A DNA stretch of 64,000 nucleotides. It comes from Aminobacterium sp. MB27-C1. GTDB lineage: Bacteria > Synergistota > Synergistia > Synergistales > Aminobacteriaceae. The stretch is from assembly GCF_030908405.1 (NCBI RefSeq), contig NZ_CP133089.1:434001-498000 (forward strand), given 5' to 3'. The stretch's first letter is position 1; each line of letters starts with the position of its first letter. The notes beneath the pieces are model-generated. The model had not been told where the DNA came from, made no database searches, and saw only the letters and a program-made list of their open reading frames with translations. Shown in pieces: positions 1 through 64,000 of the stretch. The translations under genes were made by a program, and so were the position numbers.

Positions 1-552
1 CTTCAATATTTTGACTCTAAAAGCCCTTCTCCCATCGTCGATACGAATTTTACGGCTCAAATGGAAGGACAATTGGATCTTATTGAAGAAAATAAGCTTG
101 AATGGGTTGATGTAGTCCGTTCTTTCTGGGGTGGTTTTGCAGAAACTCTAGAAGAAGCCAAAAAAGCATCGGCTGTTGATTTGCCTGAACCTGAGCCAAT
201 TGGTGAGGATTGTCCGGAATGTGGGAAGCCTTTAGTTAAAAAACGAGGACGTTTCGGTGATTTTATAGCCTGTTCGGGATATCCTGAATGTCGATATACT
301 CGCCCAATTCTGAAAACTATTGGTGTGAAGTGTCCCCTATGTGGGGAAACTGAAAATGGAGAAGTTGTTCGAAGAAGAAGTAAAAAAGGAAAGTTTTTCT
401 ATGGATGTTCACGATATCCTGAATGTAAATATGTCTCATGGAACGAACCTACAGGAGAAAAGTGTCCAGAGTGTGGAACTCCACTTGTTCGCAAAAACAA
501 AAAAAGTCTTCCAGAATGCCCCGAATGTGGTTGGAAAAAGGAGAAAAAGTAA
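1..552 (+). CDS. topA: DNA topoisomerase I, C-terminal part (5' end outside window)
   Basis: Relaxes negatively supercoiled DNA. Only the last 183 residues are present: the frame is open from base 1 and the stop is at 550-552. The visible part starts in the end of the catalytic core and runs into three consecutive four-cysteine zinc modules, beginning near 211, 331 and 463. Each opens with a CPxCG-type pair and closes with a second Cys pair, and the first two carry the SGYPEC/SRYPEC ending typical of topoisomerase I C-terminal fingers. trmFO starts two bases after the stop, so the two are probably co-transcribed, as in Firmicutes. An ATG at 61 lies inside the gene and is not its start. Confidence 0.93.
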
Positions 553-554
553 TT

Positions 555-1871
555 ATGGACAGATCAAACGAAATTCTGGTTCTTGGTGGCGGATTGGCCG
601 GGAGCGAAGCAGCTTGGCAGTTGGCACAAAGAGGATATCCTGTTTGTTTAGTAGAGATGAGACCGAAAATAACAACCCCAGCACATCAGACCGATATGAT
701 GGGGGAACTTGTATGCAGTAATTCTCTTGGTGCTGATAATATGACAAGCCCAGCTGGAATATTAAAGGCTGAGCTTCGTTATCTTGGTAGTCTCATAATG
801 GAAGCTGCAGATCATACGAGCGTTCCTGCAGGCAAAGCACTTGCCGTTGATCGTGACGCTTTTGCTGGTTACATAACGAAAAAACTTTCAGAACATCCTT
901 GTATAAGAATTGAAAGACGAGAGATGACATCGTTGCCGGAGGAACCTGCTATTATTGCTACAGGTCCCTTAACAAGCCCTTCTCTTGCAGAAGAATTGAA
1001 GAAAATAACAGGAGAAGAATATTTTTCTTTTTTTGATGCTATAGCTCCGGTAGTTTTTTACGATTCCATCGATATGACGAAAGCGTACAAAGCAGGACGC
1101 TACGGTCAAGAAGCAGATTATATAAATTGTCCCATGAACGAAGAAGAGTATATTCGTTTTTGGAATGCTCTTGTCTCTGCAGAGCGAGCCACACGTCATG
1201 AATTTGAAAAGGACATTCGTTATTTTGAGGGATGTTTACCAATAGAAGTTATTGCCTCCAGAGGTATCGATACTCTCCGTTTTGGTCCTTTAAGACCAGT
1301 TGGTTTGCCCAATCCCCTTACAGGAGAAGAACCCTATGCTGTTGTTCAGCTTCGACAAGATAATAAAGATGGCACTCTTTTTAATTTAGTTGGTTTTCAG
1401 ACAAGCCTGAAATGGGGAGAGCAAGCTCGAGTTTTTAAACTTATCCCAGGGCTTCAAGATGCTGAGTTTGCCCGTTATGGTGTTATGCATAGGAATATAT
1501 ACGTCAATGCACCTACTGTACTTGATGGTTTTCTTCGTTTACGGGATCGTAAAAATCTTTTTTTAGCGGGGCAAATAACGGGAGTAGAAGGATATCTTGA
1601 GAGTACCGCTATGGGACTTGTTGCTGCTATTTATATGGCGTTTTCTTTGAGACAAACAGAAATGCCCATTTGGCCTAAAGAGACAGCGATAGGTTCTTTG
1701 CTCCGTTATTTATCAGAAACTGACACGAAGGTTTTTCACCCTATGAACGTAAACTTGGGCATATTCCCCCATCTTGATGTAAAAATACGTAAAAAAATAG
1801 AACGATGTCAAAAAGTTGGCGAAAGAGCGATGTTGTTCTTAGAAGAATTTTACAAAAGTTACCTAAAATAG
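555..1871 (+). CDS. trmFO: Methylenetetrahydrofolate-tRNA-(uracil-5-)-methyltransferase TrmFO
   Basis: Folate- and FAD-dependent enzyme that makes ribothymidine at tRNA position 54. The 438-residue protein begins with a dinucleotide-binding glycine motif (LGGGLAGSEAA, residues 10-20). It has the family cysteine in ELVCSNSLG (Cys54) and the second family cysteine in FEGCLP (about Cys227), both placed as in Bacillus TrmFO. The ATG at 555 is chosen because it follows an AAGGAG-like site and starts just before the FAD motif; a longer in-frame start at 438 would lie wholly inside topA. The gene sits between topA and xerC as in Firmicutes. The stop codon is part of a possible terminator stem. Confidence 0.95.
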   Translation: MDRSNEILVLGGGLAGSEAAWQLAQRGYPVCLVEMRPKITTPAHQTDMMGELVCSNSLGADNMTSPAGILKAELRYLGSLIMEAADHTSVPAGKALAVDRDAFAGYITKKLSEHPCIRIERREMTSLPEEPAIIATGPLTSPSLAEELKKITGEEYFSFFDAIAPVVFYDSIDMTKAYKAGRYGQEADYINCPMNEEEYIRFWNALVSAERATRHEFEKDIRYFEGCLPIEVIASRGIDTLRFGPLRPVGLPNPLTGEEPYAVVQLRQDNKDGTLFNLVGFQTSLKWGEQARVFKLIPGLQDAEFARYGVMHRNIYVNAPTVLDGFLRLRDRKNLFLAGQITGVEGYLESTAMGLVAAIYMAFSLRQTEMPIWPKETAIGSLLRYLSETDTKVFHPMNVNLGIFPHLDVKIRKKIERCQKVGERAMLFLEEFYKSYLK

Positions 1872-1890
1872 GACTCCCCCCCTATTTTTT
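1865..1890 (+). terminator. Probable rho-independent terminator after trmFO
   Basis: An 8-bp perfect inverted repeat (AAAATAGG at 1865-1872, CCTATTTT at 1881-1888) encloses a C-rich loop and runs into a short T tract. The left arm overlaps the trmFO stop codon. The stem is A+T-rich, so termination may be partial. Confidence 0.5.
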
Positions 1891-1962
1891 ATAATAGACC
1901 TCTGTTGTATAATGTATAATAATAAATTCCAATGATTTTAAAATTTTTTGTGTCGTTATATT

Positions 1963-2006
1963 TTTGCCTTTTTTCAGGCAAATCTTGTTGCAAAAATTGC
2001 AATTTT
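1963..2006 (+). repeat. Two small inverted repeats in the trmFO-xerC intergenic region
   Basis: The 190-bp gap before xerC is very A+T-rich. It holds a 7-bp inverted repeat (TTTGCCT at 1963-1969 with AGGCAAA at 1976-1982) and a second one built on TTGCAA (1988-2002) followed by a short T run. Two TATAAT matches lie at 1908-1913 and 1915-1920 but have no convincing -35 element. A xerC promoter is expected here after the trmFO terminator; I cannot fix its position. Confidence 0.3.
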
Positions 2007-2061
2007 ATGGCATTCTGATTGTTTAGAAAAGTATCAAGTATCTGGAAAAGAATGATAAAAT

Positions 2062-2958
2062 ATGATTATGGCTGAAAAGTTATCTTCTGCGTTGGATTAT
2101 TACTTGGAACAGATGCGTTTTGCCAAAAATATGTCATTGTATACTATTGAGAATTATGCTGTAGATCTCAATCAATTTGTTAACTATTTGCTTGAGCAAA
2201 ACGTTACCCTTCTTTCGGAAGTAGATACACGTTTGATTCGTGAGTATTTGAGGGTCTTGGCTTCTTTTGGATACGCTAAGTCATCTGTCTCCAGAAAACT
2301 TTCCGCTATAAAAAATTGGTTTCTTTTTTTAGTTGATAAAAAATTAGTGGAGAAAGATCCAGCTAAAAATGTTAAGGGTCCACGTTTACCTGCGCGCTTG
2401 CCACGTGCTTTAAGTGTAGAGGAAGTTACGAGGCTAATTGAAAAAGGAAGTGCGGAAAGCACAACGCCTCTTAGAGACAGGGCTGTTTTAGAGTTACTTT
2501 ATGGATGTGGACTTCGTATTGGAGAGCTTGCAATTCTTCACTGGGAGGATATAGATCTTGTCGAAAGATGGCTGCGGGTTCGAGGCAAGGGAGACAAAGA
2601 GCGAATGGTTCCCGTAGGCAGAATGGCTAAAGAGGCTGTTCAGGTGTGGCAAGATACTTTTTCAGAACCAAATAATTTTATCTTCCCGGGGGAAAATGGC
2701 GATCATCTTACTGTGCGTACTGTTGGGCGTATAGTGGAGAGAGCCGCGCAGAGAGTTGGATTATTTGGGGTAACTCCCCATATGTTACGTCATAGCTTTG
2801 CAACCCATATGCTTGAAGGTGGAGCTTCTATACGAGTGATGCAAGAGCTTTTGGGACATGAAAGTTTATTGACGACACAACGGTATCTGACAGTGACGGC
2901 AGAACATCTTAAACAAAGCTACATAGATGCTTTTCCGAGAACTAGAGGAGATGATTGA
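2062..2958 (+). CDS. xerC: Tyrosine recombinase XerC
   Basis: Site-specific recombinase that, with a partner, resolves chromosome dimers at dif. The 298 residues comprise an N-terminal SAM-like DNA-binding domain (about 1-100) and a catalytic domain with the tyrosine-recombinase set: Arg152 (CGLRIGE), His240 and Arg243 (HMLRHS), His266 (LLGHES) and Tyr275 (TQRYL). Its place between trmFO and hslV matches Bacillus codV, so it is a housekeeping recombinase, not a phage integrase. The start could be the ATG at 2062 or at 2068; a GGAAAAG site at 2044-2050 fits either loosely. hslV overlaps its 3' end by 8 bp. Confidence 0.93.
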
Positions 2959-3493
2959 ACTGTTTAAGGGAACAACTATATTGTGTGTACGCCGCGGAGA
3001 TACAGTGGCGATGGCTGGAGACGGTCAGGTAACCTTAGGAGATCAAATTATAAAGGCAGGGGCACGGAAGGTGCGTCGCTTATATAAGGGAAAAGTCCTT
3101 GCAGGATTTGCAGGGAGTACCGCAGATGCAATGACACTTCTTGAGCGTTTTGAAGCGCGTTTAGAGGAAAATAGCGGAGACCTTATGAGGGCAGCTGTTT
3201 CTCTCGTTAAAGAGTGGAGATTGGATCGCGCTTTGAGAAAACTTGAGGCCCTTATGCTTGTTGCAGATGAAAACCATACATTGTTACTTTCAGGTGCAGG
3301 AGATGTGCTTGAACCGGAGAACAATGTTGCTGCTATCGGATCTGGTGCTGGTTTCGCCCTGGCGGCTGCACGGGCTTTTATGGAGTCTGGTAAAGGGTCT
3401 GTTTCTGAAATCGCCCACAGATCTATAGAAATAGCTGCGGATATTTGTATCTATACGGATAAAGAGATAACGGTAGAGGTGATTGGCGAATGA
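2951..3493 (+). CDS. hslV: ATP-dependent protease subunit HslV (ClpQ)
   Basis: Proteolytic subunit of the HslUV chamber, an N-terminal-nucleophile (Ntn) hydrolase. With the ATG at 2951 it is 180 residues. The catalytic threonine is expected at residue 8 in [10 protein letters not shown], exposed after loss of a short MIELFKG leader, similar in length to the Thermotoga-type leader. AGDGQVTLG and [16 protein letters not shown] are family-typical. Start choice is uncertain: GAGGAG directly abuts the 2951 ATG, which is too close for normal spacing. A CTG at 2960 would be better spaced, and an ATG at 2927 lacks a ribosome site. hslU overlaps it by 4 bp, so the two are translationally coupled. Confidence 0.94.
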
Positions 3494-4896
3494 GTATTGT
3501 AGCAGAAGAGAAGCTGGATTTAACACCTCGCCTTGTAGTTGAGTGTCTTGACAGGTACATCATAGGGCAGGAGAAGGCTAAAAGAGCGGTAGCCATTGCT
3601 CTTCGTAATAGAATTCGACGTCGCAATTTGTCTCACGATCTCGCCAACGAAATAGCTCCTAAAAATATACTGATGGTTGGCCCGACAGGTGTAGGAAAGA
3701 CGGAGATAGCCCGTCGTTTGGCTGATCTTGTTCAAGCCCCATTTGTGAAAGTAGAAGCGACGAAATTTACTGAAGTGGGCTACGTTGGACGAGATGTGGA
3801 GTCAATGGTTCGAGATCTCGTCGAAATGGCTGTGTCCATGGTAAAAAAAGTAAAGATAGAAGAGGTTCAAGGTCCTGCAGAAGAGAGAGCTTCGTTGCGG
3901 CTTGTGGATGCTTTGCTTCCACGACCGGAGAGAAAATCGTCAATGCCCGACTTTATGAAAATGTTTTCGGGAAAAGAGGAGGAAGTGGCGCCGTCTCAGG
4001 AAGATGACTCTATTAGAGAATCTACGAGAAATAAAGTTTTAGAACTTCTTAAGACAGGCAAACTGGATGGAAGAGAAGTAGAGATTGAGGTAACTGAAAA
4101 TTCTGCTGTCGGTATACCTCTTCTTGGTGGCGCAGGAATGGATTCGATGGGTATGAATATTAATGAAATGCTCAGCGGCTTTCTTCCTAAAAAAACTAAA
4201 AAACGTCGAATGAAGGTTGTGGATGCCAAAAGGCTCTTGCAGGCCGAAGAAGCTGAAAAACTTATCGATATGGAGTCGGTAGGCAAAGAGGCTTTGGAGA
4301 AGGCGCAAGAAGAAGGCATTGTCTTCATTGACGAACTTGATAAGGTTGTTGCCCGCGGATCTTCTAATGGTCCCGATGTGAGCAGGGAAGGTGTTCAGAG
4401 GGATCTTCTCCCTATTGTTGAAGGGGCATCGGTTCAAACAAAGTATGGAACGGTAAAAACAGATCACATTCTTTTTATTGCTGCGGGAGCTTTTTCAAGC
4501 GTTAAACCTTCTGATCTTGTTCCAGAACTTCAGGGACGATTCCCCATTCGTGTGGAGTTGCAGCCATTAGGAAAAGATGAGCTGGCTCGCATTCTTGTCG
4601 AACCGGAAAATAGTCTCATAAAACAGTATCAGGCTCTGTTGAGCACTGAAAATGTGGAAATACGATTTTCTCAAGAGGCTATTTACAAAATAGCGGCATT
4701 AGCTGAGAAAATGAACACCGAAATGGAAAACATAGGAGCTCGTCGTCTTCATACGATGATAGAACAGCTTCTTGAAGATATTAGTTTTACGGCACCAGAG
4801 CGGCAAGGTGATGTAATAGAGATAGATACTTTATTTGTTGAAGAGAGGCTTTCCCCTCTCATGGAAGATACTGACTTGCGAAAGTATTTGCTTTAA
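3490..4896 (+). CDS. hslU: HslU (ClpY) ATPase subunit of the HslUV protease
   Basis: AAA+ unfoldase that feeds substrates into HslV. The 468 residues include Walker A (GPTGVGKT, around residue 62), a family-typical IIGQ near the N-terminus, a charged intermediate (I) domain between roughly residues 110 and 230, Walker B (VFIDELDKV) and the C-terminal sensor-2 region ([11 protein letters not shown]). The C-terminus ends in LRKYLL, the kind of tail that inserts into HslV. The start overlaps the hslV stop (ATGA), so both subunits are made together. Confidence 0.96.
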
Positions 4897-4916
4897 TTAT
4901 TCAGGAGGGATTCGAA

Positions 4917-5762
4917 ATGACTAAAGGAGAAAAGAAAATAACAGATAGTAATCCTGTTATAGTGGAAGATCCAGCAATGAAAGATTTACTCGATAAAACT
5001 CGTCAAGTAGGCAGAGCGCTTCAGAACCGCAGAGAAGGAACTAAACCTGATTATAACAAGCTTGCTAAACTTCTTTGTGAATTTTCCACAGCGAATGTCT
5101 ATATTATCAACAGAGAGGGCAAAATTCTTGGCTATTCATGGATTAGTGAATACCACTCGGAAGCAGTGGCTAATTTCTTGGAGAGAGGGTATATGCCCGA
5201 GAATTTTGTTGAAAAAATGAATCAGCACAGAGAGTCCATTTTGAGCGAAACAGACGGCTATCTCTTTGATGATGAAGAAAACGTTGAAGGCTCTCCAGAG
5301 AAACACATGCTATACGTTCCTATATATAGCGCTGCTGAGCGTTTAGGAACGTTACTTCTTGTGAGATTCTTTGATCCTTTTTATATGAAAGATCTTATTT
5401 TAGCTGAGTATCTTGCAACTCTCGTTGGAATTGAAATTTTACATGACAGAACCCGCAGTATAGAAGAGCGTGCCAGAGAGCGTCTTGTTGTTCAAATGGC
5501 CATGCGTGCACTTTCCTACTCTGAAGTAGAGTCAGTAAAACATATCATAGCTGAATTAGGCGCTTATGAGGGCGTAGTTATTGCCAGTAAGGTTGCAGAT
5601 CGAGTAGGCGTAACACGGAGTGTTATTGTCAATGCTCTTAGAAAACTAGAGAGCGCAGGTATTATAGAAAGTAGAAGCCTTGGCATGAAAGGAACCTTTA
5701 TAAAGATTTTAAGCCCCCTCTTTATTGAGGAGTTAGGAATGGTTCTTCCTCAGAGCATGTAA
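4917..5762 (+). CDS. codY: GTP-sensing transcriptional regulator CodY
   Basis: Global repressor that in Firmicutes senses branched-chain amino acids and GTP and controls stationary-phase metabolism and motility. The 281 residues hold an N-terminal GAF-like ligand domain (about 1-165), a long linker helix and a C-terminal winged helix-turn-helix (about 219-264) with the well-conserved stretch ASKVADRVGVTRSVIVNALR. It is about 20 residues longer than Bacillus CodY, mostly at the N-terminus. A strong AGGAGG site lies 7 bp before the start. The gene closes the topA-codY cluster and is followed by a clear terminator. Confidence 0.94.
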   Translation: MTKGEKKITDSNPVIVEDPAMKDLLDKTRQVGRALQNRREGTKPDYNKLAKLLCEFSTANVYIINREGKILGYSWISEYHSEAVANFLERGYMPENFVEKMNQHRESILSETDGYLFDDEENVEGSPEKHMLYVPIYSAAERLGTLLLVRFFDPFYMKDLILAEYLATLVGIEILHDRTRSIEERARERLVVQMAMRALSYSEVESVKHIIAELGAYEGVVIASKVADRVGVTRSVIVNALRKLESAGIIESRSLGMKGTFIKILSPLFIEELGMVLPQSM

Positions 5763-5787
5763 CTTTAAAACATTAATATTGCTGAGT

Positions 5788-5826
5788 AAAAGTGAAGCTG
5801 CCATGAAGGACAGCTTCACTTTTTTA
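5788..5826 (+). terminator. Rho-independent terminator after codY
   Basis: A near-perfect hairpin (AAGTGAAGCTG at 5790-5800 with CAGCTTCACTT at 5811-5821, 10-nt loop) runs into a T-rich tract. It ends the hslVU-codY unit before the flagellar genes. Confidence 0.88.
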
Positions 5827-5837
5827 TATATTCTATT

Positions 5838-5864
5838 TAAGAAAAGAATTACTTCTACCGATAT
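5838..5864 (+). promoter_or_regulatory. Sigma28-like promoter upstream of flgB
   Basis: TAAG at 5838-5841 and ACCGATAT at 5857-5864 are separated by exactly 15 bases. The sigma28 (SigD/FliA) consensus is TAAA-N15-GCCGATAA, so 9 of 12 specified bases match with ideal spacing. It lies between the codY terminator and flgB. The sigma28 gene is in this window at 36371, so an autoregulatory loop is possible. Assignment rests on sequence resemblance only. Confidence 0.55.
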
Positions 5865-5886
5865 GTAACACGAAGGGGTGAAAGCA

Positions 5887-6288
5887 ATGATTGTTGATCG
5901 AGCGTGGAAAGTTGCAGAAAAAGATTTGGAAGGTCTATCTCAGCGTTTTCAAGCGGTGGGGTCAAATCTTGCTAATGCTAACACTCCAGGATATGGGCGA
6001 AAAGAGGTCTCTTTTGAAGAAGAGCTAAGAAGCGTTGTTCTAGGACCCGATAAATTACCTTTAAAGGTTACGCAACCTTCTCATATTGTCTCTGTTCCGG
6101 CTACGGTAGATAAAGTTGTTCCATCGGAAAAAAGAATTTATGACGAGAAAGTGCGGTTTGACGGAAATAACGTAGATTTAGAGATAGAGATGGCTAAGAT
6201 GATGGAGACTCGTTTAGCTTATCAGTCAATGACACGATTGATAGGCAAGAAAAGTTCCATGTACCGTCTTGTCATAGGAGGACGCTAA
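5887..6288 (+). CDS. flgB: Flagellar proximal rod protein FlgB
   Basis: Proximal rod subunit secreted by the flagellar type III apparatus. The 133 residues show the N-terminal rod/hook signature (SNLANANTPGYGR) and the C-terminal heptad-like helix (EIEMAKMMETRLAYQSM) of this family. The ATG at 5887 is chosen because GAAGGGG lies 8 bases upstream; a GTG at 5878 would fall inside that site. flgC starts on the last base of the flgB stop codon, so the two are coupled. Confidence 0.95.
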   Translation: MIVDRAWKVAEKDLEGLSQRFQAVGSNLANANTPGYGRKEVSFEEELRSVVLGPDKLPLKVTQPSHIVSVPATVDKVVPSEKRIYDEKVRFDGNNVDLEIEMAKMMETRLAYQSMTRLIGKKSSMYRLVIGGR

Positions 6289-6704
6289 TGCGAGTTTTTC
6301 GTACAATTGATATAGCGGGGAGTTCCCTTACCGCACACAGGCTATGGATGGATACTGTTGCATCTAATTTAGCGAATGTAAATACTACAAGAACTGATAC
6401 AGGTGGTCCTTACGTTCGAAAAACTCCTGTCTTTTCAGAAATTTTAGCAACTGAAGAAGGGCGCCAGTGTGGAGGTGGGGTTAGAGTTGTTGATATTGCT
6501 GAAGACTCTCAGCCTTCCCGTCGGGTTTATCAACCCGATCATCCCGATGCAGATGCCCAGGGGTATGTTTCTTTCCCTAATGTTAATGTTGTTCGCGAGA
6601 TGGCTGACATGATGACGGCTAGCCGTGCTTATGAAGCAAACCTCGCTATTGCAGATGCAGCAAGAGGTATGTGGAATGGAGCTCTTGAGATCTTACGAGG
6701 GTAA
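6288..6704 (+). CDS. flgC: Flagellar proximal rod protein FlgC
   Basis: Rod subunit of 138 residues. The N-terminus carries the rod signature (VASNLANVNTTRTD) and the C-terminus the usual paired-helix region (VNVVREMADMMTASRAYEAN). Start and stop overlap with flgB (TAATG), and an AGGAGG site precedes the start inside flgB. A strong terminator follows, which is unusual in the middle of this conserved gene string. Confidence 0.95.
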   Translation: MRVFRTIDIAGSSLTAHRLWMDTVASNLANVNTTRTDTGGPYVRKTPVFSEILATEEGRQCGGGVRVVDIAEDSQPSRRVYQPDHPDADAQGYVSFPNVNVVREMADMMTASRAYEANLAIADAARGMWNGALEILRG

Positions 6705-6753
6705 TATGGCATACATTGAAATATGAGCCTTTTTGCCTATATGACTTCCTTCA

Positions 6754-6781
6754 GGGGACACTGTAAAGTGTCCCCTTTTTT
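6754..6781 (+). terminator. Strong rho-independent terminator between flgC and fliE
   Basis: A 9-bp perfect G+C-rich stem (GGGGACACT at 6754-6762 with AGTGTCCCC at 6767-6775), a 4-base GTAA loop and six Ts. It separates flgBC from fliE and everything downstream. Confidence 0.85.
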
Positions 6782-6788
6782 ATCATTG

Positions 6789-6838
6789 TTGTTACACAGA
6801 TGTGTTAAAATTAAACTTATTGATAACAAATTTGATAT
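6789..6838 (+). promoter_or_regulatory. Weak candidate promoter region for the fliE operon
   Basis: After the flgC terminator a promoter is needed for fliE. Two poor matches are visible: TTGTTA (6789-6794) with TAAACT (6812-6817) at 17-base spacing for a housekeeping sigma, and TAAA (6812-6815) with TTTGATAT (6831-6838) at 15-base spacing for sigma28. Neither is convincing on its own. Confidence 0.25.
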
Positions 6839-6866
6839 TTGCTTTTATTACTGAAGGAGAGATAAT

Positions 6867-7178
6867 ATGGATCCTGTAAAACTTGATCTCAGTCAGCTTA
6901 CTCCGAAGAATAAAATGAAACAGACGATGCAGGAGAAAACAGATCTTATACACCATAGTCCTTCTTTCGAGTCGATTCTCTCCCAATCTTTTGTTAATGT
7001 TAATAATTTACAACAAGAATCTGATATGATGGTTCAGAAATTGGCGGTCGGAGAAGTAGATGATATATCGACTGTGGTTTTGTCGGTTCAAAGAGCTGAG
7101 CTTGCACTTCGAATGATTACAGAAGTGCGTAATAAGCTTGTGGATGCATATCAGCAACTTGCGCGTATGCCTGTTTGA
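6867..7178 (+). CDS. fliE: Flagellar hook-basal body protein FliE
   Basis: Small adaptor joining the MS ring to the rod, secreted early by the flagellar export gate. The 103 residues end in the conserved FliE region (VGEVDDISTVVLSVQRAELA, then MITEVRNKLVDAYQQLARMPV). An AAGGAGAG site lies just upstream. It begins the long gene run that continues to the sigma28 gene. Confidence 0.93.
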   Translation: MDPVKLDLSQLTPKNKMKQTMQEKTDLIHHSPSFESILSQSFVNVNNLQQESDMMVQKLAVGEVDDISTVVLSVQRAELALRMITEVRNKLVDAYQQLARMPV

Positions 7179-7204
7179 TTTTTTTATCCTTTTCTTAATT
7201 TAAT

Positions 7205-8779
7205 ATGAATGGATTAACTCAGTTAAAAGAAAAAATTAGTGCGTTTTGGTTATCGTTGCGTCAATGGCAACGATGGTCACTTGTCGGGGCCGCTGTTTTG
7301 GTTGCAGCAGCTCTTGTTTTGCTTGTCTTATGGGGAGGAAAGCCCTCCTATGAGCCTCTTTTTGCACAGTTGGAGGTTTCTGATGAAGCCGCCATCGTTT
7401 CTTATCTGAAGGAGAATAAAATTCCCTATCGGATCGATCCTGCTGCTCACGCTGTTTTGATTCCTCGAGATCAAGTCTATGAGGTTCGTCTTACTTTAGC
7501 GCAGGAAGGACTTCCCAAAGGTGGCAATGTAGGTTTAGAACTTTTCGACGATACTAAAATGGGGATGAACGAGTTTCAACAAAAGGTGACTTTTTTAAGA
7601 GCCTTGGAGGGAGAACTTGCAAGAACAATAAGTCAGATTGAAGCTATAGATTATGCCAAGGTAAATATCGTTCTTCCCGAAAAACACCTTTTTTTAGAAC
7701 AGCAGCAACCTTCTACAGCTTCTGTACTTATTCGTTTGAAGGCAGGGCAGGAGATAGGTCCCTCTCAGATAAAAGCCATTATTCATCTTGTTTCTCATAG
7801 TGTAGAAGGTCTTGCCCCTGATTATGTAACCGTCGTTGATACGAGTGGTAAGGTTCTTTCTGATATGCTTGATCAGGAGCTCTTGGTATATAGCCATGGA
7901 GATGGACAGACTGTTTCTTCTGTACAGCGAGAACTGGAAAGGCAGCAGGAACGAGAACTAGAGAGTAAGGTCAGGCAAATGCTCGAACGAGTTTATGGCC
8001 CAGGCCATGTCGTGGTTCGTGTGAAAGTAGAGCTTGATTTTGACAAGAAACAAAGTCGTTATAAGGAATATGTTCCTTTTGCGTCTGGAAAAGGTGTTTT
8101 AAGAAGTCAGCAAAATATGGAAGAGAGCTTTACTGGTAGTGGTACTCCAGTAGGGGGCGCTCCCGGAACGACGACGAATATTCCAGGGTATGCAATAGGT
8201 GCTCCTAACACTGGTATGAATGAATATAATAAGAGTGACGTTGTTAGTAACTACGAGATAACAACACGAGAAGGAGAAAAAATAGATACACCAGGTGGCA
8301 TCAGACGACTGACAGCTTCTGTTTTAGTTGATGCTGACCTGGATGAGACAAGATTAAAAGAATTGAATGCCATTGTAGCGCCGGCTTTAGGTTTTAGGGC
8401 TGAGCGTGGTGACGAATTGGCAATACAGGGAATGAAATTCTCAACGACACTTGCAGATTCTCTTAAGGAACAGCTTCAGCGAGAACGTCGTACACAGCTT
8501 ATTTTTCTTCTTATTGGTTTAGCGGCACTTTTGCTTCTGCTTTCTCTCGGAGCTCTATGGTGGGTTCGTCGCAGAAAAGAAGGAAAGGAAAAGAAAATTG
8601 CGGCTGGTGCTGAAGCAGGAAAGGCGATACCGTCTATACAGGATATTCTTAGCTCCCCTGAACTTCTTGAATCTCAGGGAGAATTGGCTATATTGGAAGA
8701 ACAATTACGGGCTTATGCGAAAAGTAAGCCTGAAGAAGTTGCAAATCTTCTTCAGGAATGGATTTCAGAAGATATGTAA
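7205..8779 (+). CDS. fliF: Flagellar MS-ring protein FliF
   Basis: Forms the membrane MS ring on which the flagellum is built. The 524 residues have one transmembrane helix near residues 24-44 and another near 432-455, with ring-building motifs between them, and a cytoplasmic C-terminal tail that binds FliG. PLFAQLEVSDEAAIVSYLKE and NEFQQKVTFLRALEGELART are typical of the family. The ATG at 7205 has no obvious ribosome-binding site, but the protein begins at the normal place relative to the first membrane helix. fliG follows after 17 bp. Confidence 0.95.
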   Translation: MNGLTQLKEKISAFWLSLRQWQRWSLVGAAVLVAAALVLLVLWGGKPSYEPLFAQLEVSDEAAIVSYLKENKIPYRIDPAAHAVLIPRDQVYEVRLTLAQEGLPKGGNVGLELFDDTKMGMNEFQQKVTFLRALEGELARTISQIEAIDYAKVNIVLPEKHLFLEQQQPSTASVLIRLKAGQEIGPSQIKAIIHLVSHSVEGLAPDYVTVVDTSGKVLSDMLDQELLVYSHGDGQTVSSVQRELERQQERELESKVRQMLERVYGPGHVVVRVKVELDFDKKQSRYKEYVPFASGKGVLRSQQNMEESFTGSGTPVGGAPGTTTNIPGYAIGAPNTGMNEYNKSDVVSNYEITTREGEKIDTPGGIRRLTASVLVDADLDETRLKELNAIVAPALGFRAERGDELAIQGMKFSTTLADSLKEQLQRERRTQLIFLLIGLAALLLLLSLGALWWVRRRKEGKEKKIAAGAEAGKAIPSIQDILSSPELLESQGELAILEEQLRAYAKSKPEEVANLLQEWISEDM

Positions 8780-8796
8780 AAGACAGGAGATAAAAT

Positions 8797-9816
8797 ATGG
8801 CGCGTAGTTCTGGCTCTCGTGGATTGCAGGGAAAAGAAAAAGCGGCGATTTTGCTTGTTGCTTTGGGGAATGAAGTCGCAGCTGAACTTTACAAACATTT
8901 TGATGAGGCGACCATCGAAATAATAACGCTTGAGATAGCCAATCTTCAGAAAATATCTCCTGAACAAAAATTAGAAGTATTGAAGGATGCGCAAGAGATG
9001 CTTCTTGCTCGCGAGTATATGGCTCGTGGTGGAGTTGATTACGCTCGGGATATACTGGAGCGAGCTTTGGGACCTGAGCGTGCTCAAAACCTTCTTGCTC
9101 GTATAACGGCGAGTTTGCAGGTTCGTCCCTTCGATTTTATGAGACATTCAGATCCTCAGCAGTTATTAAGTTTTATTCAGGGCGAACATCCTCAGACGAT
9201 AGCGTTGATTCTTTCGTATCTTGAACCAGAGCAATCGGCTCAGGTTATCGGTGGCCTTCCGGCAATTATGCAGGCTGAAGTGGCGAAACGTATTGCCAAA
9301 ATGGATCGTATTACACCTGAGGTATTACGTGAGGTAGAAAGAGTTCTAGAAAGGAAGTTAAGCACTGTCATGGGGCAAGACTTTACCTTGGCTGGTGGCA
9401 TCGATGCCATAGTGAACATTATTAATAATGCTGATCGTGGAACTGAGAGAAATATTATGGAACACTTAGAAGAAAATGATCCGGAATTAGCCGAGGAAAT
9501 CAAGAGGAGACTCTTTGTATTCGAAGATATACTCAAAATGGACGATCGTTCTTTACAGCGTGTCTTGCGTGAAGTTGAGATGAAAGAGCTTGCTCTGGCT
9601 CTGAAGGGGGCTACAGAGGATCTTCGGTCTAAGTTCTTTAAAAATATGTCAAAGCGTGCTGCTGAGATGTTGAATGAAGATATGGAATTTATGGGGCCTG
9701 TACGTGTACGTGATGTTGAAGAATCGCAACAGAAGATTGTTAACGTTATTCGAGCCCTTGAGGATGTAGGAGAAATAGTCATATCACGCGGAGGAGAGGA
9801 AGAGCTGGTTGTCTAA
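8797..9816 (+). CDS. fliG: Flagellar motor switch protein FliG
   Basis: Rotor protein that contacts the stator and sets rotation direction. The 339 residues show the N-terminal FliF-binding domain (KEKAAILLVALGNEVA), the middle domain with the EHPQTIALILSYL motif, and the C-terminal torque domain with a charged helix (KGATEDLRSKFFKNMSKRA). A CAGGAG site precedes the ATG. fliH begins inside its last codons. Confidence 0.97.
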   Translation: MARSSGSRGLQGKEKAAILLVALGNEVAAELYKHFDEATIEIITLEIANLQKISPEQKLEVLKDAQEMLLAREYMARGGVDYARDILERALGPERAQNLLARITASLQVRPFDFMRHSDPQQLLSFIQGEHPQTIALILSYLEPEQSAQVIGGLPAIMQAEVAKRIAKMDRITPEVLREVERVLERKLSTVMGQDFTLAGGIDAIVNIINNADRGTERNIMEHLEENDPELAEEIKRRLFVFEDILKMDDRSLQRVLREVEMKELALALKGATEDLRSKFFKNMSKRAAEMLNEDMEFMGPVRVRDVEESQQKIVNVIRALEDVGEIVISRGGEEELVV

Positions 9817-10708
9817 GTTTGTGCGTCACAATATTATTAGAGCAGTTCGTGTTCTTCCTGAAGCTGTACGTATAGGAGCTTCAGCTAATGACGGGAAAGT
9901 TTCCCGAGAAGCTTTGGCTCAGGACGAAACAGCTGCTGTGTGCTCTTTAGACAAAGATCAGTCTGAACTTCTCCAAAAAGAATTAGCAAACCTTCAGAAT
10001 TATGCTTCCCAACTAGAAGAAGAATTGAAAGAAGCCCTTCAGCGTAATCGCGTTCTCGAAAACGATTTTTTAGCCCATAAAAAACAGGTAGATGAAGAAT
10101 ATCAGCGGGCTGTCTGTAATTTGAACAAAGAAAAAGACTCTCTTTTTTTACAAGCTAAAAAAGAAGGATATGATGCCGGCCAAATAGAAGGGCATTCCGA
10201 AGGTTTAAAATCGGCCCGAGACGAGGTGGAGCAGGAATATTCAGAGCGCTTCTCCGGGCTTTTGGCTACGTTTGACAATATTCATGCTACTGTTGTGAAA
10301 GAAAAATCTTCTCTCGCTGAACTTAATTTGCCTTATATGATGCGTTTGTGGAAATGCCTTTTGGAGAGATTGCTTAAAAAAGAAGTTTCCATTGATCAGA
10401 ATACCGTAATACGTATTTTAGAAAGTATTTTAACAAGAGTTAGTGATAAAGAAAAAATTGTTATATATCTTAACCCTGAAGATGTTGAACGTGTGAAAAA
10501 TCAAAAAAGCACCTATGCCGATCTTTTACGAGGTGTAAAGGTTTTAGATATACATGTTGATGATCATGTGGGTAAGGGAAGTTGCATTGTAGAAACAAAT
10601 CTTGGGGTTTACGATGCTCGTTGGAAAACTCAGTTTGAACAGATCGAAAAGGAAATAGACCAGCTTTTCTTAGAGGAGGCTTCTGCTCTTGAACTCCGAA
10701 AAGAGTAG
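9809..10708 (+). CDS. fliH: Flagellar assembly protein FliH
   Basis: Regulator of the FliI export ATPase that links it to the C ring. The 299-residue protein is poorly conserved in sequence but has the expected form: a charged coiled-coil region (about 45-135), a GYDAGQIEGHSEGLKS stretch like the glycine-repeat segment of FliH, and a C-terminal stator-like domain. The TTG start at 9809 lies 8 bases after GAGGAGAGGA and overlaps the fliG stop by 8 bp. Placement between fliG and fliI supports the call. Confidence 0.88.
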   Translation: MSKFVRHNIIRAVRVLPEAVRIGASANDGKVSREALAQDETAAVCSLDKDQSELLQKELANLQNYASQLEEELKEALQRNRVLENDFLAHKKQVDEEYQRAVCNLNKEKDSLFLQAKKEGYDAGQIEGHSEGLKSARDEVEQEYSERFSGLLATFDNIHATVVKEKSSLAELNLPYMMRLWKCLLERLLKKEVSIDQNTVIRILESILTRVSDKEKIVIYLNPEDVERVKNQKSTYADLLRGVKVLDIHVDDHVGKGSCIVETNLGVYDARWKTQFEQIEKEIDQLFLEEASALELRKE

Positions 10709-12032
10709 GGAGCTTCTATGGGATGTTTTAGAGGCCCGACTTTCTAAAAATCAATTAATAAAAATTAACGGTCGAGTGGTACAAGTTGTGGGGCTCGTTG
10801 TGGAATCTCAAGGTCCTGATGTTCGAGTTGGAGATTTATGCCAGATACGCTTTCGCGGCGACTCTCCTCCGTTAAAGGCGGAAGTTGTCGGCTTCAGAGA
10901 AGATAGAGTTCTTTTAATGCCTTTAGGGAGCTTAAAAGATGTTGGGCCTGGATGTGACGTTGTTTCTATGGAACGTCCTCTGGGAGTGCATGTAGGTCGT
11001 AACCTCCTTGGTAGGGTTCTTGATGGCTTAGGGCAGCCTATGGATGATAAGGGACCTATTATTGCTTCAGATTTTTACCCTCTTTATGCAGATCCGCCTC
11101 ATCCGTTACGAAGACAGATGATTTCCTCCCATCTTTCTGTAGGAGTAAAGGCAATAGATGGTATTTTAACATTGGGTACTGGGCAGCGAATCGGAATTTT
11201 TGCCGGTTCCGGCGTGGGAAAAAGTACTCTTCTGGGAATGATGGCCAGAAATACGGAAGCAGACATAAATGTTATTGCTCTTGTTGGAGAACGAGGACGA
11301 GAAGTTAGAGAGTTTATAGATCATGATCTTGGCGCGCAAGGTATGGAACGTTCAGTGCTTGTTGTTGCAACGTCAGATCAACCTCCTCTCATACGCTTAA
11401 AAGCGGCCTTGACAGCTACAGCAATAGCGGAATATTTTCGAGATCAAGGTAAAAATGTGCTTTTGATGATGGATTCTGTAACTCGAGTAGCCAGAGCTCA
11501 GCGAGAAGTAGGTTTAGCTATAGGAGAGCCGCCTACAACCCGAGGATATACTCCTTCTGTTTTTGAGGCTCTTCCTCGGTTATTGGAAAGAGCTGGCGCC
11601 GGAGAGCGTGGAAGCATTACCGGTATTTATACCGTTCTTGTTGAAGGTGACGATATGAATGAGCCTGTCGCTGATACCGTACGGGGTATTCTTGATGGAC
11701 ACGTTGTGCTTTCTCGAAAGATAGCTTCGAAAAATTTTTACCCTGCTATTGATATTCTGAACAGTGTGAGTCGAGTTATGCCTTCTGTTGTTTCCAAAGA
11801 ACATTTAAAGGCTGTTTCCAGAATACGAGAAGCTATAGCTGTTCATCGAGAAGCGGAAGATTTGGTCAATATTGGGGCATATAAAGAGGGCTCTAACCGT
11901 AAGATTGATTGGGCCTTAAGTCATATAGAAGATATACATGCTTTTCTTTGCCAGTCGACTGACGAAAAATATACTTTTGAAGAGACAGAATCAAGTCTTA
12001 TGACATTGGCTCCATTTGCCGAAGATATATAA
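10689..12032 (+). CDS. fliI: Flagellum-specific ATPase FliI
   Basis: Hexameric ATPase of the flagellar type III export system, related to the F1 beta subunit. The 447 residues contain the P-loop (AGSGVGKST), VALVGERGREVREFI, the Walker B region (VLLMMDSVTRVARAQRE) and the GEPPTTRGYTPSVF loop. The TTG start at 10689 sits 9 bases after GAGGAGG and overlaps fliH by 20 bp. The start is in the normal place relative to the N-terminal beta-barrel domain. Confidence 0.96.
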   Translation: MNSEKSRELLWDVLEARLSKNQLIKINGRVVQVVGLVVESQGPDVRVGDLCQIRFRGDSPPLKAEVVGFREDRVLLMPLGSLKDVGPGCDVVSMERPLGVHVGRNLLGRVLDGLGQPMDDKGPIIASDFYPLYADPPHPLRRQMISSHLSVGVKAIDGILTLGTGQRIGIFAGSGVGKSTLLGMMARNTEADINVIALVGERGREVREFIDHDLGAQGMERSVLVVATSDQPPLIRLKAALTATAIAEYFRDQGKNVLLMMDSVTRVARAQREVGLAIGEPPTTRGYTPSVFEALPRLLERAGAGERGSITGIYTVLVEGDDMNEPVADTVRGILDGHVVLSRKIASKNFYPAIDILNSVSRVMPSVVSKEHLKAVSRIREAIAVHREAEDLVNIGAYKEGSNRKIDWALSHIEDIHAFLCQSTDEKYTFEETESSLMTLAPFAEDI

Positions 12033-12064
12033 AGGTAGGTTAAAAGGAGGCAGAGGGGTAATTC

Positions 12065-12514
12065 ATGATTGAACGTATAAAACGCTTCCAAAAGATTTTG
12101 TCGACACGAGAAAAGGTAAGAGATGAAGAACGCTTACTTTTAAGTGAAAAGCGTAATTATGAGCAAAATATTGTTTCCTTAATGAATGGATTGCAAGAAG
12201 AAAAACAACAAGCATTACATGTTTTCAGTACGCAGGATAACTGTCTTTTTTCCCCTCAGGATATGTGGTATAGACGAAAATCCATTGATTGTATCGAAAG
12301 AAAATTAGACGAAGCGCACGAGGCATTGTTACAGATACAGTATGCTATTCGTCAATCAGAAGAACGTCTTCTTCAGAAACATAAAGACGTAAAGGTTATG
12401 GAGACATATCTTGGTAAGATGAAAGATGAGTATAACCAAGTCGTGTCACGAATGGAGCAAGAAGAACTTGACGATATAGCTACGATACGATTCGAGAATA
12501 AGTCTGGGGAGTGA
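12065..12514 (+). CDS. fliJ: Flagellar export chaperone FliJ
   Basis: Small coiled-coil protein of the export apparatus that sits in the FliI ring. The 149 residues are almost all charged heptad-like helix (for example KRFQKILSTREKVRDEE at the N-terminus), as expected for FliJ, which is weakly conserved. The position directly after fliI and a strong AAAGGAGG site support the assignment. Confidence 0.85.
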   Translation: MIERIKRFQKILSTREKVRDEERLLLSEKRNYEQNIVSLMNGLQEEKQQALHVFSTQDNCLFSPQDMWYRRKSIDCIERKLDEAHEALLQIQYAIRQSEERLLQKHKDVKVMETYLGKMKDEYNQVVSRMEQEELDDIATIRFENKSGE

Positions 12515-12520
12515 AATCTT

Positions 12521-13114
12521 TTGCAGGCAAAAAGAGTAGGATTGGAACGAGTTATAAAACGTATAAATGAGATTCAGGAGCGCTTCTGCCCGAATGAAGC
12601 GCCTAAACAAGAAAAAAAGAGAGAACGATTTGTTGATGTCTTGTCGCGTGTAGAAAGAGAATCTAGCCTTGATGTGAACGTTTTGCCAGAAAAAGAAAAC
12701 AGCAAAATTCCTACCTCAGAAAATGTTTCTTTAAATTCGATCATAAAGCGCCATGCTAAAAATTACAATGTGGATGAAAACCTTATTCGTGCCGTAATAA
12801 AGATGGAATCTGGGGGGAAAACAGATGCTGTTTCTCCTAAGGGGGCTATGGGGCTTATGCAATTGATGCCGGGAACGGCGCGTATGTTGGGGGTTAATAA
12901 TCCTTATAATCCCGACGAAAATATAGAGGGCGGTGTAAAATATCTGGCCTTTTTGTCCGATAAATATAAGGGGGATTTAGAGCAGGCTCTTGCAGCATAT
13001 AATGCGGGGCCTTCTCGGGTTGATTCCTACGGAGGTATTCCGCCCTTCCCTGAAACGCAGCAATATGTTCAAAACGTTTTAGCAGAATATAAGCGAAATA
13101 TAGGGAGCGAATAG
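12521..13114 (+). CDS. Lytic transglycosylase (SLT domain) of the flagellar operon
   Basis: Peptidoglycan-cleaving enzyme, probably opening the wall for the rod. The 197-residue protein has an N-terminal linker and a C-terminal SLT domain (about 70-190) with the catalytic glutamate at Glu96 (KMESGG), then GAMGLMQLMPGTA and AAYNAGPSRV, all family hallmarks. No signal peptide is visible, so it may be exported by the flagellar apparatus like the FlgJ/SltF muramidases, although that is inference. The TTG start at 12521 follows GGGGAG by 9 bases. It lies between fliJ and the motE-like gene, where Bacillus has no such enzyme. Confidence 0.88.
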   Translation: MQAKRVGLERVIKRINEIQERFCPNEAPKQEKKRERFVDVLSRVERESSLDVNVLPEKENSKIPTSENVSLNSIIKRHAKNYNVDENLIRAVIKMESGGKTDAVSPKGAMGLMQLMPGTARMLGVNNPYNPDENIEGGVKYLAFLSDKYKGDLEQALAAYNAGPSRVDSYGGIPPFPETQQYVQNVLAEYKRNIGSE

Positions 13115-13118
13115 AACA

Positions 13119-13757
13119 ATGCCTGACGATAATTTATGGGCAGAGGATACAGAACGGGAGTTACAGGAAAATCAGGGCTCATCCCGGCCCGTCTCTCCAC
13201 GTAAAAAGGGGAGTAGACTGAGGCGTAGATTGGGCCTTTTTTTTGTTTTGCTCATTATAGGGGCTGGCGTAGTTTTAGGACTCCATTTAGGTGGGGTTTG
13301 GGATATTCGCCCCTTTGCGGAAAAATTAGGCATAATTAAAAGCGAGACTCTCTCTCCAGCCGATCGCCGACAACAAGAGTTAGAAGAGTGGGCAAGCCGC
13401 TTGAGTAAAAAAGAAAATGAACTTAATGAAAAAGAGCATAATCTTGAAGTTCTTTCTCAAGACCTTGTCTCTAGAAAAGATGCTCTTCTTGTGAAGGAAA
13501 CTGAAATCCAGGCCTTGGAAAAGGATTCTAATGATAGCAAAGTTCAAAACGAAGAGTCTTTACAAGCGTTAGTTCAGACTTTTCAGGAAATGTCGTCGCG
13601 TCGGGCTGCATCTATCATTGAGCAGTTAGATCAGAAATTGGCAGTGAAACTACTTTTGAAAATGCCTGAAGATAGTGTTGCATCTATATTAGGACGTATG
13701 GACCCAGGACGGGCAGCCTTGCTGACGGAACAGCTTGCACTTCAGAAAGATAGGTGA
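13119..13757 (+). CDS. MotE/YlxF-family flagellar membrane protein
   Basis: Membrane-anchored protein of 212 residues: a basic cytoplasmic N-terminus, one transmembrane helix (about 38-57), a coiled coil (about 87-140) and a C-terminal MgtE-N-like helical domain (about 148-210, with the MSSRRAASIIEQL and LLLKMPEDSVASILGRMDP repeats). This layout is that of MotE-type proteins, which act as stator chaperones in some bacteria, and of Bacillus YlxF, which has the same place before fliK. The exact role here is inferred. Confidence 0.8.
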   Translation: MPDDNLWAEDTERELQENQGSSRPVSPRKKGSRLRRRLGLFFVLLIIGAGVVLGLHLGGVWDIRPFAEKLGIIKSETLSPADRRQQELEEWASRLSKKENELNEKEHNLEVLSQDLVSRKDALLVKETEIQALEKDSNDSKVQNEESLQALVQTFQEMSSRRAASIIEQLDQKLAVKLLLKMPEDSVASILGRMDPGRAALLTEQLALQKDR

Positions 13758-13764
13758 GATGGGG

Positions 13765-15189
13765 ATGCAAGGTGATTTTTTTTCAGTTATTTCAATGGGG
13801 GAGCTTCTTACCGAGCCGAATAATACCCTTCAACCTGATATGAAAGTAACTACTGAGTTGGATTTTGCAACTCTTGTTGCAGCTCTGTCAGAAAACGTAT
13901 CAGGAGAGACAGAAAAAGATTCTCTTTCTAACCTTAATTTGATAGCCTCAGATAAATCAGACAAATCAGATAAAAAGGAGAGGGGACAATCGTTATCTTT
14001 ATCTTCTTTATATGCAACGTGTCCGCCTTTAGTGAATATTTTATTAACGAAAACCGAGGCGGAAAGTGAAACAGCAGAAAAAAAGATTGAAATGACAACG
14101 GTAAATGAAACTGAAACTCTTATTGATAGCGTGACAACTGAAAAGACAAAAAAAGAGGAGAATTTGCAGCAAAATCCTTCAGAACTTTTGCCACAGAAAG
14201 AAATGGATCAATTGGAAGAAAAAGGTTCAGGGTTGCTTGAAGAAATAACAATTGATGAGGAAAAAGCTGCAGAGATTGAGGTTTTAAAAGGCAGCATTAA
14301 CGTTAATAATAAGGATAAAAAAGTATCGAGTGAAAAAGAAGAGGAAAAGCCGCTTATAAAAGGTTTTGTACGTAACCACGATAAAGGAGAAGTGCAAGGT
14401 CCGAAAGAGGAGAAGTTTCCTTTAGATAAAATTTCTGTTGTTGGTGATTCTATCCCAAATATTGAAAAATCGTTTTCTCATGTAAAACGAGAGATTGAAG
14501 ATAATGTGTTGCCTCCGCAGGAAATAATAACTTCAGATAAAAGCGTTTCTCAACAAACTGACATGGGAAATACGCAGAGTGATTCCTTAGATTTACATAA
14601 AGAATCACAAGATGTAGATGTTCCACATAAATGGGGAATAGAAAAGGATAAGACAAATACTTCAGTGTCGCAGCATCCTTTTCATGAAGTGATGGCTCAA
14701 AATATAGTTAAAGAAAAATCGGATTTAAATCGTATGAATACAGTTCCTCAAGCATTTCAAAGAGGTGTATATGTTGGCACAAATCAAGGGGAACAAATAC
14801 AGACAGGAATGACGCATGTATTAAGGTTCCTTCATACGAGAGGAGAAACAAAAGCCAAGGTCGTTATTGAGCCACCAGCTCTTGGCAGGGTAGACGTGGA
14901 ACTGCTCTCTTCTCAACGAGGGGTTGAGGCGTTTCTTCGTGTGAGTTCCGAATCTTTAAGGCATATTGTGCAAGAACAGTTACCAGCGCTTCGAAGTGCC
15001 TTTTCGCAGCAAGGACTTGTTTTAGCCGATTGCTCTGTGGATGTTCGAAAAGAGAATGAACATAGTGGACAAAACCAACAGAATAAACGGCGAGGAATAA
15101 AAGTAGCGATGGATGCTTTAGACGAAACTGAAGAACCTCTTGCTTTTCGTCTTGACCTAGAGCAAGGCTTACTCGTTTGGATGGCATAG
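13765..15189 (+). CDS. fliK: Flagellar hook-length control protein FliK
   Basis: Molecular ruler that stops hook growth and switches export specificity through FlhB. The 474 residues comprise a long, low-complexity, charged spacer (about 60-340) and a conserved C-terminal domain (about 350-445) containing LGRVDVELLSSQRGVEAFL and the FSQQGLVLADCSVDV stretch. The ATG at 13765 lies about 6 bases after AGGTGAG; the ATG at 13759 is an alternative, and a TTG at 13735 would run far into the preceding gene. Placement before flgD matches Firmicutes. Confidence 0.88.
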   Translation: MQGDFFSVISMGELLTEPNNTLQPDMKVTTELDFATLVAALSENVSGETEKDSLSNLNLIASDKSDKSDKKERGQSLSLSSLYATCPPLVNILLTKTEAESETAEKKIEMTTVNETETLIDSVTTEKTKKEENLQQNPSELLPQKEMDQLEEKGSGLLEEITIDEEKAAEIEVLKGSINVNNKDKKVSSEKEEEKPLIKGFVRNHDKGEVQGPKEEKFPLDKISVVGDSIPNIEKSFSHVKREIEDNVLPPQEIITSDKSVSQQTDMGNTQSDSLDLHKESQDVDVPHKWGIEKDKTNTSVSQHPFHEVMAQNIVKEKSDLNRMNTVPQAFQRGVYVGTNQGEQIQTGMTHVLRFLHTRGETKAKVVIEPPALGRVDVELLSSQRGVEAFLRVSSESLRHIVQEQLPALRSAFSQQGLVLADCSVDVRKENEHSGQNQQNKRRGIKVAMDALDETEEPLAFRLDLEQGLLVWMA

Positions 15190-15204
15190 GATAGGAGGGA
15201 GAAA

Positions 15205-15639
15205 ATGTTTGTACAAAGTACCGATTATTCAGTAACAGGCTCTGCTACAACAGCTTCTGCCACAAGCGCGACAGAACAGAAAAGTAAAACCGATTCGAAT
15301 GGAGGATTGGATCAAGACGCTTTCTTCAAAATCTTGATCACTCAGTTGACCCACCAAGACCCCATGAATCCTTTACAAGATAGAGAATTCATTGCTCAGA
15401 TGGCTCAATTTACTACAGTAGAAAAATTGACGAATATGGGCAAGGTTGTAGACGAAATGGCTACTGTAAATCGAGGGAATGCAGTTTCTTATCTTGGTAA
15501 AAACGTAAGTTTCTATGATGAGAACGGAGAAGTTATGACATCTAAAGTTCAGGCTGTTTGGTTTGACGATAAAGAGGGTGTTATTCTTCAGGTTCCCGAG
15601 GGGCAAATCAAATTGGCAGGAGTTCTTTCTGTTTCATAA
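15205..15639 (+). CDS. flgD: Flagellar hook capping protein FlgD
   Basis: Scaffold for hook assembly. The 144 residues have a Ser/Thr/Ala-rich N-terminal tail and the conserved FlgD block (FFKILITQLTHQDPMNPLQD, then FIAQMAQFTTVEKLTNM). The C-terminal half is short, as in many Firmicutes FlgD proteins. An AGGAGGG site precedes the ATG. A 125-bp gap follows in which I see no gene or clear promoter. Confidence 0.93.
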   Translation: MFVQSTDYSVTGSATTASATSATEQKSKTDSNGGLDQDAFFKILITQLTHQDPMNPLQDREFIAQMAQFTTVEKLTNMGKVVDEMATVNRGNAVSYLGKNVSFYDENGEVMTSKVQAVWFDDKEGVILQVPEGQIKLAGVLSVS

Positions 15640-15764
15640 AAAATTTGAGTTCTTGTAAGTATTCTCCGAAATAGTAACTATGAGAGAAAAAAGCCCACTA
15701 GGGACGGTTGGGTTTGACATGTGCAAGGGAGTGCGCATTTCTCTGTGTTGGGAGGTTAATAGAA

Positions 15765-17687
15765 ATGCTAAGATCCCTTATGACGGGAGTAAGTGGAGTT
15801 CGGGGACATCAAACTCTGCTCGATGTTGTAGGTAACAATATTGCCAATGTGAATACAGCCGGATTTAAAAAATCGACGGTGACTTTTCAGGATTTGCTCT
15901 ATCAGACGTCTCGTGGAGCTTCTTCTCCACAGGGCGATAGGGGCGGAATAAATCCTATGCAGGTGGGTCTTGGCGTTAATATTGGGGCTATTGAAACAAT
16001 TCATAGCCAAGGACAGTTGCAGTATACGGGCAATAGAACTGATATGGCTATACAAGGTGACGGATATTATGTCATGGGTGATGGAAGCAGAACTCTTTAT
16101 TCCAGAGCAGGTAATTTTATTCTTGATGCTAATGGGAACATTGTTCAGTCTGGAACTGGGTATATGTTGAAAGGTTATACATTAGAGACTGATCCTAACG
16201 ATCCTACTCGGTATATTAAAGGTACGCAGCTAGTAGATATGAATATTCCTGTAGGGCAAAAATTGCCAGCTCAAGCGACGACTCTTACAGGATTCCGCTG
16301 TAATCTCGATAGCAGAGTTGATGCATACCTGCCCATGGGGTTCCTGACTAATGGAGTAAAAGCAACGGGACTTTTAGGAGGAGCTGAGCGTTCTATCACC
16401 TTTGGTTCTGGTACTGATGTGAATTCTTTTGTCACAGTTAAAGTCGGAGACCAAACTGTACAGATGGCAATAGATGGTGTAGATCAAGACGTAAAACGTC
16501 CTAAATTGGCAGACACAACGTTGACTCTTGATGGACAGACATACGATGTTACGTTTGATAGCGCCTCTGGTGTATTGAAAATGACGAATCAGGCAGATGC
16601 GACAGATTCATGGGAATATGAGCTTGGCGCCATGATGGATTACGATATAGTGAGCATTGCTGAAAGTAACGGAACAGAACATCATTATCTCGTGGAATAT
16701 AACGATCTCGGAAGCCAGGGTGGAAACAGAGAAATGGTTCTTTGGGGAGATAATAACGCAACTCCCTCTGCTGTAACACGTTTCTCTTCAGAAATTACAA
16801 CGTCTCATGATGGCATCTTTATTGACCCGGCTGGTAACGGTTATTCTTTGGGAACAACCTTCCCTGAAGGAAAGACTCTTTTTGCTGTTCCTTCAGAAAA
16901 TGGACAAGGTATTGAGATTCGAAGCGATTCTGTTTCTGGGGATGTATTATCAACTGTTAATCAGCGAATTCCAAGTGTTCATACTACGAAGCTTGATGTT
17001 TTTGATAGTTTGGGGAATAGCCATACATTAGAGGTAAGTTGGGAAAAAATAGAGAATAATCAATGGCGTTGGAGAGCGTGGCTTCCTACAGAGCCTGGAA
17101 TTACATTAACCAACAATACTGGAATTATTTCTTTCCAGAGTAACGGTAAAATTGATGGATCGTCAAGTAACGCCACAATGTCTTTAGGGTTTGGTTCTTT
17201 GGGAGCAGAAGATTCTTCTATAAAACTTGATTTCAGTGGTCAGTCGTTTGATAAAGAGCCTATTGAAGGTGTAACACAGTACGGATCGGCCTTTACTACA
17301 AAAGCCTACTATAGAGATGGCTATGAGATGGGCGTTTTAAACGATTTTGCAGTAGGAACTGATGGAACTGTTGTAGGTGTTTACAGTAATGGCGAAAGTC
17401 GCTCTCTTTACCGACTTGGACTCGCTCTTTTTGCGAATCCGAGCGGTCTTGAAAAAGTAGGTAATACTGCATTTGCTGAAAGTGCCAACTCTGGTATAGG
17501 TCAGGTGGTATCTCCTCTTGAAGGAGGAGCTGGCAAGATATCCGGTGGTTCTCTTGAAATGGGGAATGTAGACCTTTCCGAAGAATTTGTGCGTCTTATC
17601 ATTGCCCAAAGGGGATTCCAGGCGAATGCTCGTGTCGTTACGACGAGTGATCAAGTTCTTGAAGAACTTGTGAATATGAAACGTTAG
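15765..17687 (+). CDS. flgE: Flagellar hook protein FlgE
   Basis: Major hook subunit. The 640-residue protein has the N-terminal rod/hook signature (VVGNNIANVNTAGFKKS), TDMAIQGDGYYVM, a long variable middle and the C-terminal conserved part (GNVDLSEEFVRLIIAQRGFQ). It is longer than the roughly 400-residue enteric hook protein because of the central domain, which is common. The ATG at 15765 is chosen from the GGAGG site 9 bases upstream; an upstream GTG at 15708 would add an unrelated N-terminus. Confidence 0.94.
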   Translation: MLRSLMTGVSGVRGHQTLLDVVGNNIANVNTAGFKKSTVTFQDLLYQTSRGASSPQGDRGGINPMQVGLGVNIGAIETIHSQGQLQYTGNRTDMAIQGDGYYVMGDGSRTLYSRAGNFILDANGNIVQSGTGYMLKGYTLETDPNDPTRYIKGTQLVDMNIPVGQKLPAQATTLTGFRCNLDSRVDAYLPMGFLTNGVKATGLLGGAERSITFGSGTDVNSFVTVKVGDQTVQMAIDGVDQDVKRPKLADTTLTLDGQTYDVTFDSASGVLKMTNQADATDSWEYELGAMMDYDIVSIAESNGTEHHYLVEYNDLGSQGGNREMVLWGDNNATPSAVTRFSSEITTSHDGIFIDPAGNGYSLGTTFPEGKTLFAVPSENGQGIEIRSDSVSGDVLSTVNQRIPSVHTTKLDVFDSLGNSHTLEVSWEKIENNQWRWRAWLPTEPGITLTNNTGIISFQSNGKIDGSSSNATMSLGFGSLGAEDSSIKLDFSGQSFDKEPIEGVTQYGSAFTTKAYYRDGYEMGVLNDFAVGTDGTVVGVYSNGESRSLYRLGLALFANPSGLEKVGNTAFAESANSGIGQVVSPLEGGAGKISGGSLEMGNVDLSEEFVRLIIAQRGFQANARVVTTSDQVLEELVNMKR

Positions 17688-17697
17688 GAAACAGCTT

Positions 17698-17931
17698 ATG
17701 ATCACTCTCACACGAATTAACGGAGAGCACTTTACGTTAAATGCGGATTTGATTGAAACGGTGGAAACGACACCAGACACAGTAATAAAACTTTTTAATG
17801 GCCATCGTTATGTAGTTCGAGAAAACATGGAAGAGATTGTGGAGTTAGTTGTTCAGTATAGGAATCGTATTTGGCGCTCTTCCTGTCAATCTGAGAGCGC
17901 TATCATCACACAACAGCAGAACGACAAATAA
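17698..17931 (+). CDS. flbD: Flagellar protein FlbD
   Basis: Small conserved protein of unknown biochemical role found after flgE in many fla operons. The 77 residues start with the typical MITLTRINGEHFTLNADLIE and include TPDTVIKLFNGHRYVV. It lies between flgE and motA, and an AGGAAA site precedes the ATG. Confidence 0.9.
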   Translation: MITLTRINGEHFTLNADLIETVETTPDTVIKLFNGHRYVVRENMEEIVELVVQYRNRIWRSSCQSESAIITQQQNDK

Positions 17932-17973
17932 GTTCTTTGGTGTAGTTAGGCTGTTTTAGGGAGGGGAGTTTTT

Positions 17974-18768
17974 GTGGATCTGGCAACAGTAATAGGTCTT
18001 TCAGTAGCACTTATTTTGGTTATTGGGGGTATTGTTGCAGGCGGTGAACCTATGTCTTTTGTTAACTTCCCGTCCCTTCTGATAACTCTTGGCGGCACCT
18101 TAGGCGCCACAATAATGGCAAACCCCGTAGAACGGATAAAAAATATAGGTAAAATTTTGGGGCGTGCCTTTTTTTCTCAAAGTCCCGATCTTGTTTCTCT
18201 CGTACAAACTATTGTAAGTTTTGCAGAAAAAGCGAGAAGAGAAGGGTTACTTGCTTTGGAAAGCGATGCAGCAGAGCTTGACAATGAATTTCTTAAAAAA
18301 TCAATTCAGCTTGTTGTCGATGGTACGGACCCAGAACTTGTTAAGGCTATACTTGATACTGAAATAGGAGTTCTTGAGGAGCGACACGTCGCGAATAAGA
18401 GTATGTTCGACACAATGGCTGAACTTGCTCCTGCTTTTGGAATGTTGGGGACGTTAATAGGGCTTATCGCTATGTTGCGTAACCTTGACGACCCCGATGC
18501 TCTTGGCCCTGGAATGGCAGTAGCTCTTATAACCACATTCTATGGTTCCTTTATTGCTAATGTTTTTGCTATTCCAGTTTCTCGTAAGTTATCGACAAGG
18601 TCATCAGAAGAAGTGATGGCGAGAGAACTTATGGTAGAGGGCGTTCTTGCAATACAAGCAGGAGAAAATCCTCGTATTGTTGAGGAAAAGCTGAAAGTCT
18701 TTTTACCTCCCTTACAGCGAGAGAAATTGGAAGAAGAGGAAAAGCAAGCTAGGGAAGGTGGAGCGTAA
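17974..18768 (+). CDS. motA: Flagellar stator protein MotA
   Basis: Cytoplasmic-membrane stator subunit that couples ion flow to rotor torque. The 264 residues have four predicted membrane helices (about 1-25, 30-50, 150-172, 180-203) and a charged cytoplasmic loop. The conserved AELAPAFGMLGTLIGLIAML stretch carries the motor proline. The GTG start at 17974 follows GGGAGGGG. motB starts immediately after the stop, so the two are made together. Confidence 0.95.
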   Translation: MDLATVIGLSVALILVIGGIVAGGEPMSFVNFPSLLITLGGTLGATIMANPVERIKNIGKILGRAFFSQSPDLVSLVQTIVSFAEKARREGLLALESDAAELDNEFLKKSIQLVVDGTDPELVKAILDTEIGVLEERHVANKSMFDTMAELAPAFGMLGTLIGLIAMLRNLDDPDALGPGMAVALITTFYGSFIANVFAIPVSRKLSTRSSEEVMARELMVEGVLAIQAGENPRIVEEKLKVFLPPLQREKLEEEEKQAREGGA

Positions 18769-19488
18769 ATGGCTCGTAGAAGGAAATTGCAGGAAGAAAG
18801 TGGAGGCGGAAACTGGCTTACAACTTATGGTGACATGGTTACTCTGCTCTTGACTTTCTTTGTTTTCCTTTTTTCATTCTCCTCTATAGATGTTCAAAAG
18901 TTTCAAAAGATGCTTCTTTCTTTCCAAGGAGCTTTAGGTGTTTTACCAGGCGGCAAAACAGTACAGGAAAATGGTGGCGTTTTTGGAGGCATGGAACATC
19001 AGGATGCGGGAGAATCGAAAAGAACAACGATTAATATTCAAGAAGTTGCCCAAAGTTTAAAGCTTTATTTAAAGCAGGAAGGTCTAGAGCGTCAGACAGT
19101 TGTCAGAGTCGATCAGAGAGGTATAACAGTCTCTATTTCTGATCAGCTTCTTTTTGAGACAGGACGAACAGACATGAAACCGGAAGGGAAAAGGGTTCTT
19201 TTCAAGTTGGCCCAGCAATTGAAGGATGTCGTTCCGACTTTATCTGTCGAGGGGCATACAGATAGTGTCCCTCTTCGCGGTGGTCCCTTAAAAAATAATT
19301 GGGGACTTGCCGCTCTTAGAGCTTCAACGGTAGCTTCGTATTTACAAGAAAGTGGTGGAATAGACCCCAGAAAAATCCAGGCTGTTTCTTACGGTGCTTT
19401 TCGCCCTATTGTTCCTAATGATACGCCAGAACACCGGGCACTTAATCGAAGGGTTGATCTAGTTATTCTTTCACAGTATCCCAAATAG
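18769..19488 (+). CDS. motB: Flagellar stator protein MotB
   Basis: Stator subunit that anchors to peptidoglycan and carries the ion-binding aspartate. The 239 residues have a basic N-terminus, one transmembrane helix with the key Asp22 (TYGDMVTLLLTFFVFLF), and a C-terminal OmpA-like domain (about 110-235) with VEGHTDSVP and NWGLAALRAS. Which ion is used cannot be told from the sequence. motAB lie inside the operon between flbD and fliL; in Bacillus they are elsewhere. Confidence 0.95.
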   Translation: MARRRKLQEESGGGNWLTTYGDMVTLLLTFFVFLFSFSSIDVQKFQKMLLSFQGALGVLPGGKTVQENGGVFGGMEHQDAGESKRTTINIQEVAQSLKLYLKQEGLERQTVVRVDQRGITVSISDQLLFETGRTDMKPEGKRVLFKLAQQLKDVVPTLSVEGHTDSVPLRGGPLKNNWGLAALRASTVASYLQESGGIDPRKIQAVSYGAFRPIVPNDTPEHRALNRRVDLVILSQYPK

Positions 19489-19519
19489 ACTGTGAGAACA
19501 ACCTTTGGGAGGAAATCAT

Positions 19520-19975
19520 ATGTTCAGAAGAGTTCTTATCTTTATAATAGTAGGGGTTATGGCTTTTTCTGTTGGTTTTGGTGGCGGTTTGTTGGCTGGG
19601 CGGATGTGGAATCGCTCGTCGACAGTAGCATCTGCTTCCGGTGAAGCCATAGATACACCTGGACCTATCTGTAGTATGGGGGATTTTACTACAAATCTCT
19701 CAGGTCTTGATGGCGGTATAGTAAGTTTTTCCGTTGCTTTGGAAACTTCAGGAGCGAAAGCTCTCGAAATTTTACAGCAAGAGAATTGGAAAATGCGTAT
19801 AACCAACGAAATTTTGCTTGTAACAAAAGGGAAAACAGCTGGAGAACTTAGAAATGCAGAAGGCGTGCTTGAGTTGGCAGAGGAAATTAAACAATCGATA
19901 AATAGCATGGTTCCCGCTTCTAAAGAGCAGGTGCCAGTAAAAAGAGTTCTTTTCCAAAGTTTTGTACTTCAATAG
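19520..19975 (+). CDS. fliL: Flagellar basal body-associated protein FliL
   Basis: Single-pass membrane protein that surrounds and supports the stator. The 151 residues have an N-terminal transmembrane helix (about 4-27) and the FliL domain (FTTNLSGLDGGIVSFSVALE, then RITNEILLVTKGKTAGEL). The ATG at 19520 has GGGAGGA 6 bases upstream; a TTG at 19505 would lie across that site. Confidence 0.9.
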   Translation: MFRRVLIFIIVGVMAFSVGFGGGLLAGRMWNRSSTVASASGEAIDTPGPICSMGDFTTNLSGLDGGIVSFSVALETSGAKALEILQQENWKMRITNEILLVTKGKTAGELRNAEGVLELAEEIKQSINSMVPASKEQVPVKRVLFQSFVLQ

Positions 19976-20005
19976 TTGAATTAGTGGGCTAGGGGGTGGC
20001 AGAAA

Positions 20006-21028
20006 ATGTGCCCAGATGTACTTTCGCAGAATGAAATAGACTCTCTTCTTGACGCTCTTTCTAGTGGAAGCTTCGACATCGATTCGATGGATGCGGAGTC
20101 CGAAGAGAAGAAAATAAAAATTTACGATTTTAGAAGGCCCGATAAGTTCAGCAAAGACCAGCTTCGAGCTATACAAATGATCCATGAATCTTTTGCCAGG
20201 CAATTAACAACAACACTTTCGACGATGGTTCGTTCCATGGTTTCTGCGGAAGTGGCTTCTGTTGACCAGTTAGCTTATGATGAGTTTGTTCGTTCTCTCG
20301 TGCAACCTACCGTTATAGGTATCTTAGAGATGTATCCTTTCAGTGGGAATGCTCTTATTGAAATTAATCCTAACCTTGTTTTTGCCATAATCGATCGTAT
20401 GCTTGGCGGGAAGGGTGAATTTTCAGGAAAAGCTCGAGACCTTACAGATATTGAACGGATGGTTATAGAGCGGGTTATTATGAGAATGCTTGAGCTTCTT
20501 GAAGAGAGTTGGAGTACTGTTGTGGATGTCCGGTTCCGTTTTGAAAATATGGAAAGTAACCCATTTTTTGTCCAAATATGTCCTGGTACTGATATGGTGT
20601 TGCTTGTAATTTTGAAATTGAAAGTGGCCGATGTAGAAGGAATGGTCAGTATTTGTATCCCTTACTTTCTGATGGAACCAATTATGGATAAGCTTAGCTC
20701 CCAACAGTGGTTTGCATCGACTGGACGTAAAAAAGAAGAAGGAGCTCGTGATGCCATTGTTCGTCATCTTGGGCACGTTAAAATTCCTCTTTCAATAGAA
20801 CTTGGACATACCATTCTCAGTGTAGAAGATGTATTGCAGCTTCGTTCTGGGGATGTTATTAAACTAGATGAGACTGTAGAAGATAGAATAGATATTCGAG
20901 TAGGGAATATGATTAAATTCCTGGGGCGTCCCGGAACCGTTGAAGGCAATTATGCTGCGGAGATAGCAGATGTTCTCTATGACGACGAGATGATTCCCGA
21001 AAATGAGGGAGGAGTCAAAGATGATTGA
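20006..21028 (+). CDS. fliM: Flagellar motor switch protein FliM
   Basis: C-ring protein that binds phosphorylated CheY. The 340 residues begin with the CheY-binding peptide (LSQNEIDSLLDAL). A CheC-like middle domain has family stretches such as PVIGILEMYPFSG-like residues and FAIIDRMLGGKG, and a C-terminal SpoA domain lies at about 250-325. fliY starts 8 bp before the stop, behind a GGGAGGAG site, so the switch proteins are translated together. Confidence 0.96.
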   Translation: MCPDVLSQNEIDSLLDALSSGSFDIDSMDAESEEKKIKIYDFRRPDKFSKDQLRAIQMIHESFARQLTTTLSTMVRSMVSAEVASVDQLAYDEFVRSLVQPTVIGILEMYPFSGNALIEINPNLVFAIIDRMLGGKGEFSGKARDLTDIERMVIERVIMRMLELLEESWSTVVDVRFRFENMESNPFFVQICPGTDMVLLVILKLKVADVEGMVSICIPYFLMEPIMDKLSSQQWFASTGRKKEEGARDAIVRHLGHVKIPLSIELGHTILSVEDVLQLRSGDVIKLDETVEDRIDIRVGNMIKFLGRPGTVEGNYAAEIADVLYDDEMIPENEGGVKDD

Positions 21029-22154
21029 CGAATTGTTGAGTCAGGATGAAATTAATGCTTTGCTTCAGGGGCATTCTTTGAAAGAGGAAGAATCATCTCT
21101 TTCTGGCGTATCTTCTGAACAACAACAGATATTTAATGATATAACAAACATTTTTGCTACTGCTATTACAAATGTCTTTGGCATGCTTGCAGGCAGAGAT
21201 GTAAATGTTCCTGATAAAAAGCAGGAAACGATTCCTCAGAAAGATATTGTTTTAAAACCAGGAGAATCTGCCTTTTCTTTTCATATAACGTGTCAGGGCA
21301 TGAGCGATGCGCCGTTGACATTCATAACGACCCAACAAGGGGCTTTGATCTTAGCCGATCTTATGATGGGGGGAGAAGGTAAGGACTTACCAGAAGAAGC
21401 GAGTGAGCTCTACCTCAATGCGGCTCAAGAGGGACTTAGCCAGATGGTAGGGGCATCTCTAACCAATATGAGTGGCATTTTAGGAGGTCGTCGCCTATTA
21501 CCAGATAATGTTCAATCTGCTTTAGAAAGCGGAGAGTGGTTGCCATTTGCGGAGATGGGGCCAGACGAAAAAATATGGTCTGTTGAGATGTCTATAAAAA
21601 TTGATGATGTCGCAGTCTTTCCACTCTGGGTTGTCTTTCCTTTGGACGTTGTCAATAAAATAGCAGATGAAGCCTTGGAGATTATGAAAGCCAAATCTGC
21701 TCCAGAGCCTGAAAAGAAAGATTCCTCACCGGCTCCTTCTGCATCTAGAACTCAAAATAAAGGCCAAGTTGAAATTCCTGTTCAGCCGATGGAGAACAAT
21801 GTTAACAAACAACGAAGTGCTGCTACGCAGCCAGTTTCACAAGTAGATGTCCGACCTGCACAGTTTATGCCCTTAAGTCAATCTGGTGGATCGCAGGGGT
21901 CTGGTAATATTGATCTTATAGCAGATATCCCTGTGCGTGTTACTGTAGAGTTGGGGCGTACACGAAAAAGTATTTCTGAAATCTTAAACATGACACCGGG
22001 TTCCGTGATAGAATTAGATAAAATGGCTGGGGAGCCAGTAGATATATTAGTAAATAGTAAACTTGTAGCACGCGGAGAAGTTGTTGTTATCGATGAGAAC
22101 TTCGGCGTGAGAATTACAGAGATCGTAAATTCCTCAGCAAAATTTCGTTCATAA
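21021..22154 (+). CDS. fliY: Flagellar motor switch protein FliY (FliN-type C-terminus)
   Basis: C-ring protein of 377 residues: a FliM-like N-terminal peptide (LSQDEINALLQG), a CheC-like domain (about 30-215), a proline/glutamine-rich linker (about 225-295) and a C-terminal FliN/SpoA domain (about 295-375). This three-part layout is FliY, not the short FliN of enterics. In Bacillus the CheC-like part dephosphorylates CheY with two Glu-x-x-Asn sites. Here the first site reads DITN (Glu to Asp) and the second EGLS (Asn to Ser), so activity may be reduced. The ATG at 21021 is chosen by ribosome-site spacing. Confidence 0.92.
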   Translation: MIDELLSQDEINALLQGHSLKEEESSLSGVSSEQQQIFNDITNIFATAITNVFGMLAGRDVNVPDKKQETIPQKDIVLKPGESAFSFHITCQGMSDAPLTFITTQQGALILADLMMGGEGKDLPEEASELYLNAAQEGLSQMVGASLTNMSGILGGRRLLPDNVQSALESGEWLPFAEMGPDEKIWSVEMSIKIDDVAVFPLWVVFPLDVVNKIADEALEIMKAKSAPEPEKKDSSPAPSASRTQNKGQVEIPVQPMENNVNKQRSAATQPVSQVDVRPAQFMPLSQSGGSQGSGNIDLIADIPVRVTVELGRTRKSISEILNMTPGSVIELDKMAGEPVDILVNSKLVARGEVVVIDENFGVRITEIVNSSAKFRS

Positions 22155-22192
22155 CATAGTCATTTCGAGTTTGACAAGTGAGGGGTGCAGGA

Positions 22193-22555
22193 ATGGGAAA
22201 AAGTGTGTTAATAGTTGATGATGCCGCCTTTATGAGGATGATGTTAAAAGATATTCTTTCAAAAAATAGCTTTGAGGTTGTTGGAGAAGCAGAAAATGGT
22301 AAAGTTGCCGTGGCGGCTTATCAGAAGCTTCATCCTGACATTGTAACAATGGATATAACAATGCCCGAAATGAACGGCATTGATGCTGTAAAAGCTATTA
22401 AAGCTCTTGATTCTCAGGCTAAAATTATAATGGTTAGTGCTATGGGGCAGCAGCCTATGGTTATAGAGGCAATACAGGCCGGCGCTGTTGACTTTATAGT
22501 GAAGCCTTTTCAACCAGATAGAGTGGTGGAGGCTTTAAGCAAGGCCCTAGCCTAA
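22193..22555 (+). CDS. cheY: Chemotaxis response regulator CheY
   Basis: Single receiver domain of 120 residues that carries the chemotaxis signal from CheA to the FliM/FliY switch. All phosphorylation residues are present: acidic pair Asp9/Asp10, phospho-acceptor Asp54 (VTMDITMP), Ser82 and Lys104 (FIVKPF). The ATG at 22193 gives the normal N-terminus (KSVLIVDDAAFMR); a GTG at 22178 is an unlikely alternative. It sits between fliY and fliO as in Bacillus. Confidence 0.93.
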   Translation: MGKSVLIVDDAAFMRMMLKDILSKNSFEVVGEAENGKVAVAAYQKLHPDIVTMDITMPEMNGIDAVKAIKALDSQAKIIMVSAMGQQPMVIEAIQAGAVDFIVKPFQPDRVVEALSKALA

Positions 22556-22572
22556 ATTTCAAGGTCAGAGTA

Positions 22573-22965
22573 ATGGTTAATTTTTTAAAAATTATCCCAG
22601 GCAGTCGCTTTTCAGCGTTACTGGCTGGGTTTTTCGTTTTTGTCATTCAGACACCGTCGGAGGCTGCAACCTCTACGTCAGGACTTACGACTTACTTTAT
22701 ACGGGTTATGTTGGCTCTTTGCCTTTTGGTCGGTATCTCGTATATTTTAATTCGGTATATTCGTCCATCCATTGCGGTAAGAGAAAGCCACAATGTGAAA
22801 GTTATAGCTGCGTTGCGACTTGGTCGCGAAATGCTTTACATTATTCAGTGTGGTCCAGATGTTATAGCATTGTTATCTGGGGGGAATAATTCTAAGGTTG
22901 TAGGAAAATGGCGGAAAGAAGATTGGCTTCAGGGAGACGTGAATGGTGAAAAAAAATGTAACTGA
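22573..22965 (+). CDS. fliO: Flagellar biosynthetic protein FliO (FliZ)
   Basis: Membrane helper for assembly of the FliPQR export gate. The 130-residue protein has a cleavable-looking hydrophobic N-terminus (about 10-32), a second membrane helix (about 45-65, LALCLLVGISYILIRYI) and a short cytoplasmic C-terminal domain with an HNVKVIAALRLGREMLY stretch typical of FliO. It is weakly conserved; position before fliP settles the call. fliP overlaps it by 23 bp. Confidence 0.85.
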   Translation: MVNFLKIIPGSRFSALLAGFFVFVIQTPSEAATSTSGLTTYFIRVMLALCLLVGISYILIRYIRPSIAVRESHNVKVIAALRLGREMLYIIQCGPDVIALLSGGNNSKVVGKWRKEDWLQGDVNGEKKCN

Positions 22966-23725
22966 TTTATTGATACTTATAGTCGCTATATTTCTTTTTG
23001 CAGCATTCGTAGTTCCTTCAGCTGCATTGTGTGCAGAAGCTCCGTCTATTCCTCTTCCAGCTTTACAGTTGGGTGTTCGAGCTGCTGAATCACCTCAAGA
23101 TGTGGCCCTCACATTGCAGATTTTAGCTCTTTTGACTGTATTGAGCCTAGCTCCGGCAATTATGCTCATGCTTACAAGTTTTACTCGTATTCTTGTTGTT
23201 TTGGGGTTCGTACGCCGCGCCCTTGGACTGCAACAGACTCCTCCGAATCAGGTGCTTGTTACATTAGCTCTTTTTATGACCCTTTTCATTATGACTCCTA
23301 CATGGAGCCAAATTTACGACACGGCTTTGGCTCCATACATGGCAGGAGAAATACAATCTGCACAAGCTTGGCAGAATACAGTGGCTCCGGTTCGTCAATT
23401 TATGTTGAAATATACACGAGAAGAAGAGCTTTCGCTCATGGTTCGGATGGCTAAAATGGAACGTCCTCAAAATGCAGACGATGTACCGACTCGTCTTTTG
23501 TTACCCGCCTTTATGCTCAGCGAGCTTAAAACAGCTTTTCAGATGGGAGTCGTAATATTTATTCCATTCATAGTTGTCGATATGATCGTAGCAAGTGTCC
23601 TTATGAGTATGGGCATGATTATGTTGCCTCCTATGATGATCTCCCTACCCTTTAAGATACTCCTTTTTGTTATGGCTGATGGTTGGGATTTGGTTGTTAT
23701 GAGTATATTTAAGAGTTTTTCGTAG
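22943..23725 (+). CDS. fliP: Flagellar export gate protein FliP
   Basis: Core channel protein of the flagellar type III export gate. The 260 residues include an N-terminal signal-like helix and then membrane helices with the conserved LAPAIMLMLTSFTRILVVL, RRALGLQQTPPNQVL and PFKILLFVMADGWDL stretches. The ATG at 22943 overlaps fliO and has AGGGAG upstream. It is followed by fliQ after 18 bp. Confidence 0.96.
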   Translation: MVKKNVTDLLILIVAIFLFAAFVVPSAALCAEAPSIPLPALQLGVRAAESPQDVALTLQILALLTVLSLAPAIMLMLTSFTRILVVLGFVRRALGLQQTPPNQVLVTLALFMTLFIMTPTWSQIYDTALAPYMAGEIQSAQAWQNTVAPVRQFMLKYTREEELSLMVRMAKMERPQNADDVPTRLLLPAFMLSELKTAFQMGVVIFIPFIVVDMIVASVLMSMGMIMLPPMMISLPFKILLFVMADGWDLVVMSIFKSFS

Positions 23726-23743
23726 GGAGGAAGGTGCGCATAC

Positions 23744-24013
23744 ATGAACACATTTAGTATGTACGACGTATTGAGTCATTGTGTTTGGGTAACTCTCCTT
23801 ACCTCTCTGCCTGTTCTTCTCGTTGCCATGATTGTGGGGCTTATTATAGGTATTTTGCAAACGGCAACATCTATTCAGGAACAGACACTTATTTTCATTC
23901 CGAAGATCGTAGCTGTTCTTGTAGCTCTTGTGTTGTTTGGCCCCTGGATGTTTGGTCGTATAGGTGAATTGACACAATTTCTGTTGGGGCAACTAGAGAA
24001 ATTTGTGCAATGA
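23744..24013 (+). CDS. fliQ: Flagellar export gate protein FliQ
   Basis: Small two-helix membrane protein of the export gate, 89 residues. It has the typical LIIGILQTATSIQEQTLIFIPKI region (split between residues 35 and 58) and a second helix near the C-terminus. The stop overlaps the fliR start (ATGA), so the gate subunits are coupled. An AGGAAGG site precedes the ATG. Confidence 0.95.
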   Translation: MNTFSMYDVLSHCVWVTLLTSLPVLLVAMIVGLIIGILQTATSIQEQTLIFIPKIVAVLVALVLFGPWMFGRIGELTQFLLGQLEKFVQ

Positions 24014-24795
24014 CGGCTGATAATTTTGTTATTTCTCAAGTCCTTATAGTTTATATGGTGGTTGGACTTCGGTTTGTGGGAATGATATTTTCATCCCCTG
24101 TTTTCTTGGCTTCCTCCATGCCGTTGCCTGTTCGTTTCTGGGCAGCAATTTTAATATCGATAGCGGCTGTAGGAAGTGCTGATTTATCTGTTCCTGCCAC
24201 TCTTTTTTCAGGGTGGATGCCAATTGTTTTAGCTGGTGCACGTGAATTTTTAATAGGCGTTGCTCTGGGATTTTTGTCGGCATTGCCTCTTTATGCATTG
24301 CAAGTAGCGGGTGAATTGGTTGGTAATGTAATGGGCCTAGCGATGGTAAGTCTTCTTGATCCTTTAAGTGAGGAACAAAGTTCTATTCTTGGCCAATTAA
24401 AATTTTTGGTCGGTTTATGGTTCTTTTTTTACTGGAATGGCCATCTACTTCTGGTACAATCCATTGTAGAAAGTTTAAAATTAATTCCAGTAGGAAAACT
24501 CTTTTTGTTTATTCCAGCCGATATGGGAATAGCGGTTTGGATTCAACAGCTTTTTGTTATCGCTGTCAGAATGGTTTTGCCCTTTTACGGAGCTCTCCTT
24601 CTCGCCGATATCGGGTTAGGCTTCTTAGCTCGCACTGTTCCTCAGATGAATATCTTTATATTAGGACTTCCTTTGAAAATAGGTTTGGGCCTCTTCCTTT
24701 TAATGATAGTTTTGCCTTTAACAGTTGATCTAGTATCAGCGAATTTGACAAAATATATAGAATTGGCAATGAAGAGTGTCATGGTATGGAAATAG
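24010..24795 (+). CDS. fliR: Flagellar export gate protein FliR
   Basis: Multi-pass membrane protein that completes the FliP5Q4R1 channel. The 261 residues have about six hydrophobic helices and typical family features (VVGLRFVGMIFSSPVF near the N-terminus, AREFLIGVALGFL, and LLLADIGLGFLARTVPQMNI). It overlaps fliQ by 4 bp and flhB by 10 bp. Confidence 0.95.
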   Translation: MTADNFVISQVLIVYMVVGLRFVGMIFSSPVFLASSMPLPVRFWAAILISIAAVGSADLSVPATLFSGWMPIVLAGAREFLIGVALGFLSALPLYALQVAGELVGNVMGLAMVSLLDPLSEEQSSILGQLKFLVGLWFFFYWNGHLLLVQSIVESLKLIPVGKLFLFIPADMGIAVWIQQLFVIAVRMVLPFYGALLLADIGLGFLARTVPQMNIFILGLPLKIGLGLFLLMIVLPLTVDLVSANLTKYIELAMKSVMVWK

Positions 24796-25919
24796 AAAAG
24801 AGTAGCTTTTACGATTTACAGTTTTTTGCAGAAGAGCGAACTGAACCTGCGAGCCCTCGTAAACGAAGACGAGAAAGGGAAGAAGGGCGTGTCGCTAAAA
24901 GTCAGGATCTTGGAGCATCTGTCGTTATTCTTGTTGGTCTTATTGCTCTTTTTCTTTTCGGTACTTTTTTTTGGGACATTCTTTTATTTTATATTCGAGA
25001 TACTGTAGCTTTTATGGCAAGCCCATCCATGAAAGCACAAGGTTGGCAGCACATTTTGTGGATACGCGCTTTAAAGACACTTGCAATAGTTGTTCTTCCC
25101 TTGGGAGGAGTTGCTGCTTTGGCAGCCTTTATCGTTACTGTTGCACAGGTTGGTTTGGTTTTGACTCCGAAGCCTCTTATACCTAAGCCGGATCGCTTTA
25201 ATCCTGTTTCAGGATTAAAGAAGATCGTTTCGTTGAGGTCTTTGGTGGAGCTTGTGAAGGGACTTTTCAAAGCAACCCTTTTTGGCATTGTTATTTACAC
25301 TGCCTTGAAGAAGGATATTCGAGAGATTGCAGGAGTTTTGCAGTTCCCAATAGATCAGGGACTTGCTTTGGTTTTTTATAAGATATGGCGTTTATGCTTA
25401 AAATTAGCCTTTTTATTGTTTGCAATCGCTATTTTTGACTATCTTTATCAGAGATGGGAGCACGAACGTTCTATTCGTATGAGTCGTCAGGAAATAAAGG
25501 AAGAGTACAAACAAACAGAAGGGGATCCCCAGTTAAGGGGAAAAATTCGTCAGAAACAGAGAGAGTTGGCAAGGAGCAGAATGATGTCATCTGTTCCAAA
25601 AGCCGATGTGGTTATTACAAACCCAACAACGTTAGCTATAGCTCTAGAGTATGATAAATCAGTGATGGAAGCACCTGTTGTTGTTGCAAAGGGGAAGGGG
25701 TTTATAGCACAAAAGATAAGGGAGCTAGCAGAAGAAAACGAAGTTCCCATTGTAGAAAATAAACCGTTGGCGTGGGCTCTCTATGATGCTATAGATATTG
25801 GAGAAGAGGTTCCCGAAAAATTGTACAAAGCTGTGGCAGAAGTTCTTGCTTTTGTTTACAAACTCAAGAGAGGTAAATCTACAAAAAAGGAAAAAAACAG
25901 AAATTATTTGAGAGGATGA
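24786..25919 (+). CDS. flhB: Flagellar export switch protein FlhB
   Basis: Export-gate protein whose self-cleavage switches secretion from rod/hook to filament substrates. The 377 residues comprise an N-terminal segment (LQFFAEERTEPASPRKRRRE, typical), four membrane helices (about 35-215), and a cytoplasmic domain with the cleavage site. That site reads NPTT (in VVITNPTTLAIAL) where most family members have NPTH. Asn and Pro, the bonds that matter for cleavage, are kept. It overlaps fliR by 10 bp and precedes flhA. Confidence 0.95.
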   Translation: MEIEKSSFYDLQFFAEERTEPASPRKRRREREEGRVAKSQDLGASVVILVGLIALFLFGTFFWDILLFYIRDTVAFMASPSMKAQGWQHILWIRALKTLAIVVLPLGGVAALAAFIVTVAQVGLVLTPKPLIPKPDRFNPVSGLKKIVSLRSLVELVKGLFKATLFGIVIYTALKKDIREIAGVLQFPIDQGLALVFYKIWRLCLKLAFLLFAIAIFDYLYQRWEHERSIRMSRQEIKEEYKQTEGDPQLRGKIRQKQRELARSRMMSSVPKADVVITNPTTLAIALEYDKSVMEAPVVVAKGKGFIAQKIRELAEENEVPIVENKPLAWALYDAIDIGEEVPEKLYKAVAEVLAFVYKLKRGKSTKKEKNRNYLRG

Positions 25920-25925
25920 GCCTAA

Positions 25926-28064
25926 GTGGCAGAAACGACCTTACAACGATCTTTTTTGAAACGACTCCTTCTTTATTCCGACTTAGGGTTGGCTATTATG
26001 GTCATTATGATAGTGGCCATGATGATTATTCCTGTCCCAACATGGCTTCTCGATATCCTTCTCGCTTCTAATATAACGTTGGGAGTCGTTATGTTGCTTT
26101 CCACCTTTTATGTCAATAGAGCTCTCGATTTAGCAGCATTTCCTACGATGCTTCTTATCGTTACCTTGTTCAGATTAGCCCTCAATGTTTCCACTACTCG
26201 ACTCATTCTTTTGCGGGCAGATGCGGGAAAAGTTATCAGTGCTTTCGGAAATTTTGTTGTAGGTGGTAACTATGTTGTTGGTGGAGTTGTTTTCCTTATT
26301 TTGGTTATCATCCAGTTTATAGTTATTACGAAAGGTTCTGAACGTGTTGCGGAGGTTGCTGCTCGATTTACTCTTGATGCTATGCCAGGAAAGCAGATGG
26401 CAATTGATGCAGATTTAAATGCTGGCCTTATAGATGAGAATGTTGCTCGTACGCGACGTAAAGATATTCAGCGGGAAGCAGACTTCTATGGAGCTATGGA
26501 TGGAGCTTCAAAATTCGTAAAAGGTGATGCAATAGCGGGGCTTATTATTACGATAATCAATATTATTGGTGGCCTCGCCATAGGAGTTCTTCAACGAGGA
26601 CTTACCTTAGGGGAAGCTGGTGCTATTTATAGCCTCCTCACTGTTGGTGATGGTCTTGTTTCCCAAATACCAGCCCTTCTGTTCTCAACAGCAACTGGAG
26701 TTATTGTAACCAGAGCTGCTGGCGAAACAAATTTGGGGCGAGATATATTTATATCTCTTACTAAATATTCACGCCCGCTTTTCATTGGCTCTGGTTTGCT
26801 TTTTGCTTTAGCGTTCATTCCGGGATTACCCACAATACCCTTTCTTGTCCTCGGAATATTTCTTGCTTTGATGGGGTATTGGGTTTACAGAGAAGGAAAA
26901 GTTCAGGAAATAGAATCATCAGAGGGAGCTGGTTCTTCTGCGGCTCACACTCCATCTGGTTCACGAGAGGGAGCAACGAAGAGTGCAGGTAGCGGAACAT
27001 CTGCTCAACCTGTAGCGCCTGCTTCTCCAGAAGATGTAATGCAACTTTTGACTGTTGACCCCATGGAAATAGAGATAGGGTATGCAATAATCCCCCTTGT
27101 CGATCCTTCACAAGGAGGAGATATGCTTGATAGAATTGGCACTATTCGCAAACAGATGGCTTTGGAATTTGGTCTTGTTGTTCCACCCATTCGTATAAGA
27201 GATAATATTCAACTTAAACCTTCCGAGTATGTCATACGTGTCAGAGGCGCTGAAACAGGTAAGGGAGAACTTTTGCCGGATCAGTACTTAGCCATGAATA
27301 CAGGGAACGCAGAGGAAGAAATTGTGGGGGTTCCAACAGTTGAACCTGCCTTCGGTTTACAAGCTACATGGATTTCTCCTGAACTGAGAGATAAGGCTGA
27401 ATCCATGGGATATACTGTTGTCGATGCGCCATCGGTTCTTGCCACACATCTGTCTGAAATTATTAAACGTTATGGCAGCGAACTTATTACGCGACAAGAG
27501 GTTCAGAAACTTACGGATCTTGTAAAAGAAAATTCTCCTGCTGTAGTAGAAGAAATGATGGGAGTCCTTTCATTAGGTGAAGTTCAGAAAGTGTTGCAAA
27601 ATCTTGTTCGTGAACAGATTCCAATTAGAGATTTGGTAACAATTTTTGAGGCCTTGGCAGATAATGGTCGAATAACGAGAAGTGTAGATTATTTAACCGA
27701 ACGTGTAAGAGAGTCTCTTTCTCGCATTATATCTTTGAAAATACAGGGAGAGGAAGGTGTTGCTACAGTGTCTACACTTTCCCCTGTATGGGAGCAGAAA
27801 ATCAAAGATGGCCTGGAAGGAGACCTGCTGCAGGGGTGGCAACTCAATATGAGTCCTCAAGATATTCAGGGGCTTACCGCGGCCGTAGCAAAAATGGTTG
27901 AAAAAATGGCCATGGAGGGGCATCTTCCTGTTTTATTGGTACATCCAGATGTGCGTCTTATAGTAAGAAGAATTCTCGAGGGATCATTGCCTGGACTTTA
28001 TGTTGTATCCTATAATGAAATATCCCAGAGAATGCAATTAAAATCTGTGGGGATGGTGGAGTGA
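25926..28064 (+). CDS. flhA: Flagellar export gate protein FlhA
   Basis: Large export-gate protein that forms the cytoplasmic ring docking chaperone-substrate complexes. The 712 residues have about eight membrane helices in the first 330, including the FHIPEP-family stretches LNVSTTRLIL and AMDGASKFVKGDAIAG, a Ser/Gly/Ala-rich linker (about 335-365), and a four-part cytoplasmic domain. The GTG start at 25926 follows GAGAGGATGAG. flhF begins 3 bp after the stop. Confidence 0.96.
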   Translation: MAETTLQRSFLKRLLLYSDLGLAIMVIMIVAMMIIPVPTWLLDILLASNITLGVVMLLSTFYVNRALDLAAFPTMLLIVTLFRLALNVSTTRLILLRADAGKVISAFGNFVVGGNYVVGGVVFLILVIIQFIVITKGSERVAEVAARFTLDAMPGKQMAIDADLNAGLIDENVARTRRKDIQREADFYGAMDGASKFVKGDAIAGLIITIINIIGGLAIGVLQRGLTLGEAGAIYSLLTVGDGLVSQIPALLFSTATGVIVTRAAGETNLGRDIFISLTKYSRPLFIGSGLLFALAFIPGLPTIPFLVLGIFLALMGYWVYREGKVQEIESSEGAGSSAAHTPSGSREGATKSAGSGTSAQPVAPASPEDVMQLLTVDPMEIEIGYAIIPLVDPSQGGDMLDRIGTIRKQMALEFGLVVPPIRIRDNIQLKPSEYVIRVRGAETGKGELLPDQYLAMNTGNAEEEIVGVPTVEPAFGLQATWISPELRDKAESMGYTVVDAPSVLATHLSEIIKRYGSELITRQEVQKLTDLVKENSPAVVEEMMGVLSLGEVQKVLQNLVREQIPIRDLVTIFEALADNGRITRSVDYLTERVRESLSRIISLKIQGEEGVATVSTLSPVWEQKIKDGLEGDLLQGWQLNMSPQDIQGLTAAVAKMVEKMAMEGHLPVLLVHPDVRLIVRRILEGSLPGLYVVSYNEISQRMQLKSVGMVE

Positions 28065-28067
28065 TAA

Positions 28068-29363
28068 ATGCGCGTAGTTCAGCAGATATCTTTTGAAGCT
28101 AAGAATGATGCAGAAGCAATACGAATTGCCAGTGAACGCTTAGGGCGGGATGCGGTAATTCTTTCCACTCGTCCTGCCAAAGCCGGAGGTTTTTTAGGGC
28201 TTTTCAGAAAAGATATTCTTGTTGTTACTGCTGGTCTTCTTGAAGAAGATGAAGCAGATCAGCGAGAAGCATCGCGAGATCGACTAGTAGCATTTCAGCG
28301 TCTTCTTGATTCTAAAAAAACATCGGCGTCTCCGACAATTTCAGAGCGGATTACTGAGGATGTAAAAGATGAAGTTTCTTTTTCATCTCAAAGTTTGGCT
28401 TTAGCAAAGCCTCAGGAGGAGAAGGGAAAAACTAAAGATTTAGAACAAGAAGTAGCGCGCATATATGAAAAACTGGATAAAGTTTTGGAACGTCTGGATG
28501 AGAAGCCTCAACATGCAGTTATTGAGTCTCATCCCAAATCAGTTGTGGCGGAGAGTGGTGTCGAGAAAAACAAAAAAACAAACATTGCTGTTTCTGTTTC
28601 TTCTGATCTAACAGGTTCTCTTATAGAAAAAGGCTTATTACCAGATATAGCTCAAAAACTTCAAGAAAAGTTTTTGGAAGAAAAACTTCCTCAGGATCAG
28701 TTTTGTCTTTGGCTTAAAGATCAGGTTCCAGTTGCAGCAAAAGTTCCGACGAAAGCAATTGGCGGGAAAAAAGTAATGTTTGTAGGCCCTACAGGCGTGG
28801 GCAAAACGACGACAATTGCCAAAATAGCTGCCATACATGCTCTTTGGGAGCGAAAAAATGTATTGTTACTAACATCAGATACCTATCGTATAGCTGCGGT
28901 AGAACAGTTACGAACATATGCGAAAATCCTTGGGGTTCCCATTGAGGTTATTTTTGAGATAGAAGAAATTGATACTGTATTGAAAAAACATAGCAAGGCT
29001 GACCTTATATTACTTGATACGGCAGGGAGAAATCAAAAAGATTCTGAACGACTCGAAGAGGCTAAAAGACTTTACGAAGCCTTTAAACCTGATGCTCTTC
29101 ACCTCGTACTCGCTTCAAATATGAAAGATAAGGATATGCTTGACGTAGTAGGAAGAATGGGAAGTTTACCTTTAACCCATATGCTTTTTACAAAAATCGA
29201 TGAGACAAGTTCCTATGGTGGTTTACTTAACGTGCTGCTTTCGAAAAAGCTTCCAGCATCCTTTCTTACTACAGGACAAAATGTTCCTAATGATATTGAG
29301 GTTGCAGATGCTCAGAAGATTGTAGACCTTTTTTTGACGGAAGAGGACTATTCTCGTGCGTAA
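28068..29363 (+). CDS. flhF: Flagellar biosynthesis GTPase FlhF
   Basis: SRP-family GTPase that sets flagellar site and number. The 431 residues have a basic N-terminal domain, a charged variable segment (about 75-180) and a C-terminal NG domain with G1 ([11 protein letters not shown]), G3 (LLDTAGRNQKD) and the TKIDE guanine-specificity motif. It is followed by its partner flhG with an 8-bp overlap. Confidence 0.95.
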   Translation: MRVVQQISFEAKNDAEAIRIASERLGRDAVILSTRPAKAGGFLGLFRKDILVVTAGLLEEDEADQREASRDRLVAFQRLLDSKKTSASPTISERITEDVKDEVSFSSQSLALAKPQEEKGKTKDLEQEVARIYEKLDKVLERLDEKPQHAVIESHPKSVVAESGVEKNKKTNIAVSVSSDLTGSLIEKGLLPDIAQKLQEKFLEEKLPQDQFCLWLKDQVPVAAKVPTKAIGGKKVMFVGPTGVGKTTTIAKIAAIHALWERKNVLLLTSDTYRIAAVEQLRTYAKILGVPIEVIFEIEEIDTVLKKHSKADLILLDTAGRNQKDSERLEEAKRLYEAFKPDALHLVLASNMKDKDMLDVVGRMGSLPLTHMLFTKIDETSSYGGLLNVLLSKKLPASFLTTGQNVPNDIEVADAQKIVDLFLTEEDYSRA

Positions 29364-30273
29364 TGGAGAGGGGCTCCCAGTTGCCGATCAGGCAAAGACG
29401 CTTAGAAGTTTAGTAGAAAAAAATAGGAGTTTTGAGAAGAAAGTATTTAGAAATACTCGTTCTATGGCTATTGTCAGCGGTAAAGGAGGGGTAGGTAAGA
29501 GCAGCCTCTCTGTTAATCTTGCTCTTGCAATAGCCGATCTGGGCTTTTCAGTGGTTTTATTGGATGCGGACATGGGGATGGCCAACGTTGACCTTATGCT
29601 AGGGTTAGTTCCTCGTTATTCTCTTGCTCACGTTATACGTGGGTCGAGGGAAATAAGAGAAATATTGATCGAGCTTGATGATAGGGTATGGGTTATTCCA
29701 GGCGGTAGTGGAGTCCGTGAAATGGCAGAGGCAAATGAAGACATTTTTTTGAAAATTTTAGAGCAACTTACTACTCTTGATCTTATGGCTGACTATCTCA
29801 TTATTGATACGGGAGCAGGAATACATAAAGATGTACTTTCTTTCGCTCTTGCCGCTGATTCTGTTGTGGTGGTTACAACGCCAGAACCTACGTCGGTTCG
29901 TGATGCTTATGGAATAATGAAGATTTTAGCTATAGAGTCAAAGAGCAAGGCTGATATGCATCTTGTTGTAAATATGGCAGATAATGCAGTAGAAGCGGGA
30001 GAAACAGCAGAAAGAATGCAAAAAGTCTCTTCGCGTTTTTTAAGTTTAAACGTTGATTATGATGGATTTGTTCCAATAGATCGTCATTTAAAGAAAGCGA
30101 TATGTTCTCAAAGGCCATTGTTGAGAGAATTCCCGAATTCGGTGGCATCTTATTCTTTCCGCGAAATAGCCTCGCGGTTAACGGGGGCAAAACAGGAGAC
30201 AGCGGGGAGAGGATTAAAAGCATTTTTCTTGAGACTTGCTCGAGGATTACGCACAATGGAGATGGAGCCTTGA
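29356..30273 (+). CDS. flhG: Flagellar number regulator FlhG (MinD-like ATPase)
   Basis: ParA/MinD-type ATPase that works with FlhF. The 305 residues start with the FlhF-activating motif DQAKTLR (DQAxxLR, about residues 11-17), then the deviant Walker A (GKGGVGKSS), the LLDADMGMANVDLMLGL stretch and DYLIIDTGAG. The GTG start at 29356 is spaced normally from GAAGAGGA. The stop overlaps the start of the PilZ gene. Confidence 0.94.
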   Translation: MRNGEGLPVADQAKTLRSLVEKNRSFEKKVFRNTRSMAIVSGKGGVGKSSLSVNLALAIADLGFSVVLLDADMGMANVDLMLGLVPRYSLAHVIRGSREIREILIELDDRVWVIPGGSGVREMAEANEDIFLKILEQLTTLDLMADYLIIDTGAGIHKDVLSFALAADSVVVVTTPEPTSVRDAYGIMKILAIESKSKADMHLVVNMADNAVEAGETAERMQKVSSRFLSLNVDYDGFVPIDRHLKKAICSQRPLLREFPNSVASYSFREIASRLTGAKQETAGRGLKAFFLRLARGLRTMEMEP

Positions 30274-30941
30274 TGGATTTAACTCATTTTCTTTCTCTTC
30301 TTGATAAAGAAATAGGGAAGAAAGTTTTTGTAGATATTAGGGCTGGATTGTATAAGGGACGTTATCCTTCCAGACTTGAAGATATTCGTAAGAATCAGAT
30401 AGCTGTGGCTCATCCCATGCTAAAGGGGGCCTTGTTACCAATACATAGAAGTCTCGAAATAGTTTTACAGATAGAGATAGAGGGCTCACTATATGAAGTT
30501 GCAGCTTTTATTGTTCGAAGCTCCATTGCAGAACAAATACCGTTACTTTGGGTAGAGCCGCATGGCGAGGTAATCAAACTACAAAGAAGACGTTTTGTTC
30601 GTGTTCCTTGTATTATGAAAATGGAGATGTTTTTGCTCCAGGAAGCAGAACAATTTAAAACAGCAAGAGAGGAAAAAATCGCTGTTACCGCGAAAGATAT
30701 AAGTTTGGGGGGCTGCGGTTTTTTGTTGGATATTTCTAAGAAACATCTTTTTGAAAATAAAAGACGATATCTTTGCCGTCTCTTTCTTCCCGAAACAGAG
30801 TTTTTAGTCCCTGTTTCTATAATGAGGAATCAAGAACGCGACGGTCGATGTGAGGTTGGGGTCTCTTTTGATATTTTGCCTATTTCGGCAGAAAAAAGTT
30901 TAGGAAATTTTATTCGTCAACAAGAACTTATTAATCGTTAG
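30273..30941 (+). CDS. PilZ-domain protein, YcgR-like, probable c-di-GMP-responsive flagellar brake
   Basis: Protein of 222 residues with an N-terminal YcgR-like domain (about 1-100) and a C-terminal PilZ domain (about 105-215). Both c-di-GMP binding elements are visible: RRRFVR (RxxxR class, near residue 108) and DISLGGCG (DxSxxG). In other bacteria such proteins slow the motor when c-di-GMP is high; that role is inferred from the family and from its place between flhG and cheB. Its start overlaps the flhG stop (TGATG). A GTG/ATG further upstream in the same frame would lie inside flhG and is not used. Confidence 0.85.
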   Translation: MDLTHFLSLLDKEIGKKVFVDIRAGLYKGRYPSRLEDIRKNQIAVAHPMLKGALLPIHRSLEIVLQIEIEGSLYEVAAFIVRSSIAEQIPLLWVEPHGEVIKLQRRRFVRVPCIMKMEMFLLQEAEQFKTAREEKIAVTAKDISLGGCGFLLDISKKHLFENKRRYLCRLFLPETEFLVPVSIMRNQERDGRCEVGVSFDILPISAEKSLGNFIRQQELINR

Positions 30942-30952
30942 GTGAGCATATT

Positions 30953-32008
30953 ATGATAAAAGTCTTAGTCGTAGATGATTCTTCTTTTATGAGAAAGATA
31001 ATAAGGGATATATTGACTTCCCATCCTCAGATAGAGGTTGTAGGCGTTGCGAGAGACGGGGAGGATGCTCTGGAAAAAATTAAAGAATTGAATCCAGACG
31101 TAGTTACTCTCGATATTGAAATGCCGAAACTAGATGGATTACAAACATTAAAAATAATAATGAAACAGTTCCCAAGACCTGTTATTATGGTAAGTAGTTT
31201 AACTCAAGAAGGAGCACAAGCAACATTGCAGGCCTTATCTTTAGGTGCTTTTGATTATGTTACGAAACCTTCAGGCCATATTTCTCTTGATATGAATGTC
31301 GTTGGTGAAGAGCTTATTGCAAAAGTGGTAGCTGCAGGCTCTGTAACCCCATCGGTTTTAAAAGAACCAACAGCATATATAACGCAACAGATAGAGCAAC
31401 AAATACGACCAGCGAAAATTATAAAAAGTGAGCCGCCTGTTATTGTAGCTATAGCCGCATCTACCGGCGGTCCGAGGGCGTTGCAATATGTGTTATCTCA
31501 ATTGCCTGGCGATTTCCCATTACCTATAGTGGTTGTTCAGCATATGCCTAAGGATTTTACGCCTTCTTTTGCCAAACGTCTTGATTCTGTGTCGCAGCTT
31601 ACAGTCATAGAGGCATATGACAAAGCTCCTCTTCAGGCTGGTATGGCTGCTATTGCTCCAGGAGGGGCCCATTTAATTGTCAAAAGAGACAAAGATAAAA
31701 GATTATTTTGTGGGCTTTCCGATATGCCTCCTGTTTTATCTGTAAAGCCGTCTGCGAATGTTTTGTTTATGAGCTTAGCTGATGAAGTGGGAGGGAAGGT
31801 GCTCTCTGTTATATTAACTGGAATGGGGCGAGATGGAACAGATGGCGCAACAATGCTAAAGAAAAAGGGTGCTTATGTTATTGCTGAAGCACAAGAATCT
31901 TGCGTCGTTTATGGGATGCCCAGAGCGGCTGTAGAGGCTGGAATAGTAGATGAAACGGTACCTTTAACTTCGATATCAACAGCTATTTTAAGGTATGTGA
32001 ATAATTAG
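30953..32008 (+). CDS. cheB: Chemotaxis protein-glutamate methylesterase CheB
   Basis: Removes methyl groups from (and deamidates) chemoreceptors. The 351 residues consist of a receiver domain with Asp54 (VVTLDIEMPKLDG) and a C-terminal methylesterase domain with the catalytic Ser (AIAASTGGPRAL), His (VVQHMP) and Asp (GMGRDGTDGA). The ATG at 30953 follows GGTGAG. It starts the chemotaxis end of the operon. Confidence 0.96.
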   Translation: MIKVLVVDDSSFMRKIIRDILTSHPQIEVVGVARDGEDALEKIKELNPDVVTLDIEMPKLDGLQTLKIIMKQFPRPVIMVSSLTQEGAQATLQALSLGAFDYVTKPSGHISLDMNVVGEELIAKVVAAGSVTPSVLKEPTAYITQQIEQQIRPAKIIKSEPPVIVAIAASTGGPRALQYVLSQLPGDFPLPIVVVQHMPKDFTPSFAKRLDSVSQLTVIEAYDKAPLQAGMAAIAPGGAHLIVKRDKDKRLFCGLSDMPPVLSVKPSANVLFMSLADEVGGKVLSVILTGMGRDGTDGATMLKKKGAYVIAEAQESCVVYGMPRAAVEAGIVDETVPLTSISTAILRYVNN

Positions 32009-32054
32009 GATAAAGTTTAATTAGAGTGAATTTTGAGGTTGGAGATGATGTATC

Positions 32055-34088
32055 ATGGCTGGAATGGATCTGAGTCAATATTTAGGCGCTTTCCTTGATG
32101 AGGCTTCTGATAATCTTTTGCATCTTGATGATCTTCTACTTGCTGTAGAGAAAAATCAGGAAGACATGGAAGTTATAAACGAAATCTTTCGATCTGCTCA
32201 TACGTTAAAAGGAATGTCTGCAACGATGGGATTTGAAAGAATGTCGTCTCTGACCCATGCTCTTGAAGATCGTTTAGATAAGGTTCGTAAGGGTGAAAAT
32301 ACGTTAAAAAGTAACGATATCGACTTACTTTTTAAATCTCTTGATACTCTTCAATCTATGGTAGACGCTATTCGGAATGATGGAAATGATACGTCTATTT
32401 CTATAGATGAACTTGTTCAGGCTTTACGAGAAGCTATTTCTGATGAACCACAAAAAGATACTTTTCTTGGCAGTGATAGCAAACCAGCTGGTTTAGAATC
32501 TCATGAAGAAGAATGGATACATGAAGCAAGTAGCCTTGGTATGGATGTTTTTAAAGTCAAGGTTTTTCTGACGCAAGAATGCCTCCTGAAGGCGGCTCGA
32601 GCATATATGGTTGTAAATCGTTTAGAAGAAATGGGAGACATTATTAAAACAACACCTCCTGTAGACGATCTTGAAAATGAAAAATTTGATAGATCTTTTG
32701 AAGTGTACATTGCTACACATAGCTCTCAGGATAAGATAGAAGAAGCTGTTTCTCGCATTAGTGAGATAGAAAAAATAGAAATAGAGCATGTTGGCGCTCC
32801 TCAAGTGGAAAGAGAAAAAAACGAAAACTCTGTGGATCAAGATCATGCCTCACAGAACGAAGTTTCTTCTGAAAATAAAGCTCTTCATTCTGAAAAGAAT
32901 GGAAATAATGTTTCGAAGTCGGCTAATCATAAAAAAAGCAGTCAAACGGTTCGTGTAGATATCGGACGTCTCGATAAACTAATGAATCTTGTCGGAGAAT
33001 TGGTTATTGGCCGGGCTCGTATAGAGCGTCTTGTTCAAGAGGCACGTTTGAGAGAGTTTGATGAACCTCTATCTCAGCTTGGTCGTATTTCTAGCGATAT
33101 TCAAGAGATGGTTACCAAGCTTCGGATGGTGCCTGTTTCCTTCATTTTTGATCGTTTCCCAAGATTAGTAAGGGATTTATCCAAAACAATGAAAAAGAAG
33201 ATAGATCTCCGAATAGAAGGTCAAGATACAGAACTTGATCGTACAGTAATAGATGAAATTGGCGACCCACTTGTTCATCTTATTCGTAATTCCATAGATC
33301 ATGGTATCGAGTTGCCTGAAGCGCGACTTAAAAACGGTAAAGAGGCAACTGGAACAATCTGTATTTCTGCCTATCAGGAAGGTAGCGGTGTTATTATCGA
33401 GGTCGATGACGATGGACATGGTATCGATACTGATAAGGTACGTAAGAAGGCCCTTGAAAAAGCTCTAATTACGCCGGAACAAAGTTCTGAAATGACAGAA
33501 GAAGAGCTTGTGCAACTTGTCTTTTTGCCTGGTTTCAGCACTTCCGATGCAGTTACCGACATCTCTGGTCGTGGTGTAGGTATGGACGCAGTAAAAACAA
33601 AGGTTGAATCTCTTGGCGGTCAATTTGAGGTGGCAAGTGAGCATGGGAAGGGAACACGTGTTCTTGTACGATTACCGTTAACTCTTGCCATTGTTCTTGC
33701 TTTGCTTGTTAAAGTGGAAAATGAGATTTATGCTATCTCCCTTGAAAATGTAGAAGAGACAATTCTTGTACATAAAAATGATATCAAAACTATGCACGGA
33801 ATACCTGCTACTCTTTTGCGAGGGGATGTTCTTCCACTGTCTGATCTGGCCTCAATTTTGGGGACTTCCGTTGAGGACGATGGTCAGGAAGAGTATCCCG
33901 TAGTTGTTGTTAAAGCGGGGAGAAACAAGGTCGGTATGATCGTTAGCGAATTAATAGGACAACAAGAGATTGTCATTAAATCTTTAGGAAAATTCCTATC
34001 TAAAACAAAAGGAATAGCTGGAGCGACAATATTGGGAGACGGAAATGTTGCTTTAATACTTGACGTAGCCTCTCTCTGCGCGAGGTAG
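32055..34088 (+). CDS. cheA: Chemotaxis histidine kinase CheA
   Basis: Autophosphorylating kinase that phosphorylates CheY and CheB. The 677 residues hold P1 with His49 (RSAHTLKGMSATMGF), a P2-like domain (about 165-255), an acidic Asn/Ser-rich linker, the P3 dimer helix (about 295-345), the P4 ATPase with N box (LIRNSIDHGIE), G1 (DDDGHGID) and G2 (GRGVGMDAVK), and a CheW-like P5 (about 540-675). The ATG at 32055 or 32064 could be the start. No separate cheW follows. Confidence 0.96.
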   Translation: MAGMDLSQYLGAFLDEASDNLLHLDDLLLAVEKNQEDMEVINEIFRSAHTLKGMSATMGFERMSSLTHALEDRLDKVRKGENTLKSNDIDLLFKSLDTLQSMVDAIRNDGNDTSISIDELVQALREAISDEPQKDTFLGSDSKPAGLESHEEEWIHEASSLGMDVFKVKVFLTQECLLKAARAYMVVNRLEEMGDIIKTTPPVDDLENEKFDRSFEVYIATHSSQDKIEEAVSRISEIEKIEIEHVGAPQVEREKNENSVDQDHASQNEVSSENKALHSEKNGNNVSKSANHKKSSQTVRVDIGRLDKLMNLVGELVIGRARIERLVQEARLREFDEPLSQLGRISSDIQEMVTKLRMVPVSFIFDRFPRLVRDLSKTMKKKIDLRIEGQDTELDRTVIDEIGDPLVHLIRNSIDHGIELPEARLKNGKEATGTICISAYQEGSGVIIEVDDDGHGIDTDKVRKKALEKALITPEQSSEMTEEELVQLVFLPGFSTSDAVTDISGRGVGMDAVKTKVESLGGQFEVASEHGKGTRVLVRLPLTLAIVLALLVKVENEIYAISLENVEETILVHKNDIKTMHGIPATLLRGDVLPLSDLASILGTSVEDDGQEEYPVVVVKAGRNKVGMIVSELIGQQEIVIKSLGKFLSKTKGIAGATILGDGNVALILDVASLCAR

Positions 34089-34109
34089 AGCTAGGGGGAT
34101 TAAAGGGCG

Positions 34110-34739
34110 ATGAATTTAGACAGTTTCAGTCACTTGCAACTTGACGCTATCCGGGAAGTTGGAAATATCGGAGCTGGTAATGCCGCGACGGCCTTATCGA
34201 AACTTCTGGAAAAACCTGTGGAAATGGATGTCCCTAAAGCAGAGCTTATTTCAATTTATGAGTTGGGGGAACATTATGGGCCGGCAATGAGTCTTGTCGC
34301 CGCTGTTTTTGTCAGATCTCATGGAGATTTCCCATGCAGTCTTATTTTTATACAAGAGGAAGAGAACGCTCAGTCCCTTGTGGATTTGCTTATTACAAAA
34401 CAATTTGGTGGAGGAATGGATGTATCCTCTCTTCCTGAGGAAATGAGAGACAGTGCACTATCAGAGGTTGGCAATATTATTTTGAGTTCTTTCTTGAATG
34501 CAATAAACATGTTCGTAGGCAGTACATACAACATATCGGTTCCCGGAGTAGCTCATGACATGTTGGCTGCGGTTTTGGATGTCGTCATTTCTATTTTCGG
34601 ACAAACAGGAGATGTAGCCCTTGTAGTTAATACGACCCTCAGTGTTGGAGAATCAGATCTTGATGTGCAAGGAAATGTGATAATGATTCCTGACCCCGGT
34701 TCTCTAGAGGGACTGCTGGAGAAACTGGGGGTTATGTAA
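34110..34739 (+). CDS. cheC: CheY-P phosphatase CheC
   Basis: Dephosphorylates CheY-P and binds CheD. The 209 residues carry both active-site copies: LDAIREVGNIGAG near residue 11 and DSALSEVGNIILS near residue 112, each with Glu-x-x-Asn. These two intact sites contrast with the altered ones in FliY. It lies directly after cheA. Confidence 0.94.
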   Translation: MNLDSFSHLQLDAIREVGNIGAGNAATALSKLLEKPVEMDVPKAELISIYELGEHYGPAMSLVAAVFVRSHGDFPCSLIFIQEEENAQSLVDLLITKQFGGGMDVSSLPEEMRDSALSEVGNIILSSFLNAINMFVGSTYNISVPGVAHDMLAAVLDVVISIFGQTGDVALVVNTTLSVGESDLDVQGNVIMIPDPGSLEGLLEKLGVM

Positions 34740-34742
34740 ACA

Positions 34743-35231
34743 ATGGCGAATACTTTTCATGTTGGCATGGCTGATCTCATTGTCATAACAGCGCCGGATA
34801 CACTTGTAACCTTAGGATTAGGGTCTTGTATAGGTCTCGTGATTTTTGATTCTGTCGCAAAGGTAGCTGGAATGGCTCATATAATGCTTCCTGAAAGCAG
34901 GGAAGGTGCTCCTGTAGATAAGCCAGGGAAATTCGCCAATACGGCGGTTCCTACGCTCATTGATGCTGTATGTAAAAAAGGAGCTTTAAAGTCTAGGCTT
35001 AAAGCAAAATTTGCAGGAGGGGCTCAGATGTTTGCTATACCGGGCTCTCAGTCTGATTTTCTCGCTGTTGGAAGTCGAAATATTCAGCAAACAACGGCGT
35101 GGCTAAATAAGTATGGCATTAAGATAATGGATTCTGATACTGGAGGAAATAAAGGTAGAAGCGTGGAGTTTTCTACGGAAACATGGATGCTTAGTGTTAA
35201 AACCCTAGGGCAAGGGAAAAAAGAAATATAA
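34743..35231 (+). CDS. cheD: Chemoreceptor glutamine deamidase CheD
   Basis: Deamidates receptor glutamines and interacts with CheC. The 162 residues contain the catalytic set Thr23, Cys29 (LGLGSCIG) and His46 (GMAHIMLP), with spacing as in Thermotoga CheD. It starts 3 bp after the cheC stop. Confidence 0.95.
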   Translation: MANTFHVGMADLIVITAPDTLVTLGLGSCIGLVIFDSVAKVAGMAHIMLPESREGAPVDKPGKFANTAVPTLIDAVCKKGALKSRLKAKFAGGAQMFAIPGSQSDFLAVGSRNIQQTTAWLNKYGIKIMDSDTGGNKGRSVEFSTETWMLSVKTLGQGKKEI

Positions 35232-35244
35232 AGGGGGGAGAGAG

Positions 35245-36351
35245 GTGGAAGCATTGGATAAGACGGGAGAAATAATGGAAGTGGATGAATCAAGAAAAAT
35301 GGAAGAAACAAACGAATTGGAGAAAACAGGAGAAATTGGAATAGACGAGCCTAAACTTCCCCTTGAAATAGAAGAAGAGCTATGTTCTCTCTTTCATTGC
35401 ACTTCTAAATCTTTGTCTGCTATTATGTCTACAGTTAATGAAAATCCTAAAGAGCTTTTAACCCTTCTTAAATCGCTTTCCCCTAAGTTTCTTGCTGTGA
35501 AAGTTCGTTTTGATTCTCGCAAAAGGGGAGATGTTGGCGGTGCTTTTTGCCTCTTATGTGAAGGAACATCTGGTGATATCTTTGATGAAAGTTATTGGGT
35601 TTCCAGTAAAGGATTTCCAGAAAGGTTTAGTGTAAATGCCAGTTGGGAATCTGTACGGAAAGCGTTAATAGACTTAAGAGGTCCCGATCTGCGTGCCCAC
35701 TTTGAAAAAGTTCTTTGGAACAAGCTTCGCAGTATAGTACGCGATCTCATGACACCCACACAACTGAATCTTATCTTTTCACAAGATAAAGGCGAAAAAC
35801 AGATAGAAGACGTATTGCATGAACAGCTCAAAGAAGCTTTCAGAACAGAAATTGAAATGCAAATATCGGTAGAGCGGTTCAATAAAGCTCGCTTGGAATT
35901 GTCCGGTTTGGGCCAAGAAGAAAAGAAAGAAGAAAAAGAAGAAAAAACAACTACGAATGTTATCGGTGAAGGTGGAATCCAGATTTCTTGTAATCCTTTT
36001 GTTGATCCAGTTCGGGGGAAAGCTGCTTCAGAACTTGTGGAGAATGATTGTATTTGGGTTTCTTTCGAAGATACCGGCCTTTCTGGATTTATCAAAAGAA
36101 CCTTAGAGCAAACAAGCGAGAAGCCTGTTTTTCCCGTTCGGTCAGTAGAAAAACTTCCCACAGGCCTTGTTTTGGCAAAAATTGCAATTTCTGAAGGAGT
36201 ACAAGGACTTGTACGTGTGTCTGGAGATATAAAAGTACGAGTAGAATCTGAACATTCGATGGAAAAGATTTCACCTTTCCCGTTAAGGCTTTTAGTTTGG
36301 ATAGGTGGCTCTCTTTTATTGTTATGGCTTGTCTATATTTTCTTGCGATGA
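35245..36351 (+). CDS. Unknown C-terminally membrane-anchored protein between cheD and sigma28
   Basis: I do not recognise this 368-residue protein. It has a very acidic, repeat-like N-terminus with two KTGEI copies (about 1-45), a middle region with a charged helix (about 170-225), a beta-rich part (about 240-335) and one hydrophobic helix at the extreme C-terminus (about 345-366, LRLLVWIGGSLLLLWLVYIF). This suggests a tail-anchored inner-membrane protein facing the cytoplasm. The GTG start at 35245 follows GGGGGGAG by 4 bases. Its place between cheD and the sigma28 gene, where Bacillus has nothing, points to a motility-related role that cannot be named. Confidence 0.8.
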   Translation: MEALDKTGEIMEVDESRKMEETNELEKTGEIGIDEPKLPLEIEEELCSLFHCTSKSLSAIMSTVNENPKELLTLLKSLSPKFLAVKVRFDSRKRGDVGGAFCLLCEGTSGDIFDESYWVSSKGFPERFSVNASWESVRKALIDLRGPDLRAHFEKVLWNKLRSIVRDLMTPTQLNLIFSQDKGEKQIEDVLHEQLKEAFRTEIEMQISVERFNKARLELSGLGQEEKKEEKEEKTTTNVIGEGGIQISCNPFVDPVRGKAASELVENDCIWVSFEDTGLSGFIKRTLEQTSEKPVFPVRSVEKLPTGLVLAKIAISEGVQGLVRVSGDIKVRVESEHSMEKISPFPLRLLVWIGGSLLLLWLVYIFLR

Positions 36352-36370
36352 AAGGTTGTTGCATTTGGGG

Positions 36371-37114
36371 ATGAAATCAAGGGACAAGGAACTTTGGAAC
36401 CGTTATGTAAACAATCATACCGAAGCTATCAGGGAGGAAGTTGTTAAACGTTATCTTCCTCTCGTTAAGTATGTGGCAGGTAGAATGGCTGTGTCTCCTC
36501 CTCCCGGCCTTGATTATGAAGATTTGTTGAGTTTTGGAGTTTTCGGTCTCCTTGATGCAATTGATCGCTTTGATCTTGAAAAAGGCGTTGTTTTTGAAAC
36601 ATTTGCTGTTCCGAGAATCCGCGGAGCTATTTTAGACGAACTCCGCAAGTACGATTGGATTTCTAGAACGGGAAGAGAGAAGTTGCAAAAATTGAACCGT
36701 GCTATGGATAAAATTTTGCAAGAACAAGGAACCATTAAAGATAGTGTGCTCATGAATGAGCTTGAAATGGACGAAAAAACATATAGGGAAACACTTGAAC
36801 TCGCAAGTCGAAGTTATATTGTATCTCTTGATGAAGTTATGGCTTTGGATGATGGAGATGTAACCCGTGAGGGGCTTCTTGCTGACGAGTCGCCATCGGC
36901 GCTCGCGTTGCTTGAAGATTCTGAGGAAGTAGATAAAGTTGCACACGCTCTACAAAAGTTGCCTGAGCGGGAGCAACAAGTTATAGCTTTTTATTATTAT
37001 GAAGGATTGACGCTGAAAGAAATTGGAAGTGTCTTAGGAGTTACTGAATCAAGAGTATCCCAGTTACACGGAAAGGCTTTGGTAGCATTACGGGGGATGC
37101 TTCAGGCTAAGTGA
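36371..37114 (+). CDS. fliA: RNA polymerase sigma28 factor (SigD/FliA family)
   Basis: Flagellar sigma factor that directs late-gene transcription. The 247 residues include region 2 (DYEDLLSFGVFGLLDAIDRF, then PRIRGAILDELRKYDWISR), region 3 and region 4 (LPEREQQVIAFYYYEGLTLKEI split by a short helix, and TESRVSQLHGKA). The position at the end of fla/che is that of Bacillus sigD. The ATG at 36371 is given; a TTG at 36365 is better spaced from an AAAGG site at 36351-36355 and is possible. No flgM anti-sigma gene is in the window. Confidence 0.94.
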   Translation: MKSRDKELWNRYVNNHTEAIREEVVKRYLPLVKYVAGRMAVSPPPGLDYEDLLSFGVFGLLDAIDRFDLEKGVVFETFAVPRIRGAILDELRKYDWISRTGREKLQKLNRAMDKILQEQGTIKDSVLMNELEMDEKTYRETLELASRSYIVSLDEVMALDDGDVTREGLLADESPSALALLEDSEEVDKVAHALQKLPEREQQVIAFYYYEGLTLKEIGSVLGVTESRVSQLHGKALVALRGMLQAK

Positions 37115-37128
37115 GGGGGGCTCTAATT

Positions 37129-38724
37129 ATGGAAGAGGTACCTTTACATCTGGAATTTCGTGAAGATGGAGTATATATATCGATGGTATCCGAAAGTGAA
37201 CCATCACTTAAAGATGTTGTTGATATACTCAAAAAAAACGGCGTGAATAATTACGATGGAGATAAAATTAACACTTTCCTTAAAGAAAAATCGTTAGAAC
37301 CCTTTAAAGTTGCAGAACGCGAGGCGGAAGAAGAACGCGATGCCGTTGTGGAAGTACAAATCAGTTCTGATTCTTTAACAGCCGAGATAAGAATTTTCCC
37401 ACCTTCTGGGGAAAAGCCCTGGCCTACAGTGGAAGATCTGAAAAAAATACTTGAAGATAAAGGCGTTACGTTTGGAATTAAAGATTCTGCATTGCGACAA
37501 GTCATAGATTCCAAAAGAGTTGAGGATTGGATTGTCGTTGCCAAAGGGGAACCGGCAATTAATGGGAAAGATGCAGAGATAGATTTTGCCATTCAGTTTG
37601 GACAAGCTAAACCCGTGATTGCAGATGAAAAAGATCGCATTGATTATAAAAACGTGAATTCTATAACTATTGTTCTAAAAAATCAACTTCTCGCAACAAA
37701 GACTTCTCCGACAGAGGGAAAGAATGGAATGACTGTTCGAGGCATACCCCTTGTAGCAAAAGCAGGGAGAGATCGTTCTTTACCTTCTGGCAAGGGAACT
37801 GTTGTTTCGGAAGACGCGCTCTCTCTTTATTCTGCAATAGATGGTCATCTCGTTTTAGCTAATGGCAAACTGAACGTTGTTCCGGTTTTTAACGTCGAAG
37901 GTGACGTTGATTATAGTGTAGGTAATATCAATTTTATTGGAGCAGTTTCAGTTAAAGGAGCGGTGAGAGAAGGGTTTGAGATCGTTTCTTCAGGTGACGT
38001 AGACGTACAAGGAGTTGTTGAAGGAGCGTATCTTTCTAGTGGTGGTAATATTTCACTTTCTGGCGGAGTTCGGGGCATGGGAAAGGCAAAAATAGAAGCT
38101 GATGGGGATATAGCTGCTAATTTTATCGATCAATGTACAGTCATATCTAAGGGCACGGTAAGAATAAAAAATGCAATTTTGCATAGTGATGTTTCAGCGA
38201 ATAATTCCGTTATAGTGCAAGAAGGATCCAAAGCTCAGATAGCAGGTGGAAAAGTTCAGGCCGGAATAGAAGTAGTTTGTTTGCATCTTGGAAGTGAGAT
38301 GGGAACCAAAACAGAAGTCGTTGTTGGTGTCTTGCCTGAATATAATGAAAAAAGGCGAGAACTTCAGGCTCTTAAAGGTGAGCTTCAAGAAAAAGCCACC
38401 AAGGTAGAGACAAATTTGAATTTTCTTAAAAAAATAGAGTCGGCAGGAGAACTTGATCGACCTAAACGAGAGTTGCTCATATCTCTTACAAAAGCGAAGT
38501 TTCAAGTGCAGTCTCAACTTTCAAAGTGCATCCAAGAGCTAGAAAGTGTCGAGTCTAGCATTGAAGCAAGTCGAGCTCATGGAGCTGTTCGAGTGAAGGG
38601 AATTTGTTACCCTGGGGTTTCTGTCACTATACGAGGTGTTCGACATATAGTGCGTGAAGAACAGCGGTTTGTTGCTTTTGTCTACGAAGCTGGTGAAGTT
38701 CGAATAAAACCTTACGACTATTAA
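37129..38724 (+). CDS. FapA (DUF342) family protein
   Basis: Protein of 531 residues with the layout of the DUF342/FapA family: an N-terminal segment, a central beta-helix-like region rich in Gly/Val/Asp repeats (about 225-400, for example GDVDVQGVVEGAYLSSGGN) and a C-terminal coiled coil (about 410-480) followed by a small beta domain. FapA proteins often follow the sigma28 gene, and in Vibrio one affects polar localisation of flagellar proteins. The function here is not known. The ATG at 37129 follows GAGGGGGG; an upstream GTG at 37111 overlaps the sigma gene and is less likely. Confidence 0.85.
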   Translation: MEEVPLHLEFREDGVYISMVSESEPSLKDVVDILKKNGVNNYDGDKINTFLKEKSLEPFKVAEREAEEERDAVVEVQISSDSLTAEIRIFPPSGEKPWPTVEDLKKILEDKGVTFGIKDSALRQVIDSKRVEDWIVVAKGEPAINGKDAEIDFAIQFGQAKPVIADEKDRIDYKNVNSITIVLKNQLLATKTSPTEGKNGMTVRGIPLVAKAGRDRSLPSGKGTVVSEDALSLYSAIDGHLVLANGKLNVVPVFNVEGDVDYSVGNINFIGAVSVKGAVREGFEIVSSGDVDVQGVVEGAYLSSGGNISLSGGVRGMGKAKIEADGDIAANFIDQCTVISKGTVRIKNAILHSDVSANNSVIVQEGSKAQIAGGKVQAGIEVVCLHLGSEMGTKTEVVVGVLPEYNEKRRELQALKGELQEKATKVETNLNFLKKIESAGELDRPKRELLISLTKAKFQVQSQLSKCIQELESVESSIEASRAHGAVRVKGICYPGVSVTIRGVRHIVREEQRFVAFVYEAGEVRIKPYDY

Positions 38725-38748
38725 AAAAGGTCTGGGGGGAATGCCAGG

Positions 38749-39048
38749 ATGGTTGTAAATCCAGTGCATTTACAGTTGGCCCATTGGAACGTTGAACAAA
38801 ACACCCAATCTATCAGAGGAAACAATAGCCCTGCAGCCCTTGCTGGTCAGCAAGGAGAGATAGTTTCGGCTGCTATACAAAAGGAGCAAGTTGTTCAAGC
38901 AGGAGATAATGCGTCAGAAGGAGAAAAAACAGGGCGCAAAAAGGAAAAGGAAGAAAGATCTAAAAAAGAGCGTCAATCTGGTTCGAATCATAAGAAAAAG
39001 TCAGAAAGCCAAACGTCCCAGAATAAAAACTTTGATCTTTATGCGTGA
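38749..39048 (+). CDS. Small lysine-rich unknown protein after fapA
   Basis: A 99-residue protein I do not recognise. The first 60 residues are polar with a possible amphipathic start (NPVHLQLAHWNVEQNTQ), and the last 40 are dense in Lys, Glu and Ser (for example KKEKEERSKKER). It has no membrane segment. GGGGGA lies 9 bases upstream, and it stands in line with fapA (24-bp gap) and the next gene, so it probably belongs to the same transcript. Low-complexity composition leaves some doubt that it is conserved. Confidence 0.6.
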   Translation: MVVNPVHLQLAHWNVEQNTQSIRGNNSPAALAGQQGEIVSAAIQKEQVVQAGDNASEGEKTGRKKEKEERSKKERQSGSNHKKKSESQTSQNKNFDLYA

Positions 39049-39074
39049 TTTTTTCTCACGGAAGGATGGCTGTT

Positions 39075-39626
39075 ATGATAACAAATAATCAAATAGGTTA
39101 TATTCTTATTGAAGAAAACAACGGCATTTATCGTGGAGTGGCCTTAGTTACTGATTTTCGAGGCATTCCCCTTGATTTCCGTTATACTGATCCAATAAAG
39201 CCGACCCGCATAGAACAGATTCTCTATGGAGGGGCTTTAGATGTGTATCTTAAAGAGGAATTGATTTTAAGCAACTTACTTGATTCTATAGAGGTAAAAC
39301 CAGGTGTGTGGATTTGTCGCAATGATTCTTTGCTTGTTCCTTTAAGAAAGTTAAGTAAAATTCCGACACTTACTTTGTCTGTCACCTCTCGCCCCTTTCT
39401 TGAACAAACAGGTGACGTTGAGCCCCAGCCAGAAAATGGTGTTTTTATACTTCAAGCTGATGCCATGGGATCACCTCTCCGTTTGCGTCTTTCAGAAGAG
39501 TATTCCTCAGAAATTGATAGTGTAGCTTCTTTCCTTGTAGAAGTGGCAAAAACAATGGAACTTTCCGAACCTTTTTCGAGAATAGAGAAGGCGTTGAAAG
39601 TTATTGATGATGAACAAACAAATTGA
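39075..39626 (+). CDS. Unknown protein, flagellar-operon tail
   Basis: A 183-residue soluble protein without recognised motifs. The N-terminus (IGYILIEENNGIYRGVALV) predicts a beta-rich fold, followed by mixed alpha/beta. The ATG at 39075 is chosen because GAAGG lies 9 bases upstream; an ATG at 39066 sits right against that site. It overlaps the next gene by 20 bp. Same strand and tight spacing suggest co-expression with fapA. Confidence 0.7.
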   Translation: MITNNQIGYILIEENNGIYRGVALVTDFRGIPLDFRYTDPIKPTRIEQILYGGALDVYLKEELILSNLLDSIEVKPGVWICRNDSLLVPLRKLSKIPTLTLSVTSRPFLEQTGDVEPQPENGVFILQADAMGSPLRLRLSEEYSSEIDSVASFLVEVAKTMELSEPFSRIEKALKVIDDEQTN

Positions 39627-40239
39627 TGAGCAACGTTTTTACAACTTCAAGGAGGTTTTATTACGGCTCTTCCTTGGTCGAGTAAAAGTTCGGCATTTAC
39701 AATCAAACTCTAAAATGTTCCAAGTTTTTAGCCTTTATAGAAGTCTTCCTATTCATAAAATTCTTTCTGAGGTGCATGTTTCAACCCTTTCTTTATTGGA
39801 AAATGGAACTCGACATGAACCGTATGTGAGTACGTTATCTCTTTTAAAAAATGACGTGCAGGTGCATAGTGTGGTGCTTTCTTCTTTCTTAACAAGAGTT
39901 CATTCTTTTAAAACTAGAATGAATAAGGTTACTATAAAAAGTGGAATTCAGATCATGCGTGCATTACCACAGACTCGAGAAAACCGCTCCTCCTCACATT
40001 TGTTAAAACCACGAAAAGATGGACATGCTTTTTTGGCGTTGTTTTCTCCTATAATAGAAAAAGCTTTAGTGAAAAGTGTTTTGAATAAAGAGACTGGAAC
40101 ACTGCTAATTTGGTATAATTCCCAGAGCAGGTCTTTTTTCTCTCAGAGTTTGGTGTTATTTAGCCGTCTGGGAAAGAATGGAGGCCTCGTCTGGGAGTGG
40201 CATGATCTTCCTCACGAAATGTCTAATTTTAAAAAATAG
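39607..40239 (+). CDS. Unknown basic protein with a short internal repeat
   Basis: A 210-residue protein rich in Ser, Leu, Lys and Arg, with no membrane helix and no family I recognise. An eight-residue motif occurs twice about 20 residues apart (VSTLSLLE and VSTLSLLK, near residues 58 and 78). It overlaps the preceding gene by 20 bp and has no clear ribosome site, so it is likely translated by coupling. Start could be the ATG at 39607 or 39610. I see no promoter between it and the upstream gene. Confidence 0.6.
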   Translation: MMNKQIDEQRFYNFKEVLLRLFLGRVKVRHLQSNSKMFQVFSLYRSLPIHKILSEVHVSTLSLLENGTRHEPYVSTLSLLKNDVQVHSVVLSSFLTRVHSFKTRMNKVTIKSGIQIMRALPQTRENRSSSHLLKPRKDGHAFLALFSPIIEKALVKSVLNKETGTLLIWYNSQSRSFFSQSLVLFSRLGKNGGLVWEWHDLPHEMSNFKK

Positions 40240-40344
40240 ACCTAGACATTGAACATTTGTTAGAATTATCATTGCCATTTAGAGATAGAGGCAGACTTTT
40301 TAAAAAGGCCTTTCATATTAGCCTTCTGGAGGGTAGAAAAACTG

Positions 40345-40764
40345 ATGGTAGAAGAAAAGAGGAGTGACCAAGCTCCTGTACATGTAGGGGATACGGTCGA
40401 ATGTGAAGTGGAGCAGATCATGCCTTATGGCGCTTTTGTACGTCTTTCGACAGGACAGAGAGCGATGATTCACATTTCGGAGCTCTCTTATAGTTATGTT
40501 AAGAAAGTGGAAGATGTTCTTGAGCTCAAGCAAAAGATTAAGGCGAAAGTAATCAAGATTGATGAAAAAAATCGAATTGACCTTTCTCTTAAGAAGATGG
40601 AAGAGCCACCTTCTGTTGCGTCTTCCGCTCCCAAGGAAACAGAAGATAGCTTTGAAAAAAAGTTATCTAACTTTCTAAAAGTCAGCGATCAAAAAATAGC
40701 CGATTTGAATAGCAAACTAAACAACGCAAAAGCCAATAAAAAACGGAGTAAAAAAAGTAAATGA
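40345..40764 (+). CDS. S1-domain RNA-binding protein
   Basis: A 139-residue protein with one N-terminal S1 domain (about 12-85: VGDTVECEVEQIMPYGAFVR, MIHISELS, and KAKVIKIDEKNRIDLSLKK). A charged tail rich in Lys/Ser follows. It resembles the small YabR/general-stress-protein-13 type of ribosome- or RNA-associated proteins. CTGGAGGG precedes the ATG. A strong palindromic terminator follows the stop. Confidence 0.88.
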   Translation: MVEEKRSDQAPVHVGDTVECEVEQIMPYGAFVRLSTGQRAMIHISELSYSYVKKVEDVLELKQKIKAKVIKIDEKNRIDLSLKKMEEPPSVASSAPKETEDSFEKKLSNFLKVSDQKIADLNSKLNNAKANKKRSKKSK

Positions 40765-40775
40765 TCGATATGATA

Positions 40776-40820
40776 ACAGGCCAGGGGAGCTTAAGCTCCC
40801 CTGGCCTGTATTGGTTTTTT
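40776..40820 (+). terminator. Terminator built on a 34-base perfect palindrome
   Basis: Bases 40776-40809 are a perfect palindrome: the arm starting ACAGGCCAGGGG is exactly mirrored, meeting at AAGCTT-like TTAA. A T run (40815-40820) follows after a few bases. It ends transcription of the S1-domain gene, whose stop is 12 bases upstream. Confidence 0.82.
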
Positions 40821-40832
40821 GCAAAAAAGGAT

Positions 40833-41393
40833 ATGGATGTAGTAAAGCGTCAAATGGTTTCTCGTAAGTTTCAACAGAAAATTGTTGCATCTGTTGCGTG
40901 TCGCTGTTGTTGGGGAGCCCCTCAAGTTTTATATTGTCGGCCTTTTTATAAAAAAACGCCCTTTCCAACTTCTTTTTGGCTCACCTGTCCTTATTTGGTT
41001 GCCAAGTGCGGAGAGCTAGAATCCCAACACGGAGTGAGTAGATTAGAAGAGTACCTTCAAAAGAACGTTTCTCTTCGCCGTTGGATTTCATATCATATCC
41101 AGCACATTAATGTACGTTTAGCCTTGCTTTCTTCGTCTGAGAAGCGTTATTTCCAAAAAAGACGTCCTGAATTATGGAGAGCCATTACTCAAGGTGGGGT
41201 CGGGGGAATTCAAAATAAGAACTCTTTTACAGTGAAATGCCTTCATCTTCACGTTGCTTCTTGGTTGGCTCTCGGAACGCATCCAGCAGAGGAATGGTTT
41301 CGCCAACATATAGAAATGACAGACTGTAAAACACCTAACGATTATTCATGTATTGCCAGGGGAGGGGTACTTGATGTGGAAGGGACGTTTTAG
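40833..41393 (+). CDS. DUF501 family protein
   Basis: A 186-residue protein matching the uncharacterised DUF501 family. Recognisable parts are the CRCCWGAPQVLYC stretch, FPTSFWLTCPYLV, a GVSRLEEYL segment, and the GGIQNKN-SFTVKCLHLHVASWLA region, with conserved Cys and His residues suggesting metal or redox chemistry. Function unknown. The start is uncertain. The frame stays open back to an ATG at 40761 (overlapping the S1 stop), but that would translate through the terminator palindrome. The ATG at 40833 has AAAAAAGG too close, and one at 40854 has no site. It overlaps argH by 20 bp. Confidence 0.8.
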   Translation: MDVVKRQMVSRKFQQKIVASVACRCCWGAPQVLYCRPFYKKTPFPTSFWLTCPYLVAKCGELESQHGVSRLEEYLQKNVSLRRWISYHIQHINVRLALLSSSEKRYFQKRRPELWRAITQGGVGGIQNKNSFTVKCLHLHVASWLALGTHPAEEWFRQHIEMTDCKTPNDYSCIARGGVLDVEGTF

Positions 41394-42768
41394 TGAACAG
41401 ACGGCAGAAATCGTATTAAATTACACACAATCTCTTGACCTTGATTGGTGCCTGGCTCCTTTTGATATTAAGGGAAGTCTTGCTCACGCCAAGATGCTAG
41501 TATCTGTTGGAATCCTTTCTTCAGAGGAAGGTCAAAAGATAGAAGAAGGGCTTTCCTTGATTTTGAAAGAGATAGAAGATGGATGCTTTACTCCTTCTAT
41601 TGAGTTGGAAGATGTACATATGAATATTGAACATCGACTCATAGAAATATTAGGCCCACTGGGAGCGAAACTTCATACTGGGCGAAGTCGAAACGATCAG
41701 ATTGCTACTACTTTACGTCTTTATTTACGCAACAGATTGAAATTAATACATAAGGGAATGTGCATTCTTCTTGAAACTATTCTTAAAAAAGCCTACGCTC
41801 ACCGTGATATTATCATCCCAGGATATACTCATTTGCAGCAGGCCCAGCCAATAAGTATGGGACAATATTGGATGTCTCACTTTCAAGCCTTTCGACGTGA
41901 TATGATCCATCTACAGGCAGCTTTGGATGCTCTTGATGATTGCCCTCTGGGTGCAGGAGCTTTAGCCGGATCTACGCTTGCTCTGGATCGTTTTAATACA
42001 GCGTCGGCCCTCGGTTTTAAAAGGCCGACAGAAAATAGTCTGGATTCTGTCGCCCATAGAGACTACTTGCTAGATTACCATTATTTTGCGGCAGTTTTTG
42101 CCGTACATTGCAGCAGACTCGCAGAAGATTTTATAATTTATAACAGCCAGGAATTTGGGTGGCTTAAACTTCCAGACGCATATTGTACAGGGTCAAGCAT
42201 GATGCCACAAAAGAAAAATCCCGATGTGCTTGAGCTTACACGAGGTCGGGTTGGGCAAGTAGTTGGGCATTTAGTTGATATGCTCATTATGCTTAAGGGC
42301 TTACCTTTAACATATAATCGCGATTTGCAAGAAGATAAACGAGGACTTTTAGCTTCGCTTTCAGTTATCCTTTCTATGGTGGGTATATTACCTGATTTTT
42401 TATCTCATGTAGATGTAGATGAACGAAAAGCTACTTCGAAAATGGAAAATGGGATGGTTCTTGCTACGGATGTTGCGGAATATCTTGTTAGGAAAGGTAT
42501 TCCTTTTAGAGATGCCCATTGGAAAGCGGGACAGCTTGTTCGTTATTGTGTGGATAATGAACGATCACTTTTTGATCTATCTTTGTCAGAATGGCAAGCT
42601 ATCATACCGGAGGTGGAAGAAGATATTATGCCTCTTCTTTCATTGAAAGCAAGTGTGAGTAGACGCAAGACATACGGTGGCACATCCTTTGATAGTGTCG
42701 AGAAGCAAATTGACAATGGATACCATTGGCTTTCCTCAGAAAAAAGTAAGTACAGTCCAGAATCCTGA
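41374..42768 (+). CDS. argH: Argininosuccinate lyase
   Basis: Last step of arginine synthesis: splits argininosuccinate into arginine and fumarate. The 464 residues have the fumarase/aspartase-superfamily signature GSSMMPQKKNPD, plus HTGRSRNDQIAT near the N-terminus and the HLQQAQP motif. The ATG at 41374 follows GGAGGGG; an upstream TTG at 41353 lies across that site. argG and the rest of the pathway are not in the window. The adjacent tRNA cluster has its own promoter. Confidence 0.95.
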   Translation: MWKGRFSEQTAEIVLNYTQSLDLDWCLAPFDIKGSLAHAKMLVSVGILSSEEGQKIEEGLSLILKEIEDGCFTPSIELEDVHMNIEHRLIEILGPLGAKLHTGRSRNDQIATTLRLYLRNRLKLIHKGMCILLETILKKAYAHRDIIIPGYTHLQQAQPISMGQYWMSHFQAFRRDMIHLQAALDALDDCPLGAGALAGSTLALDRFNTASALGFKRPTENSLDSVAHRDYLLDYHYFAAVFAVHCSRLAEDFIIYNSQEFGWLKLPDAYCTGSSMMPQKKNPDVLELTRGRVGQVVGHLVDMLIMLKGLPLTYNRDLQEDKRGLLASLSVILSMVGILPDFLSHVDVDERKATSKMENGMVLATDVAEYLVRKGIPFRDAHWKAGQLVRYCVDNERSLFDLSLSEWQAIIPEVEEDIMPLLSLKASVSRRKTYGGTSFDSVEKQIDNGYHWLSSEKSKYSPES

Positions 42769-42785
42769 AATATTTTAAAAGGGGC

Positions 42786-42813
42786 TTGACTTGCTGCGTT
42801 TTTTCTGTAGAAT
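42786..42813 (+). promoter_or_regulatory. Housekeeping promoter for the tRNA cluster
   Basis: TTGACT (42786-42791) and TAGAAT (42808-42813) are 16 bases apart, a good match to the sigma70 consensus, about 37 bases before the first tRNA. This is a typical stable-RNA promoter position. Confidence 0.75.
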
Positions 42814-42849
42814 AAACCCTTGCGTAACGGCGGTAACTAGCCGGGGCAA

Positions 42850-42925
42850 GAGCCGTTAGCTCAGTTGGTAGAGCACCGGACTTTTAATCCGGGCGTCGTG
42901 GGTTCGACTCCCACACGGCTCACCA
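42850..42925 (+). tRNA. tRNA-Lys (anticodon UUU)
   Basis: A 76-base cloverleaf. The acceptor arms GAGCCGT and ACGGCTC pair over 7 bp, the D arm contains AGCTCAGTTGGTAGAGC, the anticodon loop CTTTTAA gives UUU at 42883-42885, and the T arm contains GTTCGACTC. The 3' CCA is encoded. Confidence 0.97.
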
Positions 42926-42929
42926 TCGC

Positions 42930-43005
42930 GGTCCCATCGTCCAGAGGTCTAGGACACAGCCCTTTCAAGGCTGCGACACGGGTTCAAATCCCGTTGGGAC
43001 CGCCA
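42930..43005 (+). tRNA. tRNA-Glu (anticodon UUC)
   Basis: A 76-base cloverleaf. Acceptor arms GGTCCCA and TGGGACC pair, the anticodon loop CTTTCAA gives UUC at 42964-42966, and the T arm carries GGTTCAAATCC. The discriminator is G and the CCA is encoded. It lies 4 bases after tRNA-Lys. Confidence 0.97.
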
Positions 43006-43019
43006 TTTTAGTTTACTCT

Positions 43020-43095
43020 GCCGGTGTAGCTCAGTTGGTAGAGCAGCGCACTCGTAATGCGCAGGTCGGCGGTTCGAGTCCGCCCGCCGGCTCCA
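43020..43095 (+). tRNA. tRNA-Thr (anticodon CGU)
   Basis: A 76-base cloverleaf. Acceptor arms GCCGGTG and CGCCGGC pair with one G-T wobble, the anticodon loop CTCGTAA gives CGU at 43053-43055, and the T arm contains GGTTCGAGTCC. The 3' CCA is encoded. It ends the three-tRNA transcript. Confidence 0.97.
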
Positions 43096-43114
43096 GCTTA
43101 ATAAATGAAAAGCG

Positions 43115-43165
43115 AGAGGCTTTGTGTTTTTCTTTCTGAAAGGAAAAGCGCAAGGCCTCTTTTAT
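43115..43165 (+). terminator. Rho-independent terminator after the tRNA cluster
   Basis: A long hairpin (AGAGGCTTTGTGTTTTTC from 43115 pairs with the region ending GGCCTCT at 43160, allowing G-U pairs) is followed by TTTTATT. It closes the tRNA transcript. Confidence 0.75.
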
Positions 43166-43213
43166 TATTCCATTTGAAAAATGATGAATTCTGCATAATA
43201 TGCGAAGGCACGA

Positions 43214-43219
43214 TATAAT
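43214..43219 (+). promoter_or_regulatory. Candidate -10 element upstream of the phosphatase gene
   Basis: A perfect TATAAT at 43214-43219 lies 33 bases before the start codon, after the tRNA terminator. The -35 region (CTGCAT, 17 bases upstream) is poor. Confidence 0.35.
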
Positions 43220-43251
43220 TGCAGAGAATGCGCTAGTAAAGGAGATTGTGA

Positions 43252-43905
43252 ATGGTTTTGAAACAGATATTATTTATTCGCCACGGACAAACTGATTGGA
43301 ATAATGAAATGCGGTATCAAGGGCAAAGTGATGTTCCTCTTAACGCAGAAGGATTGGAACAAGCCGATCGTCTCTCTCTTCGTTTATGCTCGTGTTTTCA
43401 AGCTGACCTTATAGTAACAAGCCCTCTGTGTCGTGCTCATAGAACAGCGGAAATTATTGCGATGCGGCAGAAAAAAGACCAAATTCTTGTACGTGAGGAT
43501 TTAAAGGAAATTGGTTTTGGGAAATGGGAAGGTCTTACTGTCTCCGAGGTAAAAAAACGTTTTCCCGATGAACATGATCAATGGAGAAAAGATCCTTCTA
43601 CAGTGATTCCTGGGGATGGTGAATCTTTTGAGGCCGTTCGTTTAAGGGTAGCGAGTGTCCTTGAAGAAATCTTACAAAGAGATGAAGAACAAATAATGGT
43701 TGTTGCCCATGGGGGAGCAATTCGCACGGCTCTTGTTGATTTGTTAAAAGTGAATTCCTCATTAGTATGGCACATGCGCCTTGATAATTGTTCGATCTCT
43801 TCGGTGCATGTTTTTCAAAGTACGATAATGCTGGCATTTTTAAATGATGCGACTCATCTTTACGTACCTAAAGAATTTATTCGTTATATACCTCTTTCTT
43901 CTTAG
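43252..43905 (+). CDS. Histidine phosphatase (phosphoglycerate mutase-like) family protein
   Basis: A 217-residue phosphatase of the RHG superfamily. The phospho-His motif FIRHGQTDWN is near residue 8, the substrate-arginine region TSPLCRAHRTAEI follows, and the second catalytic His is in VAHGGAIRTAL. Many relatives dephosphorylate alpha-ribazole phosphate or phosphosugars; the substrate cannot be told here because no cobalamin genes are adjacent. AAAGGAG lies upstream of the ATG. Confidence 0.88.
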   Translation: MVLKQILFIRHGQTDWNNEMRYQGQSDVPLNAEGLEQADRLSLRLCSCFQADLIVTSPLCRAHRTAEIIAMRQKKDQILVREDLKEIGFGKWEGLTVSEVKKRFPDEHDQWRKDPSTVIPGDGESFEAVRLRVASVLEEILQRDEEQIMVVAHGGAIRTALVDLLKVNSSLVWHMRLDNCSISSVHVFQSTIMLAFLNDATHLYVPKEFIRYIPLSS

Positions 43906-43968
43906 ACAATCGTAAGCCAAACTGATAGAATTTTCATAGTTTTGTTTGCGCTATAAGGGGGGATAGGG

Positions 43969-44559
43969 TTGAGTGTAGATTATGAAAAGAAGCAGGACGA
44001 AGTACGACTTTCTCCAGAAAGGGAAAAAGAACTCTGGGCTTCCTGCCGCACAGACGATTGTGCCCGTGAAGAATTGATAGTATCTTATAGACCCCTCGTT
44101 TTTTGGCTTGCTCAAAAATTTCATGTTTCTCCGTCTATCTATCCAGATTTAGTCCAGGAGGGTATGGTTGCCCTTATTAAGGCAGTTGATAAATTCGAAC
44201 CTGAGCGTCAACTTAAATTTACGACATATGCTTTTTACCGTATTAAGGGGCAAATGGTTAATTATTTACAACGTAGCGAGGCTAAGGCTCCCCTTCCTGT
44301 CGACGATGAGGAAATGTGTATATCAGACGATTTCTCTTGTGATTCATACGATTTATTTCTTACGTTGTCTCAAGAAATAGAAAAGCTTCCTAATCGGGAA
44401 GCAGAAGTGGTTTCGGAGATGTTTTTCAAGGGGCATGAGGCAAAAGAAGTAGCAAAAGATCAAGGGATTGATGTAAGTCATGTATATAGGCTTAAACGCA
44501 GCGCTATAGCTCGTCTTAAGAGTTGGATTTTTCCTGATCATACCACTAAAAAAGCGTAA
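43969..44559 (+). CDS. Sigma-70-family RNA polymerase sigma factor (second, alternative)
   Basis: A 196-residue sigma factor with region 2 (YPDLVQEGMVALIKAVDKFE, then KFTTYAFYRIKGQMVNYL) and region 4 (LPNREAEVVSEMFF, and DVSHVYRLKRSAIARL). Region 3 is replaced by a short acidic linker (about 108-125), so it resembles a compact alternative or ECF-like factor. It is clearly different from the sigma28 at 36371. The TTG start at 43969 follows AAGGGGGG by about 8 bases. The next genes are a membrane protein and bamA in line, suggesting a role in envelope gene control; the regulon is unknown. Confidence 0.85.
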   Translation: MSVDYEKKQDEVRLSPEREKELWASCRTDDCAREELIVSYRPLVFWLAQKFHVSPSIYPDLVQEGMVALIKAVDKFEPERQLKFTTYAFYRIKGQMVNYLQRSEAKAPLPVDDEEMCISDDFSCDSYDLFLTLSQEIEKLPNREAEVVSEMFFKGHEAKEVAKDQGIDVSHVYRLKRSAIARLKSWIFPDHTTKKA

Positions 44560-44622
44560 TAGGTGATAACTATTAGAGAAGGTATGTAGAAAGAAAAGGT
44601 ACCCTTCCAGGAGTGATCTGTT

Positions 44623-45258
44623 GTGGAAAAGCGTATTAGCCGAGTTATGCGATGGCTTGAGAGATGTATGTATGCCACAAAAAGCAAATCGTGGCATAAT
44701 GCCTTGACGGAAATGGAATGCGCCAGAGCTGAGTTGGAAGAAGCTAGGAAAGAGCTTTGGCAACTAGCTGAAACACAAGGTCAAGAGCAAAAGAACAAGG
44801 GGATAGTGGTGTTAAGTCGTGTTGCCACTCTTACTGTTCTTTTCCTCTGTGTTTTGTCTGTTCCTTTGTCTGTTTCTCAAAGTAATGATTCCCAAAAGTA
44901 TGTAGCAAAAAAAGAGTTTTCCTTAGAATGGGTTACTTCAGATGAACGGGCGGTATTAGCTGGTTTACGTAAAAGCCTGAGCGAAAGTAATATTGAAGCG
45001 TTACGTAACAGAGAGGAAGGATATAAAAATGAACGAGATTCTCTACCTATATCTTCAGTTGCGATGACGACAGACGTAAAACAAGCTAAGGAAATGCCAA
45101 TAGAAAAAAAAGAACTCCAGAACAAAAAGAGTGTGGCAAAAGAAGATCAACAAGTTGGTAATGCAAACGAAACTCTAGAACGACTTTTAACGTTGCTCCA
45201 AATAGGGCAAAGTGCATTACGTGAACAAGGACCTGCTATAATTATAAATCGGCAGTAA
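44623..45258 (+). CDS. Unknown single-pass membrane protein, possible sigma regulator
   Basis: A 211-residue protein with a charged, helical N-terminal part of about 60 residues, one transmembrane helix (about 61-85, LSRVATLTVLFLCVLSVPLS) and a hydrophilic C-terminal part of about 125 residues. The charge pattern puts the N-terminus in the cytoplasm. I recognise no domain. The layout and the position after a sigma factor gene resemble an anti-sigma factor, which is inference only. The GTG start at 44623 follows CAGGAG. bamA starts 33 bp downstream. Confidence 0.75.
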   Translation: MEKRISRVMRWLERCMYATKSKSWHNALTEMECARAELEEARKELWQLAETQGQEQKNKGIVVLSRVATLTVLFLCVLSVPLSVSQSNDSQKYVAKKEFSLEWVTSDERAVLAGLRKSLSESNIEALRNREEGYKNERDSLPISSVAMTTDVKQAKEMPIEKKELQNKKSVAKEDQQVGNANETLERLLTLLQIGQSALREQGPAIIINRQ

Positions 45259-45291
45259 AAAACTTCACCTTCCTGGAAGGAGAGATTACGT

Positions 45292-47028
45292 GTGAAACGG
45301 CCAGTACTTATTTCAATAATATGTTTCCTTTTTATGTTTTTTATGATTCAGGGAGGTTGGGCACAAGATCTCCAGGTAGTTTCTAGAAATGTTAAAGGAA
45401 ATGAACATGTAGTATCAGAACATATTCTTTCGACCGTAGGAACCAAGATTGGAGAGACTTTGAATCGAGAGCAACTTCAAAAAGATGTGGAAGCCATTTA
45501 TGAATTAGGATTCTTTTCTTTTGTGGATGTTGAACTTACACCTGAAGCAGGTGGTGTTGCTGTTACATATGTAGTGAAAGAAAATCCAGTTATAGAAAAG
45601 ATTGAGATTTCTGGAAATACCATCTATAGCGATGAAGATTTGATGAAACTGGTTTTTACGACCCCGGGAACTGTCTTCAATCGTGTCTTTTTTAGGCATG
45701 ATCTAGAAAGAATTCAGGAAAAGTATCAAAAAGATGGCTACGTAATGATGAGAGTTGCTGATGTCCAGGTAGAAAATGGTATTATAAACGTTCAGATTAT
45801 GGAACCTATCGTTGGGGATATTATTATTCAGGGAAATACGAAGACGAAACGTTATGTAATTGAACGCCAAATAAAGGTTAAAAAGGGAGATCTTTTTAAC
45901 GCTACAGTACTTCGCCATTCAATTAATAAGTTACAGCAACTTGGATATTTTGAAGATGTAAATGTCGGATTTGAACCGGGAGACACACCTCTCGCTACTA
46001 ATATAGTTGTGACGGTTGAAGAAAAAAAGACGGCTTCAGTAGGGCTTTCCATTAGTCATGGTACAGAAAGTGGATGGTCCGGGGGACTCTCTTACGGAGA
46101 TATAAACTGGAAGGGTAGAGGGCATAAGGCCGAGATTGGTTTTGAAACTGGTGACAACGAACAGTATTGGTTGACATACATAGAGCCGTATATGGATGAA
46201 ACGCACTATTCGTGGAAAGTTGGCGCTTATAAGCGAGTTTGGGAAGAGCGCGGTTACTATCGCAGTGGAGATAAACGTCTTGAATACGATGAGGAGCGAG
46301 TGGGATTTTATTTCGGTGCCGGTAAAAAATTTACCCACGATCCTCGTTTGAGTTGGTTCCTAACTCTTGATTGGCATGATGTAGATGTTTATAACATTAA
46401 AAAAACTTCTTTAGGTACACAGGAAGATATTGATGATTTGACAAAGGGTACAACCTTTGCCGCTATTGGAACATTGACAAGAAGCACCCTTGATGAATAC
46501 TTGAGCTATCCCAAAGGTGATGTTATAGACTTAAACGTTGAACACGCCTTGGATTTCTTGGGAGCTGACTGGACCTATACTAAATACTGGTTGCAAGGAC
46601 GATATTATGTTCCTCTTTTAGGACTTAACGATTTCTTGGATATGAATTTGGGGAAAGAAGATAATCCTCCAATTTTGGCAGCTCGTATAAAAGCTGGTTT
46701 TTCCTCTGGAACCCTCCCATCTGCTGAACGTTTCTCCATTGGAGGATCTAACTCTTTGCGTGGATATGATGGTGGAGAGTTTGAAGGAGACGAAATGTTT
46801 TTAGCAAATGTGGAGGCACGACTTCCCATAGAAAATGCTTTTGGCTTTGTCCTCTTTTACGATGCAGGAAACGCTTGGAGAGATGATAAAAACTTCAGTC
46901 TTTCTGATCTTCACGATTCCTGGGGGGTCGGTGTAAGAGTAAAAACCCCTATAGGTAATCTGCGACTTGATTATGCTAAGGGAGACGAGGAAAATAAGAC
47001 TCACTTTGGGTTCGGTGAACTTTTCTAA
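45292..47028 (+). CDS. bamA: Outer-membrane protein assembly factor BamA (Omp85 family)
   Basis: Inserts beta-barrel proteins into the outer membrane. The 578 residues start with a signal peptide (about 1-24, ending GGWA), then about three POTRA domains (about 28-245) and a C-terminal barrel ending in Phe. The loop-6 motif appears as LRGYDGGEFEGDE, and the last residues are FGFGELF. Enteric BamA has five POTRA domains and about 800 residues; this one is short. The GTG start at 45292 follows AAGGAGAG. This gene is direct evidence for a diderm cell. Confidence 0.93.
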   Translation: MKRPVLISIICFLFMFFMIQGGWAQDLQVVSRNVKGNEHVVSEHILSTVGTKIGETLNREQLQKDVEAIYELGFFSFVDVELTPEAGGVAVTYVVKENPVIEKIEISGNTIYSDEDLMKLVFTTPGTVFNRVFFRHDLERIQEKYQKDGYVMMRVADVQVENGIINVQIMEPIVGDIIIQGNTKTKRYVIERQIKVKKGDLFNATVLRHSINKLQQLGYFEDVNVGFEPGDTPLATNIVVTVEEKKTASVGLSISHGTESGWSGGLSYGDINWKGRGHKAEIGFETGDNEQYWLTYIEPYMDETHYSWKVGAYKRVWEERGYYRSGDKRLEYDEERVGFYFGAGKKFTHDPRLSWFLTLDWHDVDVYNIKKTSLGTQEDIDDLTKGTTFAAIGTLTRSTLDEYLSYPKGDVIDLNVEHALDFLGADWTYTKYWLQGRYYVPLLGLNDFLDMNLGKEDNPPILAARIKAGFSSGTLPSAERFSIGGSNSLRGYDGGEFEGDEMFLANVEARLPIENAFGFVLFYDAGNAWRDDKNFSLSDLHDSWGVGVRVKTPIGNLRLDYAKGDEENKTHFGFGELF

Positions 47029-48265
47029 AGAAAAAAGGGTTGTAGCCGCTCTCTTTTTGGCTGCAACCCTGCTTTTTATTTCTTTCCCCTTGTACGGGGC
47101 TGTTCGTATTGAGGGAATGCCGAAATGGATGGCTGAAAGTGCTGAAAAAAGCCTCAATGCGGTTTGGAATGAAATGGATAGAACCATACCGCTTGCTGAG
47201 CGTTTTTCTATGTTGGTTCTTGTTGGGAATAGGTTGCTTTCAGGATATACTATTGAAACGCCTCACTATTCTGATGGTGATGTAATTGTTAGGGCTCTGG
47301 CGGAGGATTTTCCCCAGTGGCGTATCGAATTGAACAATCCCTCTCTTCCTTTTCCAGCCAATACGTGGTTTAAAGATGATACGAGACAGTTCCCTGATCT
47401 TGTTCATATATGTTTGGAGAATGTACCTGTTAGTGCATTAGCGTGGGCAGATATGGCTTTGAGGCGGGAAATAGAGGCGATAACGAAAGAACATGTTCCT
47501 GGCTGGGATATTTCAATTCTTGTCGAATTGGCAGAAGGTGCGAACTCTCCAGTTTTAAGAATTTCCTTTGTTCCTGAACAACCTTTAGTTCTGGCCGTTA
47601 CTCCTTCAGTTCAGTCAGGGTCGTTGCCTGTTGCTTTTCAAACAGATTTGAAAGATAATTTGCAGTCGGGACTTTTTCCTGTTATTGGATTACCTGTAAA
47701 TTGGGTTGATTACCACAAGAGAGATATTGAGATATTGGCAGAGCAATCTCTTGCTGATAGAAATATCATCGAAAATTCTAAAGCAAAAGTGGACGTTTCG
47801 TTTCGACCGTCTCAAATTTCTCGTGCTGATGCGCGAGTAGAAAGCTCTCGATATACGATTCAGGCATGGGCTGCTGCTTACGGAGGAACGGACGATAGGT
47901 ATCCGGAATTGGGGCTTCATGTCGGACGTAAAGCTTTACCTATGAGCGGATGGAATGTGGAACTTTACGGTGAATGGATACTTTCAACTAACGATTTTGA
48001 TCTTGAAAGTCGTTGGGGAGCCCGATGGAAGATTCATTCCCGCATATTGCTAGGAGCCGAAATTGCTTATCCAGGAGAAGAACTATGGTGGCGATTTTGG
48101 TTTACTGGTCACGTTAAACAGCCCTATGTATGGTGGCGATATAGTGAAAATAGTAAAAGCAACATGGGTATAGGCTATCGTATAAATGAGTTCTTATCCA
48201 TTGAATTGCATTATGATGAGCGCGATGATGATCAATGGAGTATCCGCGCGGTCGGAAATTTGTAG
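47015..48265 (+). CDS. Unknown exported protein between bamA and lpxD
   Basis: A 416-residue protein I do not recognise. It has a clear signal peptide (about 1-29: KEKRVVAALFLAATLLFISF then PLYGA) and a beta-rich mature part, especially the last 120 residues, where aromatic alternating strands (GWNVELYGEWIL, WWRFWFTGHVKQPYVWW) suggest an outer-membrane barrel or barrel-associated domain. The GTG start at 47015 overlaps bamA by 14 bp. In many diderms the chaperone gene skp lies here, but this protein is larger and not Skp-like. An in-frame ATG at 46967 would remove the signal peptide layout. Confidence 0.75.
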   Translation: MNFSKEKRVVAALFLAATLLFISFPLYGAVRIEGMPKWMAESAEKSLNAVWNEMDRTIPLAERFSMLVLVGNRLLSGYTIETPHYSDGDVIVRALAEDFPQWRIELNNPSLPFPANTWFKDDTRQFPDLVHICLENVPVSALAWADMALRREIEAITKEHVPGWDISILVELAEGANSPVLRISFVPEQPLVLAVTPSVQSGSLPVAFQTDLKDNLQSGLFPVIGLPVNWVDYHKRDIEILAEQSLADRNIIENSKAKVDVSFRPSQISRADARVESSRYTIQAWAAAYGGTDDRYPELGLHVGRKALPMSGWNVELYGEWILSTNDFDLESRWGARWKIHSRILLGAEIAYPGEELWWRFWFTGHVKQPYVWWRYSENSKSNMGIGYRINEFLSIELHYDERDDDQWSIRAVGNL

Positions 48266-48278
48266 GGGGGCAGTTGAT

Positions 48279-49325
48279 ATGAAAAATAAATCTGACGTAA
48301 ATATGACCTTAGGTCAGATTGCCAAATATATAGGAGGGAAGATCGTAGGGGACAAAGAAATGGTTGTACATAAACTTGTCTCTCCAGAAAAGAGTGAAAA
48401 GGGTACTCTCTCAGTAATCTGGGATGAAAAAGAACTGGAGTTACTTTCTTCTGATGCTTTGCTTGTTGCAGCGCAATCTTTTTTTAACGAATCTCGCCAA
48501 GGTATTATTGTTGAAAAACCGAGAGAAGCCTTTGCTAATCTTTTACATTTATTTGATAAAAAAACCAGTTTCTCATACGGTATTCATCCTACAGCTGTTG
48601 TATCTGAAACGGCATGTATCTCTGCCGCTGCGTATGTCGGTCCTCTTTGTGTTATAGGTGATGATGTTGTAATAGGAGAAAATGTTATTCTTGAAGGGCA
48701 GATTTTTATAGGAGAGCGCAGCGTTGTAGAAGCAGGAACACATATTGAACCCCAGGTAGTTTTGTATTCAGATGTGAAGGTGGGGAAAAATGTATTGATT
48801 CATAGCGGAGCTGTAATTGGTTGCGATGGTTTTGGTATTATCCCATCATTTCATCCGGAAGCGCGTCCTCAGAAAATACCACAGATTGGTGGCGTTTCCA
48901 TTAAAGATGATGTCGAAATTGGAGCCTGCACCACTATAGATCGAGGGACTCTCAACGATACCGTTATTGGATCGGGCACAAAGATAGATGATCATGTTCA
49001 TATAGCTCACAATGCTCAGATAGGAGAAAATTGTATTATAGTCGCCATGTCTGGTATTGCAGGAAGTGCAGAAATAGGGGAAGGCGTTATAATGGCTGCC
49101 CGAAGTGGAGTGAAGGATCACGTAAAAGTTGGCTCAAGAGCACAAATAGCGGCTTTTGGCGGGGCAATAAAAGACGTTCCGTCAGGAATAATAGTCTCAG
49201 GTTTTCCTGCGCGGGATCACAAAGAGCATTTTAGAGCACAAGCTCTCTACCTTCGTTTACCAGAGCTCTTTGCGCGCCTTAAGGCTCTGGAGAAAAAATT
49301 GTCAGGTAGCGGGGAAGAGAAATGA
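48279..49325 (+). CDS. lpxD: UDP-3-O-(3-hydroxyacyl)glucosamine N-acyltransferase LpxD
   Basis: Third step of lipid A synthesis: N-acylation of UDP-3-O-acyl-glucosamine. The 348 residues have an N-terminal uridine-binding domain and left-handed beta-helix hexapeptide repeats (about 100-310). The catalytic His region is VHIAHNAQIGENC. The ATG at 48279 follows GGGGGG; a longer in-frame start at 48186 lies inside the previous gene. lpxC overlaps by 4 bp. Confidence 0.95.
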   Translation: MKNKSDVNMTLGQIAKYIGGKIVGDKEMVVHKLVSPEKSEKGTLSVIWDEKELELLSSDALLVAAQSFFNESRQGIIVEKPREAFANLLHLFDKKTSFSYGIHPTAVVSETACISAAAYVGPLCVIGDDVVIGENVILEGQIFIGERSVVEAGTHIEPQVVLYSDVKVGKNVLIHSGAVIGCDGFGIIPSFHPEARPQKIPQIGGVSIKDDVEIGACTTIDRGTLNDTVIGSGTKIDDHVHIAHNAQIGENCIIVAMSGIAGSAEIGEGVIMAARSGVKDHVKVGSRAQIAAFGGAIKDVPSGIIVSGFPARDHKEHFRAQALYLRLPELFARLKALEKKLSGSGEEK

Positions 49326-50161
49326 GTTTTTTATGTACGGTAAAAAATCCTGTACGTTTTGAAGGTGTTGGTCTCCATTCAGGGAAGCCATGTAGTGTTG
49401 AAATCAACCCCTTATATGTGTCGAGAGGTATTGTTTTTGAAATAGAAAATCGTTCTTATAGTCTTGACGAAGCGGAGCTTCGAGGTAGCGGGCGCGGCAC
49501 GGAGCTTGTTTTTTCAGATGGAGCCATAGTAAGAACAGTTGAACATCTTATGGCTGCTCTTTATACTCGCAACATAGGGCAAGCAGTAATAAGAATCAGC
49601 GGTCCTGAAATGCCAGTTTTAGATGGTAGTTCTCTTGCTTTTTCTAAGAAATTGAAAGAAGTAGGAGTTGTAGAGACAGATTGCGAAACAGTGCCCTTTT
49701 GTCCTTGGGTACCTATAGTTGAGACAGACAATAGCAAGAAAAAAATTCTTTGCGCTTTTCCAAGTGACTCACTTTCTATAACGTATGCCATTGAGTATGA
49801 AAATCCCGTTATAGGAACAGAAATCTATGACTTTAGAGTCACTTCTGAAGGCTTTTTGGAAGAGATTGCTCCTTGTAGAACCTTTGCCTTGGAAGAAGAA
49901 ATGGATGCCCTGCGTGAAAGAGGGCTTGCCAGGGGCGGAAATCTTGAAAACGCTATTTTAGTAACACCTCATGAAGCTTTAAATCAAAAGGGATTATATT
50001 TTTCAAATGAATTTGTTCGACATAAAATATTGGATATTATCGGAGATTTGGCCTTGTTAGGTCGACCTCTCCATGCCCATATAGTAGCCATCCGTACTGG
50101 TCATGACATGCACCTTCGTCTTGTACGGCGGTTAAAAAGAATGTTAAACCGGAATGAATGA
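49322..50161 (+). CDS. lpxC: UDP-3-O-acyl-N-acetylglucosamine deacetylase LpxC
   Basis: Zinc deacetylase, the committed step of lipid A synthesis. The 279 residues show the metal and catalytic motifs: TVEHLMAAL (zinc His), RHKILDIIGDLALLG (zinc His and Asp) and GRPLHAHIVAIRTGHDMH. It is a separate protein, not fused to FabZ as in some diderms. It overlaps lpxD (ATGA) and is followed by fabZ 13 bp downstream. Confidence 0.96.
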   Translation: MSFLCTVKNPVRFEGVGLHSGKPCSVEINPLYVSRGIVFEIENRSYSLDEAELRGSGRGTELVFSDGAIVRTVEHLMAALYTRNIGQAVIRISGPEMPVLDGSSLAFSKKLKEVGVVETDCETVPFCPWVPIVETDNSKKKILCAFPSDSLSITYAIEYENPVIGTEIYDFRVTSEGFLEEIAPCRTFALEEEMDALRERGLARGGNLENAILVTPHEALNQKGLYFSNEFVRHKILDIIGDLALLGRPLHAHIVAIRTGHDMHLRLVRRLKRMLNRNE

Positions 50162-50174
50162 AGGAGGATATATA

Positions 50175-50630
50175 ATGATTGACATTGATAGAATAATGAA
50201 GGCTCTTCCTCACCGTTATCCCTTTCTATTGGTTGATCGCATCGTATCTGTAGAAGAAAATCGAGTTGTTGGTTTGAAAAATGTTACAATCAACGAACCT
50301 TTTTTTCAGGGACATTTCCCAGGAGAACCAGTTATGCCTGGAGTGCTGATTCTGGAAGCCATGGGACAAGTAGCAGCAATGATGATTGTTTGTCGTCCCA
50401 ATATGGAAAATAAGATTACATATTTGACAGGAGTTGACAAGGCCCGCTTCCGTCGCCCCGTTCGACCGGGAGATCAGTTGATTACTACAGCTGAGATAAC
50501 GAAAATACGAGGCCATGTAGGCAAAGTAAAAGCTAAGAGCGAAGTTGATGGAGAAATTGCTGCGGAAGCCGAGTACAGTTTCATTTTGGCAGAACAACTC
50601 CCAAAAGAAAAGACGGAGGTAAACGACTAA
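50175..50630 (+). CDS. fabZ: 3-hydroxyacyl-ACP dehydratase FabZ
   Basis: Dehydrates 3-hydroxyacyl-ACP, which also balances the acyl supply for lipid A. The 151 residues contain the hot-dog fold signature LPHRYPFLLVDR with the catalytic His and FPGEPVMPGVLILEAMGQ with the catalytic Glu. The ATG at 50175 follows AAGGAGG; an upstream in-frame ATG at 50154 lies within lpxC. Confidence 0.95.
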   Translation: MIDIDRIMKALPHRYPFLLVDRIVSVEENRVVGLKNVTINEPFFQGHFPGEPVMPGVLILEAMGQVAAMMIVCRPNMENKITYLTGVDKARFRRPVRPGDQLITTAEITKIRGHVGKVKAKSEVDGEIAAEAEYSFILAEQLPKEKTEVND

Positions 50631-50632
50631 TC

Positions 50633-51436
50633 ATGGGCGCGACCATTCACCCTACCGCAATAGTATCACCGAAAGCCGAAATTGAAGATAATGTTGTCAT
50701 AGGTCCCTACTGTATTGTGGAAGACAAAGTCCATATCGGTGAGGGAACTGTGTTGGAAGCGTTTATTCATCTTCTTGATTTTACAGAACTCGGCAGCACA
50801 TGTCATATCTATGAAAATACAGTTCTTGGCAGAGAACCTCAAGACAGAGATTTTGGTGGTGAAGAGAGCTGGGTTCGCATTGGCAATAATGTTGTTATTA
50901 GAGAGAACGTAACTATTCATCGCTCAAGTGGTGAAGGAACGACAACAGAAGTAGGAAATGATTGCTTCATCATGGAAGGAGTCCATCTTGGGCACAACGT
51001 GCATATTGGCAACCGAGTAACAATAGCTAATAAAGCAGGTTTTGCCGGATATGTTACGGTGGGTGATGGTACTGTTGTCGGCGGTCTCGCAGGTTTCCAT
51101 CAATTTGTTCGTATTGGACGTTTCTGTATGATTGGTGGTTTATCAAAGATAGTTAAAGATGTTCCTCCTTTCTTGCTTGTAGATGGTCATCCAGCGCGTG
51201 TGCATGGTATAAATCGAGTCGGATTAAAACGGGCAGGCTTTTCTTCTGGAGAGAGACAGGAAATAAAGGAGCTCTATCGACATCTTTACCATGCTGGACT
51301 CCCTTTCAGAACGGCAGCTCAAAGTATGCCTGTAGAAGGAAGCCTCGCCGCTGCAGAAATTTCTGCTTTTGTGGCTCAGTCCAAGCGAGGAGTAACGCCA
51401 TGGCCGCATGTAATTAAGGGAGATGCAGATGATTAA
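50633..51436 (+). CDS. lpxA: UDP-N-acetylglucosamine O-acyltransferase LpxA
   Basis: First step of lipid A synthesis. The 267 residues form a hexapeptide-repeat beta helix (about 1-190) with the catalytic His region VHLGHNVHIGN and the family stretch GGLAGFHQFVRIGRFC, followed by a C-terminal helical domain. It starts 2 bp after fabZ. GGAGG upstream is a little far from the ATG (12 bases). kdsC overlaps its end by 8 bp. Confidence 0.95.
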   Translation: MGATIHPTAIVSPKAEIEDNVVIGPYCIVEDKVHIGEGTVLEAFIHLLDFTELGSTCHIYENTVLGREPQDRDFGGEESWVRIGNNVVIRENVTIHRSSGEGTTTEVGNDCFIMEGVHLGHNVHIGNRVTIANKAGFAGYVTVGDGTVVGGLAGFHQFVRIGRFCMIGGLSKIVKDVPPFLLVDGHPARVHGINRVGLKRAGFSSGERQEIKELYRHLYHAGLPFRTAAQSMPVEGSLAAAEISAFVAQSKRGVTPWPHVIKGDADD

Positions 51437-51926
51437 ACTTCTTGTTCTCGACGTAGATGGAACGCTCACTGATGGCGGCGTATATCTAGATGGTCGTGGA
51501 AATGAATTTAAGCGTTTTGATATTCATGATGGCATGGGAATCGCCCGTCTTCGTAAAAGTGGGGTTGATGTCGCGATTATTAGTGGGCGTTATTCTGCTG
51601 CCACTGAGGGGCGAGCTAAAGAGTTGGGAATTTCATTGCTTCATAACGGAGTAAAAAATAAATACGAAGCCTTACAGAAGTTGGCTTCTGATCTTTCTAT
51701 CTTGCCTTCGGAAATAGCTTATGCTGGTGACGATATTAATGACGTAGAATGCTTGCAGTGGGTGACATTTAGTTTTGCCGTAGCTAATGCTGTGAATGAA
51801 GCAAAAATAGCGGCAAAAAATGTAACATCTGCGTGTGGAGGACATGGAGCCATCAGAGAGGTGGCTGAATATATACTTGCGCATAATAGAGAATGTGTAA
51901 CGGGACGTGGATGCAGTGAAAAATAG
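51429..51926 (+). CDS. kdsC: 3-deoxy-D-manno-octulosonate 8-phosphate phosphatase KdsC
   Basis: HAD-family phosphatase releasing Kdo from Kdo-8-P. The 165 residues carry the HAD motif 1 (LVLDVDGTLTD), motif 2 Ser (AIISGRYS) and motif 4 (YAGDDINDVECL). There is no cap domain, as for KdsC. The ATG at 51429 follows AAGGGAG by 6 bases, which is why it is preferred to the ATG at 51423. Confidence 0.93.
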   Translation: MIKLLVLDVDGTLTDGGVYLDGRGNEFKRFDIHDGMGIARLRKSGVDVAIISGRYSAATEGRAKELGISLLHNGVKNKYEALQKLASDLSILPSEIAYAGDDINDVECLQWVTFSFAVANAVNEAKIAAKNVTSACGGHGAIREVAEYILAHNRECVTGRGCSEK

Positions 51927-53013
51927 AGGAATACTTGACCGATTTATTTTACGGGAAATGGCCGGGTCTTTCTTTTTTGGTGTAATGGCCTTCACCATGG
52001 TTTTTGTCGCGGGGGATCTCCTGTTTCAGATAGCCAGTCTGATTATAGAAAAAGGGATCTCTCTTGGTGTTGTGCTACGGCTTTTTGTTTATCGTTTACC
52101 TGAAGTTGTCATATTGACTTTGCCTATGGCTTGTTTGCTTTCTGCACTTCTTACCTTTGGAAAACTTTCAGCCAACAGTGAAATTGTTGCGTTAAAATCG
52201 TCAGGCATTTCTTTTCAGCGAATCTTACGTCCTGTAATTATTGGGGCCATTTTCGTTGGCATAGTGGCTCTTATATTAAATGAAACAGTAGTCCCTTTTT
52301 CTAATCGTGCTGCCGAAAATCTTATGCGGTACGAAGTAATGCGGGAAAAGCCATCTATTCTCAAAGAGCAGGTTTTTCTTCGTGATGAGAGCAACGGGCA
52401 GCTCAACAGAGTTATTTATATAGAAAAATTACAACCTCGAAAAGGTACTATGAACAATGTGTTACTGCAGGAATTCGAGGGCGGAAAGATAAAACGTATT
52501 ACTGTAGGTAAAACTGGTTTATGGAAAGATGGAAAATGGTGGATCAATGACGGAGAGGTTTTTCAGGTAGCAGAGAATGGAAAAGTGGAACTCCTTTTTC
52601 GCTTTGATCGTCAGCAATTTGATTTAAACCTCTCTCCACAGCAAGTTGAACAGGCATCCCGTAAACCCAGCGAAATGAGCGCTATTGAATTGTTGACTCA
52701 AATACGGTTACTTCAGGCGCAAGGTGGAAACAAGGCTCCCTTATGGGTTCTTTTTCATTTGCGTTTGGCAGTGCCGTGGGCGAGTGTTGTCCTTGCTATC
52801 TTGGGCGCAAGTCTTGGCGTTCGTTCGCATAGAACGGGTTCAGGAGTCGGTTTTGGTCTCAGTGTAATGATTGTTTTTGTTTATTACGTCGTGATGTCTC
52901 TCTGTAAAGCTTTTGGAGAAACAGAGCACATGCCGCCTTTTTTGGCTGCCTGGATTCCAAATGTAGTGTTTTTACTTGTAGGCGGATACTTTGCACGAAA
53001 GGCGAATGATTAA
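51907..53013 (+). CDS. LptF/LptG-family LPS export permease
   Basis: Membrane component of the Lpt transporter that pulls LPS from the inner membrane. The 368 residues have three N-terminal helices (about 15-37, 60-85, 100-120), a periplasmic beta-jellyroll (about 130-260) and three C-terminal helices, with the YjgP/YjgQ-type stretch LILNETVVPFSNRAAENLMR. Only one such gene is here, so which of LptF or LptG it is remains open. The GTG start at 51907 or 51916 is possible. It overlaps kdsC by 20 bp. Confidence 0.88.
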   Translation: MDAVKNRGILDRFILREMAGSFFFGVMAFTMVFVAGDLLFQIASLIIEKGISLGVVLRLFVYRLPEVVILTLPMACLLSALLTFGKLSANSEIVALKSSGISFQRILRPVIIGAIFVGIVALILNETVVPFSNRAAENLMRYEVMREKPSILKEQVFLRDESNGQLNRVIYIEKLQPRKGTMNNVLLQEFEGGKIKRITVGKTGLWKDGKWWINDGEVFQVAENGKVELLFRFDRQQFDLNLSPQQVEQASRKPSEMSAIELLTQIRLLQAQGGNKAPLWVLFHLRLAVPWASVVLAILGASLGVRSHRTGSGVGFGLSVMIVFVYYVVMSLCKAFGETEHMPPFLAAWIPNVVFLLVGGYFARKAND

Positions 53014-53014
53014 A

Positions 53015-53824
53015 ATGGGTAAAATAGCTATCATTGCAGGAGAAGGTGTTCTCCCCGAAATTATAAGTCGAAGACTTGCGGAACAGCAAACTTCTCCTTA
53101 CATCTTTGCCATTGGAGGAACAAGAGAGGCATTGCGTCCTTTCGCTCAGGAAATATGGCCAGTTTTTGACCTCGATCTCAAAGGTCTTTTACATCGTATG
53201 CTTGCATATCAAATAGATACACTTATTTTGGCGGGACAAGTTTCTAAAAAACTTATGTATCAAAGAGAGAATCTTGATCAGTTACTTAAGCAGACACTTG
53301 ATGCTGAAGATAACAATGATCACGCTCTTCTCGGACGGATAGTTGAAACCATAGAAAAAATGGGAATACATGTAGTTGGTTACAGAGATATTCTTTTTGA
53401 TCTTCTTACCCCAAGAGGGCAGATTTCTCAGCGAGGACTGACAGAGGATGAGTCGAAAGATATAGCATATGGCTGTTCAATCCTTTCTCAGATTCTTCCT
53501 CTCTCTTTTGGGCAAAGCATTGTTGTTCAAGATGGTGCCGTAGTTGCGGTAGAAGCTATGGAGGGAACGGATGCCATGATTCAGCGGGCTGGCGATCTCG
53601 TTCATGGTGGATCGGTTATAAAAATGATGCGAATCGATCAGGATGAGCGATTTGACATCCCTGTTGTTGGACCCCATACCCTTCAAGTGATGGCAAAGGC
53701 AGGACAGACAAGTTTAGCTCTTGAAGTAGAACGTACTCTTCTGCTTGAAAAGGAGCATTTTCTTGATCTTGCCGCCAACTTGGATATTGCCGTTGTAGGG
53801 GTAGACTCGTGTCTATCTTCATAA
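53015..53824 (+). CDS. lpxI: UDP-2,3-diacylglucosamine pyrophosphatase LpxI
   Basis: Hydrolyses UDP-2,3-diacylglucosamine to lipid X, taking the place of LpxH. The 269 residues match the LpxI (DUF1009) family: KIAIIAGEGVLPEII at the start, LILAGQVSKKLMY in the middle and the C-terminal domain with the FGQSIVVQDGAVVAVEAMEG stretch. The ATG at 53015 gives the usual N-terminus; an ATG at 53006 is closer to the AAAGG site. It lies right after the permease gene and before lpxB, which overlaps by 16 bp. Confidence 0.94.
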   Translation: MGKIAIIAGEGVLPEIISRRLAEQQTSPYIFAIGGTREALRPFAQEIWPVFDLDLKGLLHRMLAYQIDTLILAGQVSKKLMYQRENLDQLLKQTLDAEDNNDHALLGRIVETIEKMGIHVVGYRDILFDLLTPRGQISQRGLTEDESKDIAYGCSILSQILPLSFGQSIVVQDGAVVAVEAMEGTDAMIQRAGDLVHGGSVIKMMRIDQDERFDIPVVGPHTLQVMAKAGQTSLALEVERTLLLEKEHFLDLAANLDIAVVGVDSCLSS

Positions 53825-54903
53825 GTTGTGGCGAACCTTCTGGAGACTATTACGCTGGATTGATTATAAAGGCTCTTCGAGAATCTACAGAAGAGCCTAT
53901 TGTAGGTATGCTAGGCAAAGAAGGAATAAAAGCGACAGGAACTGCTCTGTGGTCTATTGATCAATTAAGTCTTATGGGAAGTTCTGATATTGTTGCTGCT
54001 ATTCCTCGTTTATGGCGTTTAAAAAACACTATAGCGAGTTATATTGTTAGAGAACAACCTCGAAGAGTTATTGTCATCGACAGTCCTGATTTTCACCTTC
54101 CTCTTGTTCGTACCCTTCGGAAAAAAGGTTTTAGAAATCCCGTTATTTATGTTGCTCCTCCCACAGTGTGGGCGTGGAGAAAGAAGCGGGTTAAAGCGTT
54201 ACGCCGATATTGTACATTTATGTTGCCACTATTAGGTTTTGAGCACAGGTATTTACGTGACCACAATGTTCCCTCTGTTTGGGTGGGACACCCTTTTCTT
54301 GATTTGAAAAATTTTTCTTTTACAGATCCTTCTAGCAATATAATTGCCCTTTTGCCTGGCAGTCGAAAGAGCGAAGTAGAACGATTATTGCCGGTGCTCA
54401 AAGAATGCGCTTCCCAATTTCATGAAATGGGCTATCAGCCAGTTTTTTCCATCGCTCCAGGTCTTTCTTCTAAGATTAAGAAGAAGATGAAAGAGGAGTT
54501 ACATGAGTGGCAATTTTTCGAGGGTAATGGCAAAGAGTTAATGAAGCAGAGCTGCATTGTAATAGGAGCAAGCGGCACTGTTGCATTGGAGGCCATGATG
54601 GTAAATCGTTTTATGATTGTCATATATAAAGGGTCTTGGCTATCATGGCGTATTTATAAAAATTTTGTTAAGACCCCTTGGGTCTCTTTACCCAATATTA
54701 TGGCTCAAGAAAAGATATATCCTGAACTTTTACAGGAAGATGCTTCTTGTAAGAATATAATGAAAGAAGCTACAAATTATTTACAGGACAGAAAGGTGCA
54801 ACAAGAAAAACATGAAGCTCTAAAAAGAGCCAGAGACGATATGGGAAAACCAGGAGCTCTTGCTCTTTGGCAAAAGGTTATTTTAGAGGGGGAACGGCAG
54901 TGA
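53809..54903 (+). CDS. lpxB: Lipid-A-disaccharide synthase LpxB
   Basis: GT-B glycosyltransferase that joins lipid X and UDP-diacylglucosamine. The 364 residues start with the hallmark SCGEPSGDYYAG and have the LLPGSRKSEVERLLP motif and the ASGTVALEAMM motif of the family. The GTG start at 53809 overlaps lpxI by 16 bp. It is the only one of three LpxB-like proteins here with the full set of canonical motifs. Confidence 0.95.
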   Translation: MSIFISCGEPSGDYYAGLIIKALRESTEEPIVGMLGKEGIKATGTALWSIDQLSLMGSSDIVAAIPRLWRLKNTIASYIVREQPRRVIVIDSPDFHLPLVRTLRKKGFRNPVIYVAPPTVWAWRKKRVKALRRYCTFMLPLLGFEHRYLRDHNVPSVWVGHPFLDLKNFSFTDPSSNIIALLPGSRKSEVERLLPVLKECASQFHEMGYQPVFSIAPGLSSKIKKKMKEELHEWQFFEGNGKELMKQSCIVIGASGTVALEAMMVNRFMIVIYKGSWLSWRIYKNFVKTPWVSLPNIMAQEKIYPELLQEDASCKNIMKEATNYLQDRKVQQEKHEALKRARDDMGKPGALALWQKVILEGERQ

Positions 54904-56006
54904 TATCCGTCACCTTGTTGGTTAATGGGCCAGGAGAGCTTTGGGGTTGGTGCAGACCGTTAGCTCAAGAATTGAAACGTCAGAAAAAACATGTGACAAT
55001 TTGGCTTCTTCCTTGCCAATTCGCAAGTGGGCGGGAAGCAGAGGCTGCTGTGACTATCGGTGCAGATGAAGTCAAAGGTCCCTATTCAGCGACTGAAACA
55101 TTGAGAGCTTTGAAGAATCATCAAACTGATGTTGTTCTTCAAATGGGAGGGGATCTTCTCTTTGGTCATCACATTGCTCGAAAGCGAGATGTCCCTCTTT
55201 TTTGTTATACATACGGACAGAAAAAGGGGTTGCATCACTGTAACGCAGTTTTTACAGCCTATGAAGCTATGGCACGACAGATATCATCAGAAACTATTAT
55301 TGTTGGCGATCTTGTGAAGGAAGGGGTTTTTATGGACGAAGGGCCCTCCCCATGGCAAGATGAAGATGGTGTAAAATTAGTTTTTTTCCCTGGAAGTCGT
55401 CCGGCAATACGGAATAAAGCGTTGCCTTTTTTGTCAGAAGTAACGTATTTGTTGAGAGAAAAAATAGAAACATTGCAAGTAACAACGTTGTTATCCCCAT
55501 TCTCAAAGATAGAAGAACAAAAAATGTGGGAAGATGAAGGGATGAATCCTTCTATTACGGGAACAGGAATAGTTTTGAAAGAGGCGGATATTGCTTTAAC
55601 GCAGCCTGGAACTAATACTTTAGAACTAATGCATATGTCTGTTCCAACTCTTGTGGCAGTTCCTTTTGCCTTTTTAAGGGAAATTCCATTAAGTGGAATA
55701 AAAAGTTTTATCACGTCGTTACCAACGATAGGCCCTGCAATAAAGGAAAAGATACTACGAAGTAAAGCTGCTCACAGAACGACATATTTGGCGTGGCCAA
55801 ACCGTTTGGTAAAAAAACAGATAATGAGAGAAAGTGTAGGAGAATTACATCCTTCGGATGTTGCCAACGAACTATATGATTTATGGCAGAATAGAGAGGC
55901 TTTCGAAGTTCAAAAGACACAACTTTTAAAGTTATCGCAACAATCTCGAGACATGCCTTCGAAAAGTATAAGCGCCATGATTGAAAGGCTGTGTGTGCAT
56001 GAATAA
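54900..56006 (+). CDS. LpxB-like GT-B protein of unknown specificity
   Basis: A 368-residue protein with an LpxB-type fold but altered motifs. The N-terminus reads LLVNGPGELWGWCRPLAQ instead of GEPSGD, the nucleotide-sugar region reads FFPGSRPAIRNKA (compare LPGSR), and the acceptor-loop region reads TQPGTNTLELM (compare SGTATLE). It is probably a paralogue of LpxB acting on a related glycolipid or serving another role; substrate unknown. The GTG start at 54900 follows AGAGGGGG by 8 bases and overlaps the lpxB stop by 4 bp. It lies between lpxB and msbA. Confidence 0.8.
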   Translation: MISVTLLVNGPGELWGWCRPLAQELKRQKKHVTIWLLPCQFASGREAEAAVTIGADEVKGPYSATETLRALKNHQTDVVLQMGGDLLFGHHIARKRDVPLFCYTYGQKKGLHHCNAVFTAYEAMARQISSETIIVGDLVKEGVFMDEGPSPWQDEDGVKLVFFPGSRPAIRNKALPFLSEVTYLLREKIETLQVTTLLSPFSKIEEQKMWEDEGMNPSITGTGIVLKEADIALTQPGTNTLELMHMSVPTLVAVPFAFLREIPLSGIKSFITSLPTIGPAIKEKILRSKAAHRTTYLAWPNRLVKKQIMRESVGELHPSDVANELYDLWQNREAFEVQKTQLLKLSQQSRDMPSKSISAMIERLCVHE

Positions 56007-57753
56007 AAAACATATCTACCTTCGACTTTTACAATATACACGTCCCTACTTGCCTCGGCTCTTTGCAGCTCTCGGCTGTATGGTATTGGCGTCTGCCTTT
56101 ACCGTAATTCCGCCGTGGCTTTTAAAGAATGTTGTTGATGATGTGCTGATCGCCAAAAAGATGGATGTCCTTAATGTCCTCGCAATAGGCCTTGTTGCCA
56201 TCTTTGTTGGAAAGGGTGCTGCTTCCTATGGGCATCAATATCTTATGAACTGGGTAGGACAGCACGTCGTAATGGATCTTCGTGTTCGTCTTTATGATCA
56301 TATGCAACGAATGTCTCTCCGTTATATTTATGGGAAACGCGTGGGAGAACTTATGTCGCGTATTACGAACGATGTGACTGTTTTACAGAATATGGTGACA
56401 TCTGTTGTTGTGGATCTTGTTGTTCAGGGAATAACATTTTTGGGAATGCTCGGATTCCTTATATATATAAATTGGCGTCTCACGCTTATGACCTTTGCCA
56501 TTCTACCTTTAACATTTTTGATTCTTGATCATGCATCGAAAAAACTTCGTATCGTAGGGCACACCATCCAAGAAGAGCTTGCAAGGTTATCTGCCATTGT
56601 CCAAGAGGCGTTGTCAGCTATTCGCATCGTTCGCTCATTTGTGACAGAGGATATGGAGAATGAACGCTTTAAGGGACAAAATATGTCTAACTTCAAAGCA
56701 TTAATGCATGGAGTACAGGTACAATCTGCTCTTTCAGGCATTATAGAGGTTATTCTTATTGCTGCGTTGGCATTTATCCTCTGGGTTGGAGGAAGAGATG
56801 TCATACATGGAGTCTTGACGCCCGGAGAACTTATTGCCTTTTTAGGATATCTTGGATTTCTCGTGCAACCTATACGTGTCTTTACCCGTGTAATAAGCAG
56901 TATGCAGCTTGGATTGGCTGCTGGAGAGCGAATCTTTTCCATACTCGATACGCCGTGTGAAATTCACTCACCAGAAAACCCTATTCCACTTGGTGTTATT
57001 CAGGGTTCTATACAGATGGACGATGTCTGGTTTGCTTATACAGATGAACAGTGGGTTCTGAAAGGTATCTTTATGGAAGCAAAACCTGGAGAAAGAGTTG
57101 CCATTGTTGGTTCTACCGGCGGAGGAAAATCTACATTGATGGACCTTATCCCTCGTTTTTATGATCCTTCCAGGGGAACAGTACGTATAGATGGACATGA
57201 CGTAAAAACTCTTGATTTGACGGAGCTTCGAAAACAGATAGGCATTGTTCCGCAGGATCCTGTTTTGATGAAAGGAAGCCTGGCTTTTAATATATCCTAT
57301 GGATGTCCATCGGCTACGCAGGAAGATATTGTAAGAGCAGCTCAGATAGCCGGAATTCATACGTTTATTTCGTCTCTTCCTAAAGGATATGAAACAGAGA
57401 TAGGGGAACGAGGAATAACGTTGAGCGGAGGTCAGCGACAGCGAGTAGCTATAGCCAGAGCGATCATTCGTAACCCCAGAATCCTCATTTTGGATGAGGC
57501 AACTTCATCTCTAGATGTTGCAGTAGAGAGTCAGATTCAGGAAGCTATGGAAAAGGCAATGGAAGGCCGGACTTCTTTTGTTATTGCTCATAGACTTTCC
57601 ACTATTCGGAGTGCTGACAGAATTCTTGTTTTAGATAAAGGTTGCATTGCAGAAAGCGGTTCACACGAAGAACTCATTAAAAAGGGAGGAATATACCGCC
57701 ACCTTTATGAGTTGCAATTTGGTGGAGAAATCAACCATGAAAGTTGTTCGTAG
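55999..57753 (+). CDS. msbA: Lipid A export ABC transporter MsbA
   Basis: Half-size ABC exporter that flips lipid A-core across the inner membrane. The 584 residues have six membrane helices (about 15-310) and an ATPase domain with Walker A (GSTGGGKST), signature (LSGGQRQRVAIARA) and Walker B (ILILDEATSSLD). Context, between lpxB-type genes and lpxK, favours MsbA over other exporters of this family. The ATG at 55999 follows GAAAGG and overlaps the previous gene by 8 bp. Confidence 0.92.
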   Translation: MNKKHIYLRLLQYTRPYLPRLFAALGCMVLASAFTVIPPWLLKNVVDDVLIAKKMDVLNVLAIGLVAIFVGKGAASYGHQYLMNWVGQHVVMDLRVRLYDHMQRMSLRYIYGKRVGELMSRITNDVTVLQNMVTSVVVDLVVQGITFLGMLGFLIYINWRLTLMTFAILPLTFLILDHASKKLRIVGHTIQEELARLSAIVQEALSAIRIVRSFVTEDMENERFKGQNMSNFKALMHGVQVQSALSGIIEVILIAALAFILWVGGRDVIHGVLTPGELIAFLGYLGFLVQPIRVFTRVISSMQLGLAAGERIFSILDTPCEIHSPENPIPLGVIQGSIQMDDVWFAYTDEQWVLKGIFMEAKPGERVAIVGSTGGGKSTLMDLIPRFYDPSRGTVRIDGHDVKTLDLTELRKQIGIVPQDPVLMKGSLAFNISYGCPSATQEDIVRAAQIAGIHTFISSLPKGYETEIGERGITLSGGQRQRVAIARAIIRNPRILILDEATSSLDVAVESQIQEAMEKAMEGRTSFVIAHRLSTIRSADRILVLDKGCIAESGSHEELIKKGGIYRHLYELQFGGEINHESCS

Positions 57754-60010
57754 TTATCTCGAATGGGCGAGAGGAGAGCGCAAAGTAAGTCCATGGTCTT
57801 TGCTCGTCCCTTTAACGTGCGTATCTCACAGTTTTATACGTTCTCGGAATTTTTCTTTCGATCACGGTCTTATGGCGAGTTACGAACCCTCTATTCCAGT
57901 TATTAGTGTTGGAAATATTACACTTGGTGGAACAAATAAAACGCCATTCGTGGAAATGCTTTCTCGTCATTTTTACGATACGGGAATTAATGTTGGTATT
58001 GTAAGCCGGGGCTATGGGGGACAGACGAACGAACCTGTGGTTATTCAGGGAACATCTTTCGATAGAAATATAGTGGGAGATGAACCCCTCCTTTTAGCGT
58101 CTCGTCTGCCTTATGTACCAGTTGCTGTTTCGAGAGATCGTTTAAAAGATGTTGAGGCTCTGCAAAAATATAATGTAGAGCTTATTGTTGCTGACGATGC
58201 ATTTCAACACCGGCGGCTAGGGCGAGATGTGGATATTGTGCTTGTTGATGCCTGTTGCCCTTTTGGAAATGGGCGTCTTGTTCCCGCAGGCATTTTAAGA
58301 GAACCTCCAAGTGCGCTGAAAAGAGCACATATTGTTGTTATTACAAAAGCAGATCAAGTATCAGAAAAACAACTTAGAGAGGTTCGTCAAAAACTTTTGC
58401 GCTACGTTCCCGAAGAGAGGTTATTTACATCAAGGCTAGAATTACGATGCTGGTCATTCTGGAACGGTTCCTGGCAAGATGAGATTGACTTTAATGTGAA
58501 TAGACTCCCCGTTGTAGCCTTTTCTGCAATAGGAAGTCCTGGAAGTTTTCGGAGAACTCTTGAACAACAGGGGCTTAACGTTCTGAAAGAGATGCGCTTT
58601 AAAGACCACCATCGTTTTGATTACCGCGATATGGAACGCCTCATAGCACTTAAAAAAGAATTAGGAGCGTCACACCTTGTTTGTACTGAAAAAGATGTGT
58701 ATAACTTGCCGGAAAGTTCTCTTGAGGAGCCCTTGCTTGTGCCCATTATTTCTACAGTTATAGACGAGGAAGAGCGTTTTTGGCATCTTTTAAGTGAAAG
58801 GCTTCGTCCCCAACTTGTTGTAGCTTCTAACGGATATGGAGAAGATGCAATGGGAGCATTGCTTGCGCAAAAGGTAAGAAAGCGTTTCCCACTTGCTCGT
58901 GTTACTTCTTTTCCCATTGTCGGAAAGGGGGAACAGTATTTAAACGCAGGTATTACTGTTGACTCTGTTACCTCCGATTCTCCTTCTGGAGGAGTTATTA
59001 AGTATCATATTTCAGATTTAATACGAGACTTGAAATCGGGTCTCGTTCGACATATTTTTTCTCAATTAAAAGCATGGCATAAGTTGCGAGGACAAATACG
59101 AACCCCGCTCTGTGTGGGGGATGTATATCTTTTGCTCCACACATTATGGGGGCAAGGGCAATTGCCAGTGCTTGTAGCCACGGCTAAAACGGTATACTTA
59201 AGTGGACATTGGCGCCTTGAACGTTTTTTATTAAAACATCGTTGTCGCCGTGTCTGGACTCGAGATGCAGAAACTGCATCAGAGCTTGTTCGCTCTCATG
59301 CAGATGCAATTTTTGCAGGGAATCCAATAATGGACCTAACATGTGATAATACTAATGGGACCTTTGAATGGCCTGGTGAAAAAGAAGTTCGGGTATTGCT
59401 TTTGCCAGGAAGTAGAAAAAGGGCGTATCACGATATGAAGTTGCTGCTTGATGCGGCCTTGATTCTTTACGATAAGGTTCCATGTGTTTTTGTAGCGGTT
59501 ATAGCTCCGTCCCTCGACATAAAGCAACTTGTTGCTGCAGCTCCAGGATGGAGTCTCATGGAAAACGAAAGCGGAATAGAGAAGAATGGATTGCGCGTTT
59601 TTTTCCATTTTGGAACGTTAGTATCTGCGGCTGCTCGTGCACATATTCTTTTGGGATTGGGAGGAACGGCGAATCAGGTATGTGCTGGTTTAGGAGTTCC
59701 CGTTGTTTCTATTTATGAGAAGGGGAAACTTGTACAGAAAAAACTTCTCGGAGAATCAGAAATCCTTGTGTCACCAGATCCTCGGGTGTTGGCCGATACA
59801 GCTTTTGACATTCTTTCAAACCCGGAGCGACGTGCGGCCATGTCAGAAGAGGGGAAAAAACGTTTAGGCGGACCTGGCGCTCTGGATAATGTAGTGGAAT
59901 ATGTGGCACGGGAGTATGGTTGGGATCTTCGATGCCATGTGTATAAAAAAATATCCCGAAATATAAAGCAGGGGGATGACGTGTATGGTTCAACCGATAC
60001 CAGTTCATGA
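57737..60010 (+). CDS. lpxK: LpxK (tetraacyldisaccharide 4'-kinase) fused to an LpxB-like domain
   Basis: A 757-residue fusion. Residues 1 to about 352 are LpxK, which phosphorylates the 4' position of lipid A disaccharide. The P-loop region is SVGNITLGGTNKTP and the catalytic stretch is VADDAFQHRRLGRDVDIVL. Residues from about 355 to the end begin VVASNGYGEDAMGA and continue with LLLPGSRKRAYHDMK and LLGLGGTANQVCAGLGVPVV, as in the lipid-A-disaccharide-synthase-related family best known from cyanobacteria. The P-loop has Asn where Gly normally precedes the Lys. The ATG at 57737 follows GGTGGAG and overlaps msbA by 17 bp; there is no break in frame at the domain junction. Confidence 0.88.
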   Translation: MKVVRSYLEWARGERKVSPWSLLVPLTCVSHSFIRSRNFSFDHGLMASYEPSIPVISVGNITLGGTNKTPFVEMLSRHFYDTGINVGIVSRGYGGQTNEPVVIQGTSFDRNIVGDEPLLLASRLPYVPVAVSRDRLKDVEALQKYNVELIVADDAFQHRRLGRDVDIVLVDACCPFGNGRLVPAGILREPPSALKRAHIVVITKADQVSEKQLREVRQKLLRYVPEERLFTSRLELRCWSFWNGSWQDEIDFNVNRLPVVAFSAIGSPGSFRRTLEQQGLNVLKEMRFKDHHRFDYRDMERLIALKKELGASHLVCTEKDVYNLPESSLEEPLLVPIISTVIDEEERFWHLLSERLRPQLVVASNGYGEDAMGALLAQKVRKRFPLARVTSFPIVGKGEQYLNAGITVDSVTSDSPSGGVIKYHISDLIRDLKSGLVRHIFSQLKAWHKLRGQIRTPLCVGDVYLLLHTLWGQGQLPVLVATAKTVYLSGHWRLERFLLKHRCRRVWTRDAETASELVRSHADAIFAGNPIMDLTCDNTNGTFEWPGEKEVRVLLLPGSRKRAYHDMKLLLDAALILYDKVPCVFVAVIAPSLDIKQLVAAAPGWSLMENESGIEKNGLRVFFHFGTLVSAAARAHILLGLGGTANQVCAGLGVPVVSIYEKGKLVQKKLLGESEILVSPDPRVLADTAFDILSNPERRAAMSEEGKKRLGGPGALDNVVEYVAREYGWDLRCHVYKKISRNIKQGDDVYGSTDTSS

Positions 60011-60842
60011 TTTTTGTATAGGAGAGAAAAAACTGACAATTATTGCTGGCCCATGCTCTTTAGAGAGTCTGGAGCTTGGCTTGGAAATAGGAGAAAAGGC
60101 AAAAGAAATATGTCATCGTTTGGGAATGAATTATATTTTTAAGGCTTCCTACGATAAGGCAAACAGAACGTCTATTCATAGCTATCGAGGTCCTGGCCTT
60201 GAAAAAGGGCTTTCGGAACTGGCTGAAATAAAAGAAAAACTTTCAGTGCCGGTCTTGACTGACATCCATGAGTCGTGGCAAGCTGAGCCCGTAGCTGAAG
60301 TGGCAGATATTTTACAGATTCCTGCCTTTCTTTGTCGACAGACCGATTTATTAGTAGCTGCAGCTCAGACGCATCGACCTCTTCATGTTAAAAAAGCTCA
60401 ATTTTTAGCCCCTCACGATATGAAGCAGGTTGTGGAAAAATGCAAAGAGGCCGGAAACGATAAAGTCATTCTTTGTGAGCGTGGAACAACAATGGGGTAC
60501 AACCAGCTTGTTGTTGATATGCGCTCTCTTGTGCTTATGAGAAATATGGGGTGTCCTGTCGTTTTCGATGCAACTCATAGCGTGCAGATGCCTGGTGGAA
60601 AGGGTACATCAAGTGGTGGAGACAGACGATTTGCTTTGCCTCTGGCCAGGGCTGCGGCAGCAATCGGAATTGATGGTTTATTTATAGAGACCCATCCAGA
60701 CCCATCTTCAGCAAAAAGTGATGGGCCTAATATGGTTCCTTTGAAGAAGTTAGAATATTTCCTTTCTCAGATTGGCGATGTGTGGAATCTTGTAGAGAAC
60801 GCCATCGGAAAAACAGATATAGATTGGGCAGAGGAGGCGTAA
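59985..60842 (+). CDS. kdsA: 3-deoxy-8-phosphooctulonate synthase KdsA
   Basis: Condenses phosphoenolpyruvate with arabinose-5-phosphate to Kdo-8-P. The 285-residue TIM barrel has the N-terminal IIAGPCSLES motif, whose Cys marks the metal-dependent class, then KASYDKANRTSIHSYRGPG and FIETHPDPSSAKSDGPNM. The ATG at 59985 is 7 bases after GGGGGA; an ATG at 59976 sits inside that site. It overlaps the lpxK fusion by 26 bp. Confidence 0.95.
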   Translation: MVQPIPVHDFCIGEKKLTIIAGPCSLESLELGLEIGEKAKEICHRLGMNYIFKASYDKANRTSIHSYRGPGLEKGLSELAEIKEKLSVPVLTDIHESWQAEPVAEVADILQIPAFLCRQTDLLVAAAQTHRPLHVKKAQFLAPHDMKQVVEKCKEAGNDKVILCERGTTMGYNQLVVDMRSLVLMRNMGCPVVFDATHSVQMPGGKGTSSGGDRRFALPLARAAAAIGIDGLFIETHPDPSSAKSDGPNMVPLKKLEYFLSQIGDVWNLVENAIGKTDIDWAEEA

Positions 60843-60844
60843 GC

Positions 60845-61852
60845 ATGGTCTGTCTTCCCAGAGAACGAGCTGGAATTGAACTTGATGATGAGCGGCTTCT
60901 TTCCATAGGCCGTAATGTCTTAGAGCAAGAGGCGCTAGAACTGTCACGCAAAGCGAATGAATTGGGAATCGAGTTAGTGAAAGCGGCACGAACCATTCAT
61001 TGCAGCAAAGGGCGTCTTGTCGTTATAGGTATGGGAAAGTCGGGGCTTATTGGCAGGAAAATTGCGGCAACTTTGGCTTCGTTGGGAACCCCGTCTTTTT
61101 TCCTTCACGCAGCAGAGGCTTCCCACGGAGATCTTGGAATGGTTTGTAGAGAAGATGTAGGCCTCTTTATAAGTAATAGTGGTAAGACTAAAGAGGTGGT
61201 CTCTCTGTTGCCCTTTTTCAGACGTTTGGGGGCCCCAGTGATATCGATAACGGGAGGAACATCATCTCCTCTTGCTAAAAACTCCGACATTGTATTGAAC
61301 TCTGCTGTAAGTCGAGAAGCTGATCCGTTGAATCTTGCTCCTACAAGTAGTACTACTGTTCAACTTGCTATCGGTGATGCGATAGCGGGAATGGTAACTG
61401 AATTACGTGGTTTAGTGGAAGAAGATTTTGCCCTTTTCCATCCAGGTGGATCTTTGGGGCGGAGACTTTTGACCAAAGTGGAAGACGTTATGGGATCGGG
61501 ACAAAAATTACCTATAGTAAAACAAAATGTTACGGTAAGCGATGCCTTATTCGAAATGACAAGCAAGGGGTACGGGGCAACGGTAATAGTCGATGCTCAG
61601 GAACATCTAGTTGGCATATTTACGGATGGAGATCTCCGTCGTCTTATAGAACGTTGTGGTGTTGAATGTTTAGAATCAGATGTTTCAAGCGCTATGACTC
61701 AAAATCCAGTAACCATAGAACCAGGGCGTCTTGCAGCTGAAGCTGTTCGCATTATGGAAGAGCGGGAGATTTCAGTAATTGTTATTGTTCGGGATAAAAA
61801 ACCGCTGGGAATAATTCATCTTCATGAACTACTAAAAGCGGGGGTGGCCTGA
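60845..61852 (+). CDS. kdsD: Arabinose-5-phosphate isomerase KdsD (SIS and CBS domains)
   Basis: Makes arabinose-5-phosphate for KdsA. The 335 residues hold a SIS domain (about 45-180, with VIGMGKSGLIGRKIAATLAS and FISNSGKTKEV) and two CBS domains (about 205-330, including VEDVMGSG and SSAMTQNPVTI). The ATG at 60845 follows GAGGAGG, 2 bp after the kdsA stop. Gene context (between kdsA and waaA) supports KdsD over the capsule isomerase KpsF. Confidence 0.94.
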   Translation: MVCLPRERAGIELDDERLLSIGRNVLEQEALELSRKANELGIELVKAARTIHCSKGRLVVIGMGKSGLIGRKIAATLASLGTPSFFLHAAEASHGDLGMVCREDVGLFISNSGKTKEVVSLLPFFRRLGAPVISITGGTSSPLAKNSDIVLNSAVSREADPLNLAPTSSTTVQLAIGDAIAGMVTELRGLVEEDFALFHPGGSLGRRLLTKVEDVMGSGQKLPIVKQNVTVSDALFEMTSKGYGATVIVDAQEHLVGIFTDGDLRRLIERCGVECLESDVSSAMTQNPVTIEPGRLAAEAVRIMEEREISVIVIVRDKKPLGIIHLHELLKAGVA

Positions 61853-61853
61853 T

Positions 61854-63101
61854 CTGAAATACGCAACATACCGGCATCTCGTTTCGGCTGCTTATATGCT
61901 GGCCTATCCATGGCTGGCTCATAAATATAAAATGGGGCTTGATGAACGTAAAGCTTTCTATAGTGACGAGAAAAAAGAAATTTTAAGTCATAATCCCCTT
62001 TGGGTTCATGCTGTATCGGTAGGCGAAGTGCAGTCAGCTTGGCCTCTTCTTGGTGCTGTGAAAAATGATTCGAAAGATATTCCCGTTGTCTTATCAACTA
62101 CAACATCTACGGGGAGGGAAATGGCTTTTAAGCTAGCTCCCGGGCTCTTTGAAACACATATCTACTATCCTTGGGATATTCCATGGATTGTTTCTCGTGC
62201 CCTTGATATTATGCAACCGCGTGCCTATGCTGTAATAGAGACAGAAATCTGGCCGAATTTGCTCAAAGAGCTTGCGAAGCGTAAGATCCCAGCCTTTCTT
62301 GTTAACGGACGTTTTTCTGAGACAACATCATCAAAGGGGAAAAAGCAGTCTGCATTTTGGAGGGACATTTTTTCTTGTTTTACCCGACTAATGGTTCGTG
62401 CTCAAAGTGATGCCGATTATTTGCTTTCATTAGGAATAGATATAAAGAAAATTATTGTTACGGGAGATTGCAAAGTTGATGCATTGGCTTTGCGTCAAAA
62501 AGCCGTCGATCTCTCGTGGGCTAGAAAAATTATAGGAGAAAAAAAGCCCATATTTTTAGCGGGCAGTACTCATACGGGCGAAGACGAAATAATACTTGAA
62601 GCTTTTTCTTTGGTGAAGGCCCGTGTTCCTGAAGCACGACTTATTATTGTGCCACGCCACCCTGAACGGGCAGAAGCAATAAGTTTGTTAGCCCAAAATG
62701 TTGCGTCTGTAGAGCGCTTGTCTTCTTTAGAAAAAGAGTGGAGTATCTTAATTGTTGATAAAATAGGAGTCCTTTTTGATCTTTATGGAATTTGCGATAG
62801 TGCTTTTATAGGGGGCAGTCTCGTTCCGAAGGGCGGGCAGAATCTTATGGAAGCTGCGATATTCGGTGTCCCTATTTGTCATGGTCCAGATATGGAAGAT
62901 TTCCCGGAAGCTGCTGGGGCTCTTGGTGAGAAGAAGGTCGCAATTACAGTACATAATGCAAAAGAGATAGCGGAGTGGTGGATAAAAAGTCTTTCCCCTT
63001 CCCTTCGAGACGATGTACGGCGAGGAGCTAGACAGTATTTTGAGGGAGTGGGGGGAGCTGCACAAATATCATGGAGAGAAATACGCGAGGTGATGAGATA
63101 A
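61854..63101 (+). CDS. waaA: Kdo transferase WaaA (KdtA)
   Basis: GT30 enzyme that adds Kdo to lipid IVA. The body has VHAVSVGEVQSAWPLL, IETEIWPNLLKEL and GSTHTGEDEI, and a late GGSLVPKGGQNLMEA motif. The first ATG is at 61896 (401 residues), but the frame is open upstream to 61836, and that stretch (YRHLVSAAYMLAYPWLAHKY) fits the N-terminal membrane anchor of this family. A CTG at 61854, spaced 6 bases from GGGGGTGG, is proposed as start, giving 415 residues; this is inference. The final base of its stop codon is the first base of the next start. Confidence 0.9.
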   Translation: MKYATYRHLVSAAYMLAYPWLAHKYKMGLDERKAFYSDEKKEILSHNPLWVHAVSVGEVQSAWPLLGAVKNDSKDIPVVLSTTTSTGREMAFKLAPGLFETHIYYPWDIPWIVSRALDIMQPRAYAVIETEIWPNLLKELAKRKIPAFLVNGRFSETTSSKGKKQSAFWRDIFSCFTRLMVRAQSDADYLLSLGIDIKKIIVTGDCKVDALALRQKAVDLSWARKIIGEKKPIFLAGSTHTGEDEIILEAFSLVKARVPEARLIIVPRHPERAEAISLLAQNVASVERLSSLEKEWSILIVDKIGVLFDLYGICDSAFIGGSLVPKGGQNLMEAAIFGVPICHGPDMEDFPEAAGALGEKKVAITVHNAKEIAEWWIKSLSPSLRDDVRRGARQYFEGVGGAAQISWREIREVMR

Positions 63102-64000
63102 TGGAAGTTAATGAAAAGCTGCTGAATCAATTTTATGAGAAGTTAGATGAAAGATCGAAAACGGCTTTAGATGAAGCCGTTGAGACTATGGTGGGAGTGA
63201 AGAAAAAAGGCGGCAAAATAGTCGTTGCTACCGGAAGTGGCCCCAATATACATGAAGGAGTTACGACTCTCATCGCTGAATTAATGGATAAAGGAATTAT
63301 TGATGGAGTTACAACAAGCTCTGCTGTTATTGGTCACGAAATGGCTGGCGCTCTTGATAAAGTGAAAATGTGTAATGCATCGGAGTTAGGGTTCGACGAG
63401 AAATATATGCCCCGAGGGAATGTTTTTGAGTTTACCCAGCTTACCCCTTATGAAATAGACGTTCTTCGCCAGGAAATGGTTCTTGATGAGCTTCTTCTGA
63501 GACGTGGCGAAGAGGTTGATGGTCATATTGTTTTAAAAGCGGCTGGTAATATGGCTTACCCTATGGGATTAAGAAACGAGTCTTTGGCAGCTGAAATTTT
63601 GACGGTGTGCAAGGCATACGGCCTTCCCTTCGAACTTGTTGCAGGATGGGGTGCTGATCGCCGGACAATGATTGGTATCGGTGCCGAAAAAGGATTGCCT
63701 GTACTTGTAAGCATTCCTCAGATGATAGGAAGTGGCCATATCGGAATGTCTATCGGAGATAGCATTTCTATTTTTGAAAGGTCTAAACGGATAGCTAGTA
63801 TGCTTGAAAGCGCTGATATTATTATAGAATCGGCAGTAGCATTGACTCAGGAAATTCACGACGGTCCTTTTGAATGCTATACAGGTCACGGCATTTGGTC
63901 GTGGTGGAAAGGTCTTCACACATACAGTTTGCGCGATAAGAAGCTTATTCGCATAGATCTTGATGAAAACCTCAGAAAAGCTCAGGATCTGCAAAAGCAG
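63101..64000 (+). CDS. Unknown protein, 3' end outside window
   Basis: An open frame of 300 codons without a stop runs to the window edge. It starts with an ATG on the last base of the waaA stop (TAATG), behind GAGGTG. The protein is soluble with a Rossmann-like beginning (KIVVATGSGPNIHEG near residue 40) and stretches such as VLKAAGNMAYPMGL, GWGADRRTMIG and CYTGHGIWSWWKG. I do not recognise the family and assign no function. Coupling to waaA suggests it is expressed with the Kdo genes. Confidence 0.75.
   Translation, partial: MEVNEKLLNQFYEKLDERSKTALDEAVETMVGVKKKGGKIVVATGSGPNIHEGVTTLIAELMDKGIIDGVTTSSAVIGHEMAGALDKVKMCNASELGFDEKYMPRGNVFEFTQLTPYEIDVLRQEMVLDELLLRRGEEVDGHIVLKAAGNMAYPMGLRNESLAAEILTVCKAYGLPFELVAGWGADRRTMIGIGAEKGLPVLVSIPQMIGSGHIGMSIGDSISIFERSKRIASMLESADIIIESAVALTQEIHDGPFECYTGHGIWSWWKGLHTYSLRDKKLIRIDLDENLRKAQDLQKQ

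Follow-up and report, generated by a model that had tools for sequence, protein, structure and literature searches.

The DNA examined here is a 64,000-nt window within the complete 2.43-Mb genome of a Synergistota species. On its forward strand, the gene for a compact sigma-70-family factor of 196 aa (43969–44559) is followed, after 63 bp, by that for a single-pass membrane protein of 211 aa (44623–45258, hereafter TMP), which we propose below to be an anti-sigma factor, and, after a further 33 bp, by bamA (45292–47028). As placed by the gene order in relatives, bamA is the third gene of the operon, and its product carries three POTRA matches and the Omp85 barrel (Pfam, NCBIfam). A preliminary description of this DNA had drawn these three in one row, and all three open reading frames proved to be real, where it had put them and on one strand. 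It missed a further gene between bamA and lpxD on the same strand, h469 (47018–48265), whose secreted product combines POTRA-like domains with what is predicted to be an outer-membrane barrel of 10 strands; the h469 frame opens at 46967 and its true start is uncertain, the profile match beginning at about 47018. The genes lpxD, lpxC, fabZ and lpxA follow downstream in a row, again on the forward strand (48186–51436). A conserved promoter heads the operon (43903–43931, forward strand), consisting of TAGACA, a 17-bp spacer and the extended −10 TGATAGAAT.

Upstream of the sigma gene lies a His-phosphatase gene (43252–43905), matched by the alpha-ribazole phosphatase model above its cut-off. Almost all genomes have it in front of sigma, even though a separate promoter serves sigma. 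Between argH and the phosphatase gene, the window carries three tRNA genes at 42850–43095 (Lys-TTT, Glu-TTC and Thr-CGT).

Profile searches of 188 Synergistota genomes detected sigma in 157, TMP in 160 and h469 in 157. For the 116 genomes with completeness of 90% or more and contamination of 5% or less, the counts were 105, 106 and 103, respectively. In 61 close relatives, one clear sigma orthologue per genome was found, with few exceptions. Neighbourhoods were read in about 80 genomes and, loss cases aside, the order wherever the contig continues is His-phosphatase, sigma, TMP, bamA, h469, lpxD, lpxC, fabZ, lpxA. On unbroken contigs, adjacency of sigma, TMP, bamA and h469 spans 10 families plus the two deepest, f11 and f12. 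In these two, the TMP-like proteins are barely recognisable in sequence and retain a helical N-terminus, one membrane helix and an end resembling L-x-x-L-x-x-x-G. Since the row is present in 157–160 of the 188 genomes with one conserved order, its conservation is far above chance. The preliminary description had named the place of the pair beside bamA in relatives as a test of its own reading, and the linkage turned out to be strict across the phylum.

The sigma gene product belongs to the sigma-70 family, with Pfam matches above the curated cut-offs to Sigma70_r2 (60.2 bits, 1.7e-16; 44074–44277) and Sigma70_r4 (27.6 bits, 2e-06; 44377–44520). The two regions lie 33 residues apart and no region 3 was found by Pfam. 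This two-domain layout is ECF-like, but the Sigma70_ECF model stayed below its cut-off and the protein does not classify as ECF (group 4). The best specific NCBIfam models were WhiG, SigB/F/G and FliA; nevertheless, with 65–80 bits against cut-offs of 190–460 and no region 3, it does not classify as a FliA/WhiG (group 3) member either. Its best solved relatives are of the WhiG and FliA types, with WhiG first (6pfj, E 2.8e-25). As judged from these matches, the factor is nearest to WhiG/SigB/FliA-type sigmas and not to ECF, and is related to the FliA/WhiG group without being a member of it. The genome encodes four proteins with a sigma region 2: RpoD, FliA (window position 36305), the bamA-row sigma and a 166-aa factor located elsewhere. 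The latter (L176:2322-2822, equivalent to G000:C1:135321-135821) lies directly after a VanY/M15-like peptidase frame and is possibly a phage-type regulator.

TMP is composed of a cytoplasmic helical hairpin (residues 1–58), one transmembrane helix (about residues 61–83), a periplasmic linker of about 100 residues and a conserved C-terminal motif, LxLxQxGxxALR (about residues 189–201). W11, R14, P81, L191 and G195 are invariant in the orthologue alignment. The single hydrophobic segment of the window TMP (near residue 62) was found, with no second one, in 47 of 47 aligned orthologues, where it begins at residue 58–73; in these, the median charge is +3 before the segment, on the cytoplasmic side, and 0 after it, and the median linker is 93 residues. 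The topology is therefore that of RseA: cytoplasmic N-terminus, one transmembrane helix and periplasmic C-terminus. No Pfam or NCBIfam family was assigned to the window TMP and, in the window protein and the families listed for 47 members, there was no match to known anti-sigma families, including the RseA N-terminal domain in Pfam.

AlphaFold2 modelled the TMP N-terminus as a helical hairpin with pLDDT of about 90. An in silico fusion of sigma to TMP residues 1–67 (the genes share a frame, and stops were treated as residues) gave no confident interface, with a pTM of 0.31 from an alignment of only 18 rows. Rate covariation, computed by partial Mantel, was 0.09 between sigma and the TMP N-terminus after correction for bamA and lpxA, and the phosphatase control was no lower. 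The highest value, 0.38, was obtained for the TMP N-terminus with h469, but h469 with the phosphatase also reached 0.29.

The small cytoplasmic domain, the lack of a match to known anti-sigma families and the lack of a predicted interface would suit a different role for TMP, as an assembly or scaffolding factor in the envelope that serves BamA, with sigma merely co-inherited through operon linkage. Genomes that have lost the genes speak against this. Sigma, TMP and h469 were jointly absent genome-wide, as judged by profile searches, from G036, G115 and G107 (one genus), G038, G039 and G144. These six genomes are 97–100% complete and in them lpxD and lpxC come straight after bamA, the lipid A genes being retained where the module is lost. 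In G038 and G039 the phosphatase gene stands directly before bamA, and the sigma-TMP pair is therefore cleanly missing. In the bamA tree, module-keeping relatives separate G107 from G036 and G115, and G144 from G039, on well-supported branches, while G038 falls in another family, its own branch being long. Because the tree separates the loss genomes in this way, it indicates that sigma, TMP and h469 were lost together four or five times independently. RpoD is kept in the loss genomes, and FliA also in the three of genus g16; the loss is therefore not simply tied to motility.

Among genomes with a continuous contig, we found neither sigma without TMP nor TMP without sigma, and h469 is absent wherever both are truly absent. 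A scaffold for BamA would not be expected to show this pattern, in which bamA repeatedly survives without TMP and TMP never cleanly without sigma, and we regard that role as very improbable. Instead, sigma and TMP very probably form a functional unit, and TMP is likely to be the anti-sigma factor of the sigma encoded beside it. The earlier proposal that the two genes resemble a pair of the RpoE-RseA type, without relation in sequence, thus gains support from their co-loss in several lineages.

Several further genomes were rejected as loss cases. In G007 the stretch is N-masked around bamA (L143), with only the last TMP residues readable before it as a remnant match to the TMP C-terminus, and the genome cannot be scored. 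In G178, G145, G171, G074 and G183, the contig ends or no bamA was found; for G171 (96% complete) and G145 (93%), where no bamA was found, this may reflect an assembly gap or a changed envelope. Two other features were observed in genomes devoid of the sigma: in f4 genomes BamA is extended at its N-terminus by about 100 residues (L146:9194-11287, L152:1156-3228), and in G107 a Skp/OmpH-like chaperone gene (L150:3440-3946) precedes bamA, replacing the sigma-TMP pair.

The preliminary description further proposed that the sigma directly transcribes bamA and the lpx genes, in an RpoE-like envelope-stress loop. Its position as first gene of the bamA-lpx row in relatives would fit such a circuit. 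However, the only conserved promoter heads the row and is of the housekeeping type. In the window, TAGACA (43903–43908) overlaps the stop codon of the upstream gene and the extended −10 TGATAGAAT occupies 43923–43931, a layout with the same 17-bp spacing also present in two sister species. In a survey of 50 genomes, 28 had TGNTANAAT in the 120 nt preceding sigma (0.42 expected), although in one genus group some of these sites are produced by a Trp codon and stop codon closing the gene before it and are perhaps not promoters. In the same survey it occurred before TMP in two genomes, before bamA in two and before h469 or any lpx gene in none. A non-T third base of the −10 (TANAAT) was considered as the mark of a sigma-specific promoter and rejected, since promoter-like sites in these loci that have a good −35 box carry the same variants; the housekeeping promoter upstream of the tRNA operon at 42850 (TTGACT-16-TAGAAT) likewise has the −10 TAGAAT.

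In addition, similar elements persist in genomes devoid of the sigma: CTGTTACAAT lies at the former place of sigma, 35 nt before bamA, in L145, and extended −10 elements precede bamA in L144, L149 and L152 as well. Since the promoter variants match housekeeping sites and the elements persist without the sigma, the row is most likely read by the housekeeping sigma, as far as sequence can tell. The short intergenic gaps inside the row also count against the proposed circuit. Direct control of bamA and lpx transcription by the sigma of the row thus finds no sequence support and appears distinctly improbable to us. Of the earlier reading, the sigma/anti-sigma-like pair linked to bamA stands, whereas the proposed transcriptional control of bamA and the lipid A genes does not.

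The model of h469 (pLDDT 75) shows alpha/beta domains of POTRA-like type and a barrel of 10 strands; a signal peptide is also predicted. Top Foldseek matches were BamA, TamA and FhaC, with E down to 1.6e-06 and low TM-scores; this list tests chiefly the barrel, and folds missing from it for the N-terminal part carry no meaning. The barrel part was superimposed on two 10-strand proteins, OpcA (Z 13.3, 3.1 Å over 136 residues) and TMB10 (Z 12.8, 3.2 Å over 131 residues). Pfam POTRA and Omp85 models did not match h469. Neither TMP nor h469 matched a FecR or TonB-receptor family, which sets the module apart from FecR-type cell-surface signalling.

In G081, sigma and TMP are present while bamA is directly followed by lpxD and h469 is gone. 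Since it was lost there without sigma and TMP, h469 is not strictly required. Its sister G088, in which the contig ends within bamA, is also without h469. The C-terminal motif scores of the TMPs from G081 and G088 are the lowest and third-lowest of 67, and their N-terminal domains score at the median. The core LxxxGxx[ASV][LM] is absent from only three TMPs, those of G081, G088 and L172, the last being a mild variant (QTGARELR). Degradation of the motif in just the two h469-less genomes points to a role of the periplasmic end of TMP in serving h469, on the basis of one evolutionary event.

These observations bear on whether h469 acts as a sensor. It could instead act downstream as an effector or be an accessory protein of the outer membrane, such as a partner of BamA or a target of the sigma, with TMP as a membrane anti-sigma in a switch of two parts. 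The loss of h469 alone in G081 agrees with this, as does the position of its gene after bamA together with the frequent disappearance of regulon genes along with their regulator. On the other hand, a pure effector would not lead one to expect that the two genomes lacking h469 are just the ones with a degraded TMP C-terminus, and we consider this alternative unlikely. More plausibly, h469 is part of the same switch as sigma and TMP.

We therefore favour, with some reserve, a trans-envelope switch of three parts: the sigma, TMP as inner-membrane anti-sigma and h469 as outer-membrane partner. The compact sigma would be held in the cytoplasm, at the inner membrane, by the helical-hairpin N-terminus of TMP. 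TMP would cross the periplasm through its linker, and its short conserved C-terminal motif would dock on h469, at the POTRA-like part that faces the periplasm; h469 itself is a predicted outer-membrane barrel, presumably encoded on one transcript with BamA. Should h469 be absent, unfolded or bound to a ligand, TMP would change state and let go of the sigma, perhaps by proteolysis through the M50 protease encoded in the genome. Cleavage of TMP is inferred from the presence of this protease and from precedents for cleavage of membrane anti-sigmas, RseA and FoxR/FecR (PMC3306311, PMC8144685, PMC11637429). Such a switch would report outer-membrane assembly or surface state.

Three known systems can be compared with this module. 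As in RpoE-RseA of Proteobacteria, a sigma gene is followed by that of a single-pass protein with cytoplasmic N-terminus and periplasmic C-terminus, and a link to outer-membrane assembly is plausible. In contrast to that system, the Synergistota sigma falls outside the ECF group, TMP lacks an RseA domain and its periplasmic design is a long linker ending in a short motif; the module also includes an outer-membrane-type protein and shows no sign of sigma-driven bamA transcription. With FecI-FecR-FecA and FoxI-FoxR-FoxA it shares the grouping of sigma, inner-membrane regulator and outer-membrane barrel in one gene set, and in the Fox system the C-terminal end of the anti-sigma is in contact with the barrel protein's periplasmic signalling domain (PMC11637429). 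Unlike the TonB-dependent receptors of these systems, h469 has POTRA-like domains and a barrel predicted at 10 strands; moreover, TMP lacks a FecR domain, the sigma is again not ECF, and the module is inherited phylum-wide at one locus with no sign of an iron link. As for WhiG-RsiG of Actinobacteria, the sigmas are of the same broad group, and the antiparallel helix pair used by RsiG (PMC8325347) resembles the TMP hairpin. However, WhiG has a region 3 that the Synergistota sigma lacks, and RsiG binds c-di-GMP and is not described as membrane-bound. Kinship of TMP with RsiG was rejected, the c-di-GMP motif E(X)3S(X)2R(X)3Q(X)3D being found in 0 of 47 TMPs.

Envelope-stress signalling is known mainly from Proteobacteria. 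The kind of system, a sigma with a membrane regulator and an outer-membrane partner, is already known. What is new, as far as our searches reach, are its parts, their fixation around bamA throughout the phylum and the use of a non-ECF sigma; in the open-access literature, no paper on the sigma-TMP-h469 module was found. TMP and h469 represent two new protein families with a concrete, testable job, and the natural loss series, with four or five lineages without the module and one without h469 only, offers ready comparisons. We put forward, tentatively and as somewhat less than an even bet, that the module is an ancestral, phylum-wide outer-membrane surveillance system, in which a barrel made and monitored together with BamA would signal through a periplasm-spanning tether to a non-ECF sigma, and which would have arisen independently of RpoE-RseA and FecI-FecR-FecA. 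Taken together, the position of sigma, TMP and h469 around bamA and their joint disappearance suggest that, across almost the whole phylum, a hitherto undescribed route carries signals from the outer membrane to the transcription machinery. If true, outer-membrane assembly would have been coupled to transcription more than once, with unrelated parts, here in a deep-branching diderm phylum.
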